From a virus: a DNA stretch of 64,000 nucleotides. The translations under genes were made by a program, and so were the position numbers. Shown in pieces: positions 1-64,000 of the stretch (the first letter of the stretch is position 1; the number at the start of each line of letters is the position of its first letter). The stretch is from positions 1 through 64,000 of the IMG/VR virus record IMGVR_UViG_3300025146_000011. One strand, 5' to 3'. The notes under the pieces were generated by a model, which saw nothing but the letters and a program-made list of their open reading frames with translations, did not search any database and was not told the origin of the DNA.

Positions 1-204
1 ATATTTGATGATAGAAAACGTACATTACGTGCAAAACATGCGGCAACTTTGATATTAAAATTACAAGCCAATATATCTTCTGATATATTGGTTTTTTCTA
101 CGTATATTGATTCATCAAAACAACGAGTCAGAAAAATGCGTCCAAGAGATAATTATGAAAAGTCTACACCGTCTGTTATTGCACGAATACTACTGGGGAT
201 ATAA
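1..204 (+). CDS. LLGI-tail family small protein, C-terminal part
   Basis: Open from the left edge of the window, so the start is missing. The visible 67 residues contain a predicted strand-turn-strand segment (ILVFSTYIDSS) and end in STPSVIARILLGI. This C-terminal signature recurs in about 17 small proteins of the window. Function unknown. It precedes a two-gene membrane/exported pair. Confidence 0.75.
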   Translation: MFDDRKRTLRAKHAATLILKLQANISSDILVFSTYIDSSKQRVRKMRPRDNYEKSTPSVIARILLGI

Positions 205-231
205 GCGTAGTCAATAAAAGTGGAGGTAATT

Positions 232-426
232 ATGAAGTTAAATATAATATTAAAAGTATTAATTAATATACTAATAATAACAGTGTTCCAATACGGCGCA
301 GCTAGTACTTTGTATTATATAGATCATAATATTGATATGTTATTGGGAATCATTCTAAGTTGTGCTATAGCATTTCCTATGTCATTTTTAACAGGAATGG
401 GGTTATTCAATGAGAACAGCAAATAA
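232..426 (+). CDS. small membrane protein
   Basis: 64 residues with two hydrophobic segments (about residues 5-25 and 35-55), so probably an inner-membrane protein with two spans. ATG at 232 is preferred over an upstream GTG because GGAGG lies five bases before it. The 3' end overlaps the next gene by 17 bases, which suggests translational coupling. No family recognised. Confidence 0.7.
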   Translation: MKLNIILKVLINILIITVFQYGAASTLYYIDHNIDMLLGIILSCAIAFPMSFLTGMGLFNENSK

Positions 427-793
427 AACAGTGTGTATATTGTTATTAGCCATATGTTTAATACCAGTTAGGGTATCTTATGCAGATCAGATTAATCCAA
501 TTAACCTAGCTATTGGTATTCTAACTTTAACTCAGGCTATACAAGGACAGCATAGATGCCAACCTTATCCAATCTATCAACAACAGTATTATGAGCCATA
601 CCCTAGACCATATAACCTGCAAACAATACCTATTCAACCAGGCTATGTACCTAATCGTACATATTACGAAGCTAACTCATCATATACACAACCACCCATG
701 AATGACTATGAGTTCTCTATGAAATTACAGATGTGTAGAGATGGTAATCTTGCCTTCTGTGAGTCACTTATGAGAAGACTGATGGGTTATTAA
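410..793 (+). CDS. exported Pro/Tyr/Gln-rich protein
   Basis: 127 residues. The N-terminus is a classical signal peptide: positive start (MRTANK), hydrophobic core (VCILLLAICLIPV) and a likely cleavage after SYA. The mature part is rich in Pro, Tyr and Gln (residues 45-95) with four cysteines (near positions 50, 109, 117). It is probably exported to the periplasm or surface. It overlaps the preceding membrane-protein gene, so the two may act together at the envelope. Family not recognised. Confidence 0.75.
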   Translation: MRTANKTVCILLLAICLIPVRVSYADQINPINLAIGILTLTQAIQGQHRCQPYPIYQQQYYEPYPRPYNLQTIPIQPGYVPNRTYYEANSSYTQPPMNDYEFSMKLQMCRDGNLAFCESLMRRLMGY

Positions 794-811
794 ATGTAAC
801 TAATAACCGAA

Positions 812-1009
812 ATGGAGAAGTGGATATTTGGTTATGCTAATGTTCACATTGATAAAACTGGAAATGATACGGGTGAAGTTTTATTCCTCGTTGGTATATT
901 TAGAAATGCTATCATATCACGATCACAAAAATATGATCAAAGTAAGATATGTTCTAGTGAAGATATTGCAACACCTCATATGGTATGTAAATTATTACTA
1001 GGAATATGA
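812..1009 (+). CDS. LLGI-tail family small protein
   Basis: 65 residues ending in ATPHMVCKLLLGI, the family signature at the very C-terminus. The N-terminal part has two predicted strands around VLFLVGIFRNAIISRS, like other members. No clear Shine-Dalgarno sequence precedes the ATG, which is common in this family. Function unknown. Confidence 0.7.
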   Translation: MEKWIFGYANVHIDKTGNDTGEVLFLVGIFRNAIISRSQKYDQSKICSSEDIATPHMVCKLLLGI

Positions 1010-1068
1010 CTACTAGTATAAATATAAGTAAGATTAAAGAAGCAATCTAGAGAAAGAAGGATCTTCCT

Positions 1069-1983
1069 ATGAGTAATCCATCTATTACTCGCAAGAAAGC
1101 AGTAGACCGCATGCAGGCTACTATTGACTATTTGGAACAACACAAACAAGTAGACTCTATTGCGGACCTCTATAGATCTGTACCAGAGTTACGTAGATAT
1201 AAGAGTTACGTTGAAGCGCGTGGATTCATTCAACGTATGCATAAGCTTGGGTTAATTCAATTTAATAAAGGTTATCGTACTGCTAATGTTATTACTCTAA
1301 ATAAATCTAGTGATTTAATAGATAGGATTAAGCAACAACTACCTTTTGATGGTATTAATAAAGCTATCAATAGACAGCTTGTGTATAGATATGCCAAGCG
1401 AAGTCTATATAGTAAGAAACAGCCTAAAATACTTATTCTAGGTGGACCATACCTACATGATATACCAGAGATATTAAAGTATAATCCTGGTACACAAATA
1501 GACTCAATAGAACACAACATACACAGCTATGTTTGTGCTGCTGTTAAAGCACGAGCAGCCTATAAGAACAATGTTCACGTACATCATGAGAATATCTATG
1601 AGTTCTTATGGGATACAAAAAACAAATACGATCTGATTTATTTGGATTATTGTGGCAAGGTCAAGGCGGAAGAAGGTAAAACAATTGAGCTAGCATTAAG
1701 TAAGCTTCATCATGGCGGACAATTAGCTATTACGATGATGCGAGCTAGGGGAACAACTAAATATATTAAAGATAAAAAAGATAAAGCAGAAGATCAAATC
1801 GATGCGGTATGGCGGGTTATTAAAGATATGGCTAAGGAATTAAATATTAATTATTATCCTGTAGCTACCATTAAATATTGTGATGTAGTATCTATGGCTA
1901 CACTAGTATTACATAAGGGATTACAAACTAAAACATATGACGAATTAGTAGTTAAGGACGGACAAGTAAATGTTCACATATAA
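1069..1983 (+). CDS. winged-helix / Rossmann methyltransferase-like protein
   Basis: 304 residues. Residues 1-90 look like a helix-turn-helix region (basic, helical, ending in GYRTANVITL). Residues 115-245 resemble a class I methyltransferase fold: strand plus glycine loop (ILILGGPYLHD), an acidic end of the second strand (IDSIEHN), a conserved-looking KYDLIYLDYCG strand and a GGQLAIT strand. A DNA or RNA methyltransferase is possible, but no NPPY-type catalytic motif is visible. Good ribosome binding site (GAAGGATC). The end overlaps the next gene by 14 bases. Confidence 0.7.
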   Translation: MSNPSITRKKAVDRMQATIDYLEQHKQVDSIADLYRSVPELRRYKSYVEARGFIQRMHKLGLIQFNKGYRTANVITLNKSSDLIDRIKQQLPFDGINKAINRQLVYRYAKRSLYSKKQPKILILGGPYLHDIPEILKYNPGTQIDSIEHNIHSYVCAAVKARAAYKNNVHVHHENIYEFLWDTKNKYDLIYLDYCGKVKAEEGKTIELALSKLHHGGQLAITMMRARGTTKYIKDKKDKAEDQIDAVWRVIKDMAKELNINYYPVATIKYCDVVSMATLVLHKGLQTKTYDELVVKDGQVNVHI

Positions 1984-2209
1984 AGCGTATTTGTATTTGA
2001 ACCCCACAATGCTAATAAATTTTTGGATAAGGAATTTTATACCACGCGCCTTAATAGTTCTTTATGAAGCAACACATACATATGCTAAAGAGGAGATGTA
2101 CTTTCGTAACTATCCAAAGGGATACAACTATGATTACTATTTTAGACATTATAAGAAACCACCACACTATGGCAAACCATGCTGTGGCTATCTTCTATGG
2201 AAAGAATAA
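1970..2209 (+). CDS. hypothetical tyrosine-rich protein
   Basis: 79 residues with a hydrophobic N-terminal third and a C-terminal half rich in Tyr, His and Lys (NYPKGYNYDYYFRHYKKPP), ending with a Cys pair. The start overlaps the preceding gene by 14 bases. No family recognised. Confidence 0.5.
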   Translation: MFTYKAYLYLNPTMLINFWIRNFIPRALIVLYEATHTYAKEEMYFRNYPKGYNYDYYFRHYKKPPHYGKPCCGYLLWKE

Positions 2210-2439
2210 ATAAGATCCTTAACTTACCCGATCCTACTACTAAGCCTTTTAATTCTGAAGGCATAATGGTTATATATGAGGGCTCAATGTCTAGCGTCGG
2301 TTGGTGTAGAAACTATAAATCATATTATGTTTATCCTAATATTATAACATCTGCATCAGGTACTGCGCTTATCAATTTATTATATGAAGATGATATCGCT
2401 TGTTTAAGTTCGTTTTGTAAAACACTATTAAATATTTAG
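2197..2439 (+). CDS. LLGI-tail family small protein (divergent)
   Basis: 80 residues from ATG 2197; an in-frame ATG at 2179 is also possible. It ends in CLSSFCKTLLNI, a divergent form of the family signature in which the TP pair is lost and Gly is replaced by Asn. The middle (GIMVIYEGSMSSVGWCRNY) carries the strand-turn-strand pattern of the family. The start lies within the end of the preceding gene. Confidence 0.6.
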   Translation: MERINKILNLPDPTTKPFNSEGIMVIYEGSMSSVGWCRNYKSYYVYPNIITSASGTALINLLYEDDIACLSSFCKTLLNI

Positions 2440-2522
2440 CTATTCCCCTCCACGATAGGACCGTGGATAAAGCGCCATAGATGGCTCTATTTACGACGAA
2501 GAAGAGGAGAACCATATTTTAC

Positions 2523-2729
2523 ATGCAGAAGAATAAACTAAGTCTTAGACGTAAACCTAAAAATATAATTCAAAAAGGTAGGTATAGATTAAGCACATCT
2601 ATAATAGCTACATGGTTACAAGATAGGCAGATATTTATACCTGTTAAGATGAAACATAGGAGGGATACTCAATTGGTATTGGTTCCTCCTGCGGGACCAT
2701 GCCTTACTATCTATAAAGCCTATGACTAA
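2523..2729 (+). CDS. small basic protein
   Basis: 68 residues, Lys/Arg-rich at the N-terminus (NKLSLRRKPKNIIQKGRYR), so it may bind nucleic acid. ATG 2523 has a GAGGAG about 13 bases upstream; an in-frame ATG at 2481 would add 14 residues but has no ribosome binding site. Family unknown. Confidence 0.5.
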   Translation: MQKNKLSLRRKPKNIIQKGRYRLSTSIIATWLQDRQIFIPVKMKHRRDTQLVLVPPAGPCLTIYKAYD

Positions 2730-2748
2730 GAGAGTATAGAGAGAGGAA

Positions 2749-2777
2749 TTGAAGCATTTGGCATCGCTATATATACT
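2749..2777 (+). promoter_or_regulatory. sigma70-like promoter
   Basis: TTGAAG (2749-2754), a 17-base spacer, then TATACT (2772-2777), in the roughly 100-base gap before the 2830 gene. It matches four of six and five of six consensus positions. Confidence 0.5.
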
Positions 2778-2829
2778 GGTTAAACAATTACTAAACATAT
2801 ACTAAATTTAATATAAGAAGGAGAAGTTT

Positions 2830-3033
2830 ATGCCAGCTAGATTACAATTAGGTTATAGTGTTATGACTAATAAATGGATCGTTCGAGTAGAAGATGGTGA
2901 TACAAATAAGATATTTCAAGTTATATTTGATACCCACGAAGAAGCACAAGAGGTAGTAGATAATATTGTGGAGAGATACAAAGAAGAAACAGGACATAAA
3001 CCAGAACATATGCCGAATGCACATATGAATTAA
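2830..3033 (+). CDS. hypothetical protein
   Basis: 67 residues behind a strong AAGAAGGAGA ribosome binding site. The first 40 residues alternate hydrophobic and charged positions (KWIVRVEDG, FQVIFDTHEEA), suggesting a small beta-beta-alpha fold; the tail is His-rich. First gene after a candidate promoter. No family recognised. Confidence 0.75.
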   Translation: MPARLQLGYSVMTNKWIVRVEDGDTNKIFQVIFDTHEEAQEVVDNIVERYKEETGHKPEHMPNAHMN

Positions 3034-3037
3034 AGCA

Positions 3038-3259
3038 ATGAATAATATGAACCCTGTAGCCGTATATCATTCAATGAAGTGTACAATAAACTACCTACAT
3101 ATATGTTATGAGAATAATTTTTGTAGATTTATCACGATAAATCCTCATGGAATTCAGGAGGATACACCAATAAAACATGCAGACCCTCTTAATAGGGACG
3201 AGGAGTGTTTTTGTACTCTATCACACATGGTTATTATGTTACTTAACTTAAGGAGGTAG
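3038..3259 (+). CDS. possible LLGI-tail family member (weak)
   Basis: 73 residues ending in TLSHMVIMLLNLRR. This resembles the family tail (hydrophobic pair, then LLN followed by Leu), but the TP pair and the Arg are missing. No clear ribosome binding site. The AAGGAGG that serves the next gene overlaps its last codons. Confidence 0.5.
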   Translation: MNNMNPVAVYHSMKCTINYLHICYENNFCRFITINPHGIQEDTPIKHADPLNRDEECFCTLSHMVIMLLNLRR

Positions 3260-3264
3260 CTGAC

Positions 3265-3639
3265 ATGGGATTACTCACTGGTTTACGCCATGATATTAAA
3301 TTGAACAATAGGCATGAGGGTTCATATGATGCATCAGATAGACTACAAATAAGAGCCCTTAGAAGGGCTGTATGTAGATTATTTGGTATTCAATTAGCCG
3401 TGGCTTTCCATGAAGCGGCCATTAACGCACTACACACTCCATCTCATATGTTTGATTTAGTTGTGGATAAGGCCGATGGCGTAAGGATAATATCTCAGGG
3501 TCTACCAATCGATAGCCTATGTTCTATTGATGGAGAACTTCCAGAAAATGGTAGGGGGTTTCTCATTATATGTTCGTGTTCTAACTGTGATATTAATACG
3601 TACGAAGATAAAATAGAATTACATCTGAGACCACTATGA
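3265..3639 (+). CDS. RsbW-like Bergerat-fold ATPase (anti-sigma-like)
   Basis: 124 residues, the usual size of an anti-sigma-factor kinase of the RsbW/SpoIIAB type. HEAAINALH (about residues 49-57) matches the N box, the DG at about 72-73 fits the G1 region, and GRGFLIICS (about 96-104) matches the G2 box. In that family the ATPase binds sigma factors or phosphorylates an antagonist. A phage copy could act on host transcription, which is inference. Strong AAGGAGG ribosome binding site. The stop TGA is followed in the same frame by sequence encoding an LLGI-like tail (3640-3693). Confidence 0.65.
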   Translation: MGLLTGLRHDIKLNNRHEGSYDASDRLQIRALRRAVCRLFGIQLAVAFHEAAINALHTPSHMFDLVVDKADGVRIISQGLPIDSLCSIDGELPENGRGFLIICSCSNCDINTYEDKIELHLRPL

Positions 3640-3696
3640 GTATTTCTATATATATTAGTTTCAGCATTACTAGGAATACCCATAAGAAGGAGATAG
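3640..3696 (+). other. in-frame LLGI-like tail after a stop codon
   Basis: Directly after the TGA of the RsbW-like gene, the same frame reads 18 codons including LVSALLGIP before TAG. This matches the C-terminal signature of the small-protein family. It may be a tail lost by a nonsense mutation, or an extension made by readthrough. The ribosome binding site of the next gene lies inside it. Confidence 0.45.
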
Positions 3697-3697
3697 T

Positions 3698-3982
3698 ATG
3701 CCTCAATTTTTAGTACACATAAGCCACCGTAGAGGTGGCTACGATGATTTTATAATAGATGCATTAAGCTTAATTGATGCTAGGGCTCAAGCACAAACTC
3801 TCTTTGCTAGTGAGATAATAACCGTGCAAGAATTTAGTACGTCTATGTTCCCTAAGATATTTGGTAGCAATAGACCTCACTTCCATAGTAGAATTAATTC
3901 ATTGGTAGGTGCTGATGGACCTACAAGAGGTACTAATTATCCTGCAGCCCCAAAAGCATATCCAGACATTGGCAGGAGCTAA
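3698..3982 (+). CDS. hypothetical protein
   Basis: 94 residues, ATG preceded by AAGAAGGAGA. The first half alternates strands and helices (FLVHISHRRGGYDDFIIDAL, AQAQTLFASE); the second half is Gly/Pro/Asn-rich and probably disordered. No family recognised. In-frame LLGI-like codons follow its TAA. Confidence 0.7.
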   Translation: MPQFLVHISHRRGGYDDFIIDALSLIDARAQAQTLFASEIITVQEFSTSMFPKIFGSNRPHFHSRINSLVGADGPTRGTNYPAAPKAYPDIGRS

Positions 3983-4021
3983 GAGAGAAATGTGTCTATG
4001 TTATTACTAGGTATTTCATAA
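3983..4021 (+). other. in-frame LLGI-like tail after a stop codon
   Basis: The frame of the preceding gene continues after its TAA as ERNVSMLLLGIS and then TAA. It holds the LLLGI core of the family tail. It is too short to be an independent gene; it is either a relic or a readthrough product. Confidence 0.4.
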
Positions 4022-4034
4022 GAAGAAGAAACAC

Positions 4035-4295
4035 ATGTCTAATCAATTACTTCCGTATGAAATATATTTAACTATCAATATTATGGGTATATCATACTTA
4101 CTAAGAAGTAAAGTTTACGAGATATATGATAGTAGATTTGATAATAATCAGTTCTTAAAAGCAAATTCAATTACTTATATTACACCATCTGTTATAAAGA
4201 AAGTCCATCAACCAGGGATATATTCTGATTTCAATAATGTTTCACCTACACCTGCAACGCCTAGTAATCTAGCAAGAATATTATTAAATATATAA
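4035..4295 (+). CDS. LLGI-tail family small protein with two TP motifs
   Basis: 86 residues ending in ATPSNLARILLNI. A second, related motif lies in the middle (YITPSVIKKVHQPG, about residues 48-61), so the protein may contain two copies of the tail unit. The N-terminus is strand-rich (YEIYLTINIMGISYLL). Function unknown. Confidence 0.7.
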   Translation: MSNQLLPYEIYLTINIMGISYLLRSKVYEIYDSRFDNNQFLKANSITYITPSVIKKVHQPGIYSDFNNVSPTPATPSNLARILLNI

Positions 4296-4317
4296 AGAAA
4301 AATTAAAATAAACTGCA

Positions 4318-4413
4318 ACCACCTGCAGCTTCAACGTCAAGGCACGCTTCGCTTAAAGCCTTGACGTCTTGCTTTTCAGGTGGTCTAAGTAAACGAAGCT
4401 TGCTTCGCAAGCT
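4318..4413 (+). promoter_or_regulatory. structured leader / possible small RNA or terminator
   Basis: Nested inverted repeats in a 140-base gap: outer arms ACCACCTG (4318-4325) and CAGGTGGT (4377-4384), inner arms ACGTCAAGGC (4334-4343) and GCCTTGACGT (4358-4367), then a separate hairpin AGCTTG/CAAGCT (4397-4402, 4408-4413) followed by ATCTTTT. This could be a terminator followed by a leader, or a structured regulatory RNA ahead of the 4438 gene. Confidence 0.5.
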
Positions 4414-4437
4414 ATCTTTTAACAAGAGGTGATGTTC

Positions 4438-5415
4438 ATGTATGTAAGAGCACAGAAGTGTAGCGTCACAAACAAGAGTGGAAATGAACGTATTGCTCAG
4501 TTTGATTTCATAGTAGATGAAAGCAATAGTATATCTTATAGGGGGTGGATATATAAGATTAAGGATACTACCCAAACAATTGGTTATAGATTTTGGGCTA
4601 GTTGGGCATTAGGTAATACGCAAGAAACCAATCAACACATAACATCTACCCTTGCAAAGCAAGGGGTAGATGGTGATATTCTAAGTAAGATACAGCAAGC
4701 TCTGCGCACTTATCAGCCAGGTATTCCTCAGATAAATATCCTAGATGGTTATAATCTAGGAAGAAATATATCGCCCGTATTATTCTATGGAGTACCTAGA
4801 CTGGTTGTTAAAGGATTGTATGGAGAAGAGTGGCCTGCTTACAGACGTAATAATAACGTAAGTCAATATCGTAATTGTAGTAATTGCTCCTTCGCATGTA
4901 GAGATAAAGAAAACAGCTTTAGAAATCAACCCTACGAGAGAAGTGTTCAGGACATAAAAGATCAACCACATCTTCCTTTATGGCGGTGTGCTGTAACTGG
5001 TGCGTTTGTAGATAAAGAGATAACTAATAATATTAATGCAACATGGAACTCCGATCAAACCCATGGATATTCCAGAGTACAGAAAGATAGGGGATATGTT
5101 AGAACACAAGGCGAGCCACAAACAATGTCACGTCCGAGAGGGGAAGACGAAAGTAGGTATTTAAGTATTGTCAAATTAAGGCAAATGTCTTTAGAGGAAA
5201 ATACATGTCCAGCTCATATGTTTAAAGCAAGAGAGCAATATCAAGATGAAGCAAGTAGATTAAAAGATATTAATCCTAAGACCATACGTTGGTTTAAAGA
5301 TAATACACATGTATGTGAGATTATGGGACATAAAATAAGGTTAATAGAACTAGATGTATTAGGAGAAGAGCTCGGTAAGGCTGATCTGGCTTATATGAGA
5401 AAACAATATGTGTAG
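4438..5415 (+). CDS. hypothetical protein with Cys cluster
   Basis: 325 residues from ATG 4438, chosen because AAGAGG is eight bases upstream; GTG 4429 and ATG 4432 are alternatives. A cluster CSNCSFAC followed about 35 residues later by a further Cys (WRCAVTG) could bind zinc or an iron-sulfur centre. The C-terminal third is highly charged. It follows a structured leader. No family recognised. The -1 frame at its 3' end encodes an LLGI-type tail. Confidence 0.65.
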   Translation: MYVRAQKCSVTNKSGNERIAQFDFIVDESNSISYRGWIYKIKDTTQTIGYRFWASWALGNTQETNQHITSTLAKQGVDGDILSKIQQALRTYQPGIPQINILDGYNLGRNISPVLFYGVPRLVVKGLYGEEWPAYRRNNNVSQYRNCSNCSFACRDKENSFRNQPYERSVQDIKDQPHLPLWRCAVTGAFVDKEITNNINATWNSDQTHGYSRVQKDRGYVRTQGEPQTMSRPRGEDESRYLSIVKLRQMSLEENTCPAHMFKAREQYQDEASRLKDINPKTIRWFKDNTHVCEIMGHKIRLIELDVLGEELGKADLAYMRKQYV

Positions 5416-5456
5416 ATATAGTAAGAGCATTACTGGGTATTGATATTAGAATATAA
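5403..5456 (+). other. LLGI tail in the -1 frame at a gene end
   Basis: Overlapping the last codons of the 4438 gene, the -1 frame reads TICVDIVRALLGIDIRI and then stops. The core DIVRALLG is identical to the tail of the small protein at 41238. It would be joined to the long protein by a single -1 slip or one-base indel. No classical slippery heptamer is visible, so a frameshift mutation is the simpler reading. Confidence 0.45.
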
Positions 5457-5477
5457 TAAAGAAAGAGGTATTGGTAG

Positions 5478-6644
5478 GTGAATACTTTACAGCTACAAGA
5501 GGTACTAAGAAAACTTATTCAGAACAGTGGTAACGGTAATCGAGTATCATTACTGATAGAAGGGGTGCATGGAATAGGGAAGTCGGCTGTTGTTGCTGAA
5601 GTCGCAAGCGAATTAGGTTATCGTTTGGCAGATTTAAGATTAGGGCAGCAAGAAGTGGCTGATTTAATAGGTATGCCTATAGTTAAAGACGGTTATACCT
5701 ATTGGGCTCCCCCAAGTTGGTGGCCTAAAGAGGGCGAGAAAGTTGTTATCTTTTTAGATGAATTAAATCGTGGTACCCAGGATGTAAAACAAGCTATCTT
5801 TCAATTAGTGAGAGATTTCAAATTACATACACATACATTGCCTCTAGATTGTATTGTTGTCTCAGCTATAAATCCTGAGATAGATGGATATGATGTATCT
5901 CCATTAGATATAGCGTTGCAAGATAGGTTCTGGAAAGTAATATATGAACCAACAGTTGAAGAGTGGTTGAGTTGGGCAGAGAAAAATAATATATGCAAAT
6001 CTGTCTGCGAATTTATTAAGCAAGATAATATATATCTTGACCCAAGTAAGGGGCAAGCCTATCCAACTCGTAGAGGTTGGGAACGCTTAAGCAATGCACT
6101 TAAGTTAGTTGAGTTGGATAAATTCATTGAGAAGAAAGATTATGATTTATTTCTAGATATTGCTATGGGCAATATCGGTGAGGCTGGTGGACTATCATAT
6201 AAGAGATTTGTTATTGACAAATACCAACCATTAGATTCTAAACTTCTTGTAGAAAACTATAAAAAAATTCGCACTAAAATTCAGAAGCTTATTCAAAACC
6301 AACAGATGGATGTATTGTCTCGTGGATTAGATGACACGGCTAGGTATCTTGACAAGTATATAGACTCTAACATTACTCAGTCTAGCTTTGTCGAGAGTAT
6401 ATGTTTATTAATAATAGATCTTCCTCTTGATTTAGTTGTAAGTTTTATGAGAGCAATAGGTTGTAACCAAAGATTGTTTAATCTGTTTAAATTAATATGT
6501 AGAAATAAAGAAGTGTTTAGTCAAGTGGTTAGGACAAGAGATGTTGCTAACGAACATCATCTGATAGATATCTTTGATACACTACTTGAACAAGAGTTGG
6601 AGTTGGAAGAGAAAGAAAAGAAGAAGGCAACAGCAAGTGTCTAA
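5478..6644 (+). CDS. MoxR-type AAA+ ATPase
   Basis: 388 residues, GTG start. Walker A is GVHGIGKS (29-36), Walker B is VVIFLDELNRG (about 93-103), and the sensor-like segment reads VVSAINPEIDGYDVSPLD followed by QDRFW, as in MoxR ATPases. MoxR proteins act as chaperones that load or activate partner proteins with VWA domains. The next gene, overlapping by 8 bases, is exactly such a partner. The pair probably remodels a protein or metal centre; the target is unknown. Confidence 0.85.
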   Translation: MNTLQLQEVLRKLIQNSGNGNRVSLLIEGVHGIGKSAVVAEVASELGYRLADLRLGQQEVADLIGMPIVKDGYTYWAPPSWWPKEGEKVVIFLDELNRGTQDVKQAIFQLVRDFKLHTHTLPLDCIVVSAINPEIDGYDVSPLDIALQDRFWKVIYEPTVEEWLSWAEKNNICKSVCEFIKQDNIYLDPSKGQAYPTRRGWERLSNALKLVELDKFIEKKDYDLFLDIAMGNIGEAGGLSYKRFVIDKYQPLDSKLLVENYKKIRTKIQKLIQNQQMDVLSRGLDDTARYLDKYIDSNITQSSFVESICLLIIDLPLDLVVSFMRAIGCNQRLFNLFKLICRNKEVFSQVVRTRDVANEHHLIDIFDTLLEQELELEEKEKKKATASV

Positions 6645-7914
6645 TGATATTGCTGATAATGGTATTGCTAGTGTAGATAAAAAAGAACTACCCAAGTGGG
6701 CTAGTGGGGAAGATGCGAGTCCTGTAGAGTATAAAAAAGCAGAACAGGTATTTGCTAGCGCTCTTGCTTCCATGATAATTGCAGGAGATAAAGCATTATA
6801 TGCTTATCTTCTTATGCGGTTTAAGCGTATCTTTAGCACCAAAAACGTCCCAACAATGGGTGTAGGTATGAGTGCGACAAGTCTGATATTATGTATTAAT
6901 CCACATTATGTCTTATCGCTTAATCAGAATCAGATACAGACAGTCTTAGAACATGAATTTCTACACATAATAATGATGCATCCAATAAGAACACCCATTG
7001 TCTTAGAGCATACTTTATGGAATATTGCTTGTGATATTGTGGTTAATGAGTTTATGGAATCTAACTTTTTAGAAAAAGAAAATATAACTTATGATGGATT
7101 TCTTGAGCAGTATCATGACTTTCCTTCTAGGTTTAGTTCTGCAAATGTTTACTATCAATTCTTACGTCAGAAAATAGAGCAAGATGGAGAATTAAAAATG
7201 CCTGGTGGAGGGAAAGCTGAGGTAAAGATGATAGATGACCATAGCATGTGGGGTACTCCAGATGAAGAAGACATGGCTGATTATAAAGATATAAGTAAAA
7301 AATACTATGAAGGTATAATAAAAGGTGAGCTCCAAGAAGCTTATATTAAAACACAAGGGAAACTGCCAGGACAAATTAAATCTCTTATTAGAAGAATATT
7401 AAATAGTGAAGTACCTTGGAATGTAGTTCTTCGTAGATTTGTAACTAGCACACGCAATAATACCAGGCGTTATACGCTCAAACGTTATAATCGTAGGTTA
7501 CAGCTACCGCCAGGATATTGCAGGGAGCGTAAGCTCAACCTGTGTGCTATTATAGATACATCTGGATCGATAAACAATAAGCAATTATCAGCTTTCCTAA
7601 ACGAGCTCAATACTATATCAAGATATAAAAGTACAGAACTAACCATTATAGAATCAGATGCAAGGGTTGGAGCTGTATATAAGTTCAAACGTAAAGAAGT
7701 TCATGAATTTACAGGTAGGGGAGGTACTGATTTTAGACCTGCATTTGATTACATAGCCGAAAAGAGATTATCTTTTGATGGTGTAGTTTATTTTACAGAT
7801 GGTTGTGGTACTGCACCACAAGATAAACCCAAGTTCCCCGTACTATGGGTATATACTAAAGATCATGATAGAGCTGCTCCTTGGGGTAGTAGTGTGATTA
7901 TGCAGGGTACTTAA
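6637..7914 (+). CDS. DUF2201-like metallopeptidase/VWA protein
   Basis: 425 residues from GTG 6637 (AAGG nine bases upstream, overlapping moxR by 8 bases). An N-terminal zincin-like domain holds HEFLH (about 106-110) followed by a third His and by WNIACDIVVNE, characteristic of the bacterial DUF2201 family. The C-terminal VWA-like domain has the metal-binding DTSGS motif (about 307-311) and GGTDFRP. With the MoxR ATPase upstream it forms the MoxR/VWA-metallopeptidase pair known in bacteria and some large phages. An in-frame LLGI-like tail follows its TAA. Confidence 0.85.
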   Translation: MSNDIADNGIASVDKKELPKWASGEDASPVEYKKAEQVFASALASMIIAGDKALYAYLLMRFKRIFSTKNVPTMGVGMSATSLILCINPHYVLSLNQNQIQTVLEHEFLHIIMMHPIRTPIVLEHTLWNIACDIVVNEFMESNFLEKENITYDGFLEQYHDFPSRFSSANVYYQFLRQKIEQDGELKMPGGGKAEVKMIDDHSMWGTPDEEDMADYKDISKKYYEGIIKGELQEAYIKTQGKLPGQIKSLIRRILNSEVPWNVVLRRFVTSTRNNTRRYTLKRYNRRLQLPPGYCRERKLNLCAIIDTSGSINNKQLSAFLNELNTISRYKSTELTIIESDARVGAVYKFKRKEVHEFTGRGGTDFRPAFDYIAEKRLSFDGVVYFTDGCGTAPQDKPKFPVLWVYTKDHDRAAPWGSSVIMQGT

Positions 7915-7986
7915 TGGAATGATGAGGCAACCACTGAGAGAATATGTAGATTACTACTTAATATTATAGGAGATAGATATGAATAA
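7915..7986 (+). other. in-frame LLGI-like tail after a stop codon
   Basis: After the TAA of the VWA gene the same frame reads 23 codons with ATTERICRLLLNI, close to the family tail (T, a hydrophobic pair, C, R, then LLN-I). The next gene starts inside it at 7979. Relic or readthrough extension. Confidence 0.45.
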
Positions 7987-8113
7987 AAAAGATGACTTAA
8001 TGTATGATAGTGGTGACTATGTGTGTGATAATTGTGGAGAAATATCAGTTAACTCTCCTATGACTTTATGTGAAGAGTGCTTGAAAGTGTGTATAGACGA
8101 TAATGATTTATGA
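7979..8113 (+). CDS. small zinc-ribbon protein
   Basis: 44 residues, preceded by TAGGAGATAG. CDNC and CEEC are separated by about 16 residues, a plausible four-cysteine zinc ribbon. The acidic ends suggest a protein partner rather than DNA. No family assigned. Confidence 0.7.
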   Translation: MNKKDDLMYDSGDYVCDNCGEISVNSPMTLCEECLKVCIDDNDL

Positions 8114-8294
8114 TATAATTACATATAGCAATAATGCCGTTCTTAATTGTTACTGTGGTAGTAATGCTTCAGTGCTTTATATAATTGCTAGTAGTTATAT
8201 GTGTTGTTTTAATCGTGCTATACCACCAACAATGACTAGTGGTATAGCTACGCCAGATTTTGTTATTGGGATGTTATTGGGTATAGCCAAATAA
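8103..8294 (+). CDS. LLGI-tail family small protein
   Basis: 63 residues overlapping the previous gene by 11 bases. It ends in IATPDFVIGMLLGIAK, the family signature plus two residues. The N-terminal part is strand-rich with five cysteines (AVLNCYCGSNASVLYIIASS). It is the last plus-strand gene before an isolated minus-strand gene. Confidence 0.65.
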   Translation: MIYDIITYSNNAVLNCYCGSNASVLYIIASSYMCCFNRAIPPTMTSGIATPDFVIGMLLGIAK

Positions 8295-8323
8295 AAAACA
8301 AAAGCGTATCCCAAAGGATACGC
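8290..8323 (-). terminator. Rho-independent terminator (minus strand)
   Basis: Perfect 8-bp stem GCGTATCC/GGATACGC (8304-8311, 8316-8323) with a 4-base loop. On the minus strand it is followed by TTTTGTTTTTT. It ends transcription of the minus-strand gene at 8405-8629. Confidence 0.75.
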
Positions 8324-8404
8324 ACAGATCGTATAACCACCAGAACTTTGGGTTGTATTCGTCCATATCTTATCTAGTGATTGTCTTTTAAGACAAAGTT
8401 TTAA

Positions 8405-8629
8405 TTAGTAGTGGTAACTTGTAGTTACGTTGATATCAGCTAACGTACCTTGTTCTATCTTAAGAAGGTCCATCTTAAGACCACGTAGGATAATGCTTAA
8501 ATCAGCAAGTCCTGAGAGGTCGTCGGAAACGGGATTGTCTGAGGTTAAAACAATACCGTTCTTATGGTCTATAAAAGACTCAGTGTTCCTAAGTCCACGT
8601 TTAATATAGCGAACTTTGAAAGCAGCCAT
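8405..8629 (-). CDS. isolated minus-strand hypothetical protein
   Basis: 74 residues. ATG at 8629 is eight bases after AAGGAG; an earlier ATG at 8635 is too close to it. Sequence starts MAAFKVRYIKRGL and includes a charged central part and a C-terminal segment NVTTSYHY. It is the only minus-strand gene among more than 50 kb of plus-strand genes, with its own promoter and terminator. No family recognised; a regulatory or early role is a guess from its position. Confidence 0.7.
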   Translation of the reverse strand: MAAFKVRYIKRGLRNTESFIDHKNGIVLTSDNPVSDDLSGLADLSIILRGLKMDLLKIEQGTLADINVTTSYHY

Positions 8630-8670
8630 GTACATATCTCCTTTCTTATTTGAGGTAGCTTACAAAGACA

Positions 8671-8699
8671 ATAATAGCATAGTATAGGAGGATATACAA
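8671..8699 (-). promoter_or_regulatory. sigma70-like promoter (minus strand)
   Basis: On the minus strand TTGTAT (8699-8694), a 17-base spacer and TATTAT (8676-8671). It lies about 45 bases upstream of the isolated minus-strand gene's start. Confidence 0.6.
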
Positions 8700-8731
8700 G
8701 TAATATGTATGTTAGCGAAGTTAGGTATAAT

Positions 8732-8760
8732 TTATTGTTTGATTAAACAATAATATTTTT
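8732..8760 (+). terminator. AT-rich hairpin with T-run
   Basis: TTATTGTTT (8732-8740) and AAACAATAA (8745-8753) form a perfect 9-bp stem with a 4-base loop, followed by TATTTTT. The stem is weak (AT-rich), so it could be an operator rather than a terminator. It lies between the minus-strand promoter and the next plus-strand gene. Confidence 0.4.
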
Positions 8761-8842
8761 CAAGAACACTATAACAAATAAGTGGTCGAGTAGACTATCT
8801 ATAACACCATCCCATTTAGCTCATTGTGCTCTACAGGATAAG

Positions 8843-9067
8843 TTGGAATGGTATGCGCCAACTCAAATGAAAACACCATTAGCTTCAACCAATGTAGTAG
8901 CAATAGATATTATGGATGACTATCTAGATTTACGGGTAAGAATTACCGTCCGTGAGATGAATAAGATTAGGGCTATGTATCCTAAATGCAGAGGTCTTAA
9001 TACAACAACACCAGCAATAGTATGTCAAGCACTCTTTGGTATAGAAGTACCATGTTTATATGATTAA
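8843..9067 (+). CDS. LLGI-tail family small protein (possible N-terminal extension)
   Basis: 74 residues from a TTG codon, ending in TTTPAIVCQALFGIEVPCLYD, the family tail plus a short extension. The frame is open upstream to 8747 and reads SITPSHLAHCALQDK just before the TTG, a second copy of the TP motif, but no ATG, GTG or TTG was found in that stretch. The gene may therefore be a decayed longer member or use an unusual start. Confidence 0.55.
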   Translation: MEWYAPTQMKTPLASTNVVAIDIMDDYLDLRVRITVREMNKIRAMYPKCRGLNTTTPAIVCQALFGIEVPCLYD

Positions 9068-9266
9068 ACAATGCTGTAATTCTCTATATCAATCTATATC
9101 AATATACCATGGTATTAATCATTGGGGTGTGCACGTAGCAAAGACCAAACTTGACACTTCATATTGTTATGAGTTGGTATCTTGTTCGCCAAATGCTGAG
9201 ATTTCAACGCCTAGTCTTGTAGTCAAATTTTTACTTGGTATTTACAATAAAGAATTTTTTGAATAA
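9060..9266 (+). CDS. LLGI-tail family small protein
   Basis: 68 residues, ATG overlapping the previous family gene by 8 bases. The tail ISTPSLVVKFLLGI is followed by seven more residues. It forms a tandem pair with the upstream member. Function unknown. Confidence 0.65.
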   Translation: MIKQCCNSLYQSISIYHGINHWGVHVAKTKLDTSYCYELVSCSPNAEISTPSLVVKFLLGIYNKEFFE

Positions 9267-9277
9267 GAAGGTGTAAT

Positions 9278-9499
9278 ATGGCTAAATCAATAACCAAGAG
9301 ATTAGAAATATTTTATGCTGGTGTGGAAGATTGGTACTTGGGTATTAATGGCAAGTATCCTTTGGAGCGTTTGGTACATCCATACAAAGAAGGTAACTGT
9401 ATCGAAGAAGAAGTAGAGATGCAATGCCTGGGTAGGATATTAGTTATGCTGTTAGATATCTTTCCAGAGCTAAACCAGAAGGAGAAAACTATTGAATAA
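9278..9499 (+). CDS. hypothetical protein, weak LLGI similarity
   Basis: 73 residues behind AAGAAGGTG. The segment GRILVMLLDI (about 52-61) resembles the family tail, but no TP precedes it and a charged extension follows. It may be a divergent family member, given its position after two clear ones. Overlaps the next gene by 8 bases. Confidence 0.65.
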   Translation: MAKSITKRLEIFYAGVEDWYLGINGKYPLERLVHPYKEGNCIEEEVEMQCLGRILVMLLDIFPELNQKEKTIE

Positions 9500-9755
9500 G
9501 ATATTTAAGATAGTATTAGTTCTCTTATCGATTGCTGCTTCACCAGTACTAATTACATGGGGTAGAATAGAACAACTACCAGCTGTTATAGCTGGGATGA
9601 TACTTGGATGCGGTTCTATATTGCTTCTTGTAAGCGTATTGTTTGATGGCATACATATCAAGTCTATTAAGGTTGGTGATTTATCAAAAGAAGACATAGA
9701 TAGATTGCAAGAAAACCTTGATCGCAATGAGATTAAAAGAAAGGAGGATGTATAA
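9492..9755 (+). CDS. small membrane protein
   Basis: 87 residues, TTG start seven bases after AAGGAG. Two hydrophobic segments (about 4-20 and 29-50) are followed by a charged, probably cytoplasmic helix (LSKEDIDRLQENLDRNEIKR). No family recognised. Confidence 0.65.
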   Translation: MNKIFKIVLVLLSIAASPVLITWGRIEQLPAVIAGMILGCGSILLLVSVLFDGIHIKSIKVGDLSKEDIDRLQENLDRNEIKRKEDV

Positions 9756-9905
9756 GTGCCAGCACAAATATATGGTTGTAATTGCTCACACGAATTCCAA
9801 GATAAAAGATATGGCAAGGGCCAGAGAGTTCACAGTGAAGCTGGCAAGGGTACTAAATTACGTTGTACGGTATGTAGTAAAGAGAAAACTATATTAGTAA
9901 AATAA
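9756..9905 (+). CDS. small zinc-finger protein
   Basis: 49 residues, GTG start behind AAGGAGGATGTATAA. CNC near the start and CTVC near the end, with intervening Lys/Arg, suggest a small zinc-binding, nucleic-acid-binding protein. It directly precedes the Rad52-like gene. Confidence 0.6.
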   Translation: MPAQIYGCNCSHEFQDKRYGKGQRVHSEAGKGTKLRCTVCSKEKTILVK

Positions 9906-9925
9906 AAGGAGGTAAGTAATACGTA

Positions 9926-10651
9926 ATGTTTTTGCCAAAAGAGATAGTTGAAAAAATAAATAGGAAATTTGATCCTAGTTTAATTAAAAAACGTGAATTA
10001 CATAAAGGGGGTAAGGTTCTTAGTTATATCCCCACTCATGCAGTATTAGAGCGGTTAAATGAAGTATTTGGACATGACGTGGATAGTCGTATACTTTATT
10101 TTACGCCAGAAAGTACAGCAACAGACGAAGGTAATATAGTTGTTGTTGTTGAATTAACCGTTCGACATGAGGGTACCACAATAGTAAAGCAAGGCTTTGG
10201 TTCAGCTAAGGTTAAAAAGACCCAGGCTGGTATTATAGTAGACTTGGGTAATGATTATAAAGCAGCATCATCAGATGCTATCAAGAAAGCTGCATCACAA
10301 TTAGGTATTGGTCTACATCTATATGATGATAGTGATGAGATCGCAACAGAGATGTCCTCTGATACTACACTAACTACCCCAGTTCCAGTAACAACAATTA
10401 AAACACCTAATAAGTTTAATAGAAAACCAATAGTAACTACCGACTCTAGCAGTACATCTAATAACACCAACCCCGCTCCAGCATCTGAAAAGTCACTGAA
10501 CCTTATGTTTAAGTTGTTAGGAGAGCATAGCAAAACAGTTGCTGATTTTGGTTTACAAGAAGGCAACTTAACACAATCTGAAGTAAGCAAAGTAATCAAT
10601 CAATTGATTGGAGAATCAACGAGTAAGCCAAAAGAAAAAGTAAAAAGCTAA
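9926..10651 (+). CDS. Rad52/Rad22-type single-strand annealing protein
   Basis: 241 residues. Residues 1-145 match the Rad52/Rad22 core: SYIPTHAVLERLNEVFG near the N-terminus, a central strand pair, and DYKAASSDAIKKAASQLGIG followed by LHLY, the best-conserved part of the family. The C-terminal 95 residues are Ser/Thr/Pro-rich linker plus a small helical end. Such proteins anneal complementary single strands during recombination-dependent replication. RecA, SSB and a resolvase-like nuclease are encoded further right in the window. Confidence 0.85.
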   Translation: MFLPKEIVEKINRKFDPSLIKKRELHKGGKVLSYIPTHAVLERLNEVFGHDVDSRILYFTPESTATDEGNIVVVVELTVRHEGTTIVKQGFGSAKVKKTQAGIIVDLGNDYKAASSDAIKKAASQLGIGLHLYDDSDEIATEMSSDTTLTTPVPVTTIKTPNKFNRKPIVTTDSSSTSNNTNPAPASEKSLNLMFKLLGEHSKTVADFGLQEGNLTQSEVSKVINQLIGESTSKPKEKVKS

Positions 10652-10664
10652 GGAATCAAATAAA

Positions 10665-10832
10665 ATGTTTAGATGGATAAAGCAGATGATAAATCTATTG
10701 TTTGTAAAACAAAAAGAATCTAACCCTGTAAATAAAGTTACATCTAGTTCTTTTCCGTCTGATGAAATAGCAAACTTCTTATGGCATACTGAACAGCGTG
10801 CCAGGAGTTTGCACTACAAAAACAAAAAATAG
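10665..10832 (+). CDS. hypothetical small protein
   Basis: 55 residues starting MFRWIKQMINLLFVKQK, an amphipathic basic helix, with a Lys-rich end. It lies between the Rad52-like gene and a helix-turn-helix gene. The ribosome binding site is weak (AAGGAATCAAAT). No family recognised. Confidence 0.55.
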   Translation: MFRWIKQMINLLFVKQKESNPVNKVTSSSFPSDEIANFLWHTEQRARSLHYKNKK

Positions 10833-10851
10833 TATCGAAAGGAGGAGCATA

Positions 10852-11037
10852 ATGCTCACAAACAGACAAAGGAACAAAATCTTCAATGCTGTTATTAAGA
10901 ATAGTGGCAAGAAGAAGCCTCTCCCTATTAGTAATCTTGCTGAGAAGCTTGGGTTCTCAACATCTCAAGTTGCAGCAGTAAAAGCATGGGGAACCATGAA
11001 GGGCCAATTCCCTTACAATGTAGGAGAACGGCGCTAA
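10852..11037 (+). CDS. small helix-turn-helix protein
   Basis: 61 residues from ATG 10852 behind AAGGAGGAGC. PISNLAEKLGFSTSQVAAVK (about 29-48) reads like a helix-turn-helix; the N-terminus is basic. It is likely a DNA-binding regulator. It is the last gene before a GC-rich hairpin. Confidence 0.65.
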   Translation: MLTNRQRNKIFNAVIKNSGKKKPLPISNLAEKLGFSTSQVAAVKAWGTMKGQFPYNVGERR

Positions 11038-11046
11038 AATAGAACA

Positions 11047-11069
11047 GGGCGGGGCTTATAGCCCCGCCC
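11047..11069 (+). terminator. GC-rich hairpin, probable terminator
   Basis: GGGCGGGGC (11047-11055), loop TTATA, GCCCCGCCC (11061-11069). The 9-bp stem is very stable for this AT-rich genome, and a TCT-rich stretch follows but no long T-run. It separates the Rad52 region from the ubiquitin-like cassette. Confidence 0.65.
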
Positions 11070-11094
11070 CTCTATCTTCAAATAGGAGGATAAC

Positions 11095-11307
11095 GTGCCT
11101 ATATACGAATATAAATGTGGTGATTGTAATAAAATAACCACACATATTAATACTATAGATAATCGTCATAATACACCTCCATGTAGTATATGCGAAGGAA
11201 TAACCAAATTAATAATCAGCTTGTCTGATTTTAATATGCCTGCGCCAAGAGTAATTAAGAAAACATTGGGTGAATATGACGACAATAATGAGTACATAAC
11301 AGACTAA
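11095..11307 (+). CDS. FmdB-type zinc-ribbon protein
   Basis: 70 residues, GTG start behind TAGGAGGATAAC. The N-terminus MPIYEYKCGDC is the hallmark of FmdB-type putative regulatory zinc ribbons; the second cysteine pair is CSIC (about 32-35). Role unknown. It is the first gene of the ubiquitin-like cassette operon. A second FmdB-like gene is at 53533. Confidence 0.8.
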   Translation: MPIYEYKCGDCNKITTHINTIDNRHNTPPCSICEGITKLIISLSDFNMPAPRVIKKTLGEYDDNNEYITD

Positions 11308-11323
11308 GAAGGAGAAGTATATA

Positions 11324-11560
11324 ATGAATATCAATGACTTTAATGAAGTAGGAAAGATTCTCATAAATGGAGAGGTAATTTCTTATGACGGGAGCATGTC
11401 CCTTTTAGAGGCTTTAAAACAAGCTCTAAAAACTAGGAATATTACTACCGTAGACGTAATCCTTAATGGTCGTGAAATAGTTAATAAGAATGAGCTGCCT
11501 CTTGACCTAGCACACGATGATGTCCTAGAATTGAGAACATATGCTAAACCTGGAAGATAA
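11324..11560 (+). CDS. ubiquitin-like (ThiS/MoaD/PRTRC-C-like) protein
   Basis: 78 residues, AAGGAGAAG upstream. The pattern is a beta-grasp fold: strand KILINGEVISYD, helix SLLEALKQALKT, strand TTVDVILNGREIV, then the typical loop LDLAHDDVLEL and a last strand RTYAKPGR. The C-terminus is KPGR rather than GG, so either a single Gly is exposed after trimming or the protein is not conjugated in the classical way. It overlaps the E2-like gene by 20 bases, and E1 and JAB genes follow. This order suggests a Ubl-modifier system like PRTRC. Confidence 0.75.
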   Translation: MNINDFNEVGKILINGEVISYDGSMSLLEALKQALKTRNITTVDVILNGREIVNKNELPLDLAHDDVLELRTYAKPGR

Positions 11561-12158
11561 TGAAGTAGAAACGCTCTATGCTATTGTACAAGAGCAGGAA
11601 AAACAAGACAGATATGATATAGAAAGCGGTCTTGCGACGCACAATACATGTTTGAGAGTCTTAAATAATCACATCACAAACACAATAACACTACCTCAAC
11701 CTGGTATATACCAGGTTGAGGATAGCCAGATCTACTCAATAGCATTTGGAAACTTTTCTATTAAAAAAATATATCATAATAATGTAACCTGGAACATTCC
11801 AGTTCATATGCAAGAAACAGTACCACTCATGATAATATATGAGCCACCAGTAAGCATACGGCTTTTGCCTATTCCAGGCATTACACCAGATAATTGGAAA
11901 GAGTATTTTCCGCCTTTTCATTATGATAAAGATACCAATCAGGTTTGCTTTGGAAGCACTGTCTTTACAACAAAGCCTGAAAACTTACAAAACAGAGTTT
12001 CTGACATAGAAAATATTTTAAGTATCTATAATACAGATAGCGCACATACTCTTAGGGATGATTGCGATTTATCATCTAGTTGGACACAAATATTAGATGA
12101 TCTAAGAAATATATCTTTAGGAAGTATTCCTAAGTTTCTTACAGCAGTCTTAATTTAA
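11541..12158 (+). CDS. E2-like protein (PRTRC-B / Prok-E2 family D-like)
   Basis: 205 residues, ATG inside the end of the Ubl gene. The core resembles PRTRC system protein B: a run of prolines (IRLLPIPGITPD, about 107-117) followed by FPPFHYDKDTNQVCFGS (123-139). Cys136 in the VCFGS motif is the candidate active-site cysteine. In known systems this protein would take the modifier from the E1 and pass it on. Assignment rests on motif pattern and gene order. It contains a perfect 28-bp palindrome (11694-11721). Confidence 0.6.
   Translation: MLNLEDNEVETLYAIVQEQEKQDRYDIESGLATHNTCLRVLNNHITNTITLPQPGIYQVEDSQIYSIAFGNFSIKKIYHNNVTWNIPVHMQETVPLMIIYEPPVSIRLLPIPGITPDNWKEYFPPFHYDKDTNQVCFGSTVFTTKPENLQNRVSDIENILSIYNTDSAHTLRDDCDLSSSWTQILDDLRNISLGSIPKFLTAVLI
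11694..11721. repeat. 28-bp perfect palindrome inside the E2-like gene
   Basis: Two 14-base arms, starting CCTCAACCTGGTAT, meet with no spacer. It codes for LPQPGIYQVE and also can form a hairpin in the mRNA. It could be a protein binding site or an mRNA processing or attenuation site. Confidence 0.8.
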
Positions 12159-12170
12159 GGAGGCTAAACC

Positions 12171-13109
12171 ATGGTAAAAACAACAAACATAACAATAATA
12201 GGATGTGGAGGTGTTGGATCGTGGATTGCTTACTTTCTTGCATTAGCTTCGAAAGATTCACATTTTTCTAGTATTAATAACCTAACTCTTATTGATTATG
12301 ATACATTAGAAGACAATAATCTTACAAGATTACCTACAACACATACTGATAGAAACACAAAAAAAGTAACATATCTTAGCAAGACCATTTACGATACAAA
12401 ACCTGCATTTACAATAAACGTTATGTCTAGTGCTTTATCTAGTGATAACATTAGTGTTTTATTAAATGATACTACACATGTATTTTGTGCTACTGATACT
12501 GTAGATATTCAGAGATTAGTTAGAACTTACTGTCAAGACAATCGAATAAAATATCAACGCGCTGGATATGACGGTGATTGGATTACAATTACAAGAGGTA
12601 TACCAATAACCTTTGATCCCCAGCAAGAACATCAAGAAGGAACTGACTACAGCGATAAACCAAAGGTTTATCAAGCTGCTCTTGCTGGATTACTTGCTGT
12701 ATACTCTATGTTTGAGAATGAGGTTTCTATATCTGCTCCAATGAGTACTTTAACTGCGTTTAATTCCTCCTTAATACCGAAAACAATATTAAATAAGATA
12801 AAAGATGATGTTAAGGATGAGATACTTGATGATGGTGATTACCATGGCAGTGATGACTGTAACCATGAAGATTGTTGGGTATTTGATGACGCAATAGATA
12901 GCTACTTAGACAATATAGATATTGATAGTTTGCCAAGTAGAGTTCAAGATGTTGTTGATAAATATATAGAACGTATGGATAAACATGATGTTCCACAAAA
13001 TCTCATAGACGATATTATTGAAGATTTTAAAGACGAGATGACTGAAGACGATATTCCTAATGAACTAATAAGAGAACTTAAAATTAATTTTACAACATCG
13101 GAGGATTAA
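12171..13109 (+). CDS. ThiF/E1-like adenylating enzyme
   Basis: 312 residues, AAGGAGG upstream. The Rossmann ATP-binding motif is GCGGVGS (11-17); LIDYDTLEDNNLTR (40-53) carries the acidic and Asn/Arg residues of E1/ThiF active sites, followed by a Lys pair (64-65) and FCATDTVDIQ. These enzymes adenylate the C-terminus of a ubiquitin-like protein. The C-terminal 90 residues are unusually acidic and contain CNHEDC, perhaps a small metal site or partner-binding tail. It lies between the E2-like and JAB genes. Confidence 0.85.
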   Translation: MVKTTNITIIGCGGVGSWIAYFLALASKDSHFSSINNLTLIDYDTLEDNNLTRLPTTHTDRNTKKVTYLSKTIYDTKPAFTINVMSSALSSDNISVLLNDTTHVFCATDTVDIQRLVRTYCQDNRIKYQRAGYDGDWITITRGIPITFDPQQEHQEGTDYSDKPKVYQAALAGLLAVYSMFENEVSISAPMSTLTAFNSSLIPKTILNKIKDDVKDEILDDGDYHGSDDCNHEDCWVFDDAIDSYLDNIDIDSLPSRVQDVVDKYIERMDKHDVPQNLIDDIIEDFKDEMTEDDIPNELIRELKINFTTSED

Positions 13110-13112
13110 TTT

Positions 13113-13967
13113 ATGATGACATTAGCTACAAAACCATGTATAAGTTGTGACTGGGTATCTGCTCAGAGTGATGTACTATATTTCTCAATGAAACTATGGG
13201 AGAAATGGGTATACGCCACTAAGGTTTATCCAGACTTAGAGCTACTTGCTTTATTTAAAGTAAATAAATCCCGTGAAATTACCGAACTAGTATTTCCAGA
13301 ACAGGAAATTGCAGTTGCAGATTGCTTATTAAAAGAACAAAAAGGGCAGTGGGATGGAATGATACATTCTCATCATACTATGTCCGCTAAATTTTCCAGT
13401 ATGGACTATGATACTGTTTTACCTAATTACAAATTTGCCATAGTAACTAATCATATGGGGAATATAGAAGCAACTGAACAGGTAGACTTGCCTTGCGGAG
13501 GCAAGGGATATAAGAAAATAAATATAATTATTAGTCCAGCATTTGTTGATAGCGAACAAATAAGGTCAGTTATACTAAGAACCGTTAGTGTAAAACCTCA
13601 AACTACGTTTGCCTATGAGCGTATAGAAGATTATAGTTTCCCGCAAAACCACGATGTCCCCTGGAAAAATGACTTATTTGATAGTTACACAGAAAAATCC
13701 AATATTCCAGATCAGGTTGTTAATTTAGCTGAACACCTTCTTTATGATAAGCAACACAAGATAAATAAATATATTGCTGTACTAAGCAAGCTTAGCGATA
13801 ATAGCTTAACTGGTATACAGTTGTCTCTAATGGCATCCACCACAGATAATCAACTTATTCTAGATAAATTAGAAGACATTGATTGTATTAACAATATAAA
13901 TGGATACACATATATTACCGAGTCGGGACTTGATCTCCTAGATTATCTAAGTAGTACTACTATATAG
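13113..13967 (+). CDS. JAB/JAMM-domain isopeptidase (PRTRC-A-like)
   Basis: 284 residues, GGAGG upstream, three bases after the E1 gene. A full JAMM metal motif is present: Glu43 (LELLALF) as the likely catalytic acid, then HSHHTMSAKFSSMD with His85, His87, Ser95 and Asp98. JAMM proteases remove or trim ubiquitin-like modifiers. The C-terminal 100 residues are helical and look like a separate small domain. Last gene of the cassette; a promoter for the next unit starts three bases after its stop. Confidence 0.85.
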   Translation: MMTLATKPCISCDWVSAQSDVLYFSMKLWEKWVYATKVYPDLELLALFKVNKSREITELVFPEQEIAVADCLLKEQKGQWDGMIHSHHTMSAKFSSMDYDTVLPNYKFAIVTNHMGNIEATEQVDLPCGGKGYKKINIIISPAFVDSEQIRSVILRTVSVKPQTTFAYERIEDYSFPQNHDVPWKNDLFDSYTEKSNIPDQVVNLAEHLLYDKQHKINKYIAVLSKLSDNSLTGIQLSLMASTTDNQLILDKLEDIDCINNINGYTYITESGLDLLDYLSSTTI

Positions 13968-13970
13968 AAT

Positions 13971-13999
13971 TTGACAAGTCACAATTATTATATTATATA
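13971..13999 (+). promoter_or_regulatory. sigma70-like promoter
   Basis: Consensus TTGACA (13971-13976), 17-base spacer and TATATA (13994-13999), with another TATAAT at 14000-14005. It lies directly after the JAB gene and drives the two zinc-ribbon genes. Confidence 0.75.
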
Positions 14000-14026
14000 T
14001 ATAATAGATTAAGAAAGGTAGGTATT

Positions 14027-14248
14027 ATGAAAGTAATTACACAAGGTAAGAGTAGGTTTTGGGAAGGTAGACAATTTACTTGTCCTGATTGTAATGTGTC
14101 TTTTGTTTTAGAACTTAAAGATTGGGGTTATTTCATGTATCGTCATAAACTAAACAAAGAATGTTGTATAAGTATACATTGTACAAGCTGCTATAGTATT
14201 ATTCCATTAAACTTAAAACAAGGAGTATGCGATGAAACAAATACCTAA
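14027..14248 (+). CDS. zinc-ribbon protein
   Basis: 73 residues behind AAGAAAGGTAGG. CPDC (about 19-22) and CTSC (about 52-55) form a probable zinc ribbon; a further CC pair precedes the second half. First gene after a consensus promoter, overlapping a second zinc-ribbon gene by 17 bases. Confidence 0.7.
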   Translation: MKVITQGKSRFWEGRQFTCPDCNVSFVLELKDWGYFMYRHKLNKECCISIHCTSCYSIIPLNLKQGVCDETNT

Positions 14249-14411
14249 TGGTGTTTCGTTATTTGAGTTTGCAGAAATAGGAAATAAACTAACCTGCACT
14301 AATTGTGAGGCAGTATTAGAATTGGAACGTCTTGATGTTGTTGACATAAAACTAAAGAGATTTACTATGTGTTCAGAGTGTAATCATAGAATAGAAGACG
14401 TACGTATTTAG
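14232..14411 (+). CDS. zinc-ribbon protein
   Basis: 59 residues, ATG six bases after AAGGAG. CTNC (24-27) and CSEC (about 48-51) make a four-cysteine zinc ribbon, spaced like the preceding protein, so the two may be paralogues. Its stop is followed at once by another consensus promoter. Confidence 0.7.
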   Translation: MKQIPNGVSLFEFAEIGNKLTCTNCEAVLELERLDVVDIKLKRFTMCSECNHRIEDVRI

Positions 14412-14412
14412 T

Positions 14413-14441
14413 TTGACAAATCTCACTATTTATGTTATAAA
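14413..14441 (+). promoter_or_regulatory. sigma70-like promoter
   Basis: TTGACA (14413-14418), 17-base spacer, TATAAA (14436-14441). A near-consensus promoter just upstream of the lysine-rich protein gene, which is therefore probably highly expressed. Confidence 0.75.
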
Positions 14442-14493
14442 TAAAAAGAAGAGTAATTTATTCTTCCTACCTCTTTTGTAAAGGAGATTGAAA

Positions 14494-14589
14494 GTGGCAA
14501 CTAAAAAAAGTAAGAAAACAACTACAAAAAAGAAGGCACCAGCATTTGCGGCCAACAAAACGAACAAACCCGCCAAAAAGAAAAAGTAA
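14494..14589 (+). CDS. lysine-rich small basic protein
   Basis: 31 residues, GTG start behind AAAGGAGATTG. About half of the residues are Lys (for example KKSKKTTTKKK and the C-terminal KKKK), resembling bacterial histone-like tails. It probably binds DNA or RNA. It ends at AAAAAG-TAA; the overlapping +1 frame continues the basic run and then a long acidic helix, so a frameshifted fusion with the 14546 frame is possible. Confidence 0.6.
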   Translation: MATKKSKKTTTKKKAPAFAANKTNKPAKKKK

Positions 14590-14812
14590 AAAGCCCTCAT
14601 CTTCACAAGCCCGTCAAATAGAGCATCCAAAGCTCCAGGAGATCCTCCGACAAGTTCTAAAGGTAGAACAATTAAAGGAGGATCTTCTTCTTGAGGCAGC
14701 AGAATACTGTGAGGATAATAATTTAAGCTTAGAAGATGCATTGAAAGTATTAAACACAAGCATTAACAAACACTATGATCAGGAAACAAAGAAAGGCAAT
14801 AAGAAAAATTAG
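14546..14812 (+). CDS. basic-acidic helical protein, start uncertain
   Basis: Up to 88 residues, in the +1 frame relative to the lysine-rich gene it overlaps. The only start is a TTG without a ribosome binding site. A basic N-terminus is followed by an acidic helix (QLKEDLLLEAAEYCEDNNLSLEDALKVL in two blocks). It may be the second half of a protein joined to 14494 by a +1 frameshift at AAG-TAA-A, or a decayed fusion. Function unknown. Confidence 0.5.
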   Translation: MRPTKRTNPPKRKSKKPSSSQARQIEHPKLQEILRQVLKVEQLKEDLLLEAAEYCEDNNLSLEDALKVLNTSINKHYDQETKKGNKKN

Positions 14813-15100
14813 ATGTCAGTATTAAACTTCAAACCAGTTATACGCAGACCACATCCATTATTATGTGGGCATATGCAAACAATATATAAGTTTAATAATA
14901 AGCGCGGTGCCTCTGTCCTTGAAGGTAGTAGGAAGATATCTATATGTCCTATCATATATCTTTCTGATGACCCAGAAGATTTTACACTAGAATCTAAAGA
15001 ACATACAGTAGATAGAAATGGAGTAGCCAATGTACTAGAGAGTATTTGCAGACTACCAGAGATAGTCTGGCCAGTAATGCACAAGGAGCGTAGAGCATGA
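14813..15100 (+). CDS. hypothetical protein
   Basis: 95 residues; its ATG follows the stop of the previous frame directly (TAG-ATG), so translation is probably coupled. Contains basic and Pro/His-rich N-terminus (PVIRRPHPLLCGHMQ). No family recognised. Overlaps the GNAT gene by 4 bases. Confidence 0.6.
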   Translation: MSVLNFKPVIRRPHPLLCGHMQTIYKFNNKRGASVLEGSRKISICPIIYLSDDPEDFTLESKEHTVDRNGVANVLESICRLPEIVWPVMHKERRA

Positions 15101-15576
15101 TATCTGTCCAAGAGATGCAAGAATCCGATAGTAATGCAATTATATCTCAGATAATATGTGCTTATCCCACGTGGTTACATGATAGTTTTGATGTAGTTAT
15201 GGACTTAGGATTGCTGGAATCTCTTACCAAACGATGCCGACATGTATTGTCTGATCAATTTAATAATACAAATACATGTTTTGGAGGATATATTCTTAAG
15301 AATGATACTGATATAATTGGACATATTTGGTTATATCAACAAGAGAACGATACCACAGGTAAGATGCAGGCACAGATATTATCTATTTATATTCGCCCTG
15401 ACTATAGAGGTAAGTGGTTTCATAAGAGGTTAATTGAAACTGCTGAATTGTGGGCTAAGGATAGAGGTTGTTGTGCCCTATCTGGTATGGTGGTTAACAA
15501 TAACCTTCGCGCTCTCAAATCAGCTGCACGAGAAGGCTTTACAGCTACTAGGTATGAGATATATAAACCACTATGA
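15097..15576 (+). CDS. GNAT-family acetyltransferase
   Basis: 159 residues, the normal GNAT length. The acetyl-CoA loop reads IYIRPDYRGKWFHKRLIETA (about 92-111), preceded by the strand AQILSI; a later VVNNNLRALKSAAREGF matches motif B, where the substrate arm closes. Substrate is unknown; phage GNATs may modify host or phage proteins. It is placed in a run of small genes with four-base overlap upstream. Confidence 0.8.
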   Translation: MISVQEMQESDSNAIISQIICAYPTWLHDSFDVVMDLGLLESLTKRCRHVLSDQFNNTNTCFGGYILKNDTDIIGHIWLYQQENDTTGKMQAQILSIYIRPDYRGKWFHKRLIETAELWAKDRGCCALSGMVVNNNLRALKSAAREGFTATRYEIYKPL

Positions 15577-15619
15577 CGACTTGGTAATTAGTAGGATATA
15601 TAAAATAGGAGTTGAACCC

Positions 15620-15811
15620 ATGATAGATATTATTAACGTACTAGAACAATACAATATAGTAAACATATCTTTTGATGGCAATACATATTACTGCAAGCTC
15701 ATAGATAAAACAGAGGGTAGTGGACAATCTAGAACACGAGCTTTCCTTGAATGTATGTTAAAACATCATGAAGATCTAAAGATAAATATTAAGTTTAAAA
15801 GTATTCATTAA
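15620..15811 (+). CDS. hypothetical protein
   Basis: 63 residues from ATG 15620, with AGGAG eight bases upstream; the frame extends further left into the GNAT gene but without a ribosome binding site. Pattern helix (MIDIINVLEQYN), strand pair (IVNISFDGNTYYCKLI), helix. No family recognised. Confidence 0.65.
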   Translation: MIDIINVLEQYNIVNISFDGNTYYCKLIDKTEGSGQSRTRAFLECMLKHHEDLKINIKFKSIH

Positions 15812-15830
15812 CATATAATAAGGAGGAAAA

Positions 15831-16076
15831 ATGAATATATTTGCTGATAGTGATATTAATAACAAAACATTTGTCATAGCAGATAATATACTACAAGATC
15901 CTGGAGCAACATATGCTGTGCAGGTAATTGGATTAAAGGGCATTATTCAAGTTAGCGACAAACAAGTTAAGAGATTTATTACACAGGATAGTATTGCACT
16001 CAAAGCACCAATACTTAAAGTAACAGCTCAAGATGTTATAGATGAGTTGATGTGTAACTTAACTGATAAATATTAA
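15831..16076 (+). CDS. hypothetical protein
   Basis: 81 residues behind AAGGAGG. Strand-rich first half (KTFVIADN, TYAVQVIGLKGIIQV) and a helical end. No family recognised. It precedes the nuclease/AAA+ pair. Confidence 0.7.
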   Translation: MNIFADSDINNKTFVIADNILQDPGATYAVQVIGLKGIIQVSDKQVKRFITQDSIALKAPILKVTAQDVIDELMCNLTDKY

Positions 16077-16092
16077 GTAAGAAACCTATTGT

Positions 16093-16608
16093 ATGAATTA
16101 TTATAAAGCCCCATTCTGGCGTAGATTTGAAATAATGGGTGATTGGTCTGAAGCGGCTATAGTTGAGTATTGTAATCAACACAACTATAAATATACCCCT
16201 TTTGGATTCAACCGTCCTAATATTACATTCCGAAAACTTCCTGGTTTTCTTCAACATATGCCAGATTTTATAGTTGAGGGATTTAACAAGGAATTGGTGT
16301 TTGTAGAGGGCAAGGGCGTAGGGAGAGATGGAATTGTTAAGATTAAACAACAAGATATAGACATATTATCTGAATGGCAACAAAGAATGCCCGTATACTT
16401 TAGTATATATCACTCTAATAAAAGTAAGATATGTTTTGGCATACCATTGAATGAGGTAGTTGGTTTATGTAATAAATCCGAATCTGCTTGCTTTCCAGAT
16501 AACAATAAGTTATATTATAAATTACCTATCAAACAGTTTGCTTGGGAATGTATTACAAATGTACATTCACTAACCTTACCGCAACAGGAGGACCCAAATG
16601 GGTATTGA
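16093..16608 (+). CDS. PD-(D/E)XK nuclease-fold protein
   Basis: 171 residues. MPDFIVEGFN followed by LVFVEGKG (about 56-76) fits the PD...(D/E)XK metal-binding core of restriction-like nucleases, then an alpha-helix with IKQQDIDILSEW. It overlaps a AAA+ ATPase gene by 11 bases, so the two probably form a nuclease/ATPase pair. The role, in DNA processing or in defence against competing DNA, is open. Confidence 0.6.
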   Translation: MNYYKAPFWRRFEIMGDWSEAAIVEYCNQHNYKYTPFGFNRPNITFRKLPGFLQHMPDFIVEGFNKELVFVEGKGVGRDGIVKIKQQDIDILSEWQQRMPVYFSIYHSNKSKICFGIPLNEVVGLCNKSESACFPDNNKLYYKLPIKQFAWECITNVHSLTLPQQEDPNGY

Positions 16609-17773
16609 TTATACAATAGATATTTCTCAAATGTATGAGAGGAGATATATTAGTGCTCTCTTTTGGCAAAGAGTAATGAGTGAGCAATTAACCATAGTTA
16701 AATCGATCCATCGAGTATCTAGTCAACCTTTAAAATCCTTCCTAGAAGGAGTTGGTGGAAAGATACTCGCGTGTTTTCAAGGGAAAAGAACTTGTAGGTC
16801 GCTGGTCTCTATTAATAACGCTCTTCTAGAACTAGACTTAGACATAGAGGAGGGTGGTAATACCTATTCTATAACATTAGCTGGACCAGACAATGCAATA
16901 GTTGAAGCAACAGAAAAGACAATAATAAACATATTACCAATACTGGAAAACGATGATCCATCTAAGATATCTATGTCATTTTGTTATTTTAGCGAATCAG
17001 GTGGTACCAACAATAGATTACGCAAGATAGAAGCTCCAACATGGGAACAAATTCAGGGTAACTATCCCCATACGGTAAGAGAGAAGTTGGATTTGCTTAT
17101 TGCAACAGCACAACCAACCACCAGTGGCAAAATGATCTTATTGCATGGGGTGCCTGGTACAGGCAAAACACATGCAATAAGATCGTTAGTGCGGCAGTGG
17201 GCACCATGGTGTAAGTCATCATATATTGTTGATCCAGAATCATTTTTTGGCAGTCCATCGTATATGTTTGAGATGGTATTAGACAGCGAGCATTCTGATG
17301 GAAATATATTTGAAGATATAGAACTTGAAGATATAGAACTTGAAGATATGGGTGCTCATCTAAAAGAGCGCCTATCAGATAAGACAGAAAAGAAATGGAC
17401 ATTATTTATAGTAGAAGATGTGGATGAATTAATCTCATCTGATGCCAAGAAGCGTACAGGCCAAAATCTATCTAGACTTCTTAATCTAGTGGACGGATTA
17501 GTTGGTCAAGGACTACATATTATATTTTTGATGACAACAAATGAACCTATGAGCAAAATACATCCAGCCCTATCACGTCCAGGAAGGTGTCTAGCAAACA
17601 TAGAATTTACACCCCTAACCGTAGATGAATCCATAGAGTGGTGCAGGCAACGAGAACTTAATTACAATGATATAAAGAAGCCGCAAACCATAGCTGAATT
17701 ATATAGTAAGCTTAATAATAAACCAGTAATAGAAGTAGAACAACAAAAGAAACGTATGGGCTTTAGGGATTAG
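16598..17773 (+). CDS. BCS1-like AAA+ ATPase
   Basis: 391 residues. Walker A GVPGTGKT (about 185-192), Walker B LFIVEDVDEL (about 269-278), sensor 1 MTTNEP and the arginine-finger segment PALSRPGRC. The arrangement with a strand-rich N-terminal domain is like BCS1-type ATPases. A tandem DNA repeat near 17310-17350 codes for EDIELEDIELEDM, an acidic insertion. Partner of the nuclease-fold protein upstream. Confidence 0.8.
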   Translation: MGIDYTIDISQMYERRYISALFWQRVMSEQLTIVKSIHRVSSQPLKSFLEGVGGKILACFQGKRTCRSLVSINNALLELDLDIEEGGNTYSITLAGPDNAIVEATEKTIINILPILENDDPSKISMSFCYFSESGGTNNRLRKIEAPTWEQIQGNYPHTVREKLDLLIATAQPTTSGKMILLHGVPGTGKTHAIRSLVRQWAPWCKSSYIVDPESFFGSPSYMFEMVLDSEHSDGNIFEDIELEDIELEDMGAHLKERLSDKTEKKWTLFIVEDVDELISSDAKKRTGQNLSRLLNLVDGLVGQGLHIIFLMTTNEPMSKIHPALSRPGRCLANIEFTPLTVDESIEWCRQRELNYNDIKKPQTIAELYSKLNNKPVIEVEQQKKRMGFRD

Positions 17774-17776
17774 ACT

Positions 17777-17992
17777 ATGATTACTCAACAACTAGAAACT
17801 TATTATGAAATACTTACTACAAAAGAAAAAGTAGAAGTCGGTGCTGGTGTATTCTGTACTCGTGCATATGGAGAGCTGATAAGTATATGTTCAACTAGTA
17901 TTGAAAGAAACAGACCAGACAACTGGATGGTATATAAAAATAATACAATATCCACACCAAGTAGTATATGTAAAATATTACTTAATTTATAA
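17777..17992 (+). CDS. LLGI-tail family small protein
   Basis: 71 residues starting three bases after the AAA+ gene. It ends in ISTPSSICKILLNL. The middle holds the strand-turn-strand pattern (VGAGVFCTRAYGELISICST). First of a pair before dnaE. Confidence 0.7.
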   Translation: MITQQLETYYEILTTKEKVEVGAGVFCTRAYGELISICSTSIERNRPDNWMVYKNNTISTPSSICKILLNL

Positions 17993-18040
17993 TATATAGA
18001 GGTCCATCATACACAATTCGAATACTTTTAGGAGTAAGTC

Positions 18041-18274
18041 TTGACTAATATAGAAATAAAATATAAACACTTTAAAACTCTCGTTCGTTCATGGACACCA
18101 CATATTGATGCTAAGACCTATACCAGTTTCTTATTAACTGACTACAATCTACAGATCACTCACCAATATCACATCTTTAAAGACAAAATAACCACAAATA
18201 AATCTAGGAGTAAATTTATAGATGCAGATAAAGCTACTCCTTCAATAATGGCAAGAGCACTTTTGGGGATATAA
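18041..18274 (+). CDS. LLGI-tail family small protein
   Basis: 77 residues from TTG with TAGGAG six bases upstream, an unusually clear ribosome binding site for this family. It ends in ATPSIMARALLGI, close to the family consensus. The middle pattern is TSFLLTDYNLQITHQY. The stop is one base before the dnaE start, so the two may be co-translated. Confidence 0.75.
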   Translation: MTNIEIKYKHFKTLVRSWTPHIDAKTYTSFLLTDYNLQITHQYHIFKDKITTNKSRSKFIDADKATPSIMARALLGI

Positions 18275-18275
18275 A

Positions 18276-21200
18276 ATGAACAAACAATTACCTTATATAC
18301 ATTTACATACACATACCGAGCTATCTCTATTAGACGGCATGTCTCGCACAGAAGAGCTAATAGATCAAGCTAAAGTATTTAATATGAATGCACTAGCTGT
18401 TACCAATCATGGTAATCTATTTAATATTACCAAGTTCTATAAGCAATGCATAGACGAGGGTATTAAGCCTATCTTGGGGATGGAAGCATATACCCGTAAA
18501 GATTTAGGAATTAAAGATAAAGATGAGAAACCAGGTCACCTAATTTTATTGGCTCAAAATAATGAGGGCTGGCGTAATCTTAAAATACTATCAACTCGTA
18601 GCTATACAGAGGGCTTCTATAAGAAGCCCTGTATAGATAGAAATTTATTGGCTCAAAATAATGAGGGATTAATAATACTATCTGGATGTTTAAATAGTGA
18701 CATAAACAAAGCAGTGCTGGCAGGACAATTCTTACAAGCAGATCGATTAATTGAATGGTATGCCACTAAGTTCCCAGGCAGATTCTATCTAGAGCTACAA
18801 CCTCACCTTCATATGTCTGATCAAGTACTAGTAAATGAATATCTCTTAGATGCATCTAAGCAAAAAGGCATACCAGCTGTATTAACATGTGATAGCCACT
18901 ATGTTAAGGAACAGGATCATGAGCTCCACAAGATATGGCTGATGCTTGCTCAGGATGCAGATGAAAGTAGCCAGTATGTTAACTGGTCAGAGGGATGCTG
19001 GTTCCGTCCTGGCGGCTCCATAGATACAATACCTGATTCGGCAATTAGTATTACACAACTAATAGCAGATCAATGTAATGTTGAGATACCACTAGGTAAA
19101 ACACTATGGCCTAAGTTCCCTGTTCCGTCAGGATACAAGGGGTATGATGATTATCTATCTGACTTATGTATTAATAAGTGCATGGAGTATACCAGTGCTT
19201 ACAATAAAGATACCAATTTATATTTAACTAGACTTCGTAAGGAATTGGATACGATTAAGCAGCTGGGTTTTAGTGTTTATTTTCTCTTAGTTCAAGATTA
19301 CACTTCTTACGCGCGTTGCGCGTGTGTTCCAGTTGGGAGTGGGCGAGGATCGGGAGTTGGTAGTCTAGTAGCATTCCTTACTGGTATAACTAGCATAGAT
19401 CCTATCGAACATAATATAATGTTTGAGAGATTCTTAACTCCAGGTCGAAAGTCCTTGCCTGATATTGATGTTGATTTCTCAACCAGTGGTGTAGAGAAAG
19501 TATATAAGTATTTAATACAAAAGTACGGCGAAGATAATATTGCACGTATAGGTACATTTGCGACAGTAGGAGCGCGTCAAGCGCTACGTGATACAGCAAG
19601 AATACTTAATTCTAAAGAGACAGTAATATCCAAAGAAGATGTTAATTCTATTAAAGATTTAATACCTGATGATCCAGATCTAGACAACAAAGCCCTTATA
19701 TCTCTAGAAGCTGCTTGTGAAATAAGCAATGACCTGCGTGACTTACGTGAAAAGAGTGATAGTCACAGACAGTGGTTTAAGATAGCAGAGTCATTTATAG
19801 GACTACATAGACAGGGTAGCGTACATGCGTCTGGCGTAGTTATATCACCCGATCCCATACACGAGCATGTTCCCTTATATGTCCGCAATGAGACAAAGAT
19901 ATCTCAGTATGATATGAATGTAATTGAGCTATCTGGACTACTTAAATTTGATTTATTACGCATCGATCAACTGGATGTTGTGCAAAAAACCATAGAGTTT
20001 ATAGATAGAGAAGACATAACTGTTAATACTCAGTTTCCCCTAGATGATGAGCGCACATATGCGCTACTTAGATCAGGTAAGACAAAGGGAGTATTCCAAC
20101 TTGGTACACGATTGATGCGTAATCTCTTACGCGATGTTAAACCTACATGCTTCTTTGATGTTGTAGCTACTGTATCACTTGGTAGAACAGCTATACTCCA
20201 AGCAAAAGCACATGAGCGCTTCATAGCTCGTAAAAACGGTAAGGAGGAAGTAGATTATCCAGATCCTAGATTACAACCAATACTGGAAGAAACTTATGGA
20301 ATTATATTATTTCAAGACCAGGCACTGCAAATTGCAGTAGAAGCTGCAGGGTATGATTGGCTTGAGGCAGATAAGCTAAGGAAAATCTTAGGTAAGAAAA
20401 TCAAGTCTCAAGTTCAAGAAGAAAAAGAAAAATTTGTAAACGGTTGCATAGCTAATAACTATAGTAAGGAAGTAGCTAACGATCTGTTTGAAAAGGTAGC
20501 CTACTTCGCAGGTTATGGTTTTGGTAAGGGTCATGCTGTTGGATATGGACACCTATCATACACTACCGCATATTTAAAAGCTAATTTTCCAGCAGAATAT
20601 ATGTCAGCACTTATATCAGTAGAAGCAGAGGGCGGTACAGATAGAGAAAAACTCAAAGAACTTCTTGATGACTGTAGAGATAGTGGGTTAGTTATACTAT
20701 CTCCTGATATCAATGATTCTCTCAGTGGATTTGATCCAGTTCAAGGCACTAAATATATACAATACGGCTTACGGGCCCTACCTAACGTAGGTGTAGCAGC
20801 TGTGCGTGAGATAGAAAAACATAGACCCTACGGTTCCTTCGATGAGTTTCTAGAGAAAACACGAGCACTTACAGCATCTACACCAAGAGGTAAGGGAAAG
20901 GGTAGGTTTGGTTCGGGCATAACAAAGCAAACAATACATAACCTAATATATGCTGGTGCATTTGATAAATTTGGTCAAAGAGATTTATTAATGCACCAAT
21001 TCCTTATACTTAATGAAACAGTTAAATATAAGCGTCAAGCCCTAATAGATGTTGGACCAACAATACAGCCTATTAAACAACTTATTGTACAGCAATATGA
21101 ATTATGTATGATACCATACTTGGGGATAGTGCCGAAGCCCGCTAGACCAGCTATAGCAACAGGCATAGTAACTAAGAAATTACTAAATCAAACAAGTAAA

Positions 21201-21416
21201 ACAAATAAACCATATCATAAAGTGGTTATAGAAACATCTACTTCACCAGTACAGGTCTATGCATTTGGTTATGCCATGAAATCTAAGGTTTGGAATGAAG
21301 TTGAGGTAAATGATATTATATATACATATGGAAATGAAAAAGACAGTAGTGATCAAAGGGTTGTATTCGCTAATGATATAGTGCGAGTACCTACATTAAC
21401 TATGATATTAACCTAG
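18276..21416 (+). CDS. dnaE: DNA polymerase III alpha subunit
   Basis: 1046 residues, close to a normal bacterial DnaE. The PHP domain comes first (HLHTHTELSLLDG, about 8-20), with the metal-binding His residues kept, so it could still have exonuclease activity. The polymerase core includes GSGRGSGVGS and the catalytic PDIDVDF (about 395-401); the third Asp lies in LKFDLLRIDQLDVV. Fingers, helix-hairpin-helix and OB parts follow. No separate DnaQ-type proofreading protein is seen in the window. An in-frame 24-bp repeat (18545-18568, 18644-18667) lies in the PHP region. Confidence 0.95.
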   Translation: MNKQLPYIHLHTHTELSLLDGMSRTEELIDQAKVFNMNALAVTNHGNLFNITKFYKQCIDEGIKPILGMEAYTRKDLGIKDKDEKPGHLILLAQNNEGWRNLKILSTRSYTEGFYKKPCIDRNLLAQNNEGLIILSGCLNSDINKAVLAGQFLQADRLIEWYATKFPGRFYLELQPHLHMSDQVLVNEYLLDASKQKGIPAVLTCDSHYVKEQDHELHKIWLMLAQDADESSQYVNWSEGCWFRPGGSIDTIPDSAISITQLIADQCNVEIPLGKTLWPKFPVPSGYKGYDDYLSDLCINKCMEYTSAYNKDTNLYLTRLRKELDTIKQLGFSVYFLLVQDYTSYARCACVPVGSGRGSGVGSLVAFLTGITSIDPIEHNIMFERFLTPGRKSLPDIDVDFSTSGVEKVYKYLIQKYGEDNIARIGTFATVGARQALRDTARILNSKETVISKEDVNSIKDLIPDDPDLDNKALISLEAACEISNDLRDLREKSDSHRQWFKIAESFIGLHRQGSVHASGVVISPDPIHEHVPLYVRNETKISQYDMNVIELSGLLKFDLLRIDQLDVVQKTIEFIDREDITVNTQFPLDDERTYALLRSGKTKGVFQLGTRLMRNLLRDVKPTCFFDVVATVSLGRTAILQAKAHERFIARKNGKEEVDYPDPRLQPILEETYGIILFQDQALQIAVEAAGYDWLEADKLRKILGKKIKSQVQEEKEKFVNGCIANNYSKEVANDLFEKVAYFAGYGFGKGHAVGYGHLSYTTAYLKANFPAEYMSALISVEAEGGTDREKLKELLDDCRDSGLVILSPDINDSLSGFDPVQGTKYIQYGLRALPNVGVAAVREIEKHRPYGSFDEFLEKTRALTASTPRGKGKGRFGSGITKQTIHNLIYAGAFDKFGQRDLLMHQFLILNETVKYKRQALIDVGPTIQPIKQLIVQQYELCMIPYLGIVPKPARPAIATGIVTKKLLNQTSKTNKPYHKVVIETSTSPVQVYAFGYAMKSKVWNEVEVNDIIYTYGNEKDSSDQRVVFANDIVRVPTLTMILT
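18545..18667 (+). repeat. 24-bp direct repeat within dnaE
   Basis: TTTATTGGCTCAAAATAATG plus AGGG occurs at 18545-18568 and 18644-18667, 99 bases apart and in the same frame (both code LLAQNNEG). A hairpin with long arms near 18603-18636 lies between them. This looks like local copying of one segment onto the other. Confidence 0.85.
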
Positions 21417-21419
21417 CTT

Positions 21420-21764
21420 ATGTCACTAAGGCGATACAAGAAGAGAATGGTAAAGAAGTATGGGAACCTCTGTTGGTATTGCCTTAACGAATTTAATGTG
21501 GATGAACTAACTATAGACCATATAGTTCCAGAAGCAATAGGTGGAGAAAGCACCATAAGCAATTACGCTTTAGCATGTATGGATTGTAATGAATCTAAGG
21601 ATATTATGAGTCTGAATGATTTTATTGAAGTCTCAAAATTTGAGAATAGAATAAAAGAATTACAAGAGGAGGATATGGATTATGGTAAAATCGAGCAAGC
21701 CATCTCGACCTACATCAAAGAATTCCAAGGGAAAGGCAAAAAGAAAAAGCCCAAAAGGAAATAG
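21420..21764 (+). CDS. HNH endonuclease
   Basis: 114 residues. CWYC (18-21), then IDHIVPE (32-38) with the catalytic His34, then CMDCNESKD completing the zinc-binding HNH fold. Starts just after dnaE. It could be a free-standing homing endonuclease or a DNA-packaging or repair nuclease. The Lys-rich tail (KGKKKKPKRK) may bind DNA. The 3' end overlaps a small basic gene. Confidence 0.85.
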   Translation: MSLRRYKKRMVKKYGNLCWYCLNEFNVDELTIDHIVPEAIGGESTISNYALACMDCNESKDIMSLNDFIEVSKFENRIKELQEEDMDYGKIEQAISTYIKEFQGKGKKKKPKRK

Positions 21765-21855
21765 TCAGTGTGGTAGCCCCTTTCCTGGACAAGGACCAAC
21801 TTATCCATCCGAGTTCCCAGGTATGACATCCAAACGACCAAGAGGTTTTGAATAA
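21682..21855 (+). CDS. small basic Pro/Ser-rich protein
   Basis: 57 residues, preceded by GAGGAGGATATGGATT, overlapping the end of the HNH gene in another frame. Lys/Ser-rich start (MVKSSKPSRPTSKNSKGKAK) and Pro/Gly-rich end (FPGQGPTYPSEFPG). Probably disordered. The good ribosome binding site supports it. Confidence 0.6.
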   Translation: MVKSSKPSRPTSKNSKGKAKRKSPKGNSQCGSPFPGQGPTYPSEFPGMTSKRPRGFE

Positions 21856-21870
21856 TTGACACAAATTCAA

Positions 21871-21905
21871 CGAACCTGTCAATTAAAGACAGGTTCGTCT
21901 TTGTT
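21871..21905 (+). terminator. Rho-independent terminator
   Basis: CGAACCTGTC (21871-21880), 7-base loop, GACAGGTTCG (21888-21897), then TCTTTGTTT. It ends the dnaE/HNH transcript. Confidence 0.85.
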
Positions 21906-21939
21906 TAGTGTATATAAGTATACATAATAGGAGGTTAAA

Positions 21940-22164
21940 ATGATTAACGATTTCGCATTTCCATTAAGTAAAACAGAAGCGGAATTAGTTGCTGATATAA
22001 TATCTCTCTACTTAGCTGTTATGCCTGATAAGATGCATAAGCGTGTAGAGGAAACAGTCCTAGAGAAAGCGGAAGAGATAGCTTTGCTAGCTCTGCGATT
22101 ACGCAACTATGTAAATAACACAACCACACATGAGATTCCTGAACGTGAAGAATTCATTGATTAA
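21940..22164 (+). CDS. hypothetical helical protein
   Basis: 74 residues behind TAGGAGG, mostly helical with leucine-rich patches (ELVADIISLYLAVMP, EEIALLALRLRNYV). No family recognised. First gene after a terminator, before the dNMP kinase. Confidence 0.7.
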   Translation: MINDFAFPLSKTEAELVADIISLYLAVMPDKMHKRVEETVLEKAEEIALLALRLRNYVNNTTTHEIPEREEFID

Positions 22165-22197
22165 ACTACTAAAAATTAACAATGGCGCGGAGGTAAG

Positions 22198-22929
22198 ATG
22201 ATTAGAGGTATATCTATTTCAGGTAAGATGTGCACAGGTAAAGACTTATTAGCTGCATATTATTGTAGTATTATACCACTCTTAACTAATGGTGAATATG
22301 TTGGTGAGCAAATTGCGTTTGCAGATAAACTAAAGACACTTACAGATCACACCAACATACTTATCTTTATGCGTGATTGTTATGAGCTGGGGTACTCAGA
22401 AGCAGATGTTAAAATCATGGAAGCAGCAATACATAGGTGTCACGATAAACATCCTCTTATTCCTGGCAGAAAACCAAGAGAATTTCTCCAAGATCTAGGC
22501 GTACAACTAAGAAGTATTAATTCTAATATCTGGATAGAACATTTGAAACTACAACTTAGTAGATCAATCAACAATAATATAATGTATGTAATATCTGACT
22601 GTAGGTTTAAGAATGAGATAGAGTTTGCCAATAATCACAACCTAACAAGGGTCATACTCCATACAGAGGAAGAGATTAGACGAGATAGGGTGCGTATATT
22701 TAGAGGAGCAGATCAAGCTACAGAAGAAATCTTCAATCATATAAGTGAAAGAGATTTAGATAATTTACCATCAAGTAATTTTGATATTAATATAAATAAT
22801 AGTTCATCACTAATTCATCTGTTTAATAATAGTAAAAATCAATTGTATGGTAAGTTAACTTACCAACGTATGAATAAGGTTGTGGTAGAGGCTGTTAAGT
22901 CTTGGCGAAGTGGATTCTTAGGATGCTAG
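22198..22929 (+). CDS. deoxynucleoside monophosphate kinase
   Basis: 243 residues, GGAGG upstream. The P-loop SGKMCTGKDLL (about 8-18) has the GKD form seen in phage T4 gp1-type dNMP kinases. PREFLQDLGVQLRSI (about 97-111) and YVISDCRFKNEIEFA match the nucleotide-binding parts of that family. It would phosphorylate dNMPs for phage DNA synthesis, with ThyX, dUTPase and RNR encoded elsewhere in the window. Overlaps the deformylase gene by 7 bases. Confidence 0.8.
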   Translation: MIRGISISGKMCTGKDLLAAYYCSIIPLLTNGEYVGEQIAFADKLKTLTDHTNILIFMRDCYELGYSEADVKIMEAAIHRCHDKHPLIPGRKPREFLQDLGVQLRSINSNIWIEHLKLQLSRSINNNIMYVISDCRFKNEIEFANNHNLTRVILHTEEEIRRDRVRIFRGADQATEEIFNHISERDLDNLPSSNFDININNSSSLIHLFNNSKNQLYGKLTYQRMNKVVVEAVKSWRSGFLGC

Positions 22930-23393
22930 GAGGACAATTAAGATTTAAGGGTAATTCTATTCTAGATAGAATATCTAAGAAAGTAGTTAATCCTGCCGAT
23001 ACCAATATACACGCTCTACTACAATATATGATAAAGATATGTGATGAAAATGGTGGTATAGGCCTAGCTGCTTCACAAGTGGGAGTATTATTACAAGTTA
23101 TTATCTTTAAACACAAAGATAAGTATTATGAATTAATTAATCCTAAGATATATAGTATGCAAGATGAGTTTGAATCCACAGAGGGATGTCTATCATTCCC
23201 AGGAGAACAATATCAAGTAAAAAGGTTTAAGCAAATAGAAGTTGGGTACTATAACAAACAAAGTAAGCATACCAGACAGTTTTTTGATGGCATGTCAGCT
23301 GTTATAATACAGCATGAAATAGATCATCTAAAGGGTATAACATTAGCTATAAGTGGTAAATTAATTATCCGAGAGGAAGATAATCATGCCTAA
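22923..23393 (+). CDS. def: peptide deformylase
   Basis: 156 residues from ATG 22923; a TTG at 22902 is possible. All three deformylase motifs are intact: GIGLAASQ (about 44-51), EGCLS (about 87-91, zinc-ligand Cys) and HEIDH (about 130-134). The enzyme removes the formyl group from new proteins. Marine and other large phages carry such genes, probably to keep protein maturation going during infection. Confidence 0.95.
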   Translation: MLGGQLRFKGNSILDRISKKVVNPADTNIHALLQYMIKICDENGGIGLAASQVGVLLQVIIFKHKDKYYELINPKIYSMQDEFESTEGCLSFPGEQYQVKRFKQIEVGYYNKQSKHTRQFFDGMSAVIIQHEIDHLKGITLAISGKLIIREEDNHA

Positions 23394-23853
23394 AGCAAAG
23401 TCACCACCAACAACTAAACTTACTAAAAAGAACCCATTCATATCTATACCAACACCTTCAGCTGAGTTAACGCTAATGGCTGAGGAATATGTGGAATTGG
23501 GTGGTCAGAAGAAATTACTTGAAGCTAGAATAGATGAACTTAAGAAGTCATTGCTTATAGCAGCAGAACAATTTGGTAGAGAAGATACTAAGAAGAATAA
23601 GTATTTTGAAATAAGATCTGATTTAGTTCTCAAGAAAGAAGCTCGCCACCTAATTACATTTAATGTAGAGGTAGCTAAAGAAATATTAATGAAAAAAGGT
23701 CAAGTCATATTTGATGCCTGTACCACTACTACAGTCAATATAGACGAGAGCAAGGTACGTAATGCTGTAGAGATAGGATTAATCAGTCGAAATGAACTTT
23801 CAGATATGCTGCAAGAAAAGATATCATATTCATTCTATATTAATAAGCCATGA
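23386..23853 (+). CDS. hypothetical coiled-coil protein
   Basis: 155 residues overlapping def by 8 bases. A Lys/Pro-rich N-terminus leads to a coiled coil (LGGQKKLLEARIDELKKSLL, about 47-66), then a mixed alpha/beta part. No family assigned; its layout resembles small nuclease-inhibitor or SSB-like accessory proteins but nothing decisive is visible. Confidence 0.7.
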   Translation: MPKAKSPPTTKLTKKNPFISIPTPSAELTLMAEEYVELGGQKKLLEARIDELKKSLLIAAEQFGREDTKKNKYFEIRSDLVLKKEARHLITFNVEVAKEILMKKGQVIFDACTTTTVNIDESKVRNAVEIGLISRNELSDMLQEKISYSFYINKP

Positions 23854-24353
23854 AGAAATTTTGGTTAGTTATCTTATTTATGGTTATGCTTAATTTATAT
23901 ACATACGCAACTTCTAATCTAGAGATTGTTTCTCAAGATAACGATGCTACATTTGCAATTAATAGAGCCTACAACACATTAATATCACAGGGGTATACCG
24001 ATACCCTTATCTACTTAAGAAAAGTTATTTATAGCGCAAACATCAAGCGCTCAGAGGTAAGGGGAGATAAGGCAATATTCTATTTAAAAGAACACCCTAT
24101 TAAAGATATGTCTAGTTCGTGGTTAGCTTCAGTATTACTCCATGAAGCATGGCATCTTCGCCTTAGGGATAAGGGGAAGCCATGGTATGGTTTAGCTGGT
24201 GAGAAAGTATGTCTCACACATCAGCTAGAGTATCTTAAGAAGTATGGAGCCAAACACGATATTAGGTGGGCAGAATATGTTCTTAGGAATATAGAAGATC
24301 CAGCCTATCAATGGTGGAGAGATGGTATTGTTATACCACCTATAATTAAATGA
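23850..24353 (+). CDS. exported HExxH putative metallopeptidase
   Basis: 167 residues. Signal peptide MKKFWLVILFMVMLNLYTYA with likely cleavage near residue 21. The zincin motif HEAWH (about 98-102) is followed by the helix LRDKGKPWYG and a later QLEYL that could supply the third ligand side. Probably a periplasmic or surface zinc protease or related hydrolase. A run of four LLGI-type genes follows directly. Confidence 0.7.
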   Translation: MKKFWLVILFMVMLNLYTYATSNLEIVSQDNDATFAINRAYNTLISQGYTDTLIYLRKVIYSANIKRSEVRGDKAIFYLKEHPIKDMSSSWLASVLLHEAWHLRLRDKGKPWYGLAGEKVCLTHQLEYLKKYGAKHDIRWAEYVLRNIEDPAYQWWRDGIVIPPIIK

Positions 24354-24619
24354 ATAATATGGATGGTGTTTCAGAGGTAATATATGAGTGGGGAAATACT
24401 TATTGTAGCTATCTAGTGTTAAACTATGAAAATACACTATGTAGTAAAATTAAACCAGACATGGTATATCATAGTCATTACAGTAAGATCGTAATTAAAA
24501 AAACAAAAATAATGAGCACAGATCAATGTGGTTGTGGAAGTTTGCATATTGTATCATTGCCAGATACTGCCAAACATATAGGACCATCGGATATGGCAAG
24601 AATACTTTTAGGGATATAG
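24350..24619 (+). CDS. LLGI-tail family small protein
   Basis: 89 residues, start overlapping the previous stop by 4 bases. It ends in IGPSDMARILLGI (Thr replaced by Gly before Pro). CGCG in the middle could bind metal. First of four tandem small genes of this kind (24350-25327). Confidence 0.7.
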   Translation: MNNMDGVSEVIYEWGNTYCSYLVLNYENTLCSKIKPDMVYHSHYSKIVIKKTKIMSTDQCGCGSLHIVSLPDTAKHIGPSDMARILLGI

Positions 24620-24620
24620 T

Positions 24621-24875
24621 ATGCATAAAGCTACAAGAGTAACCATTACTACCCCAATTATAATACCGCATAGCTTGAGAATAAATGCGGCAACAGTTAT
24701 ACAACATAATCTAAAAAATGAACTTCGTGATATATATATCTATCCAGATCATATCAAAAATCACACAGCAACAGAAAAAGATATAATAGGAGCAGATAAT
24801 ATGTTTCAGTTTTGTATACCAGAAGACATATGTAGAGCATTACTTGATATATATAATACTGAATCACATGGATAA
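24621..24875 (+). CDS. LLGI-tail family small protein
   Basis: 84 residues, one base after the previous family member. The signature FCIPEDICRALLDI is followed by eight residues, so it is not quite C-terminal. Second of the tandem run. Confidence 0.65.
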   Translation: MHKATRVTITTPIIIPHSLRINAATVIQHNLKNELRDIYIYPDHIKNHTATEKDIIGADNMFQFCIPEDICRALLDIYNTESHG

Positions 24876-25101
24876 ATATGTAATTACTTGGGAAATAGAC
24901 ACAACAGAAGAGTGGTATATTATAAGTGAGACACTTGAATTTCCATGTCTTAATGATGCGTATGACTACGGCAATACTAGAGCAACCAGATTAACCGCAG
25001 ACGAAGTTGTTTGCACTCTAGCATCAGTCGCTACAGTACCCGTAGATAATCATCAATTATTAGACAGTCTAGATGAATTTATTTTTGAGGAGTATATGTA
25101 A
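24868..25101 (+). CDS. divergent small protein in LLGI run
   Basis: 77 residues from ATG 24868, overlapping the previous gene by 8 bases. The N-terminus has the strand pattern of the family (YVITWEIDTTEEWYIISETL), but the tail is only loosely similar (LTADEVVCTLASV) and is followed by 24 residues. Its position between clear members suggests common descent. Confidence 0.55.
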   Translation: MDKYVITWEIDTTEEWYIISETLEFPCLNDAYDYGNTRATRLTADEVVCTLASVATVPVDNHQLLDSLDEFIFEEYM

Positions 25102-25105
25102 TCCT

Positions 25106-25327
25106 ATGAAAATAACTATTATGCAAATACAAAATACAATCTATAGATTTATAGAAAAACAATTACTCAAAGAAAATACAGTTATAGCCGCCTATGAAGT
25201 CACACCACACCGCATAATAGCCTCAGAATGGAGCACAGACAATGCATGCGGTATGCTCTCTCCTACACCATATAAATCAACATCAACACCTGCGTCTGTT
25301 AGTAGAATCTTACTAGGATTACCATGA
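25106..25327 (+). CDS. LLGI-tail family small protein
   Basis: 73 residues from ATG 25106 (GAGGAG about 13 bases upstream). It ends in STSTPASVSRILLGLP. The strand-turn-strand region is TVIAAYEVTPHRIIASEW. Last of the tandem run; the end overlaps the exported protein gene by 4 bases. Confidence 0.7.
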   Translation: MKITIMQIQNTIYRFIEKQLLKENTVIAAYEVTPHRIIASEWSTDNACGMLSPTPYKSTSTPASVSRILLGLP

Positions 25328-26238
25328 CAAGAAATATATACAAAACCATAATACTTATTTTACTATTATTGCCAACTTGTTCCTTTGCGGAACAAGTTGT
25401 TATAAGTAATGCTCCAGAAACAATTACATCTGGTGGTATATTATATCAACTCAACAACTTCTCAGGTAAAGCAAGGTTGATTATACATCATAAGAATATG
25501 CAGTTTACAGATATTACTGAGGAAGGTAATCAGTTTAGTTTGATTATTACCCCTGTTAATAAACAGGCCAATGTAATCTTAGTTGGTGGTAAGGACACAA
25601 GTAGAAGTGGATACGTAGCAGGAGTTAATTCAACCAATAAATACTTAGAGTTAACCCAGGCAATGCCTCCTAGCCACCTAACCACAGGCGAATCTATAAA
25701 TAATAAGTTGTTAATTACTAAACCTGTTAAAATATTATTAGGAACAGCTCATAGATATGAAGTATTCTCTATAACAGGAGATATAGAAACAGATGAGCCT
25801 ATTAATATACAGGTGATATTTGGTAGAGCTAGTTACTTGGCCCAAGGACGTAGTCATCACATAGCTGGTATTTATAGATATAATATAACTGCTTATGATA
25901 TTAAGAAGGACACTACGGTGTCCTTGGGCATGTCACCATATTTAACAGACCCTATCACTGGTCATACCAATAAGGGCAACTATGGTATTACTACAAAATT
26001 AAAGCTATCTATGTCCTTTAAAGAACGTAAATTAACTATAAGTGCAAGAGGTGGAAGGGCTTATGTGGTATTACACATTCGTTCATGTTTGGATACACCT
26101 GAAGGGTCATGGGTAATAGTTGATTTACAAGCGTATGAATCAGCTACGTATGTATTGTCTAAGGGTGAAATGACTATTACAACTTATCCTATACCTGGTA
26201 GTGCTTATCCAGTTAGGTTGCAATTTAAAGAAAACTAA
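25324..26238 (+). CDS. exported beta-rich protein
   Basis: 304 residues with a signal peptide (MTRNIYKTIILILLLLPTCS, cleavage near FAE). The mature part is strand-rich throughout (for example ARLIIHHKN, KLTISARGG). It may be a periplasmic or surface beta-sandwich protein. Perfect inverted repeats lie inside it: 25374-25398 in the signal-peptide part, and 25906-25925, whose loop TACG closed by C-G is the very stable UNCG type. Family not recognised. Confidence 0.7.
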   Translation: MTRNIYKTIILILLLLPTCSFAEQVVISNAPETITSGGILYQLNNFSGKARLIIHHKNMQFTDITEEGNQFSLIITPVNKQANVILVGGKDTSRSGYVAGVNSTNKYLELTQAMPPSHLTTGESINNKLLITKPVKILLGTAHRYEVFSITGDIETDEPINIQVIFGRASYLAQGRSHHIAGIYRYNITAYDIKKDTTVSLGMSPYLTDPITGHTNKGNYGITTKLKLSMSFKERKLTISARGGRAYVVLHIRSCLDTPEGSWVIVDLQAYESATYVLSKGEMTITTYPIPGSAYPVRLQFKEN

Positions 26239-26245
26239 GTATAAT
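26218..26245 (+). promoter_or_regulatory. possible sigma70-like promoter
   Basis: TTGCAA (26218-26223), 16-base spacer, TATAAT (26240-26245), at the end of the preceding gene and upstream of clpP-like gene. Confidence 0.45.
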
Positions 26246-26281
26246 ATACTTGCAATTGACAATTATTAGGAGGTTATTGAT

Positions 26282-26833
26282 ATGGAACCAACACCCGCTC
26301 CGCCACCGAATATTGGCGCAAGAAACTTACGTGACTATAATATTATACGCTTGTTTAAATCACCAGAAGATTGCGTAGATCAGATAGTAGAGGACTTATT
26401 ACTTATAGATCTAAATAGTAATAGTGATCCAATTCAAATACTCGTTAATTGTCCAGGTGGTAGTACATCAGCAGCATTTACTATTATAGATGTAATTAAT
26501 TATATACGTCCTCGTAATCAAATTATAACAGTTGGTGTAGGAGATGTGTGTTCTGCAGGATTAGACATATTCTTAGCAGGAGATGTGCGTAAGATAACCA
26601 AAAGAGCATCCATACTATCTCATCACTTTATATGGGGTAACCACGGATCTCAGCCAGCTTTGTTAGCAAGGAGAAGGGAAGAAGATTTATTAGTAGAAAG
26701 ATGTATAGATTGGTACATAGAACGCACAGGACTATCGAGAGAAGACGTGCTTAAATATTTATTAAGAGATCATGATGCATGGCTTAGTGCTGACGAAGCA
26801 CTTCTATATAATATAGCCACAGAAATAATTTAA
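26282..26833 (+). CDS. ClpP-like serine protease
   Basis: 183 residues, TAGGAGG upstream. The fold markers are ILVNCPGGSTSAA (oxyanion loop), VGDVCSAGLDIFLAG with the nucleophile Ser (about 91) and ILSHHF with the catalytic His (about 115); DHDAWLSADEALLYN is the usual end of the active-site part. ClpP forms tetradecamers that degrade proteins fed by a Clp ATPase. No ClpX is seen in the window, so it may use the host partner, or act alone, as in capsid maturation proteases. Confidence 0.85.
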   Translation: MEPTPAPPPNIGARNLRDYNIIRLFKSPEDCVDQIVEDLLLIDLNSNSDPIQILVNCPGGSTSAAFTIIDVINYIRPRNQIITVGVGDVCSAGLDIFLAGDVRKITKRASILSHHFIWGNHGSQPALLARRREEDLLVERCIDWYIERTGLSREDVLKYLLRDHDAWLSADEALLYNIATEII

Positions 26834-26845
26834 AAAGGAGATAAA

Positions 26846-27094
26846 ATGAATTATATTTTAGATTTATTAATTAAACTAGGATCAACAACTAAAGCAATGT
26901 TAGCCCTACTAATGTCTATAGCAGCCACTACAATCAAGAGATTATACCATACCATACATGCAGCACTAATGTTTTGTATTATATTCTTACCCATCATATT
27001 ATTGGCAACAAGTAATACATTTGGTTTATCACCCATATTACTTGTTTTAATTACTATATTTAATACTTATGTTATGTATGAGGATTTAAAATAA
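26846..27094 (+). CDS. small membrane protein
   Basis: 82 residues behind AAAGGAGATAAA. Two hydrophobic segments (about 38-55 and 57-74) suggest two membrane spans; the N-terminal 30 residues form an amphipathic helix. No family recognised. Ends one base before the UvrD-like gene. Confidence 0.65.
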   Translation: MNYILDLLIKLGSTTKAMLALLMSIAATTIKRLYHTIHAALMFCIIFLPIILLATSNTFGLSPILLVLITIFNTYVMYEDLK

Positions 27095-27095
27095 G

Positions 27096-28949
27096 TTGAA
27101 TACTAGCATAAATAAAATCAATCAACTTATTGAACCACTAAACCTAGCTCAGACAGATGCTGTTAAGCATCGCAACAAACATCTGCTTGTTATTAGTTGT
27201 CCTGGTAGTGGCAAGACGCGGTGTCTTACGCACCGCCTAGCATCTCTTATTGTAGAGGGTATTAATCCTTCTAATATATTGTGTGTTACCTTTACACGCA
27301 AAGCTTCTCGTGAGATGATAGACAGAACAAATAGGTTGCTTGAGTCTATAGACGAAAATATCTATCTTGGGAGTATGATGATAGGTACATTCCATAGTAT
27401 ATGTCTTAAAATACTACGTGCTGAGGGAATTAATCATGGGGTTGCCGATGCTGATAAGCAGCGTGATATTATTAAAAAAATATTAATGCGTTCAAATATA
27501 GACCAAGACTTTGTGTATGATGCATTACATAGAATAAACTATGAGAAAGCATTTGGCAGAGGACCATCAGCAGTTGAAAGCAAACTAGTAAGAGATGTAT
27601 TCCAAGAGTATGAGAATGCTTTAAATAAAGAAAAGCTATTAGATTACGATGACATTCTCTTAAGAACCAAACAACTCTTTGATGCTCATCCAGAAACTAG
27701 GTACAAGTGGCAAAACCAATTTCAACATATATTAGTAGATGAATTACAAGATACTAATATGGTCCAATTCTCTATATTAGAAAGTTTAATATCTAATAAC
27801 TCCACCTTTTTTGGTGTAGGTGATTTTGCTCAAAGTATCTATGGTTGGAGAGGTAGTCTGCCTGATTATATTAATAAGTTCTCAGAGAACTGGAAAACTG
27901 ATATTATTAAATTAGAAACCAATTATAGATCTGGGCAGAAGATATTAAATTTAGCTCAGTCATTAATTAAAGCATCATCTCTGCCACTACAAGCATCTCT
28001 AAATGGAGTAAATGGAGAAGGTATTCAGCCTGTAATAACACAACACATGGATGAGTATGCTGAAGCTACGTGGATAGCTCGTACTATTAAGGGATTACGA
28101 TCCAGAAATACACCACTGCATGAGATTGGCATACTATATCGTACACATGCCCTTAGTAGAGTACTAGAACAAGTACTTTCTAAGGAGAAAGTACCATATA
28201 AATTAGATCATGCATTGTCTTTTACTAGACGTAAGGAAATCAGAGATATACTGTCTTACTTATCAGTAATACACAATAAAGATACTGAAGCGATTAAACG
28301 TATAATCAACATGCCTTCGCGCAAAATAGGACCAGTAACCTTGAATCCAATAATGGCGGAAGCTTTATCGCTAGACAAATCATTGTGGGATATGTTACAA
28401 TTAACCAAGGCTAAACCTATAAAAAGTTTTATCAAACTAATAAATAAAATATCAGATCTGCCTACGTTAACTGAACAGTTTGGAGCCATAGTTGAGCTAA
28501 CTAGATATAAACAATATCTTCTCTCCTTTGACAAAGAGACAGGTGAAGAGAGAGTACAAAACATAGAACAATTAGGTGTGATGATTAATCAGTGTGTTAC
28601 ATATGATAAATTATTAGAAGAGATTGCCACTATAGAAGATGGAGTTAAACAGGTAGGATCTGCCATACACCTACTAACAATGCATGCTGCTAAGGGGTTA
28701 GAATTCGATGCGGTATTTATATTGGGAGTAGAAGATGGTATTATACCACACAGTAAATCCATATCAGAGGGACTTGACAGGATAGAGGAAGAGCGTAGGT
28801 TATTATATGTAGCAACTACTCGAGCTAGGAAAAACTTATTTCTATCTCATACTAATTCAAGATTGGGCTTTAATAGGAAATCAGGAACTAAATGCAGTCG
28901 CTTTATAACACCAGATGTTTTAAAACATTTATATAAGGAGGTAATATAA
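27096..28949 (+). CDS. UvrD/PcrA/Rep-type DNA helicase
   Basis: 617 residues from TTG. Superfamily 1A motifs in order: Q motif (LNLAQTDAV), Walker A CPGSGKT (about 33-39), Walker B VDELQDTN (about 214-221), GDFAQSIYGWRG (motif III), LETNYRSG (motif IV), HAAKGLEFDAVFILGVEDG (motif V) and ERRLLYVATTRA (motif VI). It unwinds DNA 3' to 5' in repair or replication. It has no extra nuclease domain. Confidence 0.95.
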   Translation: MNTSINKINQLIEPLNLAQTDAVKHRNKHLLVISCPGSGKTRCLTHRLASLIVEGINPSNILCVTFTRKASREMIDRTNRLLESIDENIYLGSMMIGTFHSICLKILRAEGINHGVADADKQRDIIKKILMRSNIDQDFVYDALHRINYEKAFGRGPSAVESKLVRDVFQEYENALNKEKLLDYDDILLRTKQLFDAHPETRYKWQNQFQHILVDELQDTNMVQFSILESLISNNSTFFGVGDFAQSIYGWRGSLPDYINKFSENWKTDIIKLETNYRSGQKILNLAQSLIKASSLPLQASLNGVNGEGIQPVITQHMDEYAEATWIARTIKGLRSRNTPLHEIGILYRTHALSRVLEQVLSKEKVPYKLDHALSFTRRKEIRDILSYLSVIHNKDTEAIKRIINMPSRKIGPVTLNPIMAEALSLDKSLWDMLQLTKAKPIKSFIKLINKISDLPTLTEQFGAIVELTRYKQYLLSFDKETGEERVQNIEQLGVMINQCVTYDKLLEEIATIEDGVKQVGSAIHLLTMHAAKGLEFDAVFILGVEDGIIPHSKSISEGLDRIEEERRLLYVATTRARKNLFLSHTNSRLGFNRKSGTKCSRFITPDVLKHLYKEVI

Positions 28950-29395
28950 TGAACGAACAAGAAATTAATCAAACACCTACGGCTACAGTGGATATAGATC
29001 TAAATACCATTAGGGTTATCAAAAAAATAGAGGAAGCTTTTGAGGATCCCTCATTTGATAAAACAGGATTAACATATCTAGATGTAGTAGAGGGATTTGC
29101 TACTATGTTAGTAGGTACTACTACTATGTTTTTAACTAATAATAATTACCAAGTATCAGAAGAAGATAAGCAAATGATAGAAACAAGATCTTTAGAAATT
29201 ATGGATACGCTTAAACAACATGGTCTCAATACCAACATAGCCTACACTACATTCATACTTGCAGGTGTACTTGCAGCCATGAGTCTGGGAATTAAAAGAC
29301 ATGTCTCTTTTATACAACAACAGGCAAGTAGCCAAATGCAAACAATTACAGAAGCAACTTCAGATAATGCAGGCGTAACACCTACAGAAGATTAG
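28949..29395 (+). CDS. hypothetical protein
   Basis: 148 residues, stop/start overlap with the helicase gene (TAATG). Acidic N-terminus, then helices; a hydrophobic stretch TTFILAGVLAAMSLG (about 99-113) could be a membrane span. The C-terminus is Gln/Thr-rich. Strong GGAGG upstream. No family recognised. Confidence 0.7.
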   Translation: MNEQEINQTPTATVDIDLNTIRVIKKIEEAFEDPSFDKTGLTYLDVVEGFATMLVGTTTMFLTNNNYQVSEEDKQMIETRSLEIMDTLKQHGLNTNIAYTTFILAGVLAAMSLGIKRHVSFIQQQASSQMQTITEATSDNAGVTPTED

Positions 29396-29405
29396 GAGGA
29401 TTAAA

Positions 29406-29660
29406 TTGTTCCCAGTATTATCCCCCATAGAATGTGTGGTATCACATTGTGCCTTCAAAAGTATTGGAGGTACCACTATAGCCACCTACGGGTACATAGA
29501 TAATATCCTACATTTGTGTGCTGTAAATATTTACCCATCTCGATTATGGGGAACTGTCACTACCAATTTCAAATTATGTAATTTTTTCGAATATAGCTGT
29601 AGACCTGTTGATGTATGTAGGGCATTACTAGGAATACCTGGAGATGCTAATGAATCCTGA
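29406..29660 (+). CDS. LLGI-tail family small protein
   Basis: 84 residues, TTG start six bases after GGAGG. The tail SCRPVDVCRALLGIPGDANES keeps the core with Arg-Pro in place of Thr-Pro and adds a short extension. Strand-turn-strand region: TTIATYGYIDNILHLCAVNI. The end overlaps the next gene. Confidence 0.7.
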   Translation: MFPVLSPIECVVSHCAFKSIGGTTIATYGYIDNILHLCAVNIYPSRLWGTVTTNFKLCNFFEYSCRPVDVCRALLGIPGDANES

Positions 29661-30081
29661 GAAAATACAATACAGATACCTAACACCAAGTACTGATCCG
29701 TGGGTACATCAACCCATAGTAGGTGGTGTAGGTAAACACATACATGAAGTAGTAGCTATAATAAACAACAAATATGATGGATATCTCCATGATGCAGCAG
29801 CAGGTTTAGATGTATCTTTTGAGGCTATCGAAGAAGCACTTACCTATTATGGTGTAAATTATCTAGAGATAGAAAAAGACAGACATAGGTTACGTATTAG
29901 AAATAATGTTATGATGAAATTACCTATGAAAGAGATAGAGATATGGTTACATGCCACTTTAGATGATGGGATGTCCCCTATATCCCGCCTATATGGTAAT
30001 AAATTAGACCTAAAGATACTAGAGCAATATGTAGAGTCTATATCTCTTCCTTCTAAAAAGAAGAAGAACCGTGCAACATAG
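29650..30081 (+). CDS. hypothetical protein
   Basis: 143 residues from ATG 29650 (GGAG six bases upstream, inside the LLGI gene). Helical, with a Lys-rich tail (SLPSKKKKNR). The sequence includes FEAIEEALTYYGVNYLEIEK, reminiscent of a winged-helix part, but no family is assigned. The nuclease-like fragment below starts inside its end. Confidence 0.65.
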   Translation: MNPEKIQYRYLTPSTDPWVHQPIVGGVGKHIHEVVAIINNKYDGYLHDAAAGLDVSFEAIEEALTYYGVNYLEIEKDRHRLRIRNNVMMKLPMKEIEIWLHATLDDGMSPISRLYGNKLDLKILEQYVESISLPSKKKKNRAT

Positions 30082-30145
30082 AAAAATTGCTTTTATTATA
30101 GATGGATCCAACACCTTATATTTATTAAGACGGTTAATAGTATAA
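30071..30145 (+). pseudogene. truncated FEN/PIN-type nuclease N-terminus
   Basis: GTG start overlapping the previous gene, 24 codons: IAFIIDGSNTLYLLRRL then stop. IIDGSN followed by an aliphatic/aromatic pattern is the first metal-binding strand of FEN/PIN-type 5' nucleases. No frame continues the fold downstream, so this looks like a relic of a deleted nuclease gene. Confidence 0.45.
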
Positions 30146-30172
30146 TTAACCTAATTTAAGGAGGCTGTGTAC

Positions 30173-30397
30173 ATGGCAAACCTTTCAGAGTTCGCGAATC
30201 TGATTGGCAAAACAATTGATTCGATAACAGATAAACCAGTAGCTGCTGAACAAGCATTACCTACAGGTTCGATGCAAATGGTAATTCAATTTACAGATAT
30301 GTCATTTCTAACCCTTACAGCGAGAGCTCAAGATGGGTTCCCTGCAAGAATTGTTTACAACAACGATGGCGTAAGAGACGAACTTATCAATTTGTAA
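30173..30397 (+). CDS. hypothetical protein
   Basis: 74 residues from ATG 30173 with GGAGG eight bases upstream. Helix followed by strands (SMQMVIQFTDMSFLTLTARA), about 30-55. Its composition is less AT-biased than neighbours. A terminator follows, so it may be a single, strongly expressed gene. Confidence 0.75.
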   Translation: MANLSEFANLIGKTIDSITDKPVAAEQALPTGSMQMVIQFTDMSFLTLTARAQDGFPARIVYNNDGVRDELINL

Positions 30398-30401
30398 TAA
30401 G

Positions 30402-30417
30402 TTTACCTACGTAATCC
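30402..30417. promoter_or_regulatory. TTACCTA(C/G)GTAATCCG site, copy 1
   Basis: TTACCTACGTAATCCG occurs just after the 30173 gene. It matches a site upstream of the HU gene (49557-49572) at 15 of 16 bases. Both are intergenic. Possible binding site of a phage regulator. Confidence 0.35.
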
Positions 30418-30453
30418 GTTTTTTAGCGGGTCCACCTTGTGTGGGTAGGTACG

Positions 30454-30487
30454 AGAAGGGGCGACGGAAGAGCCCCTTCTTCTTTTA
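30454..30487 (+). terminator. Rho-independent terminator
   Basis: AGAAGGGGC (30454-30462), 9-base loop, GCCCCTTCT (30472-30480), then TCTTTTA. Follows the 30173 gene. Confidence 0.8.
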
Positions 30488-30500
30488 TATAAGGAGGGGT

Positions 30501-30731
30501 ATGGTACACACAACTAAAATAGTAAGACTTTATCCTGTCATAGACGAAACACTTGCCGTGGTTGATCGATCTTATTATAGCTACAGCAATTCCTTAACTT
30601 GGGATATTAACCCAAGTATATATCCTCCTAATTTTAATACATATCAAGGAGCTGTGGATTATTTAATAAAAATTGGATACATATATGATAAGATCAATGA
30701 TTACTATAGCCGAGAAAACTATTTATATTAG
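30501..30731 (+). CDS. hypothetical tyrosine-rich protein
   Basis: 76 residues from ATG 30501 behind AAGGAGGGG; the frame extends upstream into the terminator but without a plausible start. Rich in Tyr, Asn and Ile (RSYYSYSNSL, YIYDKINDYYSRENYLY). No family recognised. Confidence 0.65.
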   Translation: MVHTTKIVRLYPVIDETLAVVDRSYYSYSNSLTWDINPSIYPPNFNTYQGAVDYLIKIGYIYDKINDYYSRENYLY

Positions 30732-30888
30732 ATCTCCACATCTTGATCTTATACAGGAAGTAAGGATATACCCTAGTTTTATAAGGTATCATACTCTAGA
30801 TGAGAAAATGATGTTTAATTATGGTATAAATGGCTGTTTATACAACAAAAAACAAGCTGTTCCTTATCAAGTATGTGAGCTTTACTAA
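30685..30888 (+). CDS. possible truncated LLGI-family protein
   Basis: 67 residues from ATG 30685, overlapping the previous gene. The first half has the family pattern (AEKTIYIRSPHLDLIQEVRI). It ends AVPYQVCELY, which would match the start of the tail (xxPxxVC) before an early stop; the expected LLGI is missing. Probably a shortened family member. Confidence 0.45.
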   Translation: MIRSMITIAEKTIYIRSPHLDLIQEVRIYPSFIRYHTLDEKMMFNYGINGCLYNKKQAVPYQVCELY

Positions 30889-30913
30889 ATATTACAAAGA
30901 CATAGGAGATAAT

Positions 30914-31294
30914 ATGAAGCATCAAGCTATGTTAGACCTATACATGCCCTCCATAGAAGTAGAGATCCTACGTCTTCTGAAGGAACACAGCTATAAAATA
31001 GATGAAGCATCGATGAAATCTAAAGGGAAACACCTTATCCTTAGAGATGGCTCTAATGTTTTTAAAATCAACATACAAGGATTATATCGTAATATTTTCT
31101 ATAATGAGAAGGGAGATATTGATATTTCCATGAATGATATTGAGTATGGATTGCTTAAGGTAGCTCAGATAATATATCAATATATAGATGTTATGGATGT
31201 AGCCAGCGAATCCATAGATAAGATGAAAATACTATCTTCTTTATATGAAATAAAAACAATTAAGCAAGTAGATAATTCATATGAAATATATTAA
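30914..31294 (+). CDS. hypothetical protein
   Basis: 126 residues from ATG 30914 behind TAGGAGATAAT. N-terminal helix (PSIEVEILRLLKEHSYKI), then strands and long helices. No family recognised. Overlaps the next gene by 14 bases. Confidence 0.7.
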   Translation: MKHQAMLDLYMPSIEVEILRLLKEHSYKIDEASMKSKGKHLILRDGSNVFKINIQGLYRNIFYNEKGDIDISMNDIEYGLLKVAQIIYQYIDVMDVASESIDKMKILSSLYEIKTIKQVDNSYEIY

Positions 31295-31520
31295 GCACGT
31301 AGAGATTCCAGCGCTTCTAAACAAACGCAGGTTGAGAGCAAGGAGAACCAGGGTCTCGGCTATTAAAAATAGAAGGAGGAACTGGCTAACTACTATAGCC
31401 AAAGGTGTAGTAACTATTCTGCCGTTTGCCCTAAGTTTTACCCCGTTGTCATCATTAAAATGGTTGCGATATGGACCATTAAGATTAATACATAAATTAA
31501 TAAGGTATGTAAATTGGTAA
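31281..31520 (+). CDS. small basic membrane-associated protein
   Basis: 79 residues. Very basic N-terminal half (NKRRLRARRTRVSAIKNRRR) followed by a hydrophobic segment (VVTILPFALSFTPLSSL) and a basic end. The arrangement suggests membrane insertion with strong positive-inside charge, as seen in some holin-like or antimicrobial-like peptides; this is a guess. Confidence 0.6.
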   Translation: MKYIKHVEIPALLNKRRLRARRTRVSAIKNRRRNWLTTIAKGVVTILPFALSFTPLSSLKWLRYGPLRLIHKLIRYVNW

Positions 31521-31921
31521 AAGATATAATGCAGAGACGGAGCTTTAAACCTATGTTCCATGAAGAGCTCAAAGGTAAAATAGTTTACAGCGTGCAACTA
31601 CCACAGTATAGTCAGCATGACGTAGTTAAAGTTGGTGGGGATATAGTATTTATAGGTAAACTACCTGAACTTAAAGACTTCATAGGTTCAGAACCACACG
31701 ATAACTATCATGATGTATATCATATAGTTATAGATGATGGATTAGATACCCTAACTATATCAGCCATACCAGAAACATTACTTATAGAAAATGAATTAAA
31801 AGTTGGAGATTTAATTATAGTTGAAGGGGCCATAATGTATTACCACGATAATCATTTTCCATATATAGTAGCTTTTAATACCAAGAAACTAAAGGCTAAG
31901 AGAACACCTAAGCATATTTAA
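31514..31921 (+). CDS. OB-fold-like protein
   Basis: 135 residues (TTG 31514; an ATG at 31529 is an alternative). Strand-rich; GLDTLTISAIPETLL followed by LKVGDLIIVEGAIMYY (about 77-110) is typical of OB folds that bind single strands (SSB/tRNA-anti type). It may bind nucleic acid. Last gene before the RNR promoter. Confidence 0.55.
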   Translation: MVKDIMQRRSFKPMFHEELKGKIVYSVQLPQYSQHDVVKVGGDIVFIGKLPELKDFIGSEPHDNYHDVYHIVIDDGLDTLTISAIPETLLIENELKVGDLIIVEGAIMYYHDNHFPYIVAFNTKKLKAKRTPKHI

Positions 31922-31959
31922 GCTAGTAAATAAGCCTAAATACCTATCATTTTAAGATC

Positions 31960-31987
31960 TTGACAGCTTCTCCTAAAGCAGTATAAT
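31960..31987 (+). promoter_or_regulatory. sigma70-like promoter for RNR
   Basis: TTGACA (31960-31965), 16-base spacer, TATAAT (31982-31987): both hexamers match the consensus. It lies about 55 bases upstream of the ribonucleotide reductase start. Confidence 0.8.
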
Positions 31988-32041
31988 AACAATAGAGGGC
32001 GGTTATCCATGCCCTTGTTCTATCTAAAAGGAGATGCTGGC

Positions 32042-34303
32042 ATGCATACAACAACAGGGACTATGTCCCCATCTTTAATATCTTTAACCCCCATCGCTCA
32101 ACAAATACTTACTAAACGTTATTTTAAAACCAAAGAAGATGGTACTCAGGAAACCTGGGAAGATCTTTGTCATCGCGTAGCCAATCATATAGCAAGAGCA
32201 GAAATTACTCTTGAACTCCAAACATATTGGGCTCAACAATTCTACGATCTTATTCACGATCTATGGTTTCTACCCAACAGTCCATGCTTAGTTAATGCTG
32301 GTACTAATATAGGTGGACTGCTTGCGTGCTTTGTAGTACCTCTAGAAGACAGTATAGACGGTATAGCTGAGACTAAAAAGTCCTTCATGAAGATAGCCCA
32401 AAAAGGAGGTGGTTGTGGGACAACCCTATCAAACCTCCGTCCAAAAGGCAACTATGTAGCGGGGTCAACGCACGCTCAGGCAGGTGGACCCATTGCATTC
32501 TTGAGAACAATATCATCTGATATGATAGCTATGACACAGTCAGGCTTCAGAGATATGGCATGTATGGCTACGATGAGAGTAGATCATCCAGATATACTAG
32601 AGTGCATACGTTGTAAAACACCATTAGCTGCTCTTCAGTATACCTTTAATATTACCGATGATGAAGCTAAGAATATGTTAGATGAAGGCATTCCTTCTCA
32701 GGTTCAGAAATTAATAGAAGATTTTTTGCATAACTTTAATATCTCCATTATGGTAACAGATGAATTCATGGAAGCCGTACATGATAATAAGGACTATAAT
32801 CTAACTTTTGATGGTAAAATTTACAAAACACTATCTGCTAAAGAAGTATTTAAAGAGATAGCTAAGAACGCATGGACATGGGGAGACCCAGGTTTAATGT
32901 TTTATAACAAGGTCAATAGCGAAGACAAGTCTTATACAGAAGAAATACAATCAAGTAATCCATGCGGTGAGCAGCAACTTCCACCTTATGGCTCATGTAA
33001 TTTAGGAAGTTTAAACTTAACTAAATTTGTTACTAGTAATGGTAAGGTAAACTGGGATCTACTAGCAGATAGGATCAACATAGCAACTAGGTTTCTGGAT
33101 AATGTAATAGATATGAACCAGTTTCCTACGCCTAAGATAGAAGACTGGGCTTCTCGAAACCGTCCTATCGGCCTTGGTGTTATGGGATGGGCTGATATGC
33201 TTATTAATATGAAGATGGCTTATGGCTCTCAAAATAGTTATAGGTTAGCTAAACAAGTAATGTCATTTATCCATGATAAAACTAATGAAGTTTCTGTAAG
33301 CTTAGCTAATGAAAAGGGAATGCTTAATCTAACTGGCAAAGGTGCCCTAGAAAATATACGACGCAATACTTGTATAACCAGTATAGCACCAACAGGAAGC
33401 ATAAGTCTCCTGGCTAATTGTTCTAGCGGTGTAGAGCCATGCTACAGTGATTCTATAACACGTACCGATAAAACAGGCACCTATCACACCACACATCCTA
33501 GTGCTGATGAGAAGTGCTTTAGGTGTGCTGTGTCAGAGAAGTATCCTGATAAGATACTATCTGCTGAAGCACACATACGTATGCAGGCAGCGTTTCAGAA
33601 TAACGGTGTAACATCTAGCATATCTAAAACAATTAATCTTGCAGAGACAGCCACTATAGAAGATGTGCTAAAGGCATATCAGCTAGCGTGGGAGCTCGAC
33701 TGTAAAGGAATTACGATCTACAGAGATAAAAGCAGGACTTCTGCGGTACTATCAACAGGCATAGTAACGAAACCAACCACAGTTAAGAGAAGTAAGCTTA
33801 TATCTCCCGATATACTTACTGGAGGTTACCGTGCTAAGATCCAGATGTTTGGCAAAGAGGGAGAGAAAATTACTTATTACCTTCAGATGTTTCCCAACGA
33901 ATCTGGACAAACAGATGAGCTCTTCTTGAGCTCAAGCCATCCAACAGAAGCAGACTTCTGTGCAATAATAGGGCGCTTAGGTACAATGGCCCTACGTAGA
34001 CTAGATCCTGATGAGATGGAAGCCTTTGCTAAACAATTAGAACAAGGTCAATCAACACGAGGTATTACTACATTCTTACGACATCGCTATGCCTCACTAG
34101 GTGAAGCGTTAGCAGCAGCCTTCAGAGAGGGCTTAAGACACTTTAGTGGTACTATAATTAATTTAATACCTACAGCTACAGTAGATACTAAAGAAGTTGT
34201 TCTAGGCCAGAAATGTCCAAAGTGTAAGCAGATGACCTTTGTAGTCGAAGCTGGCTGTAAGGTATGTAAGAATGATGAATGTATGTATAGTAAGTGCGGC
34301 TAA
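32042..34303 (+). CDS. nrdJ: class II (adenosylcobalamin-dependent) ribonucleotide reductase
   Basis: 753 residues from ATG 32042 (AAAGGAG eight bases upstream; ATG 32009 would add 11). The radical-site segment GLLACFVVPLEDS (about 91-103) and NPCGEQQLPPYGSCNLGS (about 305-322) mark the catalytic barrel; PTGSIS supports it. A TSCPD-type C-terminal domain follows (about 600-720), then a Cys-rich tail (CPKCK, CKVC, CMYSKC) for re-reduction or zinc binding. Class II enzymes need vitamin B12 and work with or without oxygen. It has its own consensus promoter. Confidence 0.92.
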   Translation: MHTTTGTMSPSLISLTPIAQQILTKRYFKTKEDGTQETWEDLCHRVANHIARAEITLELQTYWAQQFYDLIHDLWFLPNSPCLVNAGTNIGGLLACFVVPLEDSIDGIAETKKSFMKIAQKGGGCGTTLSNLRPKGNYVAGSTHAQAGGPIAFLRTISSDMIAMTQSGFRDMACMATMRVDHPDILECIRCKTPLAALQYTFNITDDEAKNMLDEGIPSQVQKLIEDFLHNFNISIMVTDEFMEAVHDNKDYNLTFDGKIYKTLSAKEVFKEIAKNAWTWGDPGLMFYNKVNSEDKSYTEEIQSSNPCGEQQLPPYGSCNLGSLNLTKFVTSNGKVNWDLLADRINIATRFLDNVIDMNQFPTPKIEDWASRNRPIGLGVMGWADMLINMKMAYGSQNSYRLAKQVMSFIHDKTNEVSVSLANEKGMLNLTGKGALENIRRNTCITSIAPTGSISLLANCSSGVEPCYSDSITRTDKTGTYHTTHPSADEKCFRCAVSEKYPDKILSAEAHIRMQAAFQNNGVTSSISKTINLAETATIEDVLKAYQLAWELDCKGITIYRDKSRTSAVLSTGIVTKPTTVKRSKLISPDILTGGYRAKIQMFGKEGEKITYYLQMFPNESGQTDELFLSSSHPTEADFCAIIGRLGTMALRRLDPDEMEAFAKQLEQGQSTRGITTFLRHRYASLGEALAAAFREGLRHFSGTIINLIPTATVDTKEVVLGQKCPKCKQMTFVVEAGCKVCKNDECMYSKCG

Positions 34304-34322
34304 GCCACATTGTGGCTTAGCC
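34298..34322 (+). terminator. hairpin at the end of the RNR gene
   Basis: GGCTAAGCCAC (34298-34308), 3-base loop, GTGGCTTAGCC (34312-34322): a perfect 11-bp stem that includes the stop codon. No long T-run follows (TTATGG), so it may stabilise or attenuate rather than fully terminate. Confidence 0.6.
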
Positions 34323-34355
34323 TTATGGAGTGGTTAGGTAGTTGGAGGGAGATAT

Positions 34356-34667
34356 ATGCACACGATAAGTTTAGGACCTAGGAATAATCTTATATTACAA
34401 ATGATCTTAGCAATGAATGTTATGTATTTGTCTACTAGAGATCATCTACATCACCGCCCCCTTAAAACACTTGATCCACACATATGGACTATAAGGGCTT
34501 CAAATATCGTTTTACAGTATACTATACCCATCATTAACGGCCGTCGCATTTGCAGGGATTGTCATTATGGGGATGAGTATTTGAGAATGAAGCTTAGGAT
34601 AAGCCCAGCGTGCTGCCTCAAGTACTACTGTTTGAAGAATTTGTATCCAGACTTAAATCATTGGTAA
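34356..34667 (+). CDS. hypothetical protein with Cys/His C-terminus
   Basis: 103 residues, GGAGGGAG upstream. The second half has CRDCHYG and CCLKYYC, a possible zinc site. The first half is helical with many Ile/Leu/Met. No family recognised. Confidence 0.65.
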   Translation: MHTISLGPRNNLILQMILAMNVMYLSTRDHLHHRPLKTLDPHIWTIRASNIVLQYTIPIINGRRICRDCHYGDEYLRMKLRISPACCLKYYCLKNLYPDLNHW

Positions 34668-34734
34668 CCCGTTCGAATGGGAGATATTTACTGATACTAA
34701 ACATAGAGACCTGTTTTCGAAGGAGGTATAAGTA

Positions 34735-34893
34735 ATGTATATTTCAGAGACAAACCTACCCTATATATTACCCATTTTAATGGGTATAGAATGTCTAATC
34801 TATTATAATAATTGGAGTAATAATAAAAACTTTCCCTTCTCTTATCCCTATGTGGCTGCCAATTTGATATTACAAAGAATGGGATGTGGGTAG
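34735..34893 (+). CDS. small hydrophobic protein
   Basis: 52 residues, AAGGAGG upstream. It contains PYILPILMGIECLIYY and ends PYVAANLILQRMGCG, loosely like the LLGI family. Stop is directly followed by the next start (TAG-ATG). No function assigned. Confidence 0.6.
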   Translation: MYISETNLPYILPILMGIECLIYYNNWSNNKNFPFSYPYVAANLILQRMGCG

Positions 34894-35106
34894 ATGATAT
34901 TACTACACTTAATATTTTTGGGGTTATTTTTTGGTTCACTTGTTTTATTTGGTATAGGGGTGTTTATTACCACACAAACAATAATAGATGGTGTTACTAT
35001 GAAGACATTGCTATGGTTGACAATTACACATCTTGGTATAACATGTATAGTGTTGTTTAGTGATATTCTTTGTACATTGAGGTGTAAATATCGCAAGATA
35101 AAATAA
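34894..35106 (+). CDS. small membrane protein
   Basis: 70 residues with two spans (about 2-25 and 39-60) and a basic tail (CKYRKIK). Coupled to the previous gene. No family recognised; the trio 34735-35398 looks like a membrane-protein operon. Confidence 0.6.
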   Translation: MILLHLIFLGLFFGSLVLFGIGVFITTQTIIDGVTMKTLLWLTITHLGITCIVLFSDILCTLRCKYRKIK

Positions 35107-35170
35107 AAATACTAAATTATACTCGTGAAGATTGTTTTATGTATCTTCAAGCTAAAGGGAGGTAAATAAA

Positions 35171-35398
35171 ATGATATGGGAAGCGCTTGCTCTTTTTGTT
35201 TTTATAGGTTGGTTGCTACTGAAGATAGCAGGTGAAGATAAGTCTCTTAAGAAGGGGCTAAGGACATTTATGTTAGGAGCAGGAGGTATTATACTCGGAT
35301 TGATCATTTGCCCGCACCTAGTACTGTGGTCACTAATCATAATAATGATAATAAGTGTATGCAAACTGAAACAATACATAGAGAAGCATTATAGTTAA
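35171..35398 (+). CDS. small membrane protein
   Basis: 75 residues behind AAGGGAGG. Two hydrophobic segments (about 5-18 and 33-62) around a basic loop (GEDKSLKKGLR), ending in a basic tail. A holin-like layout, but no family evidence. Confidence 0.65.
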   Translation: MIWEALALFVFIGWLLLKIAGEDKSLKKGLRTFMLGAGGIILGLIICPHLVLWSLIIIMIISVCKLKQYIEKHYS

Positions 35399-35434
35399 TA
35401 GTACATGAAGAGGGGATAAAAGGAGGGTGTAAAA

Positions 35435-36037
35435 ATGAAGATAACTAGAGAATTTTTAGTAAAAAACAATGCCTGCGAAGGTGACGTAGCCACGTGCGAC
35501 GGATTAAGAAAGATAGAATTGAAGACTTTGATTCAATTCTACATACATAATAATAAATTCGATTTGGGTAATTTGCTCCTGACAAAAATTTTAAAAGAGA
35601 AGGAATTAGTGGAATATGCAATGTATGCTGCAAAATTAGTATTACCGATTTTTGAAAAGTGTACAGATAGTGATAAGCCACACCTAGCGATAGAAGCTGC
35701 TAAGTCTGTTATTGCTGCAGCTAATACTGCTTATATTGCTTATATTGCTGATGCTACTAAAGTTGTCTTCACCACTAATGCTGCTAATGCTGTTAATGCT
35801 GCTTATATTGAAGCTAATGATGCTTATGCTGCTTATATTGAAGCTAATAATAATAATACTGTTACTGATGCTAATGCTGTTGCTACTGCTGCTGCTAACG
35901 CTGCTAACGTTGCTTATACTGCTTACTATACTGCTACTAAGTCTGGTTTTGCTATTAATGCTTCTAATGTTGCAAAGGCAACAGGTAAAAAAATATTAGA
36001 TTTTGGTTTAAATTTAATAGAGAGGAGGTATTCTTAA
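35435..36037 (+). CDS. Imm5-like protein with Ala-rich repeats
   Basis: 200 residues, AGGAGGG upstream. The N-terminal 90 residues resemble the Imm5-type domain seen in many phages (LVEYAMYAAKLVLPIFEK then DKPHLAIEAAKSVIAA). Residues 85-175 are a low-complexity Ala/Asn/Tyr repeat (AAYIEAND, AAYIEANN) built from GCT, AAT, ACT and TAT codons, visible as a trinucleotide repeat at about 35690-35960. The repeat is probably helical and length-variable. Function unknown. Confidence 0.6.
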   Translation: MKITREFLVKNNACEGDVATCDGLRKIELKTLIQFYIHNNKFDLGNLLLTKILKEKELVEYAMYAAKLVLPIFEKCTDSDKPHLAIEAAKSVIAAANTAYIAYIADATKVVFTTNAANAVNAAYIEANDAYAAYIEANNNNTVTDANAVATAAANAANVAYTAYYTATKSGFAINASNVAKATGKKILDFGLNLIERRYS

Positions 36038-36038
36038 A

Positions 36039-36077
36039 ATGACAATACAAATAATCCCTAATTTAGAAAATGAATAA
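36039..36077 (+). CDS. 12-codon leader peptide
   Basis: MTIQIIPNLENE, with GGAGG ten bases upstream. Its stop overlaps the ATG of the RNA ligase by 8 bases, so it may deliver ribosomes to that start. Supported only by ribosome binding site and overlap. Confidence 0.4.
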   Translation: MTIQIIPNLENE

Positions 36078-37026
36078 GTCCACTCATAAGGTTGAAGTAG
36101 TGTCTATTACATTGGAGCCACATCCAAACGCTGATAGTCTATCTATAGTACGTATTTTTGGCTATACAATTGTAGTTAAGACTGAGCAATGGGAAGGAAT
36201 CAATATTGGAGCGTATATAGTGCCTGACAGTGTTGTTGATATTACACGTCCCGAGTTTTCTTTCTTAACTAATCCTCGTATTAAAGTTAAGAAACTGCGT
36301 GGTGTGGTATCTATGGGTCTTCTTATGCCTGCTCCTCTTGGAGCTCAGGTAGGTGATGATGTAGCAGAATATTATGGAGTGACTAGGTACGAACCACCAC
36401 TTGAAAACTTAAGCACAGGCGGAGAAATTGGACCCACACCAGACGGCATATATTACAAATACGATATAGATACATACTATCGTTATCCTACTATCTTCCA
36501 AAAAGAAGATGAAGTATGGATAACAGAGAAACTACATGGATCTTCGGCAAGGTATGTGTTCCAAGATAATGATATGTATATTGGATCGCGCAATGAATGG
36601 AAAAAGGGCGATGGTAATATTTGGGCAGGAGCCCTTAAGCAAAATACATGGATAGAAGAATGGTGTAGAGCACATGAAGGGTATGCCTTATATGGTGAAG
36701 TATTTGGCTATGTGCAGGATTTAAAATACGGTCACGGTAAAGGACAGTATAGTTTTAGAGTATTTGATGTGCTCCATAGAGGTAGGTGGTTAGATTTCGA
36801 TGAACTATTTCGGATTGGATTGGATTTCAATAAACTAGTACCAACACTATATGTTGGGCATTATCACCCCACATTAATACAATATGCAGATGGAGATAGT
36901 TGTATACCTAAAGCCAATCACATACGAGAAGGTATTGTAATTAAACCTGTCGTCAATCGACAGGATGATGCTATAGGTAGAGTTATATTAAAAGTAGTTA
37001 GTAATAAATATCTAGAGAGGGCTTAA
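36070..37026 (+). CDS. RNA ligase (DraRnl/Rnl5-like)
   Basis: 318 residues. An N-terminal OB-type module (VVSITLEPHPNADSL, then KLRGVVSMGLLMP, about 9-100) precedes the nucleotidyltransferase domain. The adenylation motif is KLHGSSARY (Lys at about 154), with a later GEVFG and REGIVIKP (motif IV) and KVVSNKY (motif V). OB-then-NTase order is typical of the Deinococcus-type RNA ligases, which seal nicks in RNA. A PrfH-like gene lies 460 bases downstream, suggesting RNA or ribosome repair. Contains a 7-bp perfect hairpin (36946-36964). Confidence 0.85.
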   Translation: MNKSTHKVEVVSITLEPHPNADSLSIVRIFGYTIVVKTEQWEGINIGAYIVPDSVVDITRPEFSFLTNPRIKVKKLRGVVSMGLLMPAPLGAQVGDDVAEYYGVTRYEPPLENLSTGGEIGPTPDGIYYKYDIDTYYRYPTIFQKEDEVWITEKLHGSSARYVFQDNDMYIGSRNEWKKGDGNIWAGALKQNTWIEEWCRAHEGYALYGEVFGYVQDLKYGHGKGQYSFRVFDVLHRGRWLDFDELFRIGLDFNKLVPTLYVGHYHPTLIQYADGDSCIPKANHIREGIVIKPVVNRQDDAIGRVILKVVSNKYLERA

Positions 37027-37027
37027 T

Positions 37028-37246
37028 ATGAAATCTCAACTACCAGAAGAAGAATTAAATAGAATTAAAGAACAGTGTAGGGTATTGAGTAAGTACCTGA
37101 AACATAGTGGTTTAGCAGAAGACGAGGATACAATACCACATGAGCGATTCTTATATGTCCAAGACGTAGGAATACTACTAAAAGAAATAGATAGATTAAG
37201 GGATGCTTCTCCATTAGATATGAATATATTTCCTTGGTTGACATAG
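37028..37246 (+). CDS. hypothetical protein
   Basis: 72 residues, GAGAGGG upstream, mostly charged helix (PEEELNRIKEQCRVLSKYLK). Between the RNA ligase and PrfH-like genes. No family recognised. Confidence 0.65.
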   Translation: MKSQLPEEELNRIKEQCRVLSKYLKHSGLAEDEDTIPHERFLYVQDVGILLKEIDRLRDASPLDMNIFPWLT

Positions 37247-37278
37247 GTAGCATGTAGTTTAGTTGAATGGAGGCAATT

Positions 37279-37494
37279 ATGAAAGAAATCGATTACTATA
37301 TAAGAAAACGGATTTTGCAGTATACTTTAAATTTTATTGATGTAAACCGTAGTGCACTCTCAGATGATGGCGATACAACATATAATCCAGAATATAAAGA
37401 ATGGAATCAATTAAAAGATTGTATTGAACGGAAACTAAAAGCTGCTAGAATTAATATAGAAAATTTAAGTAAGAAAGCCCTTGAGAATGAATAA
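37279..37494 (+). CDS. hypothetical helical protein
   Basis: 71 residues from ATG 37279 (GGAGG seven bases before; ATG 37267 is part of that site). Basic and helical. Overlaps the PrfH-like gene by 8 bases. No family recognised. Confidence 0.65.
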   Translation: MKEIDYYIRKRILQYTLNFIDVNRSALSDDGDTTYNPEYKEWNQLKDCIERKLKAARINIENLSKKALENE

Positions 37495-37900
37495 GTTTAA
37501 AGTTGGTGAAGAAGGACAAAAGAATATAAATAAACAATTACTGTTTTCAATTACAATAGATGATTTTGAAATACAAACTTTTAAAGCAGGCGGCAAGGGG
37601 GGACAACACCAAAACAAAACAGAGAGTGCTGTTAGATTAATCCACCACCCCTCAGGAGCTGTAGCTGAAAGCAGAGAACATAAAAATCAGTTACAGAATA
37701 AAAAAGAAGCGTTTAAAAGGGTAGTTGAAACAGTAAAATTTAAAATATGGCATAAAATTGAAATATCTAAAAGACTAGGTAAATACGTAGATATAGAAAA
37801 GATAGTTGAAGATCAAATACAACCAGATTCTCTGGTTATTGAATCTAGAATGAACGGCAAGTGGATTCCTTATAAGGAATCATTACAAGAAGAGAGATAA
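37487..37900 (+). CDS. PrfH/ArfB-like release-factor homologue
   Basis: 137 residues from ATG 37487. KAGGKGGQHQNKTESAVRLI (about 36-55) holds the GGQ motif that triggers peptidyl-tRNA hydrolysis on the ribosome; RLIHHPSGAVAESREHKNQ follows as in release factors. There is no codon-reading domain, so it resembles PrfH or ArfB, which rescue stalled ribosomes. PrfH in bacteria sits beside the RNA ligase RtcB and acts on cut ribosomes; here a different RNA ligase gene is close by. Confidence 0.8.
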   Translation: MNKFKVGEEGQKNINKQLLFSITIDDFEIQTFKAGGKGGQHQNKTESAVRLIHHPSGAVAESREHKNQLQNKKEAFKRVVETVKFKIWHKIEISKRLGKYVDIEKIVEDQIQPDSLVIESRMNGKWIPYKESLQEER

Positions 37901-38365
37901 ATGAATAATTATATCCATAATAACTACATGAGACTAACAGAGGGCATCAACAAAGAAACCCTAGAGAACTGGAAGCAAGATGTTACACAAGCCGAAATAT
38001 TGTCCTTCGAGATATCACGACCTGGTATAGGTATGTATGGAACATTAGACCCTGGTGAGATTGCAGAATTGAAAATCTACCGATCTCTATGGGATTTTTA
38101 TTTATGGTACTCATGTCCAGAAAGCTATGTGTTATGTGGACAAAGACGTAGTAGTTATGGAACTTATTTTCCTATTGAATTTTTGGATAGATTACTATAC
38201 ATCCACGGTCTTGCATATTATACTTGGGACACCCTCTGTGAGAGCCTGGGTCAATTAACCAGTGGAATACCGTGTTATATTTATACTTACAAAGCCATAT
38301 TGGGTAATTATATAAGAGCGGCAAGATATAGCGCTTCCCTACGTAAATGGCTGGCGAATTTGTAA
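37901..38365 (+). CDS. hypothetical protein
   Basis: 154 residues, starting right after the PrfH-like gene (TAA-ATG). Tyr and Trp rich (YRSLWDFYLWYSC), with four or five cysteines. No family recognised. Position suggests a role with the release factor. Confidence 0.65.
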   Translation: MNNYIHNNYMRLTEGINKETLENWKQDVTQAEILSFEISRPGIGMYGTLDPGEIAELKIYRSLWDFYLWYSCPESYVLCGQRRSSYGTYFPIEFLDRLLYIHGLAYYTWDTLCESLGQLTSGIPCYIYTYKAILGNYIRAARYSASLRKWLANL

Positions 38366-38425
38366 TTTACAAGATAAAGATATTAGTTTCGATTAAAAAT
38401 TATAAAAACTAATGGAGGTGGGTAA

Positions 38426-39115
38426 ATGACTGATATATCAAATTGGAGAGCATTAATTCATAAACAAACTACATCAGAAAAAGATTTTAGTGGATCATCT
38501 GAATTTATAATGATTCCTGTTAATGAATATCAGATAGGCAATCTATTAGGATTATTAAAAAGAAGTAAAGAACATTATAATGGAGATTGGTTTTTTGAAA
38601 TAATAAGCGTTTTGGTAACCGCATTGCATGATATGGGGATAAATTATCCACCTTATATTTATAATAATTTTGGGGATATATGGACAATAGAAGATTTATG
38701 TAATGATAACTTTTGGGAAGATAAGAAAAAAGAATTTGAAGCAGACATTGATACTCCTAAAACCATAGAAGAACTTGCGAATGATAGAAGGGAATTTCTA
38801 GATAAACATTTAAAGGAACAAAGCAATGAGAAATCTAAATATATAATAAGATCAAAAGAAGTTGATGTGTTCCATTGGACAAGCAGGGAAGAAGAATACC
38901 CTGAGTGGATTTGCGAAGCAATCAAATTTGGTGATATTCTAATAGAACAAAAAGGGCATTTGGGTATGAGATTGTCTTTGGGTGCAGGAGAGTGCGTCTT
39001 CCTAGGAGATTACATTATTTTGGATCGTGATACTGGTAAAATAACTAAATGTAGAGAAGATTTCTTTAAACTTTGTTATGAGCCTTTTAAGTCGAATGGG
39101 GTTTTAAATGAATAA
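38426..39115 (+). CDS. phage protein with conserved C-terminal beta domain
   Basis: 229 residues, GGAGG upstream. The last 80 residues (VDVFHWTSREEEYPEW, then GECVFLGDYIILDRDTGKI and EDFFKLCYEP) match a small domain that recurs at the C-terminus of many phage proteins of unknown function. The first 130 residues are helical and acidic. Overlaps the next gene by 8 bases. Confidence 0.7.
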   Translation: MTDISNWRALIHKQTTSEKDFSGSSEFIMIPVNEYQIGNLLGLLKRSKEHYNGDWFFEIISVLVTALHDMGINYPPYIYNNFGDIWTIEDLCNDNFWEDKKKEFEADIDTPKTIEELANDRREFLDKHLKEQSNEKSKYIIRSKEVDVFHWTSREEEYPEWICEAIKFGDILIEQKGHLGMRLSLGAGECVFLGDYIILDRDTGKITKCREDFFKLCYEPFKSNGVLNE

Positions 39116-39398
39116 ATTATACAAAATACCAGTAAGCGATATACACTATGATTGTAATATGATCGTATTGGCAGGATCTAAAGAAGAAGCTCTACAGAAA
39201 GCGTATGAGTATCAATTAAAACAAAGTAGGGCTTGTGTAGAAATTCTTTCCTCCATTGCTGTTTATGAAACAGAAACAGAAAAAGACGTATGGATACAAG
39301 AACACATACAAGAGCATTTAGATAATCTAGAAGTAAATAAGATACAAGAATTGACAGAAGATATTTATCTCAGTAAAGAAGAGAGAGCGTTAAAATAA
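39108..39398 (+). CDS. hypothetical protein
   Basis: 96 residues overlapping the previous gene. It starts with a strand and a helix (MIVLAGSKEEALQKAYEYQL), then a charged helical end. No family recognised. Confidence 0.65.
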   Translation: MNKLYKIPVSDIHYDCNMIVLAGSKEEALQKAYEYQLKQSRACVEILSSIAVYETETEKDVWIQEHIQEHLDNLEVNKIQELTEDIYLSKEERALK

Positions 39399-39420
39399 GT
39401 ATATTACCAAAGGAGATGTA

Positions 39421-40299
39421 ATGACGATAAATTTAATCAACCCTAAGGAATACAATTATGTTGTAACTAAACTACGGCAATTCTTTCAGGCTAAAGGTTT
39501 TATAGAAACACCAGTACAACACAGACTAAGCATCCTAGCAGCATGTGAAGATCCATCTACGATAGCTACATTTAACTACGCAGGAGAACTATGGCCTCTT
39601 CCACAAACAGGTCAGATGTGGCTAGAATATGAGTTACTCAAGAACCCAAGTGAAACGGGATTCTATTGCATAAGTACAAGCTATCGCAATGAAGCTAATC
39701 CCATACCAGGTAGACATGATTTGGTTTTCCCCATGTTTGAATTCGAAACACATGGTGATATAAATAATCTGGTAAATCTGGAATTAGAGTTATTGGAACA
39801 TTTAGGTTTCGGAGATCAACAAGAGTATTGCTCGGCCATATATGACTACTCGCAACTTGCAGAAACATTTAAGACTAAAATATTAACAGCAGAACATGAG
39901 GAATTGTTATATAAAGAACGTCATATACCAATTGCTTTCTTAACATTGTTTCCACAGTATACTTCACCATTTTGGAATATGTGTGTAGTAGATAAAATTA
40001 GAAGAGATAAAGCAGCTAAGGTTGATGTTATTTTATATGGTATGGAAACGATAGGTTCTGCCGAGAGATCTTCTGATCCAGAAGAAATGAATTATCTTTT
40101 TCATACGATAAGCGACGGTATGTATGCTAAGATATTGTATTCTCAATTTGGTAAGGAGCGGGTAGAAAAAGAATTAAAAGAATTTTTGTCATCATCTTTC
40201 TTTACTAGATGTGGTGGTGGTATAGGACTAACCAGACTAATAAGAGCCATGAGGATGGCTGGATTATTAGAAGAAACTTCGTGCATCATTAAGAGTTGA
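39421..40299 (+). CDS. AsnRS/AspRS-like class II synthetase core
   Basis: 292 residues, AAAGGAGATGTA upstream. Motif 2 reads STSYRNEANPIPGRHDLVF with FEFE after it; motif 3 is GGGIGLTRLIRAM near the C-terminus. These are the ATP-binding motifs of class II aminoacyl-tRNA synthetases of the Asp/Asn type. The anticodon-binding domain is missing, as in AsnA-like asparagine synthetases. It may therefore make asparagine or aminoacylate a different carrier rather than charge tRNA. A tRNA-charging role cannot be excluded. Confidence 0.75.
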   Translation: MTINLINPKEYNYVVTKLRQFFQAKGFIETPVQHRLSILAACEDPSTIATFNYAGELWPLPQTGQMWLEYELLKNPSETGFYCISTSYRNEANPIPGRHDLVFPMFEFETHGDINNLVNLELELLEHLGFGDQQEYCSAIYDYSQLAETFKTKILTAEHEELLYKERHIPIAFLTLFPQYTSPFWNMCVVDKIRRDKAAKVDVILYGMETIGSAERSSDPEEMNYLFHTISDGMYAKILYSQFGKERVEKELKEFLSSSFFTRCGGGIGLTRLIRAMRMAGLLEETSCIIKS

Positions 40300-40339
40300 T
40301 CTAGAAAGGATCCATATATAAAAATATGGGGTATAAATC

Positions 40340-40480
40340 ATGCAAGATAAAGATGCAACCACGAAAGACAATAATAGGCAAAAGAAGTATAATGCTTGTA
40401 CTGAACCTTGTGATGTAGAAATAGGGCCATGTTGTTGTGGAGCATGGCATATCTTAGATACAGGAGACAATAATGAGTAA
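40340..40480 (+). CDS. small Cys-rich protein
   Basis: 46 residues with CTEPC and CCCGAWH, a possible zinc site, preceded by GGGGTATAA. Its 3' end overlaps the next gene (shared ATGAGTAA region) and the first 64-bp repeat copy. No family recognised. Confidence 0.6.
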   Translation: MQDKDATTKDNNRQKKYNACTEPCDVEIGPCCCGAWHILDTGDNNE

Positions 40481-40525
40481 GACAAGACCTAGACAAGAAC
40501 CAATTGCAGAGCTTAAAGAATTATT
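40462..40525 (+). repeat. 64-bp direct repeat, copy 1
   Basis: This stretch (ribosome binding site, start and first codons of the 40473 gene) is repeated without change at 41165-41228, 703 bases downstream. Confidence 0.9.
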
Positions 40526-40922
40526 GCAATCAAAAGAATACAAAGCCAGTAAGAACTGGCACGCAGAAAAAGAAAATTATATCAATAATGTTAACGAGTT
40601 ATTGGCTAAAATTAAACAATGGCTCAAGGAAGAAGTAAGTAAGGGATTAATAATTATAGAAAACAAGACAATATTAGTAAATGAGTTAGGTGAGTATGCA
40701 ATACAATGCCTATGTTTAAGAACAAGCAATACCTTTATTACTATTCGACCTATAGGTTGCGTGGTATCAGGTGTAGATGGAGCAATCAACATAGAAATTC
40801 CTTGGATGACCAGAACAGTTTGTTGCATGAACAATCGGTGGAATTACATGACCGAAGGAGGATTTGTTAATTTAACAAAAAATACCTTTAAAGAAATGCT
40901 TCAAGAATCCTTAACAGACTAA
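40473..40922 (+). CDS. hypothetical protein
   Basis: 149 residues, AGGAG upstream. Helical first third (IAELKELLQSKEYKASKNWH), strand-rich later part (TFITIRPIGCVVSGVDGAIN), ending ESLTD. Its first 17 codons are duplicated downstream in a truncated copy (41176). No family recognised. Confidence 0.7.
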   Translation: MSKTRPRQEPIAELKELLQSKEYKASKNWHAEKENYINNVNELLAKIKQWLKEEVSKGLIIIENKTILVNELGEYAIQCLCLRTSNTFITIRPIGCVVSGVDGAINIEIPWMTRTVCCMNNRWNYMTEGGFVNLTKNTFKEMLQESLTD

Positions 40923-40943
40923 CAATATAACGGGGGAAATTAG

Positions 40944-41165
40944 ATGGAAATAGAACAAGCATGGACTGTATATTACCCATTTAGAGAACGCTTAATAGAA
41001 GTTAAGTATAACAATGAAAAACAATTTAATAAAGATATGGATGACTGGCTTAGTAACATGGTCACAGACACACGTAAGCTATCTATAGATGAATTAAATA
41101 ATAAGGATAAGTTAAAGATAGAATGGTTTAATGAAAGGGATATCAATTATATCAAGAGAATATAA
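40944..41165 (+). CDS. hypothetical protein
   Basis: 73 residues behind GGGGGAAA, charged, with Trp (EQAWTVYYPF, DDWLSNM). It lies between the two copies of the 64-bp repeat, so it may have arrived with the duplication. No family recognised. Confidence 0.65.
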   Translation: MEIEQAWTVYYPFRERLIEVKYNNEKQFNKDMDDWLSNMVTDTRKLSIDELNNKDKLKIEWFNERDINYIKRI

Positions 41166-41228
41166 GGAGACAATAATGAGTAAGACAAGACCTAGACAAG
41201 AACCAATTGCAGAGCTTAAAGAATTATT
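41165..41228 (+). repeat. 64-bp direct repeat, copy 2
   Basis: Exact copy of 40462-40525. After it the sequence jumps to LTD, matching the end of the 40473 gene (ESLTD), so the copy looks like an internally deleted duplicate of that gene. Confidence 0.9.
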
Positions 41229-41247
41229 AACAGACTTATGCATTTGA
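41176..41247 (+). pseudogene. internally deleted duplicate of the 40473 gene
   Basis: 23 codons: the first 18 equal the start of the 40473 protein (MSKTRPRQEPIAELKELL), then TD as at its end, then LCI and stop. It overlaps the start of the next gene. Probably a relic with a working ribosome binding site. Confidence 0.75.
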
Positions 41248-41540
41248 ATAAAGCAACCAAAAAAATAACCAAGATATTACCAGCTCACTATCCCTATCTT
41301 TTACATAAGATACAACTAGATACCTCAAGCACCACTAGGTTAGTAGATGAGATACTCTTTGGCTTACATCTAGATGGTAAGGACCTCATACTTAACACAG
41401 GACATACTATAAGTAATTCTACTATTACCATATTAAATCTTAAGGCAGTAATAGCTTCAGGTAAATTTGATTTAAAACAAGAGGCTGCGATACCCCTAGA
41501 TATAGTAAGGGCATTACTAGGTATGGAAGGAGGTGAGTAA
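41238..41540 (+). CDS. LLGI-tail family protein
   Basis: 100 residues, the largest clear family member. It ends in AIPLDIVRALLGMEGGE. A second similar segment, RLVDEILFGLHLDGK, lies at about 34-48. The start overlaps the truncated duplicate; no good ribosome binding site of its own, so it may depend on that upstream start. Confidence 0.65.
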   Translation: MHLNKATKKITKILPAHYPYLLHKIQLDTSSTTRLVDEILFGLHLDGKDLILNTGHTISNSTITILNLKAVIASGKFDLKQEAAIPLDIVRALLGMEGGE

Positions 41541-41541
41541 T

Positions 41542-42051
41542 ATGTATGAGAATTTGATATGCAATAAATGTGGTCAAGAAATAGATGAGGACGCGTGTGT
41601 GATCTGCTTAAAGCAACTAGCCCTAGAAGTGAGTGAATATTTTGAATTAAAACAAAGACATAACACAGATAAGTATATAGTATGTTGTAAAGATGGTACG
41701 CCATCGTGGGTTAGAGAAATGGTACACGAAGCGCATAGCGATATGTTCCCTGATGATTACAAATATAAATTTATACATAATGCTATCAATGACATAGCTG
41801 AAAACGGGCTAGATGAACCCCATATAGAAGCAGATCCATATACCCATAACTTAATGAAATGGGCTAGTTCACATGGTAGTAGAATAGATTACTGTAATGA
41901 AGCTATCCAAGATGGCTCTGCAGATAGAATAGAACATGCTTGCATGTGTGGACAAGAACAAGAAAAGAGAGAAGTATATGATTTGGTTTTGGATTATCTT
42001 AAGAATAAGCTACGTCAACTTGACGTAATTGATATTTCAAGTAATATATAA
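41542..42051 (+). CDS. conserved phage protein with zinc-like N-terminus
   Basis: 169 residues from ATG 41542 (GGAGG eight bases before). CNKC and CVIC at about 7-23 form a small zinc ribbon. PSWVREMVHEAHSDMFPDDYKY (in two blocks at about 54-75) matches a conserved protein found in many phages. The C-terminus is a helical domain with CMCG. Placed before ssb. Function unknown. Confidence 0.7.
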   Translation: MYENLICNKCGQEIDEDACVICLKQLALEVSEYFELKQRHNTDKYIVCCKDGTPSWVREMVHEAHSDMFPDDYKYKFIHNAINDIAENGLDEPHIEADPYTHNLMKWASSHGSRIDYCNEAIQDGSADRIEHACMCGQEQEKREVYDLVLDYLKNKLRQLDVIDISSNI

Positions 42052-42069
42052 TTAGGAGGATGATAAAAT

Positions 42070-42534
42070 ATGTCACATGTTAAAAATTCAGAGATTTTCA
42101 TAGAAGGATTTGTTGGTAGAAGCTATGAAGTAAGTCCCAATAATAGTGAGGTTGGTACATTTTCGGTAGCCGTATCAAATGGCAAAGACCAAGAACCAGA
42201 TTGGTATGCTGTACAAGTATGGTCAGAATACTTACGCGATCTTGCACAAAGTATAACAAAGGGAGATCGTGTATTGGTCAGAGGCACACCTTCAATACGT
42301 AAGTACACAAATAGATCTGGAGCACAGAGTACTGTTGTTCTTATCAATGCTGCGTCTATAGGAGTAGTACCCAAACAGAACAATCAAGCAGTTCCTCGCA
42401 AAAATACCAATAATATATCTAACGCTATTAAGTCTGCACCTAAGAAAGCGCCAATAATAGAAGTTGAAACAGGAGAAGAAACAACAGAGATAGATTTATC
42501 TATCTATGATGACATGCCGTTAATAGCAGACTAA
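42070..42534 (+). CDS. ssb: single-stranded DNA-binding protein
   Basis: 154 residues, AGGAGGATGATA upstream. OB fold of bacterial SSB type: FIEGFVGRSYEV, GTFSVAVSNG, WYAVQVWSEYLRDLAQSITK, GDRVLVRGTPSIRKY. A linker follows, then an acidic end (IDLSIYDDMPLIAD) like the protein-binding tail of SSB, but ending in LIAD instead of DIPF. Directly before recA. Confidence 0.9.
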   Translation: MSHVKNSEIFIEGFVGRSYEVSPNNSEVGTFSVAVSNGKDQEPDWYAVQVWSEYLRDLAQSITKGDRVLVRGTPSIRKYTNRSGAQSTVVLINAASIGVVPKQNNQAVPRKNTNNISNAIKSAPKKAPIIEVETGEETTEIDLSIYDDMPLIAD

Positions 42535-42556
42535 ACAGAACCACAGAGGTGATAGC

Positions 42557-43648
42557 ATGAAAGAAGAAACAGAACTTAGTCTAGAAGAGCGATTAAAATT
42601 AGCCAGTAAAGTAACAGATCACATTAATAAACAGCATGGCGAATATACAGCTATAATTCCATCATCAGCACCAAAGGAGTTATTCGCTCCAAACTCCTTT
42701 TCAACAGGAATAATATCGATGGATATGGCTACGTTAGTAGGGGGTATACCTCGTGGTACTATAGCCGAGTTCTTTGGCCCACCAAGTGGATGTAAATCGT
42801 TAGTACTTTATAAGACTATAGCTGAAGCACAAAAGAGGGGAGGTATAGTGATCCTAGAGGATGCTGAGCGATCATATACTCCTGAATGGGGAGTTATACA
42901 TGGTATCAACAATGATCAATTAATCCTATTGCGCTCTCGTACAGCTCAGGAATCAGCAGATAATGTATGTGCTTATCTGCGTAGTGCACGTATTGATTTA
43001 GTTGGGTATGATTCGGTTAGTGCATTATTACCTAAGAAAATAGATGAGAATAGTGCTGATACTAATATAACAGGAGCACTAGCCCTGGCCATGAGTATAC
43101 TTTTAAATAAACTATCCATTGATATGTACAACAATAAGATGAATCCCACGTCAATTATATTTATTAATCAGATACGAGAGCAGATGGGTGGTATGATGGG
43201 TAGGTTTGGGGCTGTCCAATATAAAACTACGGGCGGTAGAGCATTACCTCACTACGCTAAGCTACGTGTAGAGTTTCGTCCTGGCGAACCTATTAAAAAG
43301 GGCAATCAACAAATAGGATATATTGTAAAGGGATTAATTAAGAAGTCTAAAGTAAGCCCTGCTCGTGGCAATAAGTTTGAATTTAGATTCTTAAATGGTA
43401 CGGGTATAGACCTAATCAATGAATTAATAGAAACAGCTAAGATATATAACATCCTTACAATGAAGGGTGGAGGTATGTTTTATTTACCTAATAACACTAA
43501 ACCTATAGCTCGCGGTAGAGATGCTTTATATGAATTACTAGAAACAAATTTAGATATGCGCAATAAGATAGATGATTTAATACGTCAACTAACAGGAACA
43601 GTAGGCGAAGAAATCAATAAGGACGAAAAAGAGGAAAACGAATACTGA
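42557..43648 (+). CDS. recA: RecA-like recombinase
   Basis: 363 residues. The ATPase core is of RecA type: Walker A is GPPSGCKS (about 75-82), Walker B IDLVGYDSVSALLPK, then FINQIREQMGG and TTGGRALPHYAKLRVEF. The P-loop is odd: the conserved Gly before the Lys is Cys here (usual form GPESSGKT). It forms filaments on single strands for strand exchange. The tail is acidic. It follows ssb in the operon. Confidence 0.9.
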   Translation: MKEETELSLEERLKLASKVTDHINKQHGEYTAIIPSSAPKELFAPNSFSTGIISMDMATLVGGIPRGTIAEFFGPPSGCKSLVLYKTIAEAQKRGGIVILEDAERSYTPEWGVIHGINNDQLILLRSRTAQESADNVCAYLRSARIDLVGYDSVSALLPKKIDENSADTNITGALALAMSILLNKLSIDMYNNKMNPTSIIFINQIREQMGGMMGRFGAVQYKTTGGRALPHYAKLRVEFRPGEPIKKGNQQIGYIVKGLIKKSKVSPARGNKFEFRFLNGTGIDLINELIETAKIYNILTMKGGGMFYLPNNTKPIARGRDALYELLETNLDMRNKIDDLIRQLTGTVGEEINKDEKEENEY

Positions 43649-43671
43649 TATAAAGGGGTTGAAATAATTAG

Positions 43672-44652
43672 ATGGCTGTACCAAATTTTAAGGCCCTTAG
43701 GAGGTTCTTTCATAAAATACTCCCTAATTATGTAGGTAGCGACAGAGCAACACAGGATGTATGCGATCATATATCTTATGAAGTATTTAAGTTCCTACGC
43801 GGAGAAAACAAACAAGAACCCAAGGAAGAGGTTGTGCAGGTTCCTGCACAACCTCTGGTTATTGAGAACAACAACGAACAGGAAGAATTTAATGAACGCG
43901 CTCTAGCATGTAAGCGCTGTACTTTTGAATGCATTAATAGAGGACCAGTTCCTCCTCATGGTAAATGGGTAAGTCCACTTATGATAATAGGTGAGGCTCC
44001 TGCGATGGCAGAAGACTTCAAGGGTATACCACTAGTTGGCAAACGCGAGTTTAAAGCTAAATCACCAAGACAAGAAGATTGCATGTCTTGTGTTAATGTT
44101 AAGGGATGTTATGGTTGGTTCTTAGGCGAAGCAGATAGTCATATAACCAAGTCGTGTATGGGTTATGGACATGATTCTTCCCAAAATATTCGTGGTCAGA
44201 CAATAGACCTATTTAAAACCTCAGGCAATCTCTTAGATGAGTGCTTAAAGAAAGCTAATATAGATCGCACCAAGATACTAGTAACCAATACGGTGATGTG
44301 TAGACCATCGGAGAACAACGACCCACCTACTAATATGCAAATAGTTAACTGTGCTCCATTTCTTATGGAGCTTATTAAACTGAACAAACCTGAGGTAATC
44401 ATAGCTATGGGTAATACAATATTAAGATTGTTAAAACCCAAGAATACTGGTATATTAACTGAGGCAGGTAAACCATTTAGATGGCAAGAAATAGTAGTGG
44501 TTCCTACTTATCATCCATCATATGTTATGAGACAAAAACAACAAAGTACGCTCGGTGAGTTCATTAATCATCTAGTATTAGCTAAAGAAAATCTATCACT
44601 TGCTGCTCAGGAAACTATAGTTCTAAATCAAAACGCTCAGAAAACAAAGTAA
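43672..44652 (+). CDS. uracil-DNA glycosylase, family 4/5-like
   Basis: 326 residues. An N-terminal 85-residue region (coiled, Glu-rich) precedes the glycosylase. CKRCTFEC starts the iron-sulfur-type Cys set; IIGEAPAMAEDFKGIPLVGK (about 105-124) is motif 1; TNTVMCRPSENNDPPT supplies substrate contacts and YHPSYVMR the second catalytic motif (HPS). An insertion with CMSCVNVKGC is unusual. It removes uracil from DNA, fitting the phage's dUTPase and ThyX. A 13-bp hairpin lies inside the gene. Confidence 0.85.
   Translation: MAVPNFKALRRFFHKILPNYVGSDRATQDVCDHISYEVFKFLRGENKQEPKEEVVQVPAQPLVIENNNEQEEFNERALACKRCTFECINRGPVPPHGKWVSPLMIIGEAPAMAEDFKGIPLVGKREFKAKSPRQEDCMSCVNVKGCYGWFLGEADSHITKSCMGYGHDSSQNIRGQTIDLFKTSGNLLDECLKKANIDRTKILVTNTVMCRPSENNDPPTNMQIVNCAPFLMELIKLNKPEVIIAMGNTILRLLKPKNTGILTEAGKPFRWQEIVVVPTYHPSYVMRQKQQSTLGEFINHLVLAKENLSLAAQETIVLNQNAQKTK
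43827..43856. repeat. perfect inverted repeat in UDG gene
   Basis: AGAGGTTGTGCAG and CTGCACAACCTCT, 13-bp arms with a 4-base loop (43827-43839, 43844-43856), inside the coding sequence of the N-terminal region. Confidence 0.85.
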
Positions 44653-44654
44653 CC

Positions 44655-44897
44655 ATGGCTAAGAAGAAGGAAATAGGGTTGGCTGACGTTGTATACTATC
44701 TTCGTGTAAGTAATGTTACTATACGCCGTTTAGAGCGTTCTGGTGCTATCCCTAAAGCTAGACGTAAGGGTAAAAACCGAGTATATAACGAGGAAGAATT
44801 CTTTCAGCTATACTATTACTTTTATAAGAGGCTTATAGATGAATGTAAGGATGGATGTAAAAAGGATAATGAGCTGCCATCTAATGGCGTCACATAA
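44655..44897 (+). CDS. MerR-like helix-turn-helix protein
   Basis: 80 residues. GLADVVYYLRVSNVTIRRLE (about 7-26) then RSGAIPKARRKGKNRVYNEEE is a MerR-type DNA-binding winged helix. Short, with no effector domain, like excisionase-type or small regulators. Follows the UDG gene. Confidence 0.8.
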   Translation: MAKKKEIGLADVVYYLRVSNVTIRRLERSGAIPKARRKGKNRVYNEEEFFQLYYYFYKRLIDECKDGCKKDNELPSNGVT

Positions 44898-44926
44898 CTC
44901 TATTATATATATAGGGGTGATATGAT

Positions 44927-44986
44927 ATGTCAGTTTGTAGAAAGTGTGGTAATGTACACCATCCACTTAAAAAATGTAGTGGCTAG
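44927..44986 (+). CDS. 19-residue zinc-knuckle peptide
   Basis: ATG 44927, reading MSVCRKCGNVHHPLKKCSG. The spacing C-x2-C-x4-H-x4-C fits exactly a CCHC zinc knuckle, a motif that binds single strands in viral nucleocapsid proteins. AGGGGTGAT lies upstream. Too short for most gene finders; the exact spacing supports it. Confidence 0.55.
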   Translation: MSVCRKCGNVHHPLKKCSG

Positions 44987-45024
44987 TCAACAAAACAATT
45001 AGATACAACATATTTACATAGGAG

Positions 45025-45052
45025 GAACTACCTTTTGGTAGTTCTTTTTTTA
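45025..45052 (+). terminator. Rho-independent terminator
   Basis: GAACTACC (45025-45032), loop TTTT, GGTAGTTC (45037-45044), then seven Ts. A strong terminator ending the ssb-recA-UDG region, just before the dUTPase. Confidence 0.9.
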
Positions 45053-45064
45053 TTAGGAGGCTAA

Positions 45065-45541
45065 ATGAAGATAAACTATCATATAGTAAAAATTAATTTT
45101 AGGTTAATAGACAAAGGTTTGCCTATACCAACTCAAACTGAAGATAATACGGGTATAGATTTATATAGTCGTTTAGATATTACTATTCAACCACACACCA
45201 TGCAATTAGTACCACTTAATGTTATAGTATTCCTGGGTGAAAGATACAACAATAAAGAATTGATAGATCCGATGGGTTCATTTTTATTTCCAAGAAGTAG
45301 TCTGTTTTCTAAATACAACCTTATTATGACAAACTCAGTAGGTGTCATAGATGCTAGCTATCGTGGACCCAATGACGAAGTTAAAGCTGCCCTATATAAT
45401 ATGGGTAACGAACCAGTTATAATACCCAGAGGAGAGCGCATATGCCAGCTAGTATGCTTGACATATATCACTCCCATGATTATTATAGTAGATGAGACAT
45501 CATCAATAGAATCTAGAGGGGGTTTTGGTTCTACAGGATAA
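45065..45541 (+). CDS. dut: dUTPase
   Basis: 158 residues, TAGGAGGCTAA upstream. All five trimeric dUTPase motifs appear: NTGIDLYS (I), PRSSLFSKY (II), GVIDASYRGPNDEVKAALYN (III), RGERICQLV (IV) and RGGFGSTG (V, phosphate-binding). It converts dUTP to dUMP and PPi, which keeps uracil out of DNA and feeds ThyX. Confidence 0.95.
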   Translation: MKINYHIVKINFRLIDKGLPIPTQTEDNTGIDLYSRLDITIQPHTMQLVPLNVIVFLGERYNNKELIDPMGSFLFPRSSLFSKYNLIMTNSVGVIDASYRGPNDEVKAALYNMGNEPVIIPRGERICQLVCLTYITPMIIIVDETSSIESRGGFGSTG

Positions 45542-45569
45542 ATATAACAAATTAAAAGAAGGCGATACT

Positions 45570-46022
45570 TTGAATATCTTTACTAATTATGAACAATTCT
45601 CTCACCAACAATGGATGAATATATGTGGAGAATTTGCAGATGAAGCAAGCACACTTAAGTCTACCCATGATATGACACCAGGAGACTTAGCTGCACTATA
45701 TGAGAAACTACAGTGCTTACAAGAACGCGTGATGTACGCAGTAGCTGTTGCAGATCAACTACTGTGGGATACCAGGAGGCTAGTGGAAATAATTAAAGCC
45801 AAGACAATAGAAAAGCGTGGAGAAAATGCAGATATTCGTAAAGCACAAGCTATCCAAGCTTGTCAAGGTTATGATTTTAAGGGTAAAACAGTTAATCTTC
45901 TTGACTTGGAATCCAAACAACAGAAAGTTGTTAGGTATTTAGAACCCATAGCTAAGTTTATTAATAAACTAGAACAGAAATACGAGAAGCAACTAGGAAT
46001 AATTAAGATGGGAGGTTATTAA
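45570..46022 (+). CDS. hypothetical helical protein
   Basis: 150 residues from TTG 45570 (AGAAGG seven bases upstream); the frame is open further into dut. Long helices (ALYEKLQCLQERVMYAVAVA and a C-terminal coiled coil). No family recognised. Confidence 0.6.
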   Translation: MNIFTNYEQFSHQQWMNICGEFADEASTLKSTHDMTPGDLAALYEKLQCLQERVMYAVAVADQLLWDTRRLVEIIKAKTIEKRGENADIRKAQAIQACQGYDFKGKTVNLLDLESKQQKVVRYLEPIAKFINKLEQKYEKQLGIIKMGGY

Positions 46023-46023
46023 A

Positions 46024-46326
46024 ATGAACAGTACCCAAGTAATAGACTTATTAAAGCAATTACCACCTCAAGTACATATTAATATTATGTCTAAAATTAA
46101 AGAAGATATACATTTATTCTATGCTTGTGAGTGTTTAGATTGTAAACTACCATTTCTGTACACACAATCAGACGACACAGGAATAGTACAAAAATCTGGT
46201 ACAGGGAAACGCCCGCCAGCTATACCTATGATACAATTAGATTGTCAGAAATGTAAGTCACCCAAGCGTATGTCGATAGTACCTATAACCCAAGAGCATT
46301 TTGACCTACTAAAAAAAACTAAGTAG
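46024..46326 (+). CDS. zinc-ribbon protein
   Basis: 100 residues. CECLDC (about 39-44) and CQKC (about 78-81) make a likely zinc ribbon; a loop between them is Gly/Pro/Thr-rich. Two bases after the previous gene. No family recognised. Confidence 0.7.
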   Translation: MNSTQVIDLLKQLPPQVHINIMSKIKEDIHLFYACECLDCKLPFLYTQSDDTGIVQKSGTGKRPPAIPMIQLDCQKCKSPKRMSIVPITQEHFDLLKKTK

Positions 46327-46332
46327 GTCATC

Positions 46333-46683
46333 ATGAAAAGTTATGAGGTTAGTGACCACGCAATAAAACGCCTACGCCAACGAGTTGACGGATACAAGCA
46401 CGCAACCCCACGCAAGGCTAAAGCATCTATTAGAAGGATGTTGAATCCTGATATTTTAATTAAAAAAATTAAACGTGGACCTGCTACAATATTAATAGGT
46501 GAAAAGCTATGTGGTATATGTATAGACAACATACTGGTGACAGTATTTAAGCCTGATACTGCCGAGTTAGCTAAAAGAGGCATAAACTTAACTAAGAAAG
46601 AGGGTGAAGAAGATAAAGAACCATTACCTGGACAAACAATTATGCAAACTACAAGACCATGTGTGGACCAAAACATATGTTGA
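46333..46683 (+). CDS. hypothetical basic protein
   Basis: 116 residues. Basic N-terminal part (SDHAIKRLRQRVDGYKHATP) followed by a strand region (GPATILIGEKLCGICIDNI and VTVFKPD). The start resembles small RelE-type or BrnT-type phage proteins (HAIKRLRQR), but no catalytic set is evident. Its end overlaps the next frame by 80 bases. Confidence 0.6.
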   Translation: MKSYEVSDHAIKRLRQRVDGYKHATPRKAKASIRRMLNPDILIKKIKRGPATILIGEKLCGICIDNILVTVFKPDTAELAKRGINLTKKEGEEDKEPLPGQTIMQTTRPCVDQNIC

Positions 46684-47083
46684 CAGTGGTAGCACACTAT
46701 CTTTTAAATACGTATGTCAAAAATGTGATACAACTTTAAAGCAAATACCATGTCCATCATTAATGCATGATTTTGATCTAGAAGGACCCAATATATCTAA
46801 ACCAAATGGACTTGGTTGTGGGTGTTACTCACCACTTAATGATAATGATGGAGTATATTATATAGGTGTATGTAAAAAATGCAATCTAAATACTCCACCT
46901 ATTATTGTACAAGATTATTATAGCTATCAATTACATACAGATAAAAATGGAGAACCATCTAAGTTTTCAAAACTTATGCATACAATGTTTAAGGATAAAC
47001 ACCCAGATCGGGATCTGCCTACAATGGACTTATATGGTATTGCACAAAATAAACTCAAAGAAATAATACTAGGTTCTGACTAG
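46604..47083 (+). CDS. zinc-binding hypothetical protein, start uncertain
   Basis: Up to 159 residues from GTG 46604; the real start may lie further in. CQKC (about 38-41), CGC and CKKC (about 91-94) suggest zinc binding. No family recognised. Confidence 0.6.
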   Translation: MKKIKNHYLDKQLCKLQDHVWTKTYVDSGSTLSFKYVCQKCDTTLKQIPCPSLMHDFDLEGPNISKPNGLGCGCYSPLNDNDGVYYIGVCKKCNLNTPPIIVQDYYSYQLHTDKNGEPSKFSKLMHTMFKDKHPDRDLPTMDLYGIAQNKLKEIILGSD

Positions 47084-47085
47084 GT

Positions 47086-47541
47086 ATGAGTAATTGGAAG
47101 AGTTGCGATAAGTATAATACATGCGCCAACAGAGATAAGTGTGGACAATGTGTAGCTTATCGCCTTTTCCGTGATACCAAAAATATATCTAAAGTTAGTG
47201 GTACTATATTTGAAAACCATGTAGTAAATCAGTATAATAAACTTAAGAAACAACTTGCAAGTGGTGGTGCTTTCCACAAGGGTGACTTAATAGACCAGCA
47301 TTTTCTTATGGAATGCAAGTTAAGAACTATAAAATCGAATGGTAAACAACAAATTACTATCAAGAAAGAATGGTTGAATAAAATAAGCAATGAAGCTAGG
47401 GGAGAAGGAGGTAGAGTATCTGCTCTTCCATTTGGATTTAAAGAAGACGAAGAAGTATATATAGTTATAACGCTTAGCGATCTAGTTAAGATATCACTAA
47501 GCTTAGATCAAGGAGGTAGTTATGAAGAATTTAAAAGTTAA
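47086..47541 (+). CDS. PD-(D/E)XK nuclease, possibly a Holliday-junction resolvase
   Basis: 151 residues. A Cys set at the N-terminus (CDKYNTCANRDKCGQC), then VSGTIFENHVVNQY (conserved Glu), GGAFHKGDLIDQHFLMECKLR with Asp and the ECK catalytic core (about 71-87), then KEWLNKI. The order Glu, GD, ECK is that of archaeal-type resolvases and related phage nucleases. It fits with RecA and Rad52 in the window. The specific substrate is inferred. Confidence 0.7.
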   Translation: MSNWKSCDKYNTCANRDKCGQCVAYRLFRDTKNISKVSGTIFENHVVNQYNKLKKQLASGGAFHKGDLIDQHFLMECKLRTIKSNGKQQITIKKEWLNKISNEARGEGGRVSALPFGFKEDEEVYIVITLSDLVKISLSLDQGGSYEEFKS

Positions 47542-47743
47542 CCTATTAATATTAGGAAAAATTATTGCTTTAATATTAATAGGTTCAGGAATATTTCAAT
47601 TAGCCTTTATGGTATTACCCGCTAAATTATTACATAGCCTTATAGTTGGTGGAGCAAGTTACTTACTTGGCAAGTCTGCATTAACCCATATAAACATACC
47701 TAATACTTTATATAATAAAATAAAAGGATTCTTATTGGGATAA
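47522..47743 (+). CDS. small membrane protein
   Basis: 73 residues with two hydrophobic spans (about 9-28 and 36-55), overlapping the nuclease gene by 20 bases. AGGAGG upstream. No family recognised. Confidence 0.65.
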   Translation: MKNLKVNLLILGKIIALILIGSGIFQLAFMVLPAKLLHSLIVGGASYLLGKSALTHINIPNTLYNKIKGFLLG

Positions 47744-47746
47744 CAT

Positions 47747-48169
47747 ATGTCACGTAAAGTATATTTATCAGGTAGTATTGATAACTTAAGCTACGAAGAT
47801 GCTATGGACTGGCGTGAGAAAGCCTCTCACGCCTTGGCCAAGTATGGCATATCTACATTCAATCCTCTTCGCGGAATGGATGCAGACAAACCTCGTTCTC
47901 TCGAGCCATCTGAGGCAGTAACACGAGATAAACGTGATATGAGAAATTCAGATGCTATAATAGTTAATCTCACACACCACACATGCTATAAAGGAACTAT
48001 GATGGAGATATTATATGCCTGGGAGCATGAGATACCAGTGGTAGTCTTCTATGGTGATGCAAAAGAAAACTTAGGATACTGGGTAGAGTATCACTCGACT
48101 AAGATAGTAAAAACCATGGAGCAAGCTATGGAGTATATAGCAGAGTACATATTAAGGATAGATACATGA
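47747..48169 (+). CDS. nucleoside 2-deoxyribosyltransferase-like protein
   Basis: 140 residues. VYLSGSIDN (about 4-12), DMRNSDAIIVNL (about 65-76) and GTMMEILYAWEHEIPVVVF (about 84-102, catalytic-type Glu in MEI) match the deoxyribosyltransferase family. It could move or hydrolyse bases of deoxynucleosides or host signalling nucleotides. A perfect 9-bp hairpin lies within (47811-47833). Overlaps the methylase gene by 4 bases. Confidence 0.8.
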   Translation: MSRKVYLSGSIDNLSYEDAMDWREKASHALAKYGISTFNPLRGMDADKPRSLEPSEAVTRDKRDMRNSDAIIVNLTHHTCYKGTMMEILYAWEHEIPVVVFYGDAKENLGYWVEYHSTKIVKTMEQAMEYIAEYILRIDT

Positions 48170-48711
48170 TAAATCAAGCATTGTTTAGTTCCAATAAACT
48201 AGATTGGGAAACACCAGATAGTTTATATAGTAAATTAGATTATGAATTTAATTTTTCTCTTGATGCGGCTGCGGATGAGTCTAACTACAAACACAATAAT
48301 TACCTAGATGAATCCCTTAATGCGCTTGCAATATCATGGGTAGGATTAATCCCTGGAAGCTATGGGAATACATTTAATAAATCCGTATATCTTAATCCAC
48401 CATATGGCAGAAATACGGGAAAATGGGTAGCTAAAGCATATCAAGAATCGCAGACAGGCAATTTAACAGTGGTATGTCTATTACCTGCGCGGACAGATGT
48501 TAAGTGGTTTCAAGAATATATACCCCTAGCAAGTGAGGTTAGATTTATTAAAGGTCGTGTTAGATTTAAGGGTGCTAAATCAGCAGCACCCTTCCCTAGT
48601 ATGATAGTAGTATTTAGACCAGCATATAACTTGTTGTGGCGACAAGGACCCGTGTTTTCTTGTGTAGATTATAAAACAAAGGAGCGAAAGATTGATGGCA
48701 ATACACAATAA
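48166..48711 (+). CDS. phage N6-adenine DNA methyltransferase (Dam-type)
   Basis: 181 residues. DWETPDSLYSKLDYEFNFSL with DAAADESN and the catalytic NPPYG (about 77-81), followed by WVAKAYQESQ and FIKGRVRFKG, match the small phage Dam family (DNA N6-adenine methyltransferases). It would methylate phage DNA, protecting it from host restriction. Its end overlaps the next gene. Confidence 0.9.
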   Translation: MINQALFSSNKLDWETPDSLYSKLDYEFNFSLDAAADESNYKHNNYLDESLNALAISWVGLIPGSYGNTFNKSVYLNPPYGRNTGKWVAKAYQESQTGNLTVVCLLPARTDVKWFQEYIPLASEVRFIKGRVRFKGAKSAAPFPSMIVVFRPAYNLLWRQGPVFSCVDYKTKERKIDGNTQ

Positions 48712-49216
48712 CATATGTGATAAGTGTAATAAAAAAAATCTAGTATCCATACCTAAAGATATTGATGAGACTAGCACTCAAAACACTATAGATGTAGCTG
48801 CTAGAATGAACCAAATAGTTAGGATGTATACTAATAATGGTAATCCTAATATGCGTAGGGATTATCATACATTATGTACCCCATGCTGGGGTACGGTACA
48901 GAAATGGATGGTGTACGGTAAAACATCCTCATTCCCTAGAAACACACCATTTAATGTATTAAATCAGAAGTGTGGTAGGTGTGGAGCAACTAAACATGCC
49001 TATTTTATGCATACTATAGCTAATCTATACAACTATGAAAAAGATCAGTATGTTTTATGTAGTAAGTGTATGAAGGGATTCTTATTGTTATTTGGAGATA
49101 ATGAACAAACAGTAGAGGAGTATCCAGCTTATGCTGAGCTTCCCTATGTTAAACACCAGTTTATGACATTATTTCCTGATCAATATCAAGTATTATATGG
49201 AGGACAACATGTCTAA
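48695..49216 (+). CDS. zinc-ribbon protein
   Basis: 173 residues from ATG 48695 (AAGGAG ten bases upstream). Cysteine pairs CDKC near the start, CTPC (about 60), CGRC (about 93-96) and CSKC (about 121) suggest two zinc sites. Trp and Tyr rich. Family unknown. Overlaps both neighbours. Confidence 0.65.
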   Translation: MAIHNNICDKCNKKNLVSIPKDIDETSTQNTIDVAARMNQIVRMYTNNGNPNMRRDYHTLCTPCWGTVQKWMVYGKTSSFPRNTPFNVLNQKCGRCGATKHAYFMHTIANLYNYEKDQYVLCSKCMKGFLLLFGDNEQTVEEYPAYAELPYVKHQFMTLFPDQYQVLYGGQHV

Positions 49217-56768: not shown

Positions 56769-57062
56769 ATGAACATGACGAGCATGTTAAAAAAAGCGCA
56801 AGTGGCAAGCGCGTGTAAGGAGGCGCTTGCTGCGTGCGCAAAACTGACGTTCGAGGAGGCGCTTGCGCTGCCGAAAGCACCTCGCTGGGCGGTCTGGTAC
56901 GCCCAGAACGTCCTGAAGGGGCGCTTTCGCGCTGCCGAGGAGGTGATCGCGCAGGATGCTGAGTACGCGTATTGGTACGCTCGTTACGTCATAGAAGGGC
57001 GGTTTGAAGCAGGTGAGAATGAGGGATATATTTTAATAGATAGGAGCCTTGAAGATGATTAA
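56769..57062 (+). CDS. GC-rich gene, probable recent acquisition
   Basis: 97 residues, GAGGAGG upstream. The first 230 bases are visibly GC-rich, with codons such as GCG, CGC, CTG and GTC that are rare in neighbouring genes. The protein is Ala-rich with repeated units (APRWAVWYAQNVLKGRFRAA and EYAYWYARYVIEGRFEAG), a repeat seen in phage proteins of other hosts. The last 30 codons return to AT-rich codon use. Likely transferred and fused to a local 3' end. Confidence 0.75.
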   Translation: MNMTSMLKKAQVASACKEALAACAKLTFEEALALPKAPRWAVWYAQNVLKGRFRAAEEVIAQDAEYAYWYARYVIEGRFEAGENEGYILIDRSLEDD

Positions 57063-57339
57063 ATACACCAAGAAGAGCATGGAAATAGATGTTGAATCCG
57101 ATGTCATATGTAATAAGTGTGGTCAATCGGTAGTTATAGATGTCCACGGAGAACAAGAATGGGAAGCCATAAATATTAGTCATATATTTGGATATTGGAG
57201 TACGGGCAGAGATGGAGAGCAGTATACCGCTCATCTATGTGAAGGCTGCTACATAGAGTTTATAGATACGTTTACTATTCCTCCTGAAATAAGTAATTAC
57301 TATTACGGAAATACAAACGAAAATGATAGCTTTATGTAA
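57055..57339 (+). CDS. zinc-ribbon protein
   Basis: 94 residues from ATG 57055 (TAGGAG eight bases upstream). CNKCGQ (about 19-24) and CEGCY (about 62-66) form a four-Cys ribbon. Overlaps the previous gene by 8 bases. No family recognised. Confidence 0.7.
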   Translation: MIKYTKKSMEIDVESDVICNKCGQSVVIDVHGEQEWEAINISHIFGYWSTGRDGEQYTAHLCEGCYIEFIDTFTIPPEISNYYYGNTNENDSFM

Positions 57340-57352
57340 GGGAGAATATAAG

Positions 57353-57781
57353 ATGGGACTGTTCGATACTTTCATTGTATTTAATTATCGTTGTCCTAAG
57401 TGTGGACATATGAATGCGGAAGTTGATTTTCAAACCAAAGATTTTGATAATCACCTAGATCATATTAAGGTAGGTGAAGATGTTAGGGATGATGTAGAGG
57501 TGTGGTTTTTAAATAATGCTACCATCTTTGGGGAAAGCAAACTAAGTAAGAAACAGGCCGAATCATTAACTAGGAGATATCCTCATAAATATAAAATGAG
57601 TAGCTTTGAAAATGATGATGACAACTGGTCTATATACAAATATGCTGGTAAAAGAAAACGTAATTTCTCACACATAAGATATGCTACCTTTGAATTACAT
57701 GGTGGTTGTGATGGGTGTGATGTATTCATAGAAACAGTAGGACACATAGAGGATTATATATTTAAAGGCATAAAACAATAG
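57353..57781 (+). CDS. zinc-ribbon protein
   Basis: 142 residues from ATG 57353 (GGAGAATATAAG upstream). CPKCGH (about 14-19) and a later CDGCD. Acidic centre. Last plus-strand gene; the next genes run on the minus strand and converge on it. Confidence 0.7.
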   Translation: MGLFDTFIVFNYRCPKCGHMNAEVDFQTKDFDNHLDHIKVGEDVRDDVEVWFLNNATIFGESKLSKKQAESLTRRYPHKYKMSSFENDDDNWSIYKYAGKRKRNFSHIRYATFELHGGCDGCDVFIETVGHIEDYIFKGIKQ

Positions 57782-57800
57782 ATAAAATATATACTATAAG

Positions 57801-58124
57801 CTATATATGTAGTCTATCTAATATCTTAGCGGGTATCATAAAGAGGATATAGAACAAAGTATTACATAATATATTTAAGGGGAACTTTAATTTCTCTATA
57901 CTAAGTAGTTCAGCTACTACCTGGGATGCAACATCTATATTTTTATAGATAGTAGTGATATTACCATATGTCCGCTCAAAGATTAATTCTCCAGGTTTAT
58001 CTATAGGTATTAATGTAATACGCTTATTTTTATCTAAGCATTTAATTATCTGAGCTAATCCTATGCATATAGGACAACTAGATCGATATGTTAATATTCC
58101 ACAACAATTATTTTTACAAGACAT
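57801..58124 (-). CDS. DCC-type thiol protein with membrane segment
   Basis: 107 residues, ATG at 58124 behind TTTTGGAGA. LTYRSSCPICIGLAQIIKCL resembles the CxxC active site of thioredoxin-like DCC/DUF393 proteins. The C-terminal part is hydrophobic (NTLFYILFMIPAKIL), a likely membrane anchor. It ends 19 bases before the last plus-strand gene's stop. Confidence 0.55.
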   Translation of the reverse strand: MSCKNNCCGILTYRSSCPICIGLAQIIKCLDKNKRITLIPIDKPGELIFERTYGNITTIYKNIDVASQVVAELLSIEKLKFPLNILCNTLFYILFMIPAKILDRLHI

Positions 58125-58156
58125 AGTAATCTCCAAAACATATCGCTTTAAAATAC

Positions 58157-58927
58157 CTATATATTAGCTATGTATCCTGATATATATATGTAAGCTCTTT
58201 GAGTGCCTGATGGGCCTATATTATCAACCTTATATTCTACTTGTTGAGAAGTGTTAGTAACTACATAGCCATTGTTGTGTATGGGTATGCCTATTGCTCC
58301 TGAACAGCTCTGTGCTAGATGCTGACTGCCTATTCCAGGCGTGCGTATGTCTATACCACCACGCTGTCCAGATGTTGTTTGTTCTATAGAGGCATCCAGA
58401 TATACTGTATCTGATATGGGTGGAACAAAGCTTCCACAAGATACATTCGTATATGATGTGGCATTGCCTTGATTTAAAACTAACCTACTACTGTCTGCTC
58501 CTTGATATAATACTAAATCATTTCTCTGTACAAAACGTAAAAAGTCAGACGAACTATTGTTTCTAACAGCTCCAACCATATGTTTAAATATATAATCTGC
58601 TGGTAGGGTAGGTGATGTACTAGATATATCTAGGATGGCTCCTACGGTCATATCTACCTTGCCTACAATCCATACATAATACCATGTATCAATTGCCTCT
58701 GAACCAGCACTGCGCCCACCAAGACCAAGTACTGTTATGTCTACTGTAGTTGATAAGTTTCTAATATCATAACTTTCACCTGTGTTATTAGTTAAAGTTA
58801 TAGTGTTGGCTATAATATCTAATTTAGATAAAGGAGTAGTTGCGTTATTGGATATCCTTAGATTGCTGTAAAATCCTGGATTACTAACATCAGTTAGTCT
58901 GTCAAACCTAATAGGTGTTTTACTCAT
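58157..58927 (-). CDS. virion structural or tail-fibre protein
   Basis: 256 residues, TAGGAGTAAACC upstream. Strand-rich, low in Cys and charge, with many Ser/Thr/Asn (LRISNNATTPLSKLDIIANT, ITLTNNTGESYDIRNLS). This is typical of fibre or decoration proteins. It lies in a run of similar genes. No family recognised. Confidence 0.65.
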   Translation of the reverse strand: MSKTPIRFDRLTDVSNPGFYSNLRISNNATTPLSKLDIIANTITLTNNTGESYDIRNLSTTVDITVLGLGGRSAGSEAIDTWYYVWIVGKVDMTVGAILDISSTSPTLPADYIFKHMVGAVRNNSSSDFLRFVQRNDLVLYQGADSSRLVLNQGNATSYTNVSCGSFVPPISDTVYLDASIEQTTSGQRGGIDIRTPGIGSQHLAQSCSGAIGIPIHNNGYVVTNTSQQVEYKVDNIGPSGTQRAYIYISGYIANI

Positions 58928-58936
58928 GGTTTACTC

Positions 58937-59224
58937 CTATACTAACTTTAATAATGCTTGTAAGAGTGTGTCTTTTTCTTCAGCCGTAAGACTGTTCCAA
59001 TCCCTCGATCTTAACTCTGCAACAGTTGCTCTAGCTTGATCTATTTCGGTAGTATCTTCTGGTATCGGATCGGCTTCTTCATATACATAAGGTAACATAT
59101 CCACAGTAACCATACTATTATATCGAGGTGGTATTCCTAATCTTATGTCACCTATACCAAGAGTATTTGCTTCTTGGATAGCTTGGTTTATATCGTATGT
59201 TTCAGAAACAATATAGCAACGCAT
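58937..59224 (-). CDS. hypothetical protein in virion gene cluster
   Basis: 95 residues, TTTAGGAG upstream. The C-terminus is helical (WNSLTAEEKDTLLQALLKLV), similar to small proteins that follow tail-fibre genes in many phages. Function unknown. Confidence 0.65.
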   Translation of the reverse strand: MRCYIVSETYDINQAIQEANTLGIGDIRLGIPPRYNSMVTVDMLPYVYEEADPIPEDTTEIDQARATVAELRSRDWNSLTAEEKDTLLQALLKLV

Positions 59225-59241
59225 ATTAACTCCTAAATATT

Positions 59242-60207
59242 TTAAGTGTTTAAAATTGTATATACAGTCCCTGCAGTACCATCAGAACCATTAGCACCAG
59301 TACCTACACCAGTTCCACCAACACCACCAGGTGCTGAAACGGTATTGCCAGTAACGGCTGTATCAGTTATTATTATAACTATACCGCCGCCGCCGCCGCC
59401 TCCGCCACCACAATTTCCTGTAGTAGGCGTGCCTCCGCCACCACCAAGAGCCCTAATAATGCCACTCGTACCTACAATAGAGGGTGATGCAAGAAAAACA
59501 CATCCTCCTGAACCGCCTCCGCCGCCACCCTTATTAGTACTATCTCCACCGCCACCTGCTCCACCTGAACCCATAGTTAAGGGGGTATTACCAGTGGTAA
59601 TAGGTATGAGCCCAGTCCACATGGCTATTGGGACCCTAGCCAATCCACTAGCTGACGCTGCTGGCATCCCAGTTGTCCCACCTGTACCACCAGCTCCAGA
59701 CGCTCCCGCGCCACCATTGCCACCATTTCCACCACCTGCTGATGTAGCTGCACTGCTACCATTTGAGCCAACCGTTGTTTGTCCTGCGCCGCCCGCTGCA
59801 CCTGCGCTGCCCCATCTAGCAGTTGGTCCTGCACTGCCTGCGGTTCCAGTAGCACCACCGTTGTTCTGTGGTATGTTGAGTGATTGTATGGTTCCATTAT
59901 TAGTTATTGATGTTGTTGCATATATGCATAATCCTCTTGTATTTAATATAATACCAGAATTAACGACGATAGTTGTAGCATATACATTACTACTTAAGTT
60001 TGTATCACTGGTATAGACAATTGCCCCATCACTTCCATCCCCATAAATTACCTGACCTCCAGTAGAACCGCCGCTTGAAGCTATGCTAATATCTTGTCCA
60101 GATTGAGTTAATGTCACACCACTACCTTGTGATAAAGTAACATCGCCCTGTAGTGGAATATTTCCACTTTTAGCTATCGAGTTAACCCTTCCTGGAATAA
60201 TAGACAT
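59242..60207 (-). CDS. glycine-rich adhesin / tail-fibre protein
   Basis: 321 residues, CAGGAG upstream. An N-terminal part with a SGQDISIASSG repeat is followed by a long glycine-rich domain (about 110-310) with runs of GGGGGGGG, GGAGASGAGG and GGVGGTGVG, punctuated by hydrophobic strands (GCVFLASP, GIVIIITDT). Such polyglycine II sandwiches form receptor-binding tips in some phages. A host-recognition role is likely, by analogy. Confidence 0.75.
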   Translation of the reverse strand: MSIIPGRVNSIAKSGNIPLQGDVTLSQGSGVTLTQSGQDISIASSGGSTGGQVIYGDGSDGAIVYTSDTNLSSNVYATTIVVNSGIILNTRGLCIYATTSITNNGTIQSLNIPQNNGGATGTAGSAGPTARWGSAGAAGGAGQTTVGSNGSSAATSAGGGNGGNGGAGASGAGGTGGTTGMPAASASGLARVPIAMWTGLIPITTGNTPLTMGSGGAGGGGDSTNKGGGGGGSGGCVFLASPSIVGTSGIIRALGGGGGTPTTGNCGGGGGGGGGIVIIITDTAVTGNTVSAPGGVGGTGVGTGANGSDGTAGTVYTILNT

Positions 60208-60208
60208 A

Positions 60209-60649
60209 TTAAGTAGTAAACTCCTGTATGGCTAAGTTACTTGAAGCAGCAGAAGCAATGGCATTAATGGCTCCAGTAGTAAATGAGTATTCGTCCATAA
60301 CCCATGCACCGCCTGCGCCTAATGTAATACCGCTATATAATACAGCAGTAACACCTAAACCAAACGATATAGTATTAGTTGATGTATTAGTTAAGATTAA
60401 TCCTTTGCGAGTAGCGCTAGATGCTACAGCTTGAGCAGATGTAACTCCAACAGTAGCAGCAGTAGGTGAAGTGGTTGTTAATGCTGTTTTGGTATTAATC
60501 GTACCTGATACTGGTTGAGTGGTTGTTCCCGTAGGATCAATTCTGACAGGTGTCATACCAGCGACACCCTGTATGGTTAATATATTGCCAGATGGAGATC
60601 CTGGAGTACCTTCTCCTTCTATAGACGCATCGATGGTAACATCAGACAT
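60209..60649 (-). CDS. virion protein, tail-associated
   Basis: 146 residues, AAGGAGTTTCCT upstream. The C-terminal part ATRKGLILTNTSTNTISFGL followed by LYSGITLGAGGAWVMDEYSF recurs in (pro)phage structural proteins as a small beta-sandwich. The N-terminus is low complexity Ser/Thr/Gly. One base from the next gene. Confidence 0.7.
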   Translation of the reverse strand: MSDVTIDASIEGEGTPGSPSGNILTIQGVAGMTPVRIDPTGTTTQPVSGTINTKTALTTTSPTAATVGVTSAQAVASSATRKGLILTNTSTNTISFGLGVTAVLYSGITLGAGGAWVMDEYSFTTGAINAIASAASSNLAIQEFTT

Positions 60650-60714
60650 AGGAAACTCCTTAAGAGAAAATAAATAATAGAATATTGTCTATTTAATTAA
60701 TAGCATTTAAAAGA

Positions 60715-60742
60715 AGAGAGCCGAGATAGGTCTCGGCTCTCT
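60715..60742 (-). terminator. Rho-independent terminator (minus strand)
   Basis: AGAGAGCCGAGA/TCTCGGCTCTCT, perfect 12-bp stem with a 4-base loop, followed on the minus strand by TCTTTTAA. It ends transcription of the 60766-61554 gene, and partly separates it from the adhesin genes. Confidence 0.8.
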
Positions 60743-60765
60743 GCCCTATGCTTAGTTAGTTAAAA

Positions 60766-61554
60766 TTATTCTTCGGTCCATGTAATAGATGAGTATATTG
60801 TTGCTGTTTCTACATCGTCCATGTTAGTAACTGTAACTCTGAATCTATCGTCACCATCAGAGACTAAGGAGATAGCACCATCTACTATATTAAGCTCGAC
60901 AGTTTCACCAGCATTACCAAAAACAACTCTTTGATCTACAAGTGTTCCTGCGTTTGCATTGGTTTTTAAGATTGCCTTAAAAGGTACAGATGAGGAAACA
61001 ACAAAGCGTAAGACCTTACCAGTTGTGGAAGTTGTAATAAATGCTGTATCAGAGGAACCTGAAGCACCAGGAGCTAAATCTCCACCATGGGTTAGTACGC
61101 CTGAGTCAATTATGGTTCCAGTTGCACCTTCAGTAGATACCTGAAGGATACCAGCAGCATCAACCTTAAGAAATCTAGCATCGGTTCCATCAGAACCCAT
61201 CATGATAAGGCCGTCTGTACCTATTGCAGCACCAGCGACACGATCTGCATCGGTATTAACGCCTACCTTACCATCACCATCAATTAGTAATGTATCGGTA
61301 CCATCACTAACCTTAACAACAACATCACCATCTGCATCTGTTTTAACTGAAATCTGACCAGTTGCAGATATTGCTAGGATATCAGTACCATCACTGATTT
61401 TGGCTACAACATCACCGTCAGTTGCAGTTTTTACAGATAATTGACCAGTTGCAGATATTGCTAATAGATTAGAACCAGCACTATCTACTAACTTTGCGAC
61501 TACATCTCCAGAATCCTTAGTTTTAACTGCAAAAGGGGTTTGCACATCAGCCAT
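60766..61554 (-). CDS. repeat-containing virion structural protein
   Basis: 262 residues, AAGGAGTGATGATT upstream. The first 100 residues hold three or four tandem units (SGDVVAKLVDSAGSNLLAIS, DGDVVAKISDGTDILAIS, DGDVVVKVSDGTDTLLID), each about 30 residues, visible as DNA repeats. The rest is strand-rich. Probably a tail or capsid-decoration protein. Confidence 0.75.
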   Translation of the reverse strand: MADVQTPFAVKTKDSGDVVAKLVDSAGSNLLAISATGQLSVKTATDGDVVAKISDGTDILAISATGQISVKTDADGDVVVKVSDGTDTLLIDGDGKVGVNTDADRVAGAAIGTDGLIMMGSDGTDARFLKVDAAGILQVSTEGATGTIIDSGVLTHGGDLAPGASGSSDTAFITTSTTGKVLRFVVSSSVPFKAILKTNANAGTLVDQRVVFGNAGETVELNIVDGAISLVSDGDDRFRVTVTNMDDVETATIYSSITWTEE

Positions 61555-61586
61555 TAATCATCACTCCTTATTTATAGTATACAAAG

Positions 61587-61605
61587 GACGTCCTCTTAGG
61601 ACGTC
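61587..61605 (-). terminator. hairpin between virion genes (minus strand)
   Basis: GACGTCCT (61587-61594), loop CTT, AGGACGTC (61598-61605). On the minus strand CTTTGT follows. A second, imperfect hairpin lies nearby (61658-61680). The 170-base gap contains nothing else recognised; probably a terminator for the coiled-coil gene. Confidence 0.5.
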
Positions 61606-61727
61606 TTCAAGCAAGCCAGCTTTAAAAAGAAATTAATCTTGCATACTATAGAATAGTCCCCTACGGGCTGTAGGAGACCATTTAAAAACCTTGAAATAGA
61701 GCTGTTTATAGGTAATATGTACTATTA

Positions 61728-61928
61728 CTACGCTGGCATCTTGGCAATTTTTTCTTCTAAATCTGCTACATTTTTTTGAAGATTGAGAATAGCGGTATCT
61801 ACTTTATACTTCTCGTCTTCTATTTCAAGAAGGCGTAGTTCTTGACGCTGTATAGTAAGTAAGATTGCATTCCTTTCAAGTTCTAATCTTTTCTTTTCTA
61901 GTCTAAGATTGGGACCTACATCAGCCAT
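61728..61928 (-). CDS. small coiled-coil protein
   Basis: 66 residues, AAGGAGGAATTAG upstream. Long uninterrupted charged heptads (LEKKRLELERNAILLTIQRQ and LNLQKNVADLEEKI) form a coiled coil. Probably a structural or assembly protein. No family recognised. Confidence 0.7.
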   Translation of the reverse strand: MADVGPNLRLEKKRLELERNAILLTIQRQELRLLEIEDEKYKVDTAILNLQKNVADLEEKIAKMPA

Positions 61929-61963
61929 ATACTAATTCCTCCTTATTGGTTCTTTACGCGGAC

Positions 61964-64000
61964 TTAGCCCATCATTTCTACTTGTATGTTTGTCCAGCCA
62001 CCACCCGAACCACTACCACTATGGAAGTTAACAGCGCCACCAACAACCTGAGCCACCAACGAAGCTTGCATAGGAGGTCCATAGTTATTGCCTGCATAAT
62101 ATTGGAGTTCCATTAGTGCTTTAGGGATCACCGTAGTAAATGACACGTTAATTATTTCACCACTATTAGGTAATGTAATTTTTTTATTACCGTCTCCATC
62201 TATAACGCGTTCTCCACTTGGTGTAGTAATGCCTGACACCATCGAAGAGAGATATAATGTTGGAGTTCCCGATGACTTAGATATGGTAACCTGACCACGA
62301 AGTATTACGTCATCTTCATTGGCAAAATCCCAGGCAGTATTTGGCCAATACAAAAACTCTACCGCAAATGATGACGGATTAGCAATAGCAGTACATCCAG
62401 CATGATATTCAAGAGGTGAAACGGGTCCGTACACGCCACTATCTGGCATTGCGGATATACCAGGACTACCTATGCCTCTCCATGGACCAGGCACAAAAGG
62501 CACACAAAACGACGTATCATTTTTGTTACCATAGAAACCTCCACCATATGGAAGTGGATTACCACAACAGTCACTACCTGTAGCTGATAATACGAAGTCA
62601 CTTTGCAAACTCGCATAACCTATTATTTTTCTACGATTAAACCTAGATATGACTAGTCGTTGAGCAGGTGTGTCTACAAACGCACCATTTCTAGTACGTA
62701 CAATACCAACTAATCTCTTATTAATGCCCCCATTCAAATCTGAGATTCCGCCTGAAGACCCTGATGGTATTCCCCTCACAGCTACTAGCCGTGCTTCTCC
62801 TCCTATATTACTGGCGAATACAGTAACCCAACTATTATTAGTTATATCATTAAGTCCTGCATCAGACGCAAGCAACCCAATGCTTGAAATAGGATAATTT
62901 GTATTATCAATGGTTAGAGTATTACCACCATACCCAATTAGAAGCAGATTGGTGCTGTTAAGTTCCAACCTACATTGATTAAGAGATCCACCGCCTCCGC
63001 CTCCACCGCCTGTGGAGTTAATAGTAATACTACCTGGAGCATTAACTATAGATATATCACTACCTGCTATTAAGTTGGCTGCGGTAAAAGCTCCACCACC
63101 TGCAGAACCTATAAGTAATTGTCCATCAGTTAAAGCAGGAGCAACTACGATTGCTGAAGTATTAGAGATTATAGCTCTATTGACAACTAATGCAGCACCA
63201 CTATTAGTGCCGCCTTTAGATATTGGAAGAACACCTGTTGTTCCTGCTCCGTCAATTACAAGAATATTATATTGTGGTGGATTGCCTGCTCCCATACTTA
63301 CTAGTGGTAAATTAGCCGTACCACCAGGCATCTGCCCTAAGGTAAGGGCTCCCAAACTTACATCGGCTAATGTAAGTGCTTTAAAATATGGATCTCCTGT
63401 TCCGCCACCTGATACTAATATTATATTATTACCTGATGTTGGATTATCAGTTAATCTTGATAAAGACAATATACCTGTAGTATTAGCTAAATCTAAATCT
63501 CCAAACATAGGACCTGGACCACCCTGAGAACGGAGCACCTTCCCTGCTGTTGCAGGATCTATTAAGTTAACAGCAAATAACCCTGTTGTATGTAATGTAA
63601 GATCTAATTTACCCCAAGTTGGCTGTGCGCCTACGCCTCCAGACAATAATACATTATTGGTGGCTACATCAGCAAGTTTAGCTAACGTAGTTGCAGTGTT
63701 AGCTACAAGTAAATCTCCTATTGTATAGGAAGCAAAACCCGTACCGCCTTCATTAGCAGGTAATATGCTTGATAAGTCAAAACTACCAGGAGGAACAGCT
63801 GCTGCTGTTAATGTAATATTTTGAGCAACTTGGGTAAGAGTTATTCCGCCACCTGATAAGAAAAGAATATCTCCATACGTAGGTGAACCACCAGGTATAG
63901 TTATGGAATGAATACCTTTATGAGTATGATCTGACTTTGCTATGTTTGGTGATGTACCAGGTAAAGAACCAGTGGCTATCTCTGTAGGCATACTACTTGA
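61964..64000 (-). CDS. large tail-fibre-like protein (5' end cut)
   Basis: At least 675 residues; the frame is open to the right edge, so an upstream start is likely. Ser/Gly/Ala/Leu-rich, with repeated strand patterns such as GITLTQVAQNITLTA, GDLLVANTATTLAKLADV and GSDISIVNAPG, and a C-terminal beta-rich domain (IIGYASLQSDFVL, FAVEFLYWPN). This is a long tail fibre or baseplate protein. No enzymatic domain seen. Confidence 0.75.
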   Translation of the reverse strand, partial: SSSMPTEIATGSLPGTSPNIAKSDHTHKGIHSITIPGGSPTYGDILFLSGGGITLTQVAQNITLTAAAVPPGSFDLSSILPANEGGTGFASYTIGDLLVANTATTLAKLADVATNNVLLSGGVGAQPTWGKLDLTLHTTGLFAVNLIDPATAGKVLRSQGGPGPMFGDLDLANTTGILSLSRLTDNPTSGNNIILVSGGGTGDPYFKALTLADVSLGALTLGQMPGGTANLPLVSMGAGNPPQYNILVIDGAGTTGVLPISKGGTNSGAALVVNRAIISNTSAIVVAPALTDGQLLIGSAGGGAFTAANLIAGSDISIVNAPGSITINSTGGGGGGGGSLNQCRLELNSTNLLLIGYGGNTLTIDNTNYPISSIGLLASDAGLNDITNNSWVTVFASNIGGEARLVAVRGIPSGSSGGISDLNGGINKRLVGIVRTRNGAFVDTPAQRLVISRFNRRKIIGYASLQSDFVLSATGSDCCGNPLPYGGGFYGNKNDTSFCVPFVPGPWRGIGSPGISAMPDSGVYGPVSPLEYHAGCTAIANPSSFAVEFLYWPNTAWDFANEDDVILRGQVTISKSSGTPTLYLSSMVSGITTPSGERVIDGDGNKKITLPNSGEIINVSFTTVIPKALMELQYYAGNNYGPPMQASLVAQVVGGAVNFHSGSGSGGGWTNIQVEMMG

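Follow-up and report, generated by a model that had tools for sequence, protein, structure and literature searches.

Bil systems (BilABCD) unite four functions, a ubiquitin-like modifier (Ubl), an E2, a DUB and an E1, in one operon. Prokaryotic Ubl conjugation has so far been known chiefly from plasmids and from host anti-phage defence; its chemistry is established, and operons of such parts have been reported from plasmids, other prokaryotic loci and phage defence (PMC1779556, PMC10097602). In CBASS, E1 and E2 are fused in Cap2, and the modifier is the CD-NTase (PMC10097602). Here we describe a cassette of adjacent Ubl, E2-like, E1 and JAMM isopeptidase (JAB) genes in a phage. On the basis of sequence comparison and structure modeling, we consider it likely that the cassette encodes a self-contained, reversible Ubl-conjugation system predicted to act in the infected cell. 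A complete conjugation-deconjugation set in phages would mean that phages use this chemistry too.

The stretch of DNA that was analyzed (the window, 64 kb) is part of a virus record of 161,400 bases that encodes Pol III alpha, a UvrD-type helicase, ribonucleotide reductase (RNR) and RNA ligase, with terminase, portal and contractile tail sheath genes present outside the window. The combination of Pol III alpha, RNR and RNA ligase with terminase, portal and tail sheath identifies the record as that of a phage. Among named phages, Moorella phage MTATph1 has the closest terminase (36%), and at the DNA level no similarity to phages was found beyond a short match within the Rad52-like gene. The cassette occupies positions 11324-13967 and consists of four tandem open reading frames (Table 1), which lie exactly where the initial annotation had placed a run of adjoining genes with overlaps or short gaps: the Ubl and E2 frames overlap by 20 nt, and gaps of 12 nt and 3 nt separate E2 from E1 and E1 from JAB, respectively. 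Shine-Dalgarno-like sequences precede the starts of the Ubl (AGAAGGAG), E1 (TAAGGAGG) and JAB (GGAGG) genes; the start of the E2 gene is weak and sits within the Ubl gene, to which its translation is probably coupled. The neighbors of the cassette encode a Rad52-like SSAP, an AAA ATPase and Pol III alpha, and no second Ubl or JAB was found in the 161,400-base record. Two small zinc-ribbon-like proteins are encoded immediately 3' of the JAB gene (14027-14408), and further downstream, about 2.6 kb from the cassette (16598-17773), lies the gene of an AAA+ ATPase that strongly matches phrog_33861. Elsewhere in the window (5478-7914), a phage module pairs a MoxR-type AAA ATPase (phrog_1297) with a VWA/metallopeptidase-like protein (DUF2201) encoded after it.

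Table 1. Features of the phage cassette, with positions in the window and the evidence for each.
Feature	Position	Strand	Evidence
Ubl, 78 aa	11324..11560	+	Profile, AlphaFold, Foldseek
E2-like protein (UBC), 205 aa	11541..12158	+	Conserved C136, window-free HMM, family profile
Predicted E2 catalytic cysteine C136 codon (VCFGS)	11946..11948	+	Two alignments
E1/ThiF-type adenylating enzyme, 312 aa	12171..13109	+	PF00899, leave-window-out profile, tree
JAMM/JAB isopeptidase, 284 aa	13113..13967	+	Invariant JAMM residues, leave-window-out profile
Isopeptidase JAMM motif (metal binding), HSHHTMSAKFSSMD	13365..13406	+	Sequence and alignment

The components were assigned with leave-window-out profiles, which were built solely from proteins of other phages and scored against the 260 open reading frames of the window. 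The Ubl profile recovers the 78-residue protein with an E-value of 2.3e-8 (next frame, 0.58). Its AlphaFold model (pLDDT 81) is a beta-grasp with the order strand-strand-helix-strand-strand-strand, similar to ThiS and SUMO, and a Foldseek search of the PDB with this model returned ThiS, SUMO, SAMP, ubiquitin and Urm1 (best E-value 2e-3). The beta-grasp modifier proposed in the initial annotation is thus strongly supported by both profile and structure search. Scans of curated libraries with the Ubl gave no significant match, ThiS remaining below the cut-off at 0.028. The protein ends in ...ELRTYAKPGR, that is, in a glycine followed by one residue, which would therefore need to be trimmed to expose the glycine; several sister Ubls end exactly in G and others have no C-terminal glycine. 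We count the GR ending, together with the sister Ubls that have no terminal glycine, against the conjugation reading.

The E2-like protein contains the active-site region PPFHYDKDTNQVCFGS with an NTDSA motif downstream. In an alignment of 18 E2 proteins C136 is the sole invariant residue, and S167 is conserved in at least 90%. A full-length leave-window-out E2 HMM missed the window protein among the 260 frames; when the window-free HMM was trimmed to the UBC region, the protein ranked first of 260 with an E-value of 0.0033 (0.42 for the runner-up). The alignment placed its cysteine and N-x-D-S in register, and only one of 5,000 shuffled versions of the protein reached its score. The profile of the 18-protein family matches human UBE2C (4.5e-8) and other E2s across HPN...C...N-x-D-S-P-L. 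Single-sequence scans of curated libraries yielded no significant match, and the AlphaFold model (pLDDT 61) is too poor for a fold search and gave no E2 match. Textbook HPN...C motifs occur in E2s of sister cassettes (YHPNCRGQSVCIG in L126, YHPNISDSGLVCLG in L101 and LHPNVSMNGKVCAG in L044), and the top-scoring frames outside the set of complete cassettes adjoin E1 or JAB genes, most of them with HPx...CxG or a sequence close to it. Of the four assignments, that of the E2 is the weakest; the window protein is divergent, and the searches returned no relative of close identity to it. On the strength of its motif, gene position and modest profile score, the E2 identity of the 205-residue protein, as originally suggested, is likely, not proven; C136, the trimmed-profile score and the UBE2C match lend it moderate support, against the poor model, which does not speak for an unrelated fold either.

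Tryptophans recur near the termini of several components. Eleven of 17 E2s from complete cassettes have a tryptophan within the last six residues (background 7%, p 1.5e-9; those listed are L020, L022, L025, L033, L044, L086, L087, L089, L124 and L126), as do 10 of 17 Ubls within residues 2-12 (p 5e-4); near-terminal tryptophans are found in 7 of 16 JABs (p 0.03) and in none of the E1s. Both the Ubl and the E2 of the window are without one. The recurrent tryptophan could serve for docking onto the E1.

The 312-residue protein matches the ThiF family (PF00899, 1.2e-19) and is recovered by the leave-window-out E1 profile at 1.1e-37 (next frame, 0.01). It consists of a catalytic domain (residues ~1-200) and an acidic C-terminal extension of ~100 residues. 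Across 18 E1s of the family, G11, G13, G14, G16, D44, N50, R53, K65 and D109 are invariant, and the ATP/Mg adenylation residues D44, N50, R53, K65 and D109 are thus intact in the window protein. No conserved cysteine exists beyond the GCGG loop in these 18 proteins, and in one of them (L020) the loop cysteine is the only cysteine. The C-terminal extension of the window E1 holds two cysteines, C230 and C235, which could serve as the catalytic cysteine instead. Fifteen of the 18 E1s have an N-terminal arginine that is missing from the window E1, an absence that we also count against conjugation. In the PDB, the family profile matches TcdA, ThiF and E1s of eukaryotes. In the phylogenetic tree the window E1 falls within a viral clade (support 100/99) with the E1s of other complete cassettes, apart from the PRTRC E1s (100/99), MoeB, TcdA and several other viral clades; its position inside the clade is unsure because its row is long. 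Rather than a plain molybdopterin or thiamine enzyme, the protein is therefore a member of a clade of viral E1s encoded beside E2 and JAB genes, and the E1 of the initial annotation stands.

These features bear on an alternative in which the ThiS-like protein, the E1 and the JAB would make a thiocarboxylate for sulfur transfer to a cofactor, an amino acid or tRNA. ThiS is the best curated match of the Ubl outside chance level, operons of Ubl, JAB and E1 for sulfur assimilation are known (PMC1779556), and an E1 family that has no conserved cysteine is compatible with a MoeB-type mechanism. However, none of the annotated neighbors was recognized as encoding a sulfurtransferase or a cysteine-synthase-like protein, the gene between Ubl and E1 codes for an E2-like protein whose cysteine is invariant, and the E1 is separate from MoeB and TcdA in the tree; we regard a sulfur carrier as very improbable.

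The isopeptidase of the initial annotation is strongly supported by intact catalytic residues and by the leave-window-out profile (8.6e-26; next frame, 0.64). Residues E43, H85, H87, S95 and D98 of the E...HxH...S..D pattern are all present and are invariant in the alignment. The Prok-JAB model matches at 0.0048, below the cut-off, and among the matches of the family profile are AMSH-like sst2 (1e-9) and an Rpn11-like protein (2.8e-6). The protein carries a C-terminal extension of ~150 residues. In two sister cassettes the JAB (L024:3246-3986 and L030:5931-6863) has a C-terminal Cys/His-rich pattern of a treble-clef (RING/PHD-like) zinc finger, possibly a fused E3 element.

When viral contigs were scanned for E1, E2 and JAB with patterns from single sequences, no relatives were returned; these were recovered only with alignment queries bearing the conserved motifs. 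An E1 alignment search of viral contigs gave 66 loci and two further searches gave 38 more, several of them on the same contigs; in nearly all E1 loci a JAMM gene lies no more than a few kb away. The full quartet of Ubl, E2, E1 and JAB is present in 18 viral contigs (L020-L025, L027, L030, L032, L033, L044, L086, L087, L089-L092 and L101, of which L089-L092 are near-copies, with the E2 of L090 split into two frames, and the E2 of L044 was identified from its motif, not by profile) and in two metagenome bins. The commonest order is Ubl-E2-E1-JAB, with rearrangements in L024, L030, L044 and L101, and the sister cassettes sit among small accessory genes. The seeds of this classification included the window, so that it cannot count as independent support for the window itself; the leave-window-out profiles and the trimmed E2 profile can. 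The same search of prokaryote genomes, taken one per species, found 47 E1 relatives, only two of which also have Ubl and JAB, namely the metagenome bins of an Ignavibacteria (L124) and a Thermoplasmata (L126) member. On the sampling used, the cassette is mainly viral; it is no one-off, as the initial annotation had proposed to check in related phages, and belongs to a widespread viral kind. In the open PMC literature, which leaves out preprints and most subscription journals, we found no recurrent phage-borne E1/E2/JAB/Ubl cassette with its own E1 clade, and such phage cassettes may already have been described outside that subset.

Among the other arrangements, one contig encodes a single 453-residue protein with an N-terminal Ubl and a C-terminal E1, followed by a JAB (L029:3410-4771), and a further viral E1-JAB arrangement is seen in L041, L057, L060, L062, L069 and L080. 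The protein encoded upstream of the pair in L041 looks TFIIB-like, which suggests that such pairs occur in archaeal viruses as well. E1 matches in Acinetobacter 'phage MD-2021a' lie among bacterial housekeeping genes; we took them for probable contamination from bacteria and left them out.

Diverged E1-JAB cassettes, with E1s of other clades, are also present in the sequenced phages Flavobacterium phage Fpv1, Dulem virus 41, crAss-like cr85_1 and Salmonella phage Arash, where they are annotated as 'thiamine biosynthesis', 'structural' or hypothetical. On visual inspection, neighboring proteins show an E2-like cysteine motif (for instance LPFPNQYGDGNMCVG in Arash Gp248); by profile, these E2 calls are not significant and no Ubl was recognized in the four phages. 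Uracil-DNA glycosylase genes lie near E1-JAB in Dulem virus 41, cr85_1 and Fpv1, with primase and exonuclease genes also nearby in the first two. The Arash cassette is encoded near virion genes, and therefore the location of a cassette does not fix its role.

The Arash proteins Gp246 (E1), Gp247 (JAB) and Gp248 (E2-like) have been detected by mass spectrometry of purified virions (PMC10585845), and tail proteins of the lambda type use a Ubl with JAB/NlpC (PMC1779556). Both facts would fit a cassette that modifies or processes the structural proteins of its own phage and may be packaged, which amounts to the conjugation mechanism with another target. For the window phage this is rather unlikely: its identified head and tail genes lie away from the cassette on the opposite strand, the Arash E1 groups in another clade, on the PRTRC side, and as Arash particles contain 116 proteins (PMC10585845), carry-over of the cassette proteins is possible.

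The occurrence of E1-JAB cassettes in distant phage lineages, and within replication regions in crAss-like phages, speaks against superinfection exclusion of a Bil-like type, a phage-carried defence in which Ubl would be put on structural proteins of incoming competitors. The parts list is that of Bil, the JAB family profile weakly matches BilC (0.023), and the small accessory genes around the sister cassettes would suit such a role; as the similarity to Bil proteins is at the fold level only, we consider it unlikely. Counter-defence, with the Ubl and the E2-like protein as decoys and the JAB removing the host's Ubl or CD-NTase from conjugates formed by Bil or by Cap2 of CBASS, would agree with the intact JAB residues and with the use of such conjugation by CBASS against phages (PMC10097602). 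It is quite unlikely, since a decoy needs no complete E1 with intact ATP-binding residues, and all parts are kept together in the 18 viral contigs.

In the phage-encoded conjugation system that we favor, the last residue of the Ubl would first be trimmed, possibly through the JAB, and the E1 would then adenylate the glycine that has become C-terminal. Outside the GCGG loop, these E1s share no catalytic cysteine, and the Ubl, once activated, would therefore probably be handed directly to C136 of the E2, which would move it onto amines of target proteins with no recognizable E3, and the JAMM protease would remove it again. The position of the cassette among early replication and recombination genes (Rad52-like SSAP, AAA ATPase, Pol III) leads us to propose, tentatively, host or phage proteins of the replication or takeover phase as the likeliest targets. 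As the same gene set recurs in many phages, some of them probably tag proteins of infected cells. A broader possibility, which we put forward with less than even confidence, is that tailed phages of several unrelated lineages, Crassvirales included, run their own Ubl conjugation during infection. This viral kind would differ from the plasmid and defence types and would be marked by single-domain E1s with no conserved catalytic cysteine, E2s that are partly of the HPN...C type and AMSH/Rpn11-like JAMMs, with the enzymes in the virion of some phages. Named phages are now available for seeking adducts and targets, and eukaryote-like HPN...C E2s next to E1s that have no conserved cysteine bear on the evolution of the E1-E2 relay.

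Of the described systems, the PRTRC plasmid cassette (operon type 6d, Iyer et al. 2006, PMC1779556; TIGR03735-03738) likewise has a small stand-alone Ubl with a terminal glycine, an E2 that retains the cysteine with a variant histidine (..VCxGS..), and JAB and E1 as separate adjacent genes. The resemblance noted in the initial annotation holds for the parts and does not extend to kinship. The PRTRC_B, ThiF, A and C models (NCBIfam) gave no match at cut-off (PRTRC_A, 0.1 only); TIGR03737 was not found in the record, whereas it was in the PRTRC plasmid; no ParB, protein E or protein F was found among the cassette-region genes examined, where the flanks encode zinc-ribbon proteins; the gene order differs, and the E1s form separate clades. 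PRTRC references were taken from p12969-DIM, Rhizobium tropici plasmids having given no match, and the PRTRC layout is present in L009-L014. An hhalign comparison of the window E2 with PRTRC_B scored 23.3 (best of 100 shuffles, 21.8), which is suggestive only, and that of the window Ubl with PRTRC_C gave nothing. Assignment to PRTRC was rejected on family match, gene content and E1 tree.

CBASS Cap2/Cap3 share the E1, E2 and JAB chemistry and a substrate ending in glycine (PMC10097602), whereas the phage cassette has separate genes and a dedicated Ubl, and its E1 starts at its own GCGG loop with the E2-like gene adjoining. With the E1 unfused to an E2 and no CD-NTase among the flanking genes scanned, we rejected CBASS type II. 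The tail assembly genes of lambda (PMC1779556) are similar in that a phage encodes a Ubl with a JAB protease, but lambda has no E1 or E2, and the cassette has no NlpC and lies outside the tail region. ThiS/ThiF, MoaD/MoeB and TcdA share the beta-grasp and adenylating folds; in contrast to them, the cassette shows no biosynthetic partners, has its E1 in a separate clade and includes an E2-like protein and a JAMM protease.

PADLOC output contained no Bil-named model. Bil and the phage cassette have the same four functions in one operon and resemble each other at the level of folds only (as in the 0.023 match of BilC noted above), whereas the cassette described here is carried by a phage and relies on an E1 family with no conserved catalytic cysteine.
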